Below are positions 1 to 34,522 of a stretch of DNA of 34,522 bases, piece after piece. Positions within the stretch are counted from its first letter, which is position 1. Each line of letters opens with the position of its first letter. A program made the translations under genes and the position numbers. This DNA comes from Dactylosporangium sp. (lineage in GTDB: Bacteria > Actinomycetota > Actinomycetes > Mycobacteriales > Micromonosporaceae): contig JAOPWA010000021.1 in NCBI GenBank assembly GCA_025965915.1, positions 1 through 34,522 on the forward strand. Direction: 5' to 3'. Below the pieces are notes generated by a model. That model saw nothing but the letters and a program-made list of their open reading frames with translations, had not been told where the DNA came from and searched no databases.

Positions 1-70
1 CCAACCCGTAGGAGATCCCGAACATGTTCGGGGTGATCCAAACCTGTGGCCGGGCCGTCTGCGTGTTCAT
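1..70 (-). CDS. 5' end of a truncated CDS, possibly a TDT/TehA-like transporter (MNTQTARPQVWITPNMFGISYGL...)
   Basis: Reverse-complement ATG at 70-68 preceded by GGAGGA; open to the window edge. The 'ITPNMFGISYGL' start resembles TehA/SLAC1-type N-termini, but only 23 aa are visible. Confidence 0.4.
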   Translation of the reverse strand, partial: MNTQTARPQVWITPNMFGISYGL

Positions 71-351
71 CCGAGTCCTCCACCGGGAAGGCTGGCGGTC
101 ACGTGCCCTCTTGCGAATTCGCCGAACGGTAGTAGGCCAGGCGACGTCGTGCGGCCTACCCGCCAGGCAACGGACAAACTACCCCGCAATCGGGTACCCA
201 TGCCGCACGCGTGATTCGTGCCCGATCCCTGCCCGAAACGGCGGTGAACAGAGGTAACCGAGGGCAGCTCAGGCCGTCGCCAGGCCGTCAGAGGTTGACC
301 GACACCAACCAATGACGCTCCCGATGACGGCCTTCGACCAGGCCAGCAGCG

Positions 352-368
352 GTTGCCACCAAGGCAAC
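352..368 (-). terminator. Small hairpin downstream of the glucosaminidase stop codon
   Basis: GTTGCC-accaa-GGCAAC, 6-bp perfect stem just past the stop at 376; no U-tract. Confidence 0.3.
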
Positions 369-375
369 GAGCGGC

Positions 376-1803
376 TCAGATGTTGTCGTACTGGTACAGG
401 TTGTACTGGTGCATCAGGTTCTGGACGTTGGCGACGTAGGTCGCGCTCGTCGCGTACCCGGCCTTCCAGATCTGGTACAGGAACTGGTCGGCGTCGTTGC
501 TGTAGTTGAACGCCGGCCGGTAGCGGCTGTTGGTCGTCAGGAAGGAGCCGTGGTCGCGGAACGAGTCCGTGATCGACGCGTACGTGCGGAACGACGCGGA
601 CGTGGAGTAGCAGTTCGGCGTGCACTCGTACGTCGCCCAGCTGTGGCAACCGCTGGCGATCGGGCCGGGGCTGCCCCCGAAGCACTTGATGCCGAAGTAG
701 TTGCGGTCGCTGGCGGTCAGACCGCTGCGGCCCCAACCGGACTCCAGGATCGACTGCGCGATTGTCACCGAGGCCGGTACCCGGAACTCACGGTAGCCTT
801 GCTGGGCGGGTGCGACCGCCGCCGCGATGAACTGGGCGTTGGTCATGCTGCCCACCGGGCCGGCGCCGCCGGTGACCGGCGCGCCACCGTCACAGGTCGG
901 CAGGGTCGCCGAGGTCTCCACGTAGGCGTGCGACACGTAGTTGCCGCTGGTCAGCCGGTCCCACTGGCTGGTGGAACGGACGGTGCCGTTCACGTAGCTA
1001 CCGGAGACCGCGCAGGTGAGAGTGAGCTGGCCGCCGTTGGCGACCTGCCCCATGGGAGCGGCGCCGGCGGACGGGCCGCTGCGGATGTTGAGCGGGCCGC
1101 CGTCAGTCTGCGCGCTGCCGCCGTAGGTGGCCGGCGGGGCAAGCGTCGGAGCCGGGCCCGGGGCGGGGTTCGATACCGGGACCGAGGTAGGGGTCGGCTC
1201 GCATGGCGGAAGCGACGCGTCGGTCTGTACGTACGCGTGGGAGATGTAGCCGCCGCCCGCGAGCTTGTCCCACTGGGCGGTGGAGCGGACCGTGCCGCGT
1301 ACCGTTTCGCCGTCGACCTGGCAGCTCAGGGTCACCGAAGAGCCGTTGACAAGGGTCGCCGTCAGGCCGGACTGCGAGTTGGGCGCGTTGCGGACGTTGA
1401 GCCGGCCGCCGTCGGTGCGCACGCTGGTGCCCGACGGGGGTGCCGGCGGGGCGTCGAGTGACGCGCACGACGGGAGGTATGCATTGGTCTGCATGTAGGC
1501 GTGTGCCACCCAGAGGCCGTTGGTCAGCCGGTCCCACTGCGCGCTGCCGCGGACCGCTCCGCTGACGTACGACCCGGATGCCTGGCAGGCGAGGGTGAGT
1601 ACCGTGCCGTTGCGGACCTGGCTCGAGGTCGCGGCCTGGGTCGAGGGAGCTGAACGTACGTTGAGTGGGTCGCCATTGGTTCGCACCGTCGCGTACGCGG
1701 CGGACGCGGCGGAGGCGGATTCCATGCCGATGACGAGCGTGGTGCCCGTTGCCGAGGTCGCGAGGAGCGCACCTACCAGCAGCCGTCGGATGTTCGGGTT
1801 CAT
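376..1803 (-). CDS. Secreted protein with three SH3-like repeats and a C-terminal glucosaminidase domain
   Basis: ORF 376-1806 (ATG at 1803); N-terminal signal peptide; three homologous ~76-aa repeats; C-terminal 'NAQFIAAAVAPAQQGYREFRVPASVTIAQSILESGWGRSGLTASDRNYFGIK' typical of FlgJ/LytG-type glucosaminidases. Confidence 0.88.
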   Translation of the reverse strand: MNPNIRRLLVGALLATSATGTTLVIGMESASAASAAYATVRTNGDPLNVRSAPSTQAATSSQVRNGTVLTLACQASGSYVSGAVRGSAQWDRLTNGLWVAHAYMQTNAYLPSCASLDAPPAPPSGTSVRTDGGRLNVRNAPNSQSGLTATLVNGSSVTLSCQVDGETVRGTVRSTAQWDKLAGGGYISHAYVQTDASLPPCEPTPTSVPVSNPAPGPAPTLAPPATYGGSAQTDGGPLNIRSGPSAGAAPMGQVANGGQLTLTCAVSGSYVNGTVRSTSQWDRLTSGNYVSHAYVETSATLPTCDGGAPVTGGAGPVGSMTNAQFIAAAVAPAQQGYREFRVPASVTIAQSILESGWGRSGLTASDRNYFGIKCFGGSPGPIASGCHSWATYECTPNCYSTSASFRTYASITDSFRDHGSFLTTNSRYRPAFNYSNDADQFLYQIWKAGYATSATYVANVQNLMHQYNLYQYDNI

Positions 1804-2047
1804 CAAAAGTAGACCTTCTGTGGCGGGTTCGACCTCGCTCGACGGTCCAGCGCGTGGGTTGCTGACCCGGTTCCAGAAGGGGTGCTGATGGGTTATATGT
1901 TGAAATGTCAGGATTGACCGTTATTGGATGTTGCCGGCGCGGCTCGACGGCTGGCGTTATGGCTGGCTCGATGGCTGGCGGGCTGGCGGCGCCCGCGAGT
2001 GTGCTACCAACAGTCCTTATAGGACGGACGTCCTGCGGCGCGCTTGA

Positions 2048-3052
2048 CTAGTCGGCCGTAAGGAAGCGTAGTCCGTTGCCGGACAACAGTTTGCCGCGCT
2101 GCTCGCTGGTCAGGAAGTCCGCCTTGCGGACCACCTGCCCGACCGGTCGCTCGCCGAGCGGATAGGGATAGTCGCTACCGAGGACCACCTGGTCCTCGCC
2201 CATCGTGTCCACCAGTAGCCGCAGCGCAGCGGGGTCGAACACCACGCTGTCGACGAAGAAGCGGTCGACGTAGTGGCTCGGAGGGAAGGCCGACCGGCCA
2301 CGGACCAGGTCGCCGCGGCGGTGCCAGGCGTTGTCCGCGCGGCCGAGCCAGAACGGGAAGCTGCCCCCGCCGTGGGCGAAGCACAGCCGCAGCGAACGCG
2401 GCACCCGGTCCAGCACGCCGCCGAGGATGAGCGCCAGGGCGGAGAGGTGGGTCTCGGCGGGCATGCCGGTCAGCCAGCGCGCCATCCAGCGATCCAGCCG
2501 TGGCCCGCCGGGCATGTCCCATGGATGCACGAAGACGGGCGCGCCCACCTCCGCGCAGTGCTGCAGGAACGTCACGATGCCGGCGTCATCGAGGTCGCGG
2601 TCGCCGACATGGTTGCCGATCTCCACGCCCGCGTGGCCGGCGGCGAGGCACCGGTCCAGTTCGGCGCAGGCCGCGTCGGGGTCTTGTAGCGGAACCTGGC
2701 AGAACGGCACCAGCCGATCCCCACCGCCCGCGGTCACCTCCAGCGTCAGGTCGTTGAAGATCCGCGCCACCTTGACCGCCTGATCGGCCGGGCGATCGTA
2801 CGAGAAGAACACCGGAGTGGGGGACACCACCTGCACGTCCACCCCATCGGAGTCCATATCGGATAGACGCGTACCGGCGTCCCAGCACGCGGCGCCGATC
2901 GGCCGGAACTCGTCATCGCCCACCATGATCATGGCGGCCCGCTCCGAGTCGACACGCAGCCAGGGCCAGCCGGAGCCCCCGCACCGCGCGGACAACTCCG
3001 GCCACCCCTTGGGTACGACGTGGGTGTGCACGTCGACGACGAGATCGGACAT
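2048..3052 (-). CDS. nbaD: 2-amino-3-carboxymuconate-6-semialdehyde decarboxylase (ACMSD, amidohydrolase superfamily)
   Basis: Starts [20 protein letters not shown]; HxH, 'FAHGGGSFPFWLGR' and 'VLGSDYPYPLG' motifs; TGATG overlap with the upstream gene; operon context. Confidence 0.92.
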   Translation of the reverse strand: MSDLVVDVHTHVVPKGWPELSARCGGSGWPWLRVDSERAAMIMVGDDEFRPIGAACWDAGTRLSDMDSDGVDVQVVSPTPVFFSYDRPADQAVKVARIFNDLTLEVTAGGGDRLVPFCQVPLQDPDAACAELDRCLAAGHAGVEIGNHVGDRDLDDAGIVTFLQHCAEVGAPVFVHPWDMPGGPRLDRWMARWLTGMPAETHLSALALILGGVLDRVPRSLRLCFAHGGGSFPFWLGRADNAWHRRGDLVRGRSAFPPSHYVDRFFVDSVVFDPAALRLLVDTMGEDQVVLGSDYPYPLGERPVGQVVRKADFLTSEQRGKLLSGNGLRFLTAD

Positions 3053-3576
3053 CAGCCCTTGCCCGGGTGGAGCGCGCCGCACCTGGCACATTTGCGGGCC
3101 TTCTCGTCGGCGTAGAACGCCTGGAAGACCGGCGGCAGGTCGGTCACGATGTCGCGCACCTGCAGTTCGACCTCGTGCAGCAGGTTGCCGCAGTCGAGGC
3201 AGTACCACTGGAACTTCTCCAGCGTGCCCTCCTCGCGGATCCGCTCGACCACCATGCCGATCGAGCCGGCCTCGGGGCGCTGCGGCGAGTGCGGCGTGTT
3301 CCCGGGCAGCATCCACATCTGACCCTCGCGGATGTGCACGGTCCGCGGCCCGTCGGGCGTCATCAGGTTGACGTGCATGTTGCCCTTGACCTGGTAGAAG
3401 AACTCCTCGTACGGGTCGACGTGAAAGTCGGTGCGCTGGTTGGGGCCGCCCACCACCTGCACGATGAAATCCGCGCCGCCGGGGAACATCTCCTTGTTGT
3501 TGACCGGGGGCTTGAGCAGGTGCTGGTTCTCCTCGATCCAGCCCGGAAAGCTCACCGGCTCGGTCACATCGGTCAT
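3052..3576 (-). CDS. nbaC: 3-hydroxyanthranilate 3,4-dioxygenase
   Basis: 174 aa cupin, '[30 protein letters not shown]', and C-terminal CxxC rubredoxin-like pairs (CLDCGN, CARCGA). Confidence 0.94.
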
Positions 3577-3998
3577 GACTTGCCTCCTTCGGGGAGCGCG
3601 GCAACCGCCTGCATCTCGATCAGTAGATGTGGATGGGGTAGCTGGTGCACGGCGACCGTGGTGCGGGTGGGGCCGGTCTCGTCGAAGTACTCGGCGTAGA
3701 CCTCGTTGTAGCCGCCGAAGTCGTTCATGTTGACCAGGTAGGTGGTGACCTGCACGAGGTCGGACAGGTCGGCCCCGGCGGCGCGCAGGATGTCGCGGAT
3801 GTTCTCGATCACCGCACGGGTCTGCGCCCGGATCTCCAGCGAGGTGGTGCCCATGGCGTCGACCTGTGCGCCGGCGATCGTGTTGTCCGGCCGGCGGCTC
3901 GACGTACCGGACACGAAGACGAAGCCGCCGGCGACCTTGACGTGCGGGAAGCGGCCGCGCGGAGCGGCCTTCCCGGCCACGACCCTCGCCTCGCTCAT
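3573..3998 (-). CDS. RidA/YjgF-family protein, probable 2-aminomuconate deaminase
   Basis: 141 aa from [15 protein letters not shown]; RidA motifs '[12 protein letters not shown]' and '[25 protein letters not shown]' with the usual Arg; ATGA overlaps on both sides. Confidence 0.88.
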
Positions 3999-4780
3999 GA
4001 CGCGGCCGAAAGCGACGCGGTGCCGAGCTTTTCGACCACGGCCCGCACGTGGACGCCGGGTGCCAGCGGTACCGCCGCGGTGGCCGCCCCGGCGAGGAAG
4101 ACCCATCCCTCGTGCAGCCGTACGCCGTGCTGGCCGGCGAGGCGTACCCCGGAGTCGAGGGCCCGGCGCGGGTCGCCGAGGATCGCCGCCGTCGAACCGG
4201 TCTGCACCACCCGGCCGTTGACCTCCAGCAGCACGCCGAGGTTGGAGAGCCCTGCCGGCACAGGCTGCCAGGGGCCGATGACGAAGCCGGCCGCCGAGGT
4301 GTTGTCGGCGATCACGTCGGGCAGCGAGAACGTGAAGTTGGCGTAGCGCGAGTCGATGAGCTCCAGCGCCGGTGCGACCGCCCGCACTGCCGAGAGGAAG
4401 TCCCCGACCGGCTCGCCCGGCTCCGGGCTGCGGGCCATCAGGAAGGCGACCTCGGGCTCGACCCGCGGATGAATGTAGCCGCCCAGGTCCACCGCGCCGC
4501 CGTCGTCGATGCGCATCCCGTCGGTGAGCCGGCCCCAGATCACCTCGTCGACGCCGACCTGCGCCATCTTGGCCCGGCTGGTCAGGCCCATCTTCAGCCC
4601 GACCAGTCGCTCCCCGCGTGCCAGCCGCCGCGCCACCAGTGCGTCCTGCACCGCGTACGCGGTGACGGCGTCGACGCCGGCCGCCGCGACGATCTGCGGG
4701 ATTGCCGTCGCCGTCACGGCCGCCTCGTCGAGTTGCGCGGCGAGGGCCGCGAGGTCGGGTTGCTGCGCCACTGCCGTCAT
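3995..4780 (-). CDS. 2-oxo-3-hexenedioate (4-oxalocrotonate) decarboxylase
   Basis: 261 aa, fumarylacetoacetase-fold hydratase/decarboxylase family ('[30 protein letters not shown]', '[12 protein letters not shown]'); operon context. Confidence 0.85.
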
Positions 4781-5571
4781 GCCGCACCTCCGGAGAAACA
4801 GGTCCGGACCGATCCCAGGCCGGAGATCCGCGCCTCGTACGCTGCGCCGGGGGCCACCGGCACCATCGGGCCGAGCGCCCCGGAGAGCACCACGTCACCG
4901 GCGCGCAGCGGACGTCCCGAGCGGGCGAGGGTCTCGGCCAGCCAGGCCACGGCGTGTGCCGGGTTGCCCAGGCAGGCCGCGCCGGCGCCGACCGAGACCG
5001 GCTCGCCGGCGTGTTCGAGCACCATTCCGCACAGCCGCAGGTCGACCTCGGCGATCCGCCTGGGTGCCGTGCCGAGCACGAAAAGCCCGCTGGAGGCGTT
5101 GTCGGCCACCGTGTCCACGATGGAGATGTCCCAGCCCGCCACCCGCGAGTCGACGATCTCGATCGCCGGCAGCAGGTGGTCGGTCGCGTGGATCACGTCC
5201 GCGACCGTCACCTGTTCGTAGGGCAGGTCGGCGCCGAGCACGAATGCGACCTCCGCTTCCACGCGCGGTTGCAGCAGCCGGCCGAGGTCGACCTCGGTGC
5301 CGTCGGGCACCGCCATGTCGGCGAAGAGCACACCGAAGTCCGGCTGGTAGACGCCGAGGTTCTCCTGCACGACGCGGGAGGTCAGGCCGATCTTCGCGCC
5401 GACGGGCCGGCGACCCTCCGCCGTCCAGCGCCGCACCTGTGCCTGCTGCACGTCGTACGCCGTCTCGACATCGCCTTCGGGCAGCAGTTCGCCGCGCAGC
5501 GGCGGGCAGGGCTTGCCTTCGTCGTACGCGTCGCGCAGCACCTGCGCCGCCCGCTCGATATCCACGGTCAC
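4777..5571 (-). CDS. 2-oxopent-4-enoate hydratase
   Basis: 264 aa from GTG at 5571; paralogue of the downstream decarboxylase ('[30 protein letters not shown]', '[14 protein letters not shown]'); GTGA overlap with the upstream gene. Confidence 0.84.
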
Positions 5572-7079
5572 GATAGATCCACACAGACGTTGGTGAGTTC
5601 GGAGTAGAAGTCCAGTGAATGTACGCCGCCTTCGCGGCCGACGCCCGAGGCCTTGACCCCGCCGAAGGGGGTACGCAGGTCGCGCAGGAACCACGTGTTG
5701 ACCCAGACGATGCCGGCGTCCAGCCGGGCGCCGGCCCGATGCGCCCGGCCGACGTCGCGGGTCCACACCGTCGCGGCGAGCCCGTACTCGCTGTCGTTGG
5801 CGAGCGCGTACGCCTCGTCCTCGTCGTCGAACGGCGCGAGGTGGCACACCGGGCCGAAGATCTCCTCCCGGTTGGTGCGCGCGTCCTGGCCCAGACCGGT
5901 CAGTACGGTCGGCTGCACGTACGCGCCGCCGTCGCGGGCGTCGCCGAAGGCCGGGACGCCCCCGCCGGCGAGCACCGTGGCGCCTTCGGCACGGGCCAGG
6001 TCGTAGTAGCCGAGCACCTTGTCGCGGTGCTCTCTGGAGATCAGCGGCATGTTCGCGGTCGCCTCGTCGGACGGCCAGCCGAAGGCCAGCTCACCGGCGC
6101 GCTTCGCCAGCCGTGCGGCGAACTCGTCGAAGATCGGCCGCTGCACGTAGAGCCGTTCGGTGCACAGGCACACCTGGCCGCCGTTGGTGAAGCTGGACCG
6201 GACCGAGCCCGCCACCGCCGCGTCCAGGTCGGCGTCGGCGAAGACCAGACCCGCGTTCTTGCCACCCAGTTCGAACGACACGGCCTTGACCCCACCTGCC
6301 GCGGCCCGCATGATCGTGGCGCCGGTGGCGGACTCCCCGGTGAAGGTGATCGCGTCGACGCCGGGGTGGCGGGTGAGGAACTCTCCCGCCGAGGCCGGGC
6401 CGAAGCCGTGTACCAGGTTGAACACCCCATCCGGCACGCCCACCGCCGCCATTATCTCGGCGAGCAGCGTCGCCGACGACGGGGTCTCCTCGGACGGCTT
6501 GACGATGACCGCGTTGCCGCAGGCCAGTGCCGGGGCGACCTTCCAGGTCAGCAGCAGCAGCGGCAGGTTCCAGGGCACGATGATCGCGACGACGCCGACC
6601 GGCTTGCGGACGGCGTAGTTGAGCGCCCGCCCGCCACCAGCGGTGGCGGTGGTGAACGACTCGGTCGGCGCGGTCGCGGCGATCTCGGCGAAGGCCCGGA
6701 AATTGGCGGCTCCACGCGGGATGTCCAGCGTCCGGGCCTGCGAGATGGACTTGCCGGTGTCGGCGACCTCGGCGGCCACCAGATCGTCGAAGCGCCGCTC
6801 CAACTCGTCGGCGATCCGGCGCAGCACGCCGGCGCGCTCCTGCTCGCCCATCCGGCCCCACGGCCCGCCCAGCGCCCGGCGTGCGGCATCCACGGCCGCG
6901 TCCACGGTGCCGGCACCCGCCTCGGCCACCTCGAAGATGGTCTCGCCCGTAACCGGGCTGACCTTGGCGAACGTCTTGTCCCCGGCGACGAACTCGCCGC
7001 CGACGAAGTTGCGCAGCAGTCCCGGCGCGCCGGCCGGTCGCCCGGTCATCAGCTCCGGGCTCCACAGTGTCCGGGTCAC
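5568..7079 (-). CDS. 2-aminomuconate/2-hydroxymuconate semialdehyde dehydrogenase
   Basis: 503 aa aldehyde dehydrogenase; 'FELGGKNAGLVFADAD', 'GGQVCLCTERLYV', 'EEIFGPV'; operon context. Confidence 0.9.
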   Translation of the reverse strand: MTRTLWSPELMTGRPAGAPGLLRNFVGGEFVAGDKTFAKVSPVTGETIFEVAEAGAGTVDAAVDAARRALGGPWGRMGEQERAGVLRRIADELERRFDDLVAAEVADTGKSISQARTLDIPRGAANFRAFAEIAATAPTESFTTATAGGGRALNYAVRKPVGVVAIIVPWNLPLLLLTWKVAPALACGNAVIVKPSEETPSSATLLAEIMAAVGVPDGVFNLVHGFGPASAGEFLTRHPGVDAITFTGESATGATIMRAAAGGVKAVSFELGGKNAGLVFADADLDAAVAGSVRSSFTNGGQVCLCTERLYVQRPIFDEFAARLAKRAGELAFGWPSDEATANMPLISREHRDKVLGYYDLARAEGATVLAGGGVPAFGDARDGGAYVQPTVLTGLGQDARTNREEIFGPVCHLAPFDDEDEAYALANDSEYGLAATVWTRDVGRAHRAGARLDAGIVWVNTWFLRDLRTPFGGVKASGVGREGGVHSLDFYSELTNVCVDLS

Positions 7080-8413
7080 GGGTTCCTCCTACCGCGGGTG
7101 GCAAGGGTGCCCAGCGTGCCGAGCAGCAGCGCCCCCGCCCCGGCGAGCGCCGCACCGAGCACCTGGTGCTGGCGCCGCACCCGCCGCTGCACCTCGGCGT
7201 ACGGGGTGGTCGAGAACGACACCAGTTCGTACCGGGAGACGTACCGGCCGGGAAGGGCCCGCTCCAGGGCGTGCTCCACCTTCCTGCTGAGCTGGAACAC
7301 CGGCGAGGCGACCTTGTCGCGCATCTCCACGAAGTTGGCCAGCGCCATCCGCGCGATTGCCTCGGTGTTGTCCCTGCGTCGCGCTTCGAACAGTGGCAGC
7401 GCCGTCTTCCAGGTGTCGCCGGTGTCGTCCAGGCAGCGGTCCAGTTCCACCACGTCTTCGAAGGCGCAGTTGGCGCCCTGCCCGTAGAACGGCACGATCG
7501 CGTGCGCCGCGTCGCCGAGCAGCCCCACCGTGCCGCCCGACTGCCAGGGTGCGCAGCGCACGGTGCCGAGCATCCCGACCGGGTTGTGCAGGTAGTCGTC
7601 GACCAGGTTGGGGGCGAGCGACATCAGGTCCGGGTACTGGGTGCGGAAGTGCCGCTCGATCGCGGCCGGGCTGCCCAGCGACGCGAAGCTGGTGGTGCCG
7701 CCGGTGGGCCAGAACAGCGTGCAGGTGAACGACCGGTCCGGGTTGGGTAGCGCGATCATCATCGAGGTGCCACGTGGCCAGATGTGCAGCGCGTCCGGGT
7801 CGAGAGCGAACTCTCCGGCCAGCGGTGGGATCGTCAGCTCCTTGTACCCGTAGTCGAGGAAGTCGAGGCTCTCGGTCAGCCCGCCGTGCGCCAGCAACTG
7901 GCCGCGTACCGCCGAGCCGGCGCCGTCCGTGCCGAGGACGACCGCGGCGCTCGTCCGGGTCTTGCCCTGCGGGGTTTCGTAGGTCATCTCGCCGGTCGCC
8001 GGGTCGAGGCCGACGAGGCGGTGGTCGAAGGCGATCCGTACGCCGGGCAGCGCCGCAGCGGCGTTCAGCAGGGCGTTGTTGAGGGCGCCGCGGCTGATGG
8101 AGTTGATCGCGCGGTCGCCGTCGAGGCTGTACGGCTGGAAGTTCAGCTCGCCTTGCATCGGGTGGATCATGCGCCCGCGCATCGGCAGCGCATCGGCCAT
8201 CACCTGCTTGTCCAGGTCGATGCGGCGCAGCGCGTCGAGCCCCCGCTCGGACAGGGCCAGGTTGATGGAGCGGCCCCGCTCGACCGTCCCGGTGCGCGGG
8301 TCTGGGCGGCGCTCGTAGAGGGCGACCGGGTATCCGCGACGGGCCAGGAAACAGGCGAGCAGGCATCCGGCGAGGCCGGCGCCGACGACGGCTACCTCGT
8401 CCTTCTCGTTCAT
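7076..8413 (-). CDS. kmo: Kynurenine 3-monooxygenase
   Basis: 445 aa from MNEKDEVAVVGAGLAGCLLACFLARRGYPVALYERRPDPR; FAD motif 'GLLGDAAHAIVPFYGQGANCAFEDV'; hydrophobic C-terminal segment. Confidence 0.93.
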   Translation of the reverse strand: MNEKDEVAVVGAGLAGCLLACFLARRGYPVALYERRPDPRTGTVERGRSINLALSERGLDALRRIDLDKQVMADALPMRGRMIHPMQGELNFQPYSLDGDRAINSISRGALNNALLNAAAALPGVRIAFDHRLVGLDPATGEMTYETPQGKTRTSAAVVLGTDGAGSAVRGQLLAHGGLTESLDFLDYGYKELTIPPLAGEFALDPDALHIWPRGTSMMIALPNPDRSFTCTLFWPTGGTTSFASLGSPAAIERHFRTQYPDLMSLAPNLVDDYLHNPVGMLGTVRCAPWQSGGTVGLLGDAAHAIVPFYGQGANCAFEDVVELDRCLDDTGDTWKTALPLFEARRRDNTEAIARMALANFVEMRDKVASPVFQLSRKVEHALERALPGRYVSRYELVSFSTTPYAEVQRRVRRQHQVLGAALAGAGALLLGTLGTLATRGRRNP

Positions 8414-9687
8414 CTGACCTCCTCGATGGTGTGCGCGAGCGCTTCGGCGACCCGCCAGCAGTCGTGGTAGGTCGAGTAGAGCGGCGCCGGCGCCACCCGG
8501 ACGATGTCCGGCTCCCGGGCGTCGGTGATCACTCCGTGTTCGTGGCGCAGCCGCTTGGCCAGCTCGCTGGCGCTGCCGCTGCCGATCCGTAGCGACAGTT
8601 GGCAGCCGCGCCGGCCCGGGTCGCGCGGGGTGACCAGGGTGACCGTCCGGGCGGCGGTGACCTCGTCGATGAGTTGCTCCAGGTACCCGGTGAGGCGCTC
8701 GCTGCGCGCGCGCAGCGCGGGCATGCCGACCTGGGCGAAGATCTCCAGTGAGGTACGGACCGGACCCATGGCGTAGATCGGCGGGTTGGAGACCTGCCAC
8801 GCGTCGGCCCGGGCGAGCGGGCGGGAGACCGGGGTCATCTCGAAGCGGGTGGCCGGGTCGGTGCTCCACCAGCCCTCGAACCGCTGGATGGTGGGATCGT
8901 CGAGGTGTCGGGAGTGCACGAACGCGCCGGCGAGTGCGCCGGGGCCGGAATTCAGGTACTTGTACGAGCACCAGGCCGCGAAGTCGACGCCCCACTCGTG
9001 CAGTTGGAGCGGGACGTTGCCGGCGGCGTGGGCGAGGTCCCAGCCGACGATCGCGCCGGCGGCCCGGCCGGCCTCGGTGATCGCCGGGATGTCCATCAGC
9101 TCGCCGGTCAGGTAGTTGACCCCGCCGAGCAGGACGAGGGCGACCCGGTCGCCGTCGGCGCCGAGGTAGTCGACGATGTCCTCGGTGCGCAGCGTGTCCT
9201 CGCCCGGGCGTGGCCGTAGCCGTACCACCGTCTCGTCAGGGTCGAAACCGTGGAAGCGGGCCTGGCTGCGCACCGCGTAGCTGTCCGACGGAAAGGCGGA
9301 GTCCTCGATGACGATCCGGTTCCGCTCGCCCCGCGGTCGGTAGAACGACACCATCAGCAGGTGCAGGTTGACCGTCAGCGAGTTCATCACGACGGCTTCG
9401 CATGCCAGGGCGCCGACCAGTCGCGCCGCGTACTCGGTGAGGAACTCGTGGTACGGCAGCCACGGGCGGCCCGCCTCCAGGTGCCCCTCGACACCGAGCC
9501 GCGCCCATTCGTCCAGGTCGTCGAGCAGGTCGGCCCGGGTGGCCTTCGGCTGCAGCCCCAGGGAGTTGCCCGCCAGGTAGGCGACTTCGGCGTACCGGCC
9601 GCCGTCCGCGGGTGGGATGTGGAAGAGATCCCGGTGGCCGGGGTCGGCCGCGTCGCGTCGCCGGGCGTCGTCCTCGGTCAACGTCAT
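8410..9687 (-). CDS. kynU: Kynureninase
   Basis: 425 aa from MTLTEDDARRRDAADPGHRDLF; 'YLAGNSLGLQPK', 'GWDLAHAAGNVPLQLHEWGVDFAAWCSYKYLNSGPG' PLP-Lys region. Confidence 0.95.
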   Translation of the reverse strand: MTLTEDDARRRDAADPGHRDLFHIPPADGGRYAEVAYLAGNSLGLQPKATRADLLDDLDEWARLGVEGHLEAGRPWLPYHEFLTEYAARLVGALACEAVVMNSLTVNLHLLMVSFYRPRGERNRIVIEDSAFPSDSYAVRSQARFHGFDPDETVVRLRPRPGEDTLRTEDIVDYLGADGDRVALVLLGGVNYLTGELMDIPAITEAGRAAGAIVGWDLAHAAGNVPLQLHEWGVDFAAWCSYKYLNSGPGALAGAFVHSRHLDDPTIQRFEGWWSTDPATRFEMTPVSRPLARADAWQVSNPPIYAMGPVRTSLEIFAQVGMPALRARSERLTGYLEQLIDEVTAARTVTLVTPRDPGRRGCQLSLRIGSGSASELAKRLRHEHGVITDAREPDIVRVAPAPLYSTYHDCWRVAEALAHTIEEVR

Positions 9688-9701
9688 GGAATGTGCTCCG
9701 C

Positions 9702-10607
9702 TCACATGAAGGTCCGGGCGGACCAGAGTTCGGGGAAGACCACACGAGCCATGCTGCGCTGCAGCCAGGCGACGCCGGCCGAGCCGCCGCTGCCCGCCTT
9801 GCCGCCCATGGCCCGTTGCACCGCCTTGAGGTGCTGGTAGCGCCAGTCGCCGAACTGCTCGGCGATCTCGGTCAACGCCTGTCCGAGCATCCGCAGGTGG
9901 TTGTCTGAGGTGTCGGCCCGGTAGATCTCGACCCAGGCCGCCTCCACCGCCGGGTGCGGCTCGTGCTCCGTGGCGACGTCGCGCTCGAGCAGGGCCGGCG
10001 GGATGTCGAAGCCGCGCCGGGCCAGTAGCGCGGCCACGTCGTCCCACAGGCTCGGCGCGTGCAGGGTGTCGACCAGTTCCGCGTAGACCTCGGTCTGCCG
10101 GCGGAACGGGCGGACCAGCGACGCGGTCCTGATGCCGAGCAGGAACTCGAGTTGCCGGTACATCGCGGACTGGAAGCCCGACCCCTCACCGAGCAGGTCC
10201 CGGAACCGGTTGAAGTCTGCCGGCGTCATCCAGCGCAGGCCGCGCCAGGCGGCGTTGAGTCCTTCGAGGTGCAGGGCGGCGCGTCGAAGCGGGCTGAGCG
10301 TCGACCACACGTCGTCGGCGCGCAACAGCTTCTGCGCCTCGCGCAGCTCGAAGCAGGTCAGCCCGAAGTAGAGCTCCATGATCTGGCTCACCATGAGGAA
10401 GGACATCTCCCCGGCGTCCTTACTCAGCGTCTGCTGCAGTGAGTGCAGCGTGCTGGCGTGCACGTACGCGTCGTAGGGCAGGATGTCGGCGAACTCCAGG
10501 GTGGGCTCGCCGGCGTTGGCGGCTGCCTTGGTCGCGCGCTCCTCAGGCGTCGACGGGCGCACCACTGCCGTGGTCTTCGTCGGCCCGCGCGGATCGGTGC
10601 TCTCCAC
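9702..10607 (-). CDS. kynA: Tryptophan 2,3-dioxygenase
   Basis: 301 aa from GTG at 10607 with upstream GGGGGAAGG; 'HASTLHSLQQTLSKDAGEMSFLMVSQIMELYFGL', 'WRYQHLKAVQRAMGGKAGSGGSAGVAWL'. Confidence 0.95.
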   Translation of the reverse strand: MESTDPRGPTKTTAVVRPSTPEERATKAAANAGEPTLEFADILPYDAYVHASTLHSLQQTLSKDAGEMSFLMVSQIMELYFGLTCFELREAQKLLRADDVWSTLSPLRRAALHLEGLNAAWRGLRWMTPADFNRFRDLLGEGSGFQSAMYRQLEFLLGIRTASLVRPFRRQTEVYAELVDTLHAPSLWDDVAALLARRGFDIPPALLERDVATEHEPHPAVEAAWVEIYRADTSDNHLRMLGQALTEIAEQFGDWRYQHLKAVQRAMGGKAGSGGSAGVAWLQRSMARVVFPELWSARTFM

Positions 10608-10630
10608 GTGTCGCCTTCCCCCCTCGACCA

Positions 10631-10647
10631 GGCACGACGTACGTGCC
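10631..10647. promoter_or_regulatory. Inverted repeat in the kynA 5' leader/promoter
   Basis: GGCACG-acgta-CGTGCC, perfect 6-bp arms. Confidence 0.4.
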
Positions 10648-10716
10648 CTCAGTGGCGTTATGGTCTCTCGACCGGGGTGAGTCGTGGAATGTGGAACCAA
10701 CGGTGCTCTACGGTAA

Positions 10717-10737
10717 TGACCTGCAGCTCCGCGGTCA
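10717..10737. promoter_or_regulatory. Candidate regulator site in the kynA/lrp divergent intergenic region
   Basis: TGACC-N11-GGTCA inverted repeat between divergent starts at 10607 and 10767. Confidence 0.35.
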
Positions 10738-10766
10738 GAACGGGTTGATCGCTTAACGAACTGAAG

Positions 10767-11252
10767 GTGTCTGTGGACGATATGGATTGGGTGCTCCTGC
10801 GCGAGTTGCAAGCCGACGCGCGACTCTCCTTCAGCGAGCTGTCCCGCCGGGTGCATCTGTCGCCGCCCGCCGTGGCGGAGCGGGTGCGGCGGCTGGAAGA
10901 AGCCGGCATCATCGCCGGGTACCACGCTCACGTCGATCTGGCGAAGACCGGCTGGACCGTCCTCGCGATCATCCGGATGTCCTGCTACGGCCCGCGTTGC
11001 CTGCTGCGTGACCCGGCGGTGGGGGAGTGGCCGGAGATCCTGGAGATACACCGGATCACCGGCGACGCCTGTTGCATCCTGAAGGTCACCGCCGGCACGA
11101 TGGACGCCTTCGAACAGGTCATCGACCGGCTCGCCCCGTATGGCCAACCCTCGAGCACGATGGTGCTCTCCACCCCGCTCGATTGGCATCCCGTCACCCC
11201 GCCGCCAGCGTCGACGGTCGACGACGCACTACGCGCGCCCGGGCGTCGTTGA
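10767..11252 (+). CDS. Lrp/AsnC-family regulator, likely controlling the kynurenine operon
   Basis: 161 aa; AsnC HTH 'LLRELQADARLSFSELSRRVHLSPPAVAERVRRLEEAGIIAGYHA'; C-terminal ligand-binding fold; divergent to kynA. Confidence 0.92.
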   Translation: MSVDDMDWVLLRELQADARLSFSELSRRVHLSPPAVAERVRRLEEAGIIAGYHAHVDLAKTGWTVLAIIRMSCYGPRCLLRDPAVGEWPEILEIHRITGDACCILKVTAGTMDAFEQVIDRLAPYGQPSSTMVLSTPLDWHPVTPPPASTVDDALRAPGRR

Positions 11253-12260
11253 CACCGGCTCCCGGCGCAGCAGCGGCAGCACCGCGGATCCCAGCAGCTC
11301 CACCCCGCGCTCGTCGGTGAGCCCGTGCGGGGTGCCGAACTCCACCCGGCGTACCCCGGCGTCGATGAGCGCCTGCGCCTGCGCGGCGACCTGCTCCGGA
11401 GTGCCGGAGAACGCGAACAGGTCGAGCAGGTCGTCGGGGATGAGCCGGCCGGCCGCCTCGTGCCGGCCCGCGTCGACCAGCTCCTTCACCCTGGCGAGCA
11501 GGTCGGCGGGCAGCTCGACGGTCGGGTCCAATTCGGCCACCACCGCGAGGTACATGGCGACCTCGGTCCGGGCCCGGGCGCGCGCCGCCGGGCCGTCGGT
11601 ATCCACGACGGTGACCGCGCCGAGGACGATGCCGACATCGCCGACCGCTCGTCCGATGCGCTCCGCGCCGGCCCTGACCCGGTCCCGGATCACCGCCACC
11701 ATCGCGGGATTGGCGCTACCGCCGACCTTGATCTCGTCGGCGATCCGGCCGGCGAGGGCGGCGCCCTTCGGGCCCCAGGCGCCGAGTAGCAGCGGCGGGT
11801 CGGGTCGGTGCACGGGGTACCGCAAGGCGGTGCCGGGTGCCAACCGGAACAACTTTCCCTCGTAGCCCGCGGCGTCGCCGCGCAGCAGCCGGTAGACGAC
11901 CTCCGCCGCCTCCTCCAGGGCGGTCAGCGGTCGGGGCTGGTCGATGCCGACGACGCCCAGCCAGGTCCCTCGGGCCAGCCCCAGGTAGGCCCGGCCGCGC
12001 GAGGCGAGATCGAGCGCGGCGACCTGCCCGGCGATCTCGTACGGGGCCATCGAGTACGGGTTGAGGCAGGCCGTCCCGAGACGGACGCGTTCGGTGGCGG
12101 CGGCCATCTCCAGCAGCGGGAAGATCGGCGGCTGGTACATCAGGTCACTGAATACGGTCAGCACGTCGAAGCCGCGCTCCTCGGCGCTGCGGGCCAACCG
12201 CGCGTAGTCGCCGGCCCGCTTGTCGCTCTGCAGCCCGAGCCCGATCTCCACGGCGGTCAT
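11229..12260 (-). CDS. LLM-class (F420/FMN) oxidoreductase
   Basis: 343 aa from MTAVEIGLGLQSDKRAGDY; 'RVRLGTACLNPYSMAPYEIAGQVAALDLASRGRAYLGLARG' typical of luciferase-like monooxygenases. Confidence 0.88.
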   Translation of the reverse strand: MTAVEIGLGLQSDKRAGDYARLARSAEERGFDVLTVFSDLMYQPPIFPLLEMAAATERVRLGTACLNPYSMAPYEIAGQVAALDLASRGRAYLGLARGTWLGVVGIDQPRPLTALEEAAEVVYRLLRGDAAGYEGKLFRLAPGTALRYPVHRPDPPLLLGAWGPKGAALAGRIADEIKVGGSANPAMVAVIRDRVRAGAERIGRAVGDVGIVLGAVTVVDTDGPAARARARTEVAMYLAVVAELDPTVELPADLLARVKELVDAGRHEAAGRLIPDDLLDLFAFSGTPEQVAAQAQALIDAGVRRVEFGTPHGLTDERGVELLGSAVLPLLRREPVSTTPGRA

Positions 12261-12296
12261 GGCGGGTTCTCCTCGCATCTTTCCTCGGATCGGAGA

Positions 12297-12680
12297 TCAG
12301 GTCAGGTCGGCGGAGTTCAGCCGGCGCCGGCAGGTGCGCTCGACCCGCATGACCAGCCGTTCTTCGGGGTCGGGGCAGGCGAAGAGTGAATCCTGGGCCA
12401 GCCAGTCGCCGGCGGCCAGGTCGCGCTGCTTGGCGGCGAGAAACGGCAGGACCGAGGCCAGCGCGTACACGCAGAAGTGCCGGCCTTCCGGGAGCCGCAG
12501 ATGAGCGCTGTTGGTCAGTTCGAAGTAGTCACCGACCGTCATGCCGCAGACCGATCGACCCTCGATGCGGTCCACGCTGACCCGCAGGTCGTAGAGCTCC
12601 ATGTCGCCGCCGGCGGTGTCGTCGACAGCCTCGGTCGTGCCCGCCCGGTCGGCGTCGATGTCCGGCTGGTTGTCCGCCAT
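12297..12680 (-). CDS. TIGR04076-family-like protein of unknown function
   Basis: 127 aa; 'LYDLRVSVDRIEGRSVCGMTVGDYFEL', 'HFCVYALASVLPFLAAKQRDL' resembles TIGR04076. Confidence 0.7.
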   Translation of the reverse strand: MADNQPDIDADRAGTTEAVDDTAGGDMELYDLRVSVDRIEGRSVCGMTVGDYFELTNSAHLRLPEGRHFCVYALASVLPFLAAKQRDLAAGDWLAQDSLFACPDPEERLVMRVERTCRRRLNSADLT

Positions 12681-12709
12681 GTCGATTCCCTTCCCTTGAC
12701 AACCGGCAC

Positions 12710-13246
12710 TCAGGGCGTCGGCGGATTGATGGCGAGGACGATCTCCGTGGGCGCGTCGGAGGTGTTGCGGTAGCGGTGCGGCTGGCTGGAGTCGAAGGTG
12801 ATGCTCTCGCCCGGGACGACGGTGTAGGTCGCGCGGTCGAACTCGACGGTCAGCATGCCGGCGACGACGTACGCGCACTCCAGCGACGGGTGGCTCCACA
12901 GTTCCTCGCTGGACACCTCACCGGGGGCGAGGACAGAGTGCAGCACCTCGAGCTGACCGTTGCCCGGGGTGAGCCGTTCGTACCGGATCTGCCCGTTGGG
13001 TGCGCCCAGGGTGGTCCGTTCGCCGGGTCGGCTGACCCAGACCGACGGGGCGGTCGGATCCGCGAACAGCGAGGCGACCGACTCACCGAAGACCCCGGCG
13101 AGCCGGCGCAGGGTTGCCAGGCTGGGCTCGGTGATCCCGCGCTCTACCTGGCTGAGCAGCGTCGGAGACACATTCGCCTGCTCGGCCAGGACGCGCAGGC
13201 TCATGCCCCGCGCCGTGCGCAGCTCGCGCAAGCGCTCTCCGATCAC
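12710..13246 (-). CDS. XRE-family regulator with C-terminal cupin domain
   Basis: HTH 'IGERLRELRTARGMSLRVLAEQANVSPTLLSQVERGITEPSLATLRRLAGVFG', cupin 'SLECAYVVAGMLTVEFDRATYTVVPGESITFDSSQPHRYRN'. The ORF reaches 13306, but GTG at 13246 has an upstream GGAGGAAGG. Confidence 0.88.
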   Translation of the reverse strand: MIGERLRELRTARGMSLRVLAEQANVSPTLLSQVERGITEPSLATLRRLAGVFGESVASLFADPTAPSVWVSRPGERTTLGAPNGQIRYERLTPGNGQLEVLHSVLAPGEVSSEELWSHPSLECAYVVAGMLTVEFDRATYTVVPGESITFDSSQPHRYRNTSDAPTEIVLAINPPTP

Positions 13247-13280
13247 CCCGGGCCGCCCTTCCTCCGGATCGCCCTTTTGT

Positions 13281-13297
13281 ATGCAGGTCAACTGCAC
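13281..13297. promoter_or_regulatory. Candidate XRE operator 1
   Basis: ATGCAGGTCAACTGCAC (core TGCAG-N5-CTGCA) upstream of the proposed GTG start; half-site shared with 13428-13444. Confidence 0.45.
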
Positions 13298-13386
13298 GCG
13301 TGTCACGCACCGTAGGGACGCACCGGCCTGGCGTCAAGTGAGCGAACTACCAGCCTGTGGAGGGCTTCCGTCCTTCTTTAAGGGTC

Positions 13387-13416
13387 TTGACTGAGTCCGG
13401 TCGTACGCCCTAGCGT
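13387..13416 (+). promoter_or_regulatory. Sigma70-like promoter for DUF3311-symporter genes
   Basis: TTGACT (13387-13392), 18-nt spacer, TAGCGT (13411-13416). Confidence 0.5.
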
Positions 13417-13427
13417 CCCCGCTCAAC

Positions 13428-13444
13428 GTGCAGTAGCACTGCAC
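13428..13444. promoter_or_regulatory. Candidate XRE operator 2
   Basis: GTGCAGT-agc-ACTGCAC, perfect 7-bp arms, immediately downstream of the promoter. Confidence 0.55.
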
Positions 13445-13490
13445 ACGCGGGTCACGGCGGCCGTGCCGCCGCTCGGACTACAGGAGAGCC

Positions 13491-13778
13491 ATGACGTCGC
13501 TCGGTCATTCCGAGCAGGCCCCGGCACGCCGATCCACGGCCCACCGGTGGCTGCTCGTGATCCCATTCATCTGGCAGGTCGCCCTGATACCCGTCGTCAA
13601 CGACGTGCGGGCGGCGCCGCTGCACATCCCGTTCCCCATGCTCTGGCAGATGCTCGGCATCGTCGCCACCACTGTCGTCATCGCGGTGGTGTTCCGGCTC
13701 GACCGGGCCGCCGGGGTGGACGACGAAGAGCGCCGGTTCGCGGCGGCGACCGAGAGCACGGGGGGTGAGCAGGCATGA
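13491..13778 (+). CDS. DUF3311-like small membrane protein
   Basis: 95 aa, two TM segments ('WLLVIPFIWQVALIPVVNDV', 'MLWQMLGIVATTVVIAVVFRLD'); ATGA overlap with the symporter gene. Confidence 0.8.
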   Translation: MTSLGHSEQAPARRSTAHRWLLVIPFIWQVALIPVVNDVRAAPLHIPFPMLWQMLGIVATTVVIAVVFRLDRAAGVDDEERRFAAATESTGGEQA

Positions 13779-15292
13779 AGCTCGCGATCGTGCTGGTGAT
13801 CGTGCTGGGCACCGTGGCCGGAGCCATCGGGTACGGGCGGCGCACCGCGCGTACGACCAGCGTCAGCGAGTGGGCCGTCGGTGGCCGGCGCCTCGGTACC
13901 CTGATCTTCTGGTTCATGAACGCCGGCGAGGTCTACACGACCTTCGCCGTGCTCGGCATCTCCGGCTACGCCTGGGCGCTCGGCGCACCGGCATACCTGG
14001 CGTTCTGCTCGGTCTCGCTGAGCTACGCGCTCGGCTACTGGCTGATGCCCAAGATCTGGCGGGCCGGACGCAAGAAGGGTCTGATCACCCAGGCCGATTT
14101 CTTCGCCGCCCGGTTCGACGCCCCGTGGCTCGGTGTGGTCGCCGGTCTGGTCGGAATCGCCGCGCTGGTCGTGTACGTGCAGATCCAGCTGGTGAGCCTG
14201 AGCCTGATCGTGCAGCTCGCGCTCGGCGGCGTCCTGTCGACGACCGCGGCGGTCATCGTCGCCGCGATCGTGATGCTCGCCTTCGTCTACCTGGCCGGTC
14301 TGCGCTCCGCCGCGTTCGCCGCCGCGGTCAAGGATGTCCTCATGGTCCTCGTGGTCATCCTGCTGTCCGCGACGGTGGCCGCGAAGGTCGGCGCGGCATC
14401 GATGTTCGATGTGTTCCGCCTCGCCGAGCAGGCCCACCCCGGCATCGGCCGCCTGCCCGGCGTCGACCCCGCGTCGCCGACCGGACCGGTGTGGCTGATG
14501 ACCTCCGCGCTGAACGTGGCCCTGGGCAACTGGGTGTTCCCGCACCTGTTCCAGGTGTCCTACGCCGCCAAGAGTGGCCAGGCGATCCGGCGTAACGCCG
14601 TCTGGCAGCCGCTGTACTCGCTGGCCTACTTCTTCATCATCCTGCTCGGCTTCGCCGCCCTGCTGGCGGGCACCAAGCCGGCCGGCGGCAACCTGAACGG
14701 GGCCCTGCTGCAGTTCGTCACCGACAAGTACCCGGCGTGGATCGTCGGCCTGGTCGCCGGGACCGGCTTCCTGCTCGCCCTGGCCCCCGGCTCCGTCCTG
14801 CTGCTGACCTCCGGCTCACTGTTCGCCCGCAACGTCGTCACGCCGTTCAAGAAGAACCTCGACGATCGTTCGGCACTGCTGCTGTCCAAAGTGTCCATGG
14901 TCGGCTTCGCCGCGATCGCGGTGTGGCTGACCCTCGGTCAGAGCAAGTCGCTGGTCGATATCCTGCTCTACGCGTACTCGGCGATCGGGATGCTCGCGCC
15001 CGCGGTCTTCCTCGCGTTCCTGTGGCGGCGTACGACCGCCGTCGGCGTACTTGCCGGCATCGTCGTCGGGTTCGTCGCGCTGCTCGCTCCCTTCGCGAAG
15101 AACGTCTGGGCCGCCCACCTGCCCGACTGGGAGCCCGGCCTGATCGCCATGGCGATCAACTTCGCGGTCACCGTGCTGGTCAGCCTGGTCACGCCGGGCC
15201 CGAGCGAGCACGCCATCGCCGTCGGGCTCGCACTCCGCGCCGAGGACGTCACCAGCCCCGGGCCGGCGGAGCCGGTTACCGTGCGCCCGTAG
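13775..15292 (+). CDS. Sodium:solute symporter (SSS) family transporter
   Basis: 505 aa multi-TM protein; 'WAVGGRRLGTLIFWFMNAGEVYTTFAVLGISGYAW' SSS N-terminus. Confidence 0.9.
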   Translation: MKLAIVLVIVLGTVAGAIGYGRRTARTTSVSEWAVGGRRLGTLIFWFMNAGEVYTTFAVLGISGYAWALGAPAYLAFCSVSLSYALGYWLMPKIWRAGRKKGLITQADFFAARFDAPWLGVVAGLVGIAALVVYVQIQLVSLSLIVQLALGGVLSTTAAVIVAAIVMLAFVYLAGLRSAAFAAAVKDVLMVLVVILLSATVAAKVGAASMFDVFRLAEQAHPGIGRLPGVDPASPTGPVWLMTSALNVALGNWVFPHLFQVSYAAKSGQAIRRNAVWQPLYSLAYFFIILLGFAALLAGTKPAGGNLNGALLQFVTDKYPAWIVGLVAGTGFLLALAPGSVLLLTSGSLFARNVVTPFKKNLDDRSALLLSKVSMVGFAAIAVWLTLGQSKSLVDILLYAYSAIGMLAPAVFLAFLWRRTTAVGVLAGIVVGFVALLAPFAKNVWAAHLPDWEPGLIAMAINFAVTVLVSLVTPGPSEHAIAVGLALRAEDVTSPGPAEPVTVRP

Positions 15293-15294
15293 CG

Positions 15295-15341
15295 CCGCGA
15301 CGGTACGCGCCGCGCTTCGCGGCTGGCGCGTACCGTCGCGG
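15295..15341. terminator. Bidirectional terminator hairpin
   Basis: CCGCGACGGTACGCGCC ... GGCGCGTACCGTCGCGG, perfect 17-bp stem between the convergent genes ending at 15292 and 15362. Confidence 0.8.
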
Positions 15342-15361
15342 TGACCCGTCCGCTCGCGCGG

Positions 15362-16621
15362 TCACCATGCGCTCCAACCCGCCCGGTCGTCGCGCACCAC
15401 CCGGCCACCCTTCATGATCCAGCGGACTTCGCGGAACGCCGAGGTCGCTAGCGTCGGGTCGGCATCCATCGCGATCAGGTCGGCGTACCGGCCGGGCTCG
15501 ACGGTGCCCAGATCAGCCTCGGCGCGCAGCCACCGGGCCGGGCCGAGGGTGCCGGCGTAGAGCGCCTGGGCCGGCCCGATCCCGCCCTCGGACATGTACT
15601 CCAGCTCGCGGACCGACGCACTGGTGCCCTCGAAGGTCCAGAACGGCGGCATGTCACTGCCCAGCAGCACCTCCACCCCGGCCGCCACGGCCATCGCGTA
15701 GCTCTCCAGGTGGCGCGGCCCGGCGCCGAGCGAACGGCACTGCATCCACTCCGGTACGCCCAGCTCGTCGAAGAACTCCTTGCACCGGGTGACCAGCAGG
15801 GTGGGTACGAGCGCGGTGCCGCGCGCGGCCATCTCGGCGGCCACCTCCGCGGTCAGCTGGTAGCCGTGCTCCACGCAGTCCAGTCCGAGCCGGACCGCCT
15901 CGGCGATCACCGGTGCCGGTCCGGCGTGCGCGGTGACCCGCCGCCCCCAGGCGTGTGCCGTCTCGATCACCGCGGCCATCTCGTCGGCGAACAGTTGCGG
16001 GGTGTGGATGGCCTCGTGTTCGCCGGCGATGCCGCCGGAGATCATCACCTTGATCAGGTCGGCACCGGCCTTGATCTGGCTGCGTACGCCACGGCGGAAT
16101 CCGTCCGCGCCGTCGCATTCCAGGGTGTCGCCGCTGTCGTGGCCATGCCCGCCGGTGCAGACGAGGGCCCGGCCGGCGGTGAAGATGCGTGGCCCGGGCA
16201 CCCGGCCGGCCTGGATCGCCCGGCGCAACGCGAAGTCCGCGTGGTCCTTCTCGGCGACGCAACGGACCGTCGTCACACCACTGAGCAGGGTCCGCCGGGC
16301 CCCGTCGGCCATGTAGAGGGCCAGCTCGTGCGGGCTCATCCCCTTCACCTCGGCACCGCCCTGCCCGGGTAGGGACAGGGACAGGTGGGTGTGCATGTTC
16401 ACCAGACCGGGCGTGAGGTACGCGCCGCCCAGGTCGATCTGCTCGGCATCGCCGTCCGCCTGGGCGGCGGTGATCACATCCGCTGCCGGGCCGACCGCGA
16501 CGATCCGTTCGCCGCGCACCCAGACCGCGGCGTCTCCGAGGGGGGCCACCCCGTCGACCACCCGCCCGTCGACCACCGTGCAGTTCACCAGTACTGCTGA
16601 GCGTGTCGATCCCTCGTTCAT
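15362..16621 (-). CDS. Amidohydrolase family protein (imidazolonepropionase/prolidase-like)
   Basis: 419 aa from MNEGSTRSAVLVNCTVVDG; ligand motifs 'HTHLS', 'VTAHAGPAP', 'DCVEHGY', 'LLGSDMPPF'; RBS GGGGAGG. Confidence 0.9.
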   Translation of the reverse strand: MNEGSTRSAVLVNCTVVDGRVVDGVAPLGDAAVWVRGERIVAVGPAADVITAAQADGDAEQIDLGGAYLTPGLVNMHTHLSLSLPGQGGAEVKGMSPHELALYMADGARRTLLSGVTTVRCVAEKDHADFALRRAIQAGRVPGPRIFTAGRALVCTGGHGHDSGDTLECDGADGFRRGVRSQIKAGADLIKVMISGGIAGEHEAIHTPQLFADEMAAVIETAHAWGRRVTAHAGPAPVIAEAVRLGLDCVEHGYQLTAEVAAEMAARGTALVPTLLVTRCKEFFDELGVPEWMQCRSLGAGPRHLESYAMAVAAGVEVLLGSDMPPFWTFEGTSASVRELEYMSEGGIGPAQALYAGTLGPARWLRAEADLGTVEPGRYADLIAMDADPTLATSAFREVRWIMKGGRVVRDDRAGWSAW

Positions 16622-16684
16622 ACCCACACCTCCCCGCGTTCCTGCGCCGGATGCCCCCTGCGTTAACTCGCGTTGCGGCGCAAC

Positions 16685-16704
16685 TTGTGGCAACGTTTGC
16701 GCAA
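16685..16704. promoter_or_regulatory. LacI-family operator, site A
   Basis: TTGTGGCAACGTTTGCGCAA, imperfect palindrome centred on AACGTT, between divergent amidohydrolase and lacI genes; matches site B. Confidence 0.72.
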
Positions 16705-16767
16705 TCCAGTGGTAAAACAGCATATCCTCAACGCCACGGAGTGGCTCTGGAGCGAGGAAGGGACAGC

Positions 16768-17790
16768 GTGGTGGTCGTGGACCTTCGCCAGGTCGCGGCG
16801 GCGAGCGGGGTCTCCCTCAGCACCGCCTCCCGCGCGCTGTCCGGGTCGGGGCGGGTCAGTGAGGCCACCCGCGAACGGGTCCGCCGGGTCGCCGAGGACC
16901 TGGGCTACCGGCCCAACGCGCTCGCCCGAGGCCTGCGCACGAACCACTCCCGACTGGTCGGGCTCGTGGTCACGAACCTCGTCAACGCGTCGTTCCACGT
17001 CATCGCCGAGATCGTGCACAACCGGCTGAAGGCGTCCGGGTACCACCTGGTCCTGTGCATCACCGGAGGCGACGTCGACGAGGAGCGCGCGTACGTGGAG
17101 TCGCTCCGTGTCCACATCGTCGACGGCGTCATAGTCGTCGGCTCCGACGCGAAAGCGGTCGAGCAGTTGCGGCACACCGGCATTCCCACGGTCCACCTCG
17201 CCCGGCAGCCCCGGCGTCCCGCGGGCGACTGCGTACTGGGGGCCGACCTCGAAGGTGCGCGGGAGGCGACGCGGTACCTGCTGGGCCTGTCCCACCGGCG
17301 GATCGCCGTGGTTACGGGGCCAGCGACTGTGACCTCCGGCTATGAACGACTCGCCGGCTACCGGCTAGCGCTGGACGAGGCCGGCGTCGGATACCGCGAG
17401 GACCTGGTCTTCGCGGGACCGTTGGAGCCCGACTCGGGCGTGGTGGCGGTCGACCGGCTGCTCGCCCTCCCGGCGCGCCGACGACCGACCGCGGTGCTTG
17501 TCACCAACCACGAGGCGGTCTTCGGGCTGTTGCCGGCGCTGCGCGAGCGCAAGGTGCGGATTCCCGACGAGTTGAGCGTGCTCTGTTACGAAGACGCCGA
17601 CCTTCTCAAGTGGTGGGATCCGGCGGTCACTGTGATGGACAACAATGCCGCCCGGATGGGCGATCTGGCGGTGAACATTCTGCTCGATCGCATCGCCGGA
17701 AAAGCCGACACGGAGCCGGCCAGGTGGACCGAATACCGGGTCGGCGCCCAGCTGGTCGTACGTGAGTCCTGCGTCGAAGCCCAATCGTGA
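16768..17790 (+). CDS. LacI-family transcriptional regulator
   Basis: GTG at 16768 with RBS GAGGAAGGGA; HTH 'DLRQVAAASGVSLSTASRALSGSGRVSEATRERVRRVAEDLGYRPNALARGLRT' plus a periplasmic-binding-like domain. Confidence 0.93.
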   Translation: MVVVDLRQVAAASGVSLSTASRALSGSGRVSEATRERVRRVAEDLGYRPNALARGLRTNHSRLVGLVVTNLVNASFHVIAEIVHNRLKASGYHLVLCITGGDVDEERAYVESLRVHIVDGVIVVGSDAKAVEQLRHTGIPTVHLARQPRRPAGDCVLGADLEGAREATRYLLGLSHRRIAVVTGPATVTSGYERLAGYRLALDEAGVGYREDLVFAGPLEPDSGVVAVDRLLALPARRRPTAVLVTNHEAVFGLLPALRERKVRIPDELSVLCYEDADLLKWWDPAVTVMDNNAARMGDLAVNILLDRIAGKADTEPARWTEYRVGAQLVVRESCVEAQS

Positions 17791-17841
17791 CCTGCCCGCC
17801 GGCGGTGGCGCCCTTGACATCGCCTCTCCCGGTAGAGCAGT

Positions 17842-17861
17842 TTGTGGAAACGTTTGCTCAC
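17842..17861. promoter_or_regulatory. LacI-family operator, site B
   Basis: TTGTGGAAACGTTTGCTCAC upstream of the solute-binding protein gene; 17/20 identical to site A. Confidence 0.72.
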
Positions 17862-17918
17862 GGCGGGCCTATGACGTCCGCCCCGGCATCCCTTCTGTAG
17901 TCCGGCCTGGAGGCCCGC

Positions 17919-19499
17919 ATGAAGATCCGGTCTGCCGGGGTGCTCGTAACCGCCCTGGCGCTGTCGGGCTCGCTCGCCGCGTGCGGCAGCGGTTCGACCT
18001 CCTCTTCCAACAGCGCGCAGGGTGGCGGCACGGTCGTTGTCGATACCGCGTTCCAACTAAAGACCGCCGACCCTGGCCGCATGTTCGAGCCGACCGGGTT
18101 GCTGATCGCCGAATCGATGTACGACACGCTGCTGACCTTCAAGGGCAGCGACGTGACCAAGCCGGTTCCGGCGCTCGCCGAGTCCTACACCGCGTCCCCG
18201 GACGGCAAGACCTTCACGTTCAAGCTCCGTACCGACGCGAAGTTCTCCGACGGCTCGCCCGTCACCTCGGCTGACGTCGTCTTCTCGCTCAACCGCGTGA
18301 AGAACGTGAAGGGCAACCCGTCGTTCCTCATGGACGGCCTCACGGTCACCGCCCCGGACGCGAACTCCGTGGTCATCACCAGCGACAAGCCCAACGCGGC
18401 GGTGCCGTTCATCCTGCCGAACCCGGCGCTGGGGATCCTGAACTCCACCGTGGTCAAGCAGAACGGCGGCACCGACGCCGTCGGCGCCGACAAGACCGAC
18501 ACCGCGGAGAGCTTCCTCAACTCGAAGTCCCAGGGCAGCGGGCCTTACATCCTCAACAGCTACAGCACCACCACGCAGGTCGTGCTGACCCCGAACGACA
18601 AGTACTGGGGAACGAAGCCGAAGTACTCCAAGGTCGTCGTTCGCAACGTGCAGGCCAACGTGCAGCGGCTCAACGTGGTCAAGGGCGAGTCGCAGGTCGC
18701 GGTCGACCTCTCGCCCGAGCAGGCGAAGGGCCTCAACCAACTGCAGGTGGTCAACGGCGCCTCGCCGAACGTGTTCTTCCTGTTCTCGAACAACAACGCG
18801 GCGATCTCCAAGACCGCTTCGAACCCGAAGTTCCAGGAGGCCGTCCGGTACGGCGTCGACTACAAGGGCCTGGTCGACCTCGCGGGCCAGGGCGCGGTCC
18901 AGACGCCGGGCATCGTCCCGTCGATGTTCCTCGGCGCGCTGTCGAGCGGCGACGCGGTGACCCGTGACGTCGCCAAGGCCAAGGCGGCGCTGGCCGCGTC
19001 GGGCCTTTCCAACCCGACCGTGGCGCTGAGCTACCCGAGCGACGTCCAGGTCAACGGTCTCAACTTCGGCGACCTCGCGGCGCGGGTGCAGGCCAACCTC
19101 AAGGAGGTCGGCATCACCGTGAACCTGGCACCCGCGTCGGTGCAGACCGCGCTGGAGACCTACCGCGGCGGCAAGGAGGAGATGGGTCTGTGGCAGTGGG
19201 GTCCGGACTACCCCGACCCCAGCGACTACCTCAACTTCCTGCCGGGTCAGCTCGTGGGCCTGCGCGCCGGCTGGGCGAAGGGCGCCGACAGCGCGCTGGA
19301 GACGCTCGGCACCCAGGCCGCGTCGACCATCGACGACAGTCAGCGGGCCGGTCTGTACAAGCAGATCCAGCAGTCGATGAACAAGTCGGGGCCGATCATG
19401 CCGCTGATCCAGCCGGCACAGATCCTCGTCGGCGCGAAATCGGTGAAGAACCTGCAGTCCAACGCTCTCTGGCTGGTCAACGTCCGTGAGCTTGGCTAG
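17919..19499 (+). CDS. ABC transporter substrate-binding protein, family 5 (peptide/nickel-like)
   Basis: 526 aa; lipoprotein signal 'LALSGSLAACGSG'; 'PALAESYTASPDGKTFTFKLRTDAKFSDGSPVTSADVVFSLNRV'. Confidence 0.94.
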   Translation: MKIRSAGVLVTALALSGSLAACGSGSTSSSNSAQGGGTVVVDTAFQLKTADPGRMFEPTGLLIAESMYDTLLTFKGSDVTKPVPALAESYTASPDGKTFTFKLRTDAKFSDGSPVTSADVVFSLNRVKNVKGNPSFLMDGLTVTAPDANSVVITSDKPNAAVPFILPNPALGILNSTVVKQNGGTDAVGADKTDTAESFLNSKSQGSGPYILNSYSTTTQVVLTPNDKYWGTKPKYSKVVVRNVQANVQRLNVVKGESQVAVDLSPEQAKGLNQLQVVNGASPNVFFLFSNNNAAISKTASNPKFQEAVRYGVDYKGLVDLAGQGAVQTPGIVPSMFLGALSSGDAVTRDVAKAKAALAASGLSNPTVALSYPSDVQVNGLNFGDLAARVQANLKEVGITVNLAPASVQTALETYRGGKEEMGLWQWGPDYPDPSDYLNFLPGQLVGLRAGWAKGADSALETLGTQAASTIDDSQRAGLYKQIQQSMNKSGPIMPLIQPAQILVGAKSVKNLQSNALWLVNVRELG

Positions 19500-20571
19500 T
19501 CCCACCGTCGCTTCCGCTGGAGCGGGCCGGCTACGTCCGGCCCGCTCCGGCAAGGGCGTGCTGCGGTTCCTCGCCCGGCGCATCGCGGCCGCCGCGCTGC
19601 TGTGCGTCGGGATCACGCTGGTCGCGTTCACCCTGACCCAGTTGGTCCCGGGCGACCCGGCCACCGCGAACCTCGGCCAGCGGGCCATCGGCGACCCCGC
19701 CGCGGTCGCCGCCTTCCGGGCCAAGTACGGCCTGGACAAGCCACTGCCGGTGCAATACCTGACCTATCTCGGCAACGTGGTGCGGGGCAACCTTGGCCTG
19801 TCCCAGCAGAGCCACCGGCCGGTGGCGCAGGACCTCGGCGAGTACGTGCCGGCAACGATAGAGCTCGCGCTCTTCGCGATCGTGCTCTCGCTGCTCATCG
19901 GCGTCGCCTTCGGCGTCCTCGCAGCCATCAACCGGGATCGCTGGCCCGACCAGGTGCTCCGGGTGGTGAGCCTCGGCGGCGTCTCGATGCCGACGTTCTG
20001 GGTCGCGCTCGTCGCGTTCTACCTGTTCTTCTTCAAGTTCGGCCTGCTGCCCGGCGGCGGCCGGATCGACCCCGGCATGAACGCCCCACCCCAGGCCACC
20101 GGCTTTTACACGATTGACGCGGCGCTCGCCGGCCAGTGGGACGTCTGGGGGTCGGCAGTACGCCACCTCGTGCTTCCCTCGCTCGTGCTCGCCGTCTACA
20201 CCGTCGGCATGCTGATGCGCTTCACCCGCGCGTCCGTGCTGGAGATCCTCGGCAACGACTACGTGCGGGCGGCGCGGGCCAAGGGCCTGCCGGAGCGCGT
20301 CGTCATCCTGCGCCACGTGCTGCGTCCCGCACTGGTCGCGATCATCACCGTGGCCGGCGTCGCCTTCGGCAGCCTGCTGTCCGGTGCCGTCCTCGTCGAG
20401 AGCATCTTCTCCTGGCCGGGCCTGGGACAGTACGCGTACCGCAGCGCGGTCAACCTTGATCTGCCCGCCATCATGGGTGTCAGCATCGTCGTCGCGGCCG
20501 TCTACATCGTCATCAACCTGCTCGTCGACCTTCTCTACGGGGTCATCGACCCGAGGATCCGGCTGACGTGA
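19486..20571 (+). CDS. ABC transporter permease (DppB-like)
   Basis: 361 aa; 'DYVRAARAKGLPERVVILRHVLRPALVAIITVAG' inner-membrane signature. Confidence 0.94.
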   Translation: MSLASPTVASAGAGRLRPARSGKGVLRFLARRIAAAALLCVGITLVAFTLTQLVPGDPATANLGQRAIGDPAAVAAFRAKYGLDKPLPVQYLTYLGNVVRGNLGLSQQSHRPVAQDLGEYVPATIELALFAIVLSLLIGVAFGVLAAINRDRWPDQVLRVVSLGGVSMPTFWVALVAFYLFFFKFGLLPGGGRIDPGMNAPPQATGFYTIDAALAGQWDVWGSAVRHLVLPSLVLAVYTVGMLMRFTRASVLEILGNDYVRAARAKGLPERVVILRHVLRPALVAIITVAGVAFGSLLSGAVLVESIFSWPGLGQYAYRSAVNLDLPAIMGVSIVVAAVYIVINLLVDLLYGVIDPRIRLT

Positions 20572-21485
20572 CCGCAACCGACCCGACACCGGCGGACCCG
20601 ACACCGGCCGATCCGACACCGCGGGAGCCTGCCGTAAGCGCGCGCCGCGACCGGGCCGCCGCCCGGTCGCCGTGGCGGCAGCCGCTCGCGCTCGTGGGCG
20701 CCGCGCTCGTCGTCGCGTGGGTCCTCATCGCCGTCCTGGCGCCGCTGCTCGCGCCCCAGGGGCCGCTCGACCAGCTCGCGCCAAAGCTTTCGGCCCCGTC
20801 CGCGAGCCACCTCTTCGGCACCGACGAGCTGGGTCGCGACGTGCTGAGTCGGGTCATCTACGGCTCCCGGATCTCGCTACCGCTGGCGATCCTGCTCGTC
20901 GTGCTCGCCACGGTGCTCGGGGCAAGCGTCGGCGCTATCGCCGGCTTCTTCGGCGGCTGGATCGACGGCACGCTGATGCGACTGGCCGACCTGGTGTTCG
21001 CCTTCCCCGGCATCATCCTGGCCATGGCGGTGGCCGCGGCTCTCGGGCCACAGCTGCGCAACGCCGTGCTCGCCGTCGTCATAGTGTCCTGGCCCTCGTA
21101 CGCGCGGCTGGTACGCGGCCTCGTGCTGTCCGCCCGGAACTCGGAGTACGTGGCGGCCAGCCGGCTGCTCGGATCGTCGGCGTTGCGGACGATGCTCGTC
21201 GACCTGCGGCCCAACATCGCCGGCCCGGTGCTCGTGATGGCCGCGCTCGACGTCGGCAACGCCGTTCTGCTGCTGTCAGGTCTGTCCTTCCTGGGGCTCG
21301 GCGCGCAGCCACCCACCGCTGAATGGGGCGCCATGGTCGCTGCCGGCGCGGCGAACTTCGACCGCTGGTGGGTGGGCGTCTTTCCGGGCCTGGCCATCCT
21401 CACCGTCGTGCTCGCGTTCAATTTCGTCGGCGACACCCTGCGCGACGCACTCGACCCGCGCACCGCGCGCGCTATCAGGGACTGA
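20568..21485 (+). CDS. ABC transporter permease (DppC-like)
   Basis: 305 aa; 'HLFGTDELGRDVLSRVIYGSRISL', 'FLGLGAQPPTAEWGAMVA'; GTG start in a GTGA overlap. Confidence 0.94.
   Translation: MTATDPTPADPTPADPTPREPAVSARRDRAAARSPWRQPLALVGAALVVAWVLIAVLAPLLAPQGPLDQLAPKLSAPSASHLFGTDELGRDVLSRVIYGSRISLPLAILLVVLATVLGASVGAIAGFFGGWIDGTLMRLADLVFAFPGIILAMAVAAALGPQLRNAVLAVVIVSWPSYARLVRGLVLSARNSEYVAASRLLGSSALRTMLVDLRPNIAGPVLVMAALDVGNAVLLLSGLSFLGLGAQPPTAEWGAMVAAGAANFDRWWVGVFPGLAILTVVLAFNFVGDTLRDALDPRTARAIRD
20580..20624 (+). repeat. Three 15-bp tandem repeats encoding DPTPA-type units
   Basis: gacccgacaccggcg / gacccgacaccggcc / gatccgacaccgcgg. Confidence 0.85.
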
Positions 21486-21487
21486 CC

Positions 21488-22498
21488 ATGGGCGCACTTC
21501 TGGAGGTCGAGAACCTCACCGTCTGGCTCGCCACCCGGCGCGGGCCGCAGAAGGCCGTCGACGGCGTCTCGTTCCACGTCGACGCCGGCGAGATCTTCGG
21601 CATCGCGGGCGAGAGCGGCAGCGGCAAGACGATGACCGCGATGGCGCTGCTCGGCCTGCTCCCGCACGCCGCCCGGACCAGCGGTCGGGCCGTGTTCGAG
21701 GGCCGCGACCTACTGTCGATGTCGCCAAAGGAGCTGCGCTCGGTGCGCGGCCGCCGCATCGCGATGGTGTCGCAGGACCCGTCGACCAGCCTGCACCCGA
21801 TGCTCAACGTCGAAACCCAGCTGACCGAACACATGCGTCATCACCTCGGGCTGCGCAAGTCCGAAGCGCGCAGCCGCGCCATCGACCTGCTGGCCACGGT
21901 GCGCATCCCCGACCCGGAGCGGGCGCTGGCCGCGCACCCCGCGCAGTTCTCCGGCGGCATGCGCCAGCGCATCGCCATCGCGGTGGCGCTAGCCTGCGAG
22001 CCGCGCCTGCTGCTGGCCGACGAGCCCACGACCGCGCTCGACGTCACCGTGCAGGCGGGCATCCTGCGGCTGCTCGACCGGCTGCGCCGCGAGCAGGACC
22101 TCGCCGTCGTGGTCATCACCCACGATCTCGGCGTGATGTCCGCGGTGACCGACCGGATCTGTGTGATGTACGGCGGTCGGGTCGCCGAGGTCGGCCCGAG
22201 GCAGGGCGTTCTGAAAGAGCCCCGCCATCCGTACACCCGGGGCCTGCTCGACGCGCTGCCGCACCCGGAGGGCGGGGCGGCGACGCTCCGGCCGATTCCG
22301 GGCAGCCCGCCGCCACTGGGGGAGGTACCCGAGGGGTGCGCGTTCCACCCCCGCTGCGGGTTCGCCCTCCCGAGTTGCCGCATCGAACGCCCGGCGCCGG
22401 CCCTCGTCGGCGACGCGCACGAGTCGGCCTGCCCGCCGGACCCGCTGAAAGACCCCGACCCGCTGAAAGACCCGGACCCGCTGAAAGGCACCGCGTGA
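21488..22498 (+). CDS. ABC transporter ATP-binding protein (DppD-like)
   Basis: 336 aa from [19 protein letters not shown]; Walker A 'GESGSGKT', 'FSGGMRQR', Walker B '[12 protein letters not shown]'. Confidence 0.94.
22439..22487 (+). repeat. 18-bp tandem repeats encoding DPLKDP at the ATPase C-terminus
   Basis: gacccgctgaaagacccc / gacccgctgaaagacccg / gacccgctgaaagg. Confidence 0.85.
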
Positions 22499-23496
22499 GC
22501 GCCCTACTGGAAGCGACCGGGCTCGCCGTCGAGTACCACCGGCGTGGCGCCCCGACGCTGCGGGCCGTCGATCGCGTCGACCTGCGTCTGGACCGTGGCG
22601 AGGTCCTCGGTCTGGTCGGCGAGTCCGGTTGCGGCAAGTCGACGCTGGGCCGCGCGGTGGTGGGGCTGCTGCCCGCCGCCGCGGGCGAGATCCGCTTCGA
22701 CGGCCGTGCCGTAACCCCGCTGGGGCGGCGGAGGCGCCCGCGCGAGCTGCGCGGATTGCAGATGGTCTTCCAGGACCCGTACGCGTCGCTCAACCCGCGC
22801 CGACGGATCGGCGAGCAGATCGGCGACGGGTACGTCCTCGACGGGGTCGCCCGGTCCGAGGCCGCGCGCCGGGCCGGCGACCTGCTCGAGCGCGTCGGGT
22901 TGTCGGCGAACACGGCCAGCCGCTACCCGCACGAGTTCAGCGGTGGCCAGCGCCAGCGGATCGCTATCGCGAGGGCCCTCGCCACCGACCCGAGCTGCAT
23001 CATCGCCGACGAGCCGATCAGCGCGCTGGACGCGTCGGCGCAGGCGTCCGTGGCCAACCTGCTCGTCGCGCTGGTGCGTGAACTCGACATGGGCATGGTG
23101 TTCATCTCGCATGACCTGTCGGTGGTACGGCAGATCGCCGATCGCACCGCCGTCATGTACCTCGGCCGCGTCGTCGAGGTGGGACCCACCCAGCAGATCT
23201 GGTCGGCGCCCGCCCACCCGTACACCCGGGCGCTGATCTCAGCGGTGCCGCGCGCCGACGGGGCCGGCGTGCTGCCGGTCGAGCTGCCCGGTGATGTGCC
23301 CGACCCGGCGCGGCCGCCGGCCGGTTGCCGGTTCCACCCGCGCTGCCCGCTCGTGCGACCGGAATGCGCTCGGCACGACCCGCCGCTCACCGTCCTGCGG
23401 GACGGCCGGTCGGCCGCGTGCGTGCTGCAGAGCCCCGGTGAGCCGGCGCGCCCGCTCGCGGAGCCGCACCCGGTATCGCCGTCGATGAAGGAGTGA
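22495..23496 (+). CDS. ABC transporter ATP-binding protein (DppF-like)
   Basis: GTG start in a GTGA overlap; [18 protein letters not shown]; 'GESGCGKS', '[15 protein letters not shown]', '[11 protein letters not shown]'. Confidence 0.94.
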
Positions 23497-25931
23497 CCGT
23501 CATGTGGCTCGATGTCGCATCAGCTCTGACCGATCTGACGGAGCGGTTCTGGGCCTGGCGGCTCGCACGTGCCCCGCGCTCGCGCGATGACATCCCACGG
23601 GTGCTCCGGCCGGCCGGCTGGCGCCCGGTGTGGGACGCCGCTACCGTCGCCGACGACCTGCGCTTCGTGACTGATATCGAGCGCCAGTTGGGCACCATCG
23701 CACCCTCGGACGATCCCTCCGTGGAGGTGCCGCGGCGGCTGCTCGGCTCGGCGACCGCGCGGGTGCGCTGGGAACTCGAGGTCGTGCGGAGTTGGCAGCG
23801 CGATCCCTGGTTCTACCTGGACCAGACGGTCGGTCACGTCTTCGACGCACTGCTGTCACCGGATCCGTTCGACGCCGCTCGCAGTGCGGACATCGTCGAG
23901 CGGCTGCGGTGGATCCCCGCCACCCTTGACGTCGCGCGGGAAAACCTTGCGGACACCGCGACCCGCGAGTTCGCCGAGCTCGCGTTGCGCGACAGTGCCG
24001 ACTCGCCCGAGCAGGTGCGGACCTCGATCAACCTACTCGCGCCGCTGCTCGATGGCGTTTGGCGGGACGCCGCCGTGTCAGCCGCTGCCGACGCCGCGCA
24101 GGCGCTCGCGGCGTGGCGCTCCTGGCTGACCGACCGGCTGCCGACATTTTCCCCGCATCGGCCGGTCGGCCGGGAGGCCTTCGGCTTCTTCCTCCATCGA
24201 GTCGCCCTGCTCCCGTACTCCACAGCGGAGATCCTCGCCCTCGGCGCGCAGGAACGGGACCGGGCCGAGGCGTCCGAACTGTTCGAGCGGGCCCGGTCCG
24301 GACCTCCGGCATGGCCGGCGCCGCCCGCGAATGCGCAGGAACAGTCCGATGTGGAGCGGGCGGCCGAGCTCGAGGTGCGCGCGTTCTACACCGACCGCAA
24401 CCTGCTCTCGCAGCCGGCGACGCTCCGGCACTACCGCAACCTGCCGCTGCCGGCCTACCTTGCGCCGCTGCGCTGGCTCGGCGTCACCGACGACCTCACC
24501 GACGCCGACCGGCTCGACCGCGACAGCGTCAGCTACGTGCCGCCGCCGGGCCCGGACCTGCCGTACTTCTACCGGGCCAACGCGGCCGACCCCAGGGCCG
24601 GGATCATCCACGAGGGCGCGCACTACCAGCAGCTCGCGCGGACCTGGCGGCACCCCGATCCGGCGCACCGGCAGTTCTACGACTCGGTACCCAACGAGGG
24701 GATCGCGTTCTACAACGAGGAAATGGTGCTGCAGGCCGGCCTGTTCGACGATGCGCCGCTGACCCGCGCCATCGTCTACAACTTCATGCGGCTGCGGGCG
24801 ATCCGGGTGGAGGTCGACGTCAAGCTCGCGCTCGGCGAGATCGACATCGACGGCGCCGCGCGGATGCTCCACGAACTCGTGCCCCTCGACCTCAAGACCG
24901 CCCGCGAGGAGGCCGCCTTCTTCGCGGCCACGCCCGGACAGGGCCTGTCGTACCAGGTCGGCAAGGTGCAGGTACTGCGCCTGCTGGCGGATGCGGCGCG
25001 GCGTGCTCGTGACGGCTTCGACCTGCGCGCCTTCCATGACGCGCTGTGGTCGGACGGCAACGTGCCGCTGGCCGTGCAGCGGCTGCAACTGCTGGGCGAC
25101 GCCGGCGACCTCCTGCGGGCCGACTCGCTCGCTGCCGCCAGCGTCGACATGCGGGGCCTCGCCGATGATCTCCTCGTCGCCATCACGTGCGGCGACGTGG
25201 ACCGCGTCGACCAACTCTACGCCGAAGACGTGCGGGTGTGGCACAACCACGACGGCATCGGACGGGACAAGGCGGAGAGCGTCGATGCCGTGCGCCGCAT
25301 CGCCGAGCACTACGAGAATTTTCACGCCACCGACGTCCGCATCGATGTCCTACCGGACGGGTACGCGCAGCGCTGCGTGTTCCGTGGCCGAGAGCGGAGT
25401 ACGGGCGCGGAGTTGGCGGTCGACGCGATGATGCGCGTCCAGGTGAGGAACGGGCGGGTCGTGAGGATCGAGGAGTACACGGATCCATCCCAGGGCACCA
25501 ACCCGGAACCCGACACCGAACCCGTTGTTGACGGACCCCGGTCGGGCTATCGGTTCCGGGACGGTACCGGCTGGGAGGAGCGGGCCGGGTATTCGCGCGC
25601 AGCTCGGCAGGGCGACACCATCGCGGTGAGCGGCACCACTGCCCACGGCCCGGACGGCTCGACGCTGCATCCCGGAGACACCTACGCACAGACCGTCGAA
25701 TGCCTGCGCCGGGCCGTGGCGGCGGTGGAGAAGCTGGGCGGCGCGCGGACGTCGGTGCTGCGCACCCGCCTGCTGCTCGCGCCGGCGGCGGACTGGCAGG
25801 AGGCGGCTCGCGCCCACGCGGAGGTGCTCGGCGACGTGGCGCCGGCGAACAGCACGTACGTCGTCGGCTCGTTGATCGGGCCGGATTTCCTGGTCGAGGT
25901 CGAGGTCGACGCGGAGGCGGTCAACCGATGA
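23493..25931 (+). CDS. 812-aa fusion: DUF885-type metallopeptidase-like domain, SnoaL/NTF2-like domain, RidA-like domain
   Basis: Single uninterrupted ORF; HExxH 'IIHEGAHYQQLART' plus 'PNEGIAFYNEEM' (DUF885/gluzincin-like); 'ITCGDVDRVDQLYAEDVRVWHNHDG...VRIEEYTDP' (SnoaL-like); 'AARQGDTIAVSGTTAHGPDGS...FLVEVEVDAEAV' (RidA-like). Confidence 0.85.
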   Translation: MTVMWLDVASALTDLTERFWAWRLARAPRSRDDIPRVLRPAGWRPVWDAATVADDLRFVTDIERQLGTIAPSDDPSVEVPRRLLGSATARVRWELEVVRSWQRDPWFYLDQTVGHVFDALLSPDPFDAARSADIVERLRWIPATLDVARENLADTATREFAELALRDSADSPEQVRTSINLLAPLLDGVWRDAAVSAAADAAQALAAWRSWLTDRLPTFSPHRPVGREAFGFFLHRVALLPYSTAEILALGAQERDRAEASELFERARSGPPAWPAPPANAQEQSDVERAAELEVRAFYTDRNLLSQPATLRHYRNLPLPAYLAPLRWLGVTDDLTDADRLDRDSVSYVPPPGPDLPYFYRANAADPRAGIIHEGAHYQQLARTWRHPDPAHRQFYDSVPNEGIAFYNEEMVLQAGLFDDAPLTRAIVYNFMRLRAIRVEVDVKLALGEIDIDGAARMLHELVPLDLKTAREEAAFFAATPGQGLSYQVGKVQVLRLLADAARRARDGFDLRAFHDALWSDGNVPLAVQRLQLLGDAGDLLRADSLAAASVDMRGLADDLLVAITCGDVDRVDQLYAEDVRVWHNHDGIGRDKAESVDAVRRIAEHYENFHATDVRIDVLPDGYAQRCVFRGRERSTGAELAVDAMMRVQVRNGRVVRIEEYTDPSQGTNPEPDTEPVVDGPRSGYRFRDGTGWEERAGYSRAARQGDTIAVSGTTAHGPDGSTLHPGDTYAQTVECLRRAVAAVEKLGGARTSVLRTRLLLAPAADWQEAARAHAEVLGDVAPANSTYVVGSLIGPDFLVEVEVDAEAVNR

Positions 25932-26926
25932 CGTACTCGTTGCGGGTCAACAACGACCTTGACGTCGCCACCCTGGTCGATCTCGCGCAGCGCGCGGAGC
26001 GGCACGGCTTCGACCAGCTGTGGGTGTCCAACGACCTGTTCCTGCGCTCGGCGCCGGTGCTGCTCGGGGTGCTCGCGGCGAAGACGGAACGGATCAAGCT
26101 CGGCGTAGGGATCATGAACCCGTACTCCGTCCACGTCTCCGAGATCGTCATGATGGCGGCGACCATGCAGGAGGCGACCGGCGGCCGGTTCCTGCTCGGC
26201 CTGGCGGCCGGGTCCGCCGAGTTCCTCGCCTGGGCAGGGCTCGAGCGGCCGCGGCCGCTGGCGAAGACGGCGGAGACCATCAGGGTCGCGCGGACCATGC
26301 TGGGCGCGGGCGACGTCGACGGCAAGCTGCCGGAGTGGTGCGGGCCGCTGTCAGAGCTGCGGTTTCCGCTGGCGGAACGGGTGCCGGTCTACGTCGGCGG
26401 CATGAGCCCCAAGATGTTGGAGATGGCGGGCCGCCTGGCCGACGGCGTGCTGCCGCTGCTGTACCCGCCGGAGCATTTCGCGGAGGCGCGGGCGCAGGTG
26501 CTGCGCGGCGTTTCCGAAGCCGGACGTTCATCGTCCGATGTAGACATCCCGGCCTGCTTCTGGGTTTCGGTCGCCGACGACGCCAGTGCCGCCTGCCACG
26601 CACTGGCCACCAAGATCGCCTACTACGGGCCGTCCTTCGCGCCGTACCTGCTGGCCCGGGCCGGTCTCGGGGTCGAGGAGTTCGGCCCGGTAACGGCCGT
26701 CCTGGAGAGCGAGGGACTCGACGCCGCCGCGAGGCTGATCGACGAGAGGATGCTGGCGCTGGGGATCGCGGGCAGCGTGGCGCAGGTGGTCGAGCGGTGC
26801 CAGTCACTGCGGGCGATGGGGGCGACGCATCTTTCGTTCGGCCCACCGTTGGGCCCGGATGTGCGGGAGGCTGTCGACGTGCTCGGGACCCAGGTATTGC
26901 CGGCTCTCGCCACAGCGGAGGAGTGA
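25928..26926 (+). CDS. LLM-class (F420/FMN) oxidoreductase
   Basis: 332 aa from MTYSLRVNNDLDVATLVDLA; 'RIKLGVGIMNPYSVHVSEIVMMAATMQEATGGRFLLGLAAG'; ATGA overlap with the fusion gene. Confidence 0.9.
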   Translation: MTYSLRVNNDLDVATLVDLAQRAERHGFDQLWVSNDLFLRSAPVLLGVLAAKTERIKLGVGIMNPYSVHVSEIVMMAATMQEATGGRFLLGLAAGSAEFLAWAGLERPRPLAKTAETIRVARTMLGAGDVDGKLPEWCGPLSELRFPLAERVPVYVGGMSPKMLEMAGRLADGVLPLLYPPEHFAEARAQVLRGVSEAGRSSSDVDIPACFWVSVADDASAACHALATKIAYYGPSFAPYLLARAGLGVEEFGPVTAVLESEGLDAAARLIDERMLALGIAGSVAQVVERCQSLRAMGATHLSFGPPLGPDVREAVDVLGTQVLPALATAEE

Positions 26927-26985
26927 CGTCCCGCACGCCCGGACTGCTGTCCTTGCCCGAACGCGCCGGCGTGAGGCTGTGAGCC

Positions 26986-27013
26986 CGCGGCAGCGCCACG
27001 TCCCCCTGCCGCG
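26986..27013. terminator. Hairpin after the LLM gene
   Basis: CGCGGCAG ... CTGCCGCG, perfect 8-bp stem, 12-nt loop. Confidence 0.55.
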
Positions 27014-27016
27014 ACC

Positions 27017-27118
27017 CTACTGTTGCTGGAGTACAGACAGCACGTTTCGGGCGGGGTCGGTGAACCACGCGATCAGGGGGCCGCCGCGACGGAAGATGCC
27101 CTTCTCGTCCGTCCCCAT
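27017..27118 (-). pseudogene. C-terminal fragment of a VOC (glyoxalase-fold) protein
   Basis: Reverse translation [33 protein letters not shown], typical of VOC C-termini ('AWFxDPxGNxLSVxQ'). Confidence 0.65.
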
Positions 27119-27120
27119 GT

Positions 27121-27249
27121 CAGCTCGGCTGTGTTTTCCGGGATTCCGGCGAACCCGAGGGGTGGCGAGACGTCGGCGCCGTCGCAGGTGAATGGTTGAG
27201 GAATTTCATCGCCGTCGCTGAATGCGGGACTCGACACGACGATCGTCAA
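27121..27249 (-). pseudogene. N-terminal fragment of a YbhB/YbcL (PEBP) family protein
   Basis: Reverse translation from [46 protein letters not shown], diagnostic PEBP head, then homology stops. Confidence 0.72.
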
Positions 27250-27287
27250 CGGTGCCTCCCGACTCCGTCAAGGCGCTAGCGAGGTTC

Positions 27288-28307
27288 TCAATCAGCTTTG
27301 GCCACCACGCCTGTCAGCTCTCGGGCCTCATCGATGATCTGCGTGACGTTCGGGATCACCGCCTGTTCCAATGGCTCGGAGAAGGGGATCGGCACGTCGG
27401 GTACGGCCAGACGCCGGATCGGGGCCGTGAGCCTGTCGAAGGTACCGGCTTGGATACGGAAGGCGAGTTCGCCGGTCGTGCCGAAGCTCCGGTAGTCCTC
27501 GTCGACCAGCAGCACGCGGCCGGTCTTGCGGGCCGAGGCGACAAGCGTGTCGGCGTCGAGCGGTACCAGGGTGCGGACGTCGATGACTTCGGCCGAGATC
27601 CCGTCATCGGCCAGGCGTGCGGCCGCCTCGAGGCTACGTCGAACCATCAACGCCGTGGCGATGATGGTCAGGTCGGTTCCTTCGCGGCGGACCACGGCTA
27701 GACCAAACGGGATGGAATAGGGGTCTGTCGGTACGTCCTCCTCTTCGCCCTCGAACGGGACGCCGGGCTGACCGGTCAACAGCTTGTGACCGAAGATGAC
27801 GACCGGGTTGGGGTCGGCCAGAGCCGTCGTGGTGAGTCCTTTGGCGTCGTATGCGGTGGAGGGCACGACCACCTTGATGCCGGGGACGTGGGCGAAGATC
27901 CCGTAAAGCAGCTCCGAGTGTTGGCCGGCGTCGCCGTAGCCACCGCCGACGGCGGTCACCACGGTCACCGGCATCCGGAACTGACCGCCTGACATGTAGT
28001 GGTTCTTGGCCATGTGGTTGTAGATCTGGTCGAAGCAGGTGCCGAGGAAGTCGACGAACATCAGCGATACCACCGGGCGCATGCCGGTCGCGGCGGCACC
28101 GACCGCCATGCCCATGAAGGTCTGCTCGGCGATCGGGGTGTCGATCACCCGTCTCCGGCCGTACTTTTCCTGCAGCCCGGCGGTGAAGCCGAAGACGGCG
28201 CCCCAGTAGGTCACATCCTCGCCCAGCACCACCACGTTCGCGTTGTTGGCCATCTCCTGGTCGATGGCTTCCGAGATCGCGGGCGCGATCCCTCTGATCA
28301 TCCTCAT
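27288..28307 (-). CDS. TPP-dependent 2-oxoacid/acetoin dehydrogenase E1 beta subunit
   Basis: 339 aa; 'VVVLGEDVTYWGAVFGFTAGLQEKYG', 'RVIDTPIAEQTFMGMAVGAA'; ATGA overlap with the alpha gene. Confidence 0.92.
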   Translation of the reverse strand: MRMIRGIAPAISEAIDQEMANNANVVVLGEDVTYWGAVFGFTAGLQEKYGRRRVIDTPIAEQTFMGMAVGAAATGMRPVVSLMFVDFLGTCFDQIYNHMAKNHYMSGGQFRMPVTVVTAVGGGYGDAGQHSELLYGIFAHVPGIKVVVPSTAYDAKGLTTTALADPNPVVIFGHKLLTGQPGVPFEGEEEDVPTDPYSIPFGLAVVRREGTDLTIIATALMVRRSLEAAARLADDGISAEVIDVRTLVPLDADTLVASARKTGRVLLVDEDYRSFGTTGELAFRIQAGTFDRLTAPIRRLAVPDVPIPFSEPLEQAVIPNVTQIIDEARELTGVVAKAD

Positions 28308-29341
28308 GCGAACACCCCCGTCAGCGCCTCAACCGGATTAGGTAGGGGGCTCTTCTCGGCGAAGGTGACCGCCTGCACCGCCTCGGCTGCTGCGGCTCGG
28401 CGCAATTCGGTCAGGATCGCGTCGTCGGCCCAGCCGAGCCGCTGCAGCCGTCCTGCCAGGCGGGGAATCGGATCCAGACGCTCCCAGAGTTCCACCTCTT
28501 CGCGGGTCCGGTAGCCCCCGGGATCACCCTCGAAGTGCCCGCGGTAGCGGTAACAGACCGCCTCGATCACGGTAGGCCCGTAACCGTCACGGGCGCGGTT
28601 GATGGCGCTCTCGGCCGCGGCGTGGACATCGATCACATCCATACCGTCGACCAGGTATGCCGGGATGTTGTGAACCTGAGCCCGCGGATAGTGGTGGTTC
28701 ACGGCCTGTGCGGCCCACTTCGGTGTCGAATCCGCGTACAGGTTGTCTTCGATCACGATCACGAGTGGCAGTTGCCAGAGGGAAGCCGTGTTGAGCGTTT
28801 CGGAGAACGTGCCGTGGTTGGCGGCTCCCTCACCGGAGAAGGCGACCGCCACGTTTCGTTCTTCGCGGTACTGGAAGCTGAACGCGGCGCCGGCCGCCTG
28901 AGGGTAGGAAGCGCCGACGATTCCGCTGTTGAGGAAGCGCTTGTTCTGGGCGAACAGGTGCATCTCGCCGCCCTTGCCCCGGCACAGCCCGGTGACCTTG
29001 CCGAACATCTCGGCGGCCAGGCGTCCGGGATCGACGCCTTTGGCGAGCGCGTGGTGGTGCGCGCGATGCGTGCTGACGACGACGTCGGCGTCGGTGAGCA
29101 GCGTGCACACCCCGACGGCGACCGCCTCCTGGCCCACCGCGAGATGCATTTCACCGCGAATCGGCCCGGCCGCCATGTTGAAGTCGGGTGTCTTGCCGGC
29201 CCAGTACCGGTCACGGATCGCTTCTTCGAAGACGCGGATCATGCACATCTGCCGGTAGGCGTCCAGCAGCGCTTCCCGATCGAGCCCGGCCTGCGCGATC
29301 CAGCCTGGCAGGTCGGTATCGCTCGGCTCCGGTCTCCACAT
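28304..29341 (-). CDS. TPP-dependent 2-oxoacid/acetoin dehydrogenase E1 alpha subunit
   Basis: 345 aa; 'GKGGEMHLFAQNKRFLNSGIVGASYPQAAGAAFS', TPP motif 'AFSGEGAANHGTFSETLNTASLWQLPLVIVIEDN'. Confidence 0.93.
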   Translation of the reverse strand: MWRPEPSDTDLPGWIAQAGLDREALLDAYRQMCMIRVFEEAIRDRYWAGKTPDFNMAAGPIRGEMHLAVGQEAVAVGVCTLLTDADVVVSTHRAHHHALAKGVDPGRLAAEMFGKVTGLCRGKGGEMHLFAQNKRFLNSGIVGASYPQAAGAAFSFQYREERNVAVAFSGEGAANHGTFSETLNTASLWQLPLVIVIEDNLYADSTPKWAAQAVNHHYPRAQVHNIPAYLVDGMDVIDVHAAAESAINRARDGYGPTVIEAVCYRYRGHFEGDPGGYRTREEVELWERLDPIPRLAGRLQRLGWADDAILTELRRAAAAEAVQAVTFAEKSPLPNPVEALTGVFA

Positions 29342-29502
29342 CCGGCATCTCCTCTCCCGCCTGCTGGTGGCCAGAGAGCTTCAGTGATCACACCGACATA
29401 CTCGACACCATTTCCCGCCGCTACCCGGCGCGCCGACCCCGAAACAAGATCCGGCCGTTCGCAGGCGTGGTCCGGGAATCCGACAAATCCTGGCTGCCCC
29501 CA

Positions 29503-30921
29503 TCAGTTGGAGGCCGGCTCGCTCAGCGGAAGCCTGACCTGGAAGCGGGTGTCGCCCGGGTTGGAGACCAGGCCGATGGCACCGCCGTGCCGGTTGACCA
29601 CGATCCGGTACGAGATGTCGAGGCCCAATCCTGTCCCCTCACCCACCGGTTTCGTGGTGAAGAACGGTTCGAAGACCCGTTGGCGCAGCTCCGGCGGGAC
29701 ACCCGGACCCGTGTCGCAGACCTCGACGAGGACCTGGTCACCGTCCCGGCTGGTACGCAGCGTCAGCGTGCCCGACCCGTTCATGGCTCGCACCGCATTG
29801 TCGACGAGGTTGGTCCAGACCTGGTTGAGCTCGCCCGGATGGGCCGGGATCTGGGGCAACGTACGGTCGAAGTCCTTGACCACCCGGATACCGTCACCCA
29901 TCTTGTGAGCGAGCATGGCCAGGGTGCTCTTCAACCCGTCGTGCACGTCGATCCACTGGTGGGAGGCCCGGTCGAGCTGGGAGTACTGCTTAGCCGCGGC
30001 GACCAGCGACGAAATCCGGTTGCCGGCGTCCTCGATGTCGGTCAGCAGTTGCTCGGTCTCCAGGGCGTACCCGATCCAGTGCAGCGCCTGGTCGAGCAGG
30101 TCGGGTGCCACACTGCGGGCGATCTCGCCGAGGCAGTCGACGTCGAGGCCGCCCGAGGCCAACAGGGGCGCCAGGTCCCAGCCGGCAGTGACGCCGTGCT
30201 CGTCCATCCAGTCGCCCAACTCGTCTTCGCGGTCGCTGGCCTGCATGGGGGTCAGCTCGGGCACCTTCGCGGCGTGCTCGATGATCGGCTCCGCCAACTG
30301 GGTTAAGGCGCGCAACTGCTCGGACGGGATGCGGCCGTCGGCGAGCATGCCCAGCTTGTGCCGCATGCCCGCGACCCGCTCGCGCAGGGCCGCGGTTGCG
30401 CGGACCGTGGCGGCCGCCGGGTTGTTGAGTTCGTGCATCAGACCGGAGGTGAGCGAGCCGAGCGCGGCGAGGCGCTGGCGCTCGCCGACCAGGGCCTGAT
30501 TGGTGCGCATGCCGAAGAAGAGTCCTTCGAGCAGGTGCATCGCCATCGGGAACCACTCGCGGATCATCGTCCCGAAGTCCTCGGCCGGCAGGACGAAGAA
30601 CGTGCAGTCGCTGATGGCCCGCATGGAGGCGCTATAGGTGCGGACCGCGGCCGGCTCGTTGCGCAGGTAGGCCTGGGTCGCGCCCATGTAGACACCGCGT
30701 TGATCGGTGCGGACGGTCTCCACGTCGTCCTGTTGCACCCGCCGGGACAGCGCCAGCGTGCCGGACAGGAGCACGACGAAGATCTCGGCCGGGTCGCCCT
30801 CGGTGAACACCGTGGCGCCGGCGGGAAAGGTGCGTTCGCTCCCGTGCGCGGCGAGCCAGTCAAGCTGCTCGTCGGTCAAGGCCTCGAACAGGAACAGCGT
30901 TTTCAGCTCGGCCGGCGTCAC
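29503..30921 (-). CDS. Histidine kinase with N-terminal cyclic-nucleotide-binding-like domain
   Basis: 472 aa (GTG start); cNMP-fold N-terminus 'FPAGATVFTEGDPAEIFVVLLSGTLALSRR', H-box 'SGLMHELNNPAAATVRA', N/G boxes 'NQVWTNLVDNAVRAM', 'GEGTGLGLDISYRIV'. Confidence 0.92.
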   Translation of the reverse strand: MTPAELKTLFLFEALTDEQLDWLAAHGSERTFPAGATVFTEGDPAEIFVVLLSGTLALSRRVQQDDVETVRTDQRGVYMGATQAYLRNEPAAVRTYSASMRAISDCTFFVLPAEDFGTMIREWFPMAMHLLEGLFFGMRTNQALVGERQRLAALGSLTSGLMHELNNPAAATVRATAALRERVAGMRHKLGMLADGRIPSEQLRALTQLAEPIIEHAAKVPELTPMQASDREDELGDWMDEHGVTAGWDLAPLLASGGLDVDCLGEIARSVAPDLLDQALHWIGYALETEQLLTDIEDAGNRISSLVAAAKQYSQLDRASHQWIDVHDGLKSTLAMLAHKMGDGIRVVKDFDRTLPQIPAHPGELNQVWTNLVDNAVRAMNGSGTLTLRTSRDGDQVLVEVCDTGPGVPPELRQRVFEPFFTTKPVGEGTGLGLDISYRIVVNRHGGAIGLVSNPGDTRFQVRLPLSEPASN

Positions 30922-30932
30922 TGAACCTCCAG

Positions 30933-30973
30933 CTGTTCGCGACTGCGGGGCTCGCTTCGCTCGCTCCTCGCGT
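30933..30973. repeat. 41-bp insertion, possible small dispersed repeat
   Basis: ctgttcgcgactgcggggctcgcttcgctcgctcctcgcgt, flanked by TCACTGAACCTCCAG (30918-30932) and TCACTGTGCCTCCAG (30974-30988), 13/15 identical. Confidence 0.55.
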
Positions 30974-32632
30974 TCACTGTGCCTCCAGGTACTTGTGTAC
31001 GAGCGTTACCGCCATCGCCCCCTCGCCGACGGCCGACGCCACCCGCTTGACGGAGTTGGCCCGCACGTCGCCGGCGGCGAAGATGCCGGGGACGCTGGAC
31101 TCGAGGTAGAACGGGTCGCGGTCACGATCCCAGCCGGCCGGCCGCTGGCCGCCGACCAGCAGGTCGGGCCCGGTGCAGACGAAGCCCCGGGAGTCGCGGC
31201 GCACGGCGCCGCCGAGCCACTCGGTGCGCGGCTCGGCGCCGATGAACACGAACAGGTGCTCACAGGGCAGGGTGACGGCGGTGCCCTCGTTGCTGTCGCG
31301 GACCGTGACAGCCTCCAGGTGCTCGTCGCCGTGCGCCTCGATCACCTCGCAGCGGGTCCGTACCACGATGTTGTCGATCGCAGCGAGCTGCTGGATCAGG
31401 TAGTAGGACATCGACCGCTCCAGCGAGTCCCCGCGTACCAGAATGGTGACCCTGTGGGCGTACCGGGAGAAGAAGAGCGCCGCCTGGCCGGCGGAGTTGG
31501 CCCCGCCCACGATGTAGACATGGGTGCCCGCGCACAACGGCCCTTCGGTGGCGGCGGAGCCGTAGTAGACGCCTCGCCCGGTCAACTCGGCCGCCCCGGA
31601 GGCGACGAGAGGTCGGTAGGACACCCCGGTCGCGATGATCACTGTGTGCGCGGACAGTTCGTCTCCGTCGCTGAAGCGCACCACCCGGGCCGACCCGCGG
31701 GCCTCCAGACCCACCACATCGCGGGTGGTGAGCACCTCAGCCTCGAACTTGCCGGCCTGCCGGCGCGCCCGCTCGGTGAGCTGCGCGCCGGACACCCCGT
31801 CCGGGAAGCCCAGGTAGTTTTCGATGCGGGAGCTCTGGCCGGCCTGCCCGCCGATGGCCCGGCGCTCGACCAGCACCGTGCGCAAGCCCTCCGAGGCGCC
31901 GTAGACCGCCGCGCCGAGGCCGGCCGGGCCGCCACCGATGATGATCAAGTCATAGAAACCGCGTACCGGCGCGGTGGACAGCCCGACGACGCCGGCGACC
32001 TCGGCGGTGGTTGGTGCGGTGAGCGCCTGCCCGGCAGGGGTCACGACGAGCGGTATCGCCTCCGGGCCCGCCCCCGCTGCCCTCAGCAGCCGGCGCCCCT
32101 CCGGCTCATCGGCGGCGAACCACCGGTAGGGCACCAGGTTGCTGGCCAGAAAATCGCGGATCTTGTACGACGGGGAGCTCCACCGGTGCCCGACGACCTT
32201 GACCTCATCGACCTCCCGGTCACCGGCCGCCTGCCACGCCTCCAACAGGGCATCCACCACCGGGTAGAACTTCTCCTCGGGCGGGTCCCACGGCTTGAGC
32301 AGATAGTGGTCGACGTCCACGACGTTGATGGCCTGGATCGCAGCGTCGGTGTCGGCGTACGCGGTCAGCAGCGCCCGCCGGGCGCGCGGGAACAGGTCCA
32401 TCGCCTGCTCCAGGAAGTCGACGCCGCTCATCTGCGGCATCCGGTAGTCGGCCAGCATGACCGCCACCCGCCCGCCGCGCAGCTTGATCTCGCGGAGCGC
32501 GTCGAGGGCCTCGGCGCCCGAGGACGCGCGGACGACCTGGTAGTCCTGCCCGTACCGACGACGCAGGTCACGCGCGACGGCCCGGGACACCGCCTGATCA
32601 TCATCGACGGTAAGCATCGCAGGGCGGCTCAC
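30974..32632 (-). CDS. Response regulator receiver fused to a thioredoxin-reductase-like FAD/NAD(P) oxidoreductase
   Basis: 552 aa; REC 'MLTVDDDQAVSRAVARDL...VMLADYRMPQMSGVDFL...KPW'; then 'DLIIIGGGPAGLGAAVYGASEGLRTVLVE', 'VYIVGGANSAGQAALFFSRYAHRVTILVRG'. Confidence 0.92.
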   Translation of the reverse strand: MSRPAMLTVDDDQAVSRAVARDLRRRYGQDYQVVRASSGAEALDALREIKLRGGRVAVMLADYRMPQMSGVDFLEQAMDLFPRARRALLTAYADTDAAIQAINVVDVDHYLLKPWDPPEEKFYPVVDALLEAWQAAGDREVDEVKVVGHRWSSPSYKIRDFLASNLVPYRWFAADEPEGRRLLRAAGAGPEAIPLVVTPAGQALTAPTTAEVAGVVGLSTAPVRGFYDLIIIGGGPAGLGAAVYGASEGLRTVLVERRAIGGQAGQSSRIENYLGFPDGVSGAQLTERARRQAGKFEAEVLTTRDVVGLEARGSARVVRFSDGDELSAHTVIIATGVSYRPLVASGAAELTGRGVYYGSAATEGPLCAGTHVYIVGGANSAGQAALFFSRYAHRVTILVRGDSLERSMSYYLIQQLAAIDNIVVRTRCEVIEAHGDEHLEAVTVRDSNEGTAVTLPCEHLFVFIGAEPRTEWLGGAVRRDSRGFVCTGPDLLVGGQRPAGWDRDRDPFYLESSVPGIFAAGDVRANSVKRVASAVGEGAMAVTLVHKYLEAQ

Positions 32633-32765
32633 GTCATCGCCTCACTTCGGTCGATCATGCGTTCGACCCGCATCACGCCCATTATCCGCCCGCTCACACG
32701 ATCCCTCTCGGGCCGGCGGGGTGCCAGTCATCCCGCTAACGGTCGGACACGTTCAGCGCGCTACC

Positions 32766-32785
32766 GCGGCCCCCACTTGGGCCGC
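32766..32785. terminator. Hairpin downstream of the DUF6221 gene
   Basis: GCGGCCC-ccactt-GGGCCGC, perfect 7-bp stem. Confidence 0.5.
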
Positions 32786-32787
32786 GC

Positions 32788-33246
32788 TCACAGCGGCCCC
32801 CACTCGGGCCGGTACCCGTCCCTGTCGCGATACCCGGCCGCCAGCGCCGCGACGGCATCGCGGTACGAGACCGCCCGTCCATCCAGCTTGGCCGCGTCGA
32901 TCAGGTCGAGCGGCTTCGGTGTGATGCCCGCATCGGACAGCGACCCGATTCGGGCGTTGGCCTCATCGGCAAGCCGGTTCCACTTCACGCACTCGTCGAG
33001 GATGCGCCGCTTCGCCTCGATGTCGTGGAGTTCGTGCGCCGGGCTGTGGCGGACGATGTGCTCGGCGTCGTGGGCCGAGCCGTCCGGGTCGGTGAACGTG
33101 TCTGCGATGACGATCGCCTGCACGTTGCTGATCCGCTGCGGATAGCCGCGCTGCCAGTACCACGGGCCCTTCGTCGCCGCAACGCCAGCCATCTCGTCGG
33201 CGTCGAGTTGGGCACGTAGCCAGGCCACCATCTCGTCGGTACTCAT
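32788..33246 (-). CDS. DUF6221-like protein
   Basis: 152 aa from MSTDEMVAWLRAQLDADE; 'DGSAHDAEHIVRHSPAHELHDIEAKRRILDEC' recognised as DUF6221-like. Confidence 0.75.
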   Translation of the reverse strand: MSTDEMVAWLRAQLDADEMAGVAATKGPWYWQRGYPQRISNVQAIVIADTFTDPDGSAHDAEHIVRHSPAHELHDIEAKRRILDECVKWNRLADEANARIGSLSDAGITPKPLDLIDAAKLDGRAVSYRDAVAALAAGYRDRDGYRPEWGPL

Positions 33247-33360
33247 CGCTGCTCCACTCCCTCGAGCGCCGCCCAGCCCCGCCGCCCAGCCGCGTCGCCT
33301 ACTGGCGCGTGGCGGCCGGAATTCCGGCACCGACGACGCCGCGTGTGATGTCTGCGGGCG

Positions 33361-34287
33361 TCACGTGAAGTGCCGGGTTGCCGAACCCTTCGTGGATGTC
33401 GGCGCGGTGGGGCGGTCGAGGACGACAACCGCGGTTCCCGGCGCGATTTCCTGCAAGAGCAACTGCTGGGCTGTCTTCGTCAGGCGAATGCACCCGTCGC
33501 TGTCGTCTTTGCCGAGAGTCAGGTCGTTGTACCAGGTGTGCAGTCCGATGTGGGCACCACGCAGGCCGGTCGGAATGGAACCCGGGTCGTCGGGCACGGC
33601 GCCCAGGGCGAACACGTCGGTGCCGGCGTACACCGTCCCGGGCAGCGTTGAGCGCCCGAGGACGAACGTGCGGCCGAGTGGCGTCGGTGTCTGCGGGCTG
33701 CCCAGAGTCACAGGCCAGGACCGTACGGGGACGCCGTCGCGGTGCCAGCTGAGCTCATGGGTGCCGCGGTAGACCACGAGTTGGTCCCGCAACGGCACCG
33801 TCGTCCAGCCGTCGCCGGGCGGTATCCAGGCCATCGTCCGGTTAGCTGATGGAAGCAGGACGGCCGTCCAGCCCGAGTTGCGCTCCACGACCGGCATCGT
33901 CACCGGGACGCCGCTGATGGTTGGCGCGAGGAACGCCCGGGGCTGCCCACCTGGCGCGTCGTACGCGGCGATCCTGCGGGTCGGGTGCACGCCTTCGTCC
34001 AGGCGGGCGGTCGAGAGGGAGTCGGGATCCGGCGGAAACCCGGCGGGAGCCGGACCGTAGGTAACGACGGGCAGGTCGGCAGCGGGTGCGGCGGCCGGAG
34101 GGATGGTCTCAGCCGACGGCGACGCGAGCGACGGTTGGAGGGATGGGGGCGGCGGCGGTGCGGAAATTCTCGATGGGCGATGTGAGCATCCGACGCAGCC
34201 GACCAGCGCCGCTAGTCCCAGGCAGGTGGCCTGCTTCAGCGACCAGGCCGAGGTTCGTTGACGACGTCGGTGGAGGAGTAGCACCAT
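33361..34287 (-). CDS. Lipoprotein-like L,D-transpeptidase (YkuD domain)
   Basis: 308 aa; signal/lipobox 'LAALVGCVGCS'; catalytic region 'AHIGLHTWYNDLTLGKDDSDGCIRLT'. Confidence 0.88.
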   Translation of the reverse strand: MVLLLHRRRQRTSAWSLKQATCLGLAALVGCVGCSHRPSRISAPPPPPSLQPSLASPSAETIPPAAAPAADLPVVTYGPAPAGFPPDPDSLSTARLDEGVHPTRRIAAYDAPGGQPRAFLAPTISGVPVTMPVVERNSGWTAVLLPSANRTMAWIPPGDGWTTVPLRDQLVVYRGTHELSWHRDGVPVRSWPVTLGSPQTPTPLGRTFVLGRSTLPGTVYAGTDVFALGAVPDDPGSIPTGLRGAHIGLHTWYNDLTLGKDDSDGCIRLTKTAQQLLLQEIAPGTAVVVLDRPTAPTSTKGSATRHFT

Positions 34288-34459
34288 CGCAGATTAGCCG
34301 CCATGACGTAGGTATGCAGGGGCGTGCCATCGCCATAGGGCGATGAATGAGACGGCGGAACTCTCGAACTCTGGATCTGTGCCAAGCCAAGGCGGGATCG
34401 GCAGGGGGAGATGGCGTCGAACCCGCCGGGACCAGCCGGACGCCAGCCGAGCGACACTG

Positions 34460-34487
34460 ATTGATCAGCGCAAATTGATCAGCACAA
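34460..34487 (+). repeat. Two tandem 14-bp repeats
   Basis: ATTGATCAGCGCAA followed directly by ATTGATCAGCACAA, then CGAGGAGG RBS-like sequence near the window edge. Confidence 0.7.
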
Positions 34488-34522
34488 ACGCGAGGAGGTG
34501 CAGGTCAGCGGTCCCGGTAGGT

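Follow-up and report, generated by a model that had tools for sequence, protein, structure and literature searches.

A small interspersed repeat of Micromonosporaceae that probably relays translational coupling across stop/start overlaps

Introduction

Short repeats can take several forms in bacterial genomes. REP sequences are short, dispersed and imperfect hairpins having a conserved tetranucleotide at the foot, and Rickettsia palindromic elements are coding repeats that lie in frame. The system closest to the one considered here is MIRU, which a passage of a review (PMC12548453, citing Supply et al. 1997 Mol Microbiol 26:991) describes in the same terms of a stealth relay as those used below, and for which the units found at senX3-regX3 measure 77 and 53 bp (PMC4213456).

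Here we analyze an insertion between an oxidoreductase gene and a kinase gene in a Micromonosporaceae genome available as a draft of 685 contigs. By the window we mean the whole stretch of 34 522 nucleotides that was studied.

Results

The initial annotation of this DNA had described two 15-bp copies, identical at 13 of 15 positions, on either side of 41 bp, with one copy providing the stop codon of the oxidoreductase and the other the RBS and GTG start of the kinase. This description was confirmed, as were the two assignments (Table 1). The copies have a period of 56, and when the local sequence was shuffled, about 1 shuffle in 100 gave a flank match this good. The net insertion is 56 bp, consisting of the 41-bp core together with a second copy of CTGGAGGnnCAGTGA. 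Among 27 comparable junctions that of the window had the best match between upstream flank and linker, with none of the 26 other linkers matching this flank as well.

A feature that had been missed was an open mini-ORF overlapping both genes. It reads GTG AAC GCG AGG AGC GAG CGA AGC GAG CCC CGC AGT CGC GAA CAG CTG GAG GTT CAG TGA, with its GTG overlapping the upstream TGA and its own TGA overlapping the kinase GTG, both overlaps being GTGA, and with a GGAGG preceding both starts. The start-to-start distance of 56 nt is 2 mod 3, which is the sole class allowing a double overlap, and both of the 4-nt overlaps are thereby rebuilt.

Table 1. Features discussed in the text, in window coordinates unless a genome and contig are given
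Feature	Position	Strand	Basis or remark
Upstream gene: response-regulator receiver domain fused to thioredoxin-reductase-like oxidoreductase	30974..32632	-	Pfam PF00072, PF07992
Upstream junction copy CTGGAGGCACAGTGA (forward strand TCACTGTGCCTCCAG)	30974..30988	-	RBS-like GGAGG, oxidoreductase stop, now also mini-ORF start
Repeat core GTGAACGCGAGGAGCGAGCGAAGCGAGCCCCGCAGTCGCGAACAG, imperfect hairpin, GAA tip	30933..30977	-	model R1, E=5.9e-15 (model built from 9 sequences, the window copy included)
41 bp inserted between junction copies	30933..30973	-	missing in three sister genomes
Candidate relay mini-ORF, 19 codons + stop, VNARSERSEPRSREQLEVQ	30918..30977	-	translation; 4-nt overlap at both ends
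Downstream junction copy CTGGAGGTTCAGTGA (forward strand TCACTGAACCTCCAG)	30918..30932	-	duplicated RBS-like GGAGG, mini-ORF stop, kinase GTG start
Downstream gene: cyclic-nucleotide-binding domain + histidine-kinase-type ATPase	29503..30921	-	Pfam PF00027, PF02518
Copies of the MSERSER family	L188-L217, first copies ~1501; own genome G000:C410:6554-6572, G000:C418:18058-18076		

The proposal of an ancestral 4-nt overlap split by insertion of a small repeat gained support from orthologous junctions. In all three sister Planosporangium genomes (L035, L036, L037) the same gene pair has a bare 4-nt stop/start overlap, in the form of ATGA, with the empty site reading CTGGAGGCACGATGACC and similar. 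As these sister junctions are bare, the 56 bp were evidently gained in the lineage of the window. More distant relatives mostly have short oxidoreductase-kinase junctions, often with ATGA or GTGA.

The core belongs to a dispersed family, in agreement with the earlier impression that it recurs in related actinobacteria; searching the genome and its relatives gave further copies in both, and many across Micromonosporaceae. A core pattern search matched 32 of 101 genomes, that of the window included, often in tandem, and profile matches were seen in at least 95 of 201 Micromonosporaceae genomes, i.e. about half of that sample. The genome of the window (G000) has at least four copies by profile at E <= 1e-3 and in addition one decayed copy, with a near-identical core being found on contig C336. 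Exact-pattern copies numbered 2 to 38 per genome in 18 Micromonospora genomes, with none in the reversed-pattern control. In a class-wide sample of 297 genomes, model R1 matched at least four, these being the genome of the window, two Micromonospora and, weakly, one genome of another family; among the matches listed there was no strong one outside Micromonosporaceae and none outside the families f1 and f49. One plasmid record, from Micromonospora, carried the repeat and none of the phage records searched did so. A text search of the open-access literature gave no description of the core sequence or of the mini-peptide. As a separate observation, a genome from another family of the class (G490; L171, L175, L179, L186) has tandem repeats with a GAGTGAGCGAAGCGAGCCCCGC-like hairpin, some of them seemingly inside a gene, which possibly represent a related or convergent family.

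With regard to structure, the family core has constant arms and variable tips (TT, GNA, seven-base loops or extended arms), its ends are imperfectly inverted (GTGAGCGCGA/TCGCGAACG) and a conserved GTGA lies at the foot of the imperfect hairpin. The family consensus folds at -17.6 kcal/mol, better than most shuffles of the core (z -2.4), and the fold of the whole region at the insertion site studied here is unremarkable (z -0.3). No compensatory pair was found in the RNAalifold consensus, and in a structure drawn by hand, with nested GYGAGC/GCGARC arms, 7 of 36 sequences had one pair changed on both sides, from U-A to C-G; taken together, these two results give moderate support for the hairpin. 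No matching family was found in Rfam.

We determined the reading frame of the downstream gene for copies having RTGA at their start, using GC3 bias and not annotation, with the call beginning 45 nt past the core because the mini-ORF had to be kept out of it. Merging of orthologous junctions left 43 independent junctions, which are not a random sample since the fetched copies were biased to the best-scoring matches. At 38 of these 43 the gene after the last repeat was in the relay frame (frame 2), compared with an expected one third (p ~1e-13), with frame 0 (fusion) seen at three junctions and frame 1 at two. An RTGA layout like that of the window copy was found at 36 of the 43, and of 42 arrays that start with GTGA downstream of a sense gene, 33 had the upstream stop exactly inside that tetranucleotide. 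Cores of 42, 43, 44, 45, 47 and 52 nt occurred with distances of 53, 56, 59, 62, 65 and 71, all of them 2 mod 3, and the linker thus compensates for the varying core. The mini-peptides, such as VSARSERSEPRSRE, VSARSELASPAVAN and VSARSEPVLRAPQS, differ from each other, completely so in the second half, while the frame persists, indicating that it is the frame and not the peptide that is conserved. Of 42 tandem arrays in eight Micromonospora genomes, 41 had internal spacings of 2 or 0 mod 3. A lax chain test, accepting any overlap chain or read-through, was passed by 54 of 62 real arrays vs 45 of 56 having one extra base and 55% of shuffled inserts, and because the controls also passed often we dropped it in favor of the strict terminal-frame test given above.

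Copies also come and go between close relatives. One junction (L123) had the repeat solely in G000 among the Planosporangium compared, a site in frame inside a gene (L121, G003:C45:290208-290252) had it solely in G003, and a further junction (L122) held a copy in G003 and a decayed one in G000, the site being empty in G001 and G002. The decayed copy of G000 (L142, G000:C518, about 5144-6435) is 9 bp shorter and has its mini-ORF joined to both genes, so that with this loss of 9 bp the relay frame survives. The number of tandem copies at the same junction also differed between species, being 4, 4 and 1 at one junction (L101, L103, L117) and 4 and 2 at another (L109, L119). A few copies are not relays, since they lie within genes or as N-terminal extensions (L121, L024, L023); those in frame inside or near gene starts (L121, and L024 at G002:C15:128360-128404) add VSARSERSEPRSREQ to the protein. 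The target duplication that had been suggested at the outset, of about 15 bp, was clear at the junction of the window and plausible at L122 and L123, but it was weak over 27 junctions (on average 4.7 matches of 11 against 4.0, p ~0.003) and so across the family. The insertion at L121 makes this locus about 45 bp longer than L157 and came without a long duplication, and a fixed duplication mechanism is consequently not established.

A sequence-distinct family, starting with RTGAGCGAGCGAAGCGAGC (MSERSER...ERSEVAA followed by stop), was found in 13 of 101 genomes searched, that of the window included. Its mini-ORFs are mostly of 78 or 84 nt and the downstream gene was in the relay frame at 24 of 27 analyzed places. 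One copy, in L189, apparently lies between trpB and trpA, going by a visual inspection of the ends of the proteins on either side. We also noted that there is an orthologous oxidoreductase-kinase junction in another genus (L060, G015:C8, reverse strand, at about 1340-1480 of the reoriented locus) that has two chained mini-ORFs. These, VTGRGNPQRFVGVPTKEEQP and MSERQRANHEHCAPCLIGAPTKEEHQ, each ending in a stop, are linked by GTGA/ATGA overlaps; one is MSER-like and the last begins 77 nt ahead of the kinase start. This junction is apparently an independent relay at the same place. We see an even chance that at least two sequence-distinct repeat families of Micromonosporaceae have converged with MIRU, colonizing overlaps and rebuilding coupling by a relay mini-ORF, with continuity of the frame, not the peptide, being selected.

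Discussion

We consider it probable, at about 0.78, that the insertion represents a copy of an interspersed repeat of Micromonosporaceae, small and non-autonomous, that colonizes RTGA overlaps and relays translational coupling by means of a mini-ORF. The target would be the 4-nt stop/start overlap (RTGA) of co-directional genes, to which each copy would bring a GTGA, a hairpin-forming core of about 40 nt and an RBS-bearing linker leading to a second RTGA, with an added length of 2 mod 3 (most often 56 nt). On finishing the first gene, a ribosome could then resume at the mini-ORF and terminate exactly on the start of the second gene, so that coupling, as predicted here from sequence, would be relayed and not broken. 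Recurrence of the repeat, empty sites, location at junctions, frame constraint and differences in tandem copy number are what the sequence comparisons demonstrate; mobility of the repeat, duplication of the target and a near-neutral effect on the host are steps that we infer.

It had initially been proposed that the insertion uncouples the two genes. They do now lie 52 nt apart, but the mini-ORF restores the 4-nt overlap at each of its ends, and across the repeat family the relay frame, kept at 38 of the 43 independent junctions, is either selected or built in; we thus rejected uncoupling on the frame of the mini-ORF and regard it as very improbable. The 13/15 identity of the flanks could have been taken to reflect a local tandem duplication with chance filler and no repeat element at all, had the core not recurred with the same boundaries at many unrelated places, a finding that already refutes this and leaves it practically no probability.

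The two remaining explanations keep the repeat and account for it in other ways. One is that the hairpin and minigene form a domesticated regulatory leader, kept because it tunes the ratio of two proteins in the manner of an attenuator; the core fold (z -2.4), the covarying pair seen in 7 of 36 sequences and the copies held at several orthologous junctions across Micromonospora all point in this direction. Copies are however scattered over unrelated genes, the orthologous junction is empty in all three sister species, the whole-region fold at the site studied is ordinary and there is no Rfam family, and we find such a role unlikely. The other is that of a REP-like element mobilized by a RAYT or IS200-IS605 Y1 transposase cutting beside the GTGA at the hairpin foot, with the relay frame as a by-product of the landing site. 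Although that conserved GTGA and the presence of Y1 transposases in G000 and G003 would agree with this, 10 of the 16 repeat-bearing genomes searched gave no match to PF01797 (Y1_Tnp), no copy of the repeat lay in the six Y1 loci retrieved together with their 1.5-kb flanks, and REP biology leaves the frame constraint unexplained. Y1 transposase hence does not track the repeat, RAYT mobilization is not supported and this explanation seems quite unlikely to us.

If coupling is relayed as proposed, the repeat illustrates a way of settling in operons without breaking them, through a mini-ORF of its own that ends at the start of the following gene. MIRU is known chiefly as a mycobacterial typing marker, and a second large set, spread over many genomes and still polymorphic between species, would make the relay idea directly testable. 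The repeats are potential variable tandem-repeat markers for Micromonospora, and they are a likely source of wrongly annotated start sites, giving N-termini like VSARSERSEP... and MSERSER...

Compared with REP/BIME elements, the repeat has a similar imperfect hairpin with a conserved foot tetranucleotide (with the hairpin moderately supported), but it lacks a link to Y1 transposase, sits at stop/start overlaps and keeps the reading frame. It resembles Rickettsia palindromic elements in those few copies that lie in frame inside genes or N-terminally (L121, L024, L023) and differs from them in being found mainly at operon junctions, with its own start and stop. As for MITEs, the ends seen here are imperfect, the 15-bp or so duplication is clear at the junction of the window alone and the transposase search was that for PF01797. 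The likeness to MIRU is more extensive: the senX3-regX3 units are 2 mod 3, as is the 56-bp unit, and here too we find a short repeat scattered over many unrelated loci, a small ORF overlapping the flanking stop and start by 4 nt (in the window copy and at 36 of 43 junctions) and head-to-tail tandem arrays differing in copy number between species. The repeat described here is one of Micromonosporaceae, with a core sequence and hairpin of its own and with units of 56, 59 or 62 nt, MIRU having been compared by description. It is well supported, by this analogy, that the repeat would work like MIRU as a stealth element at stop/start overlaps, the likeness being one of layout.
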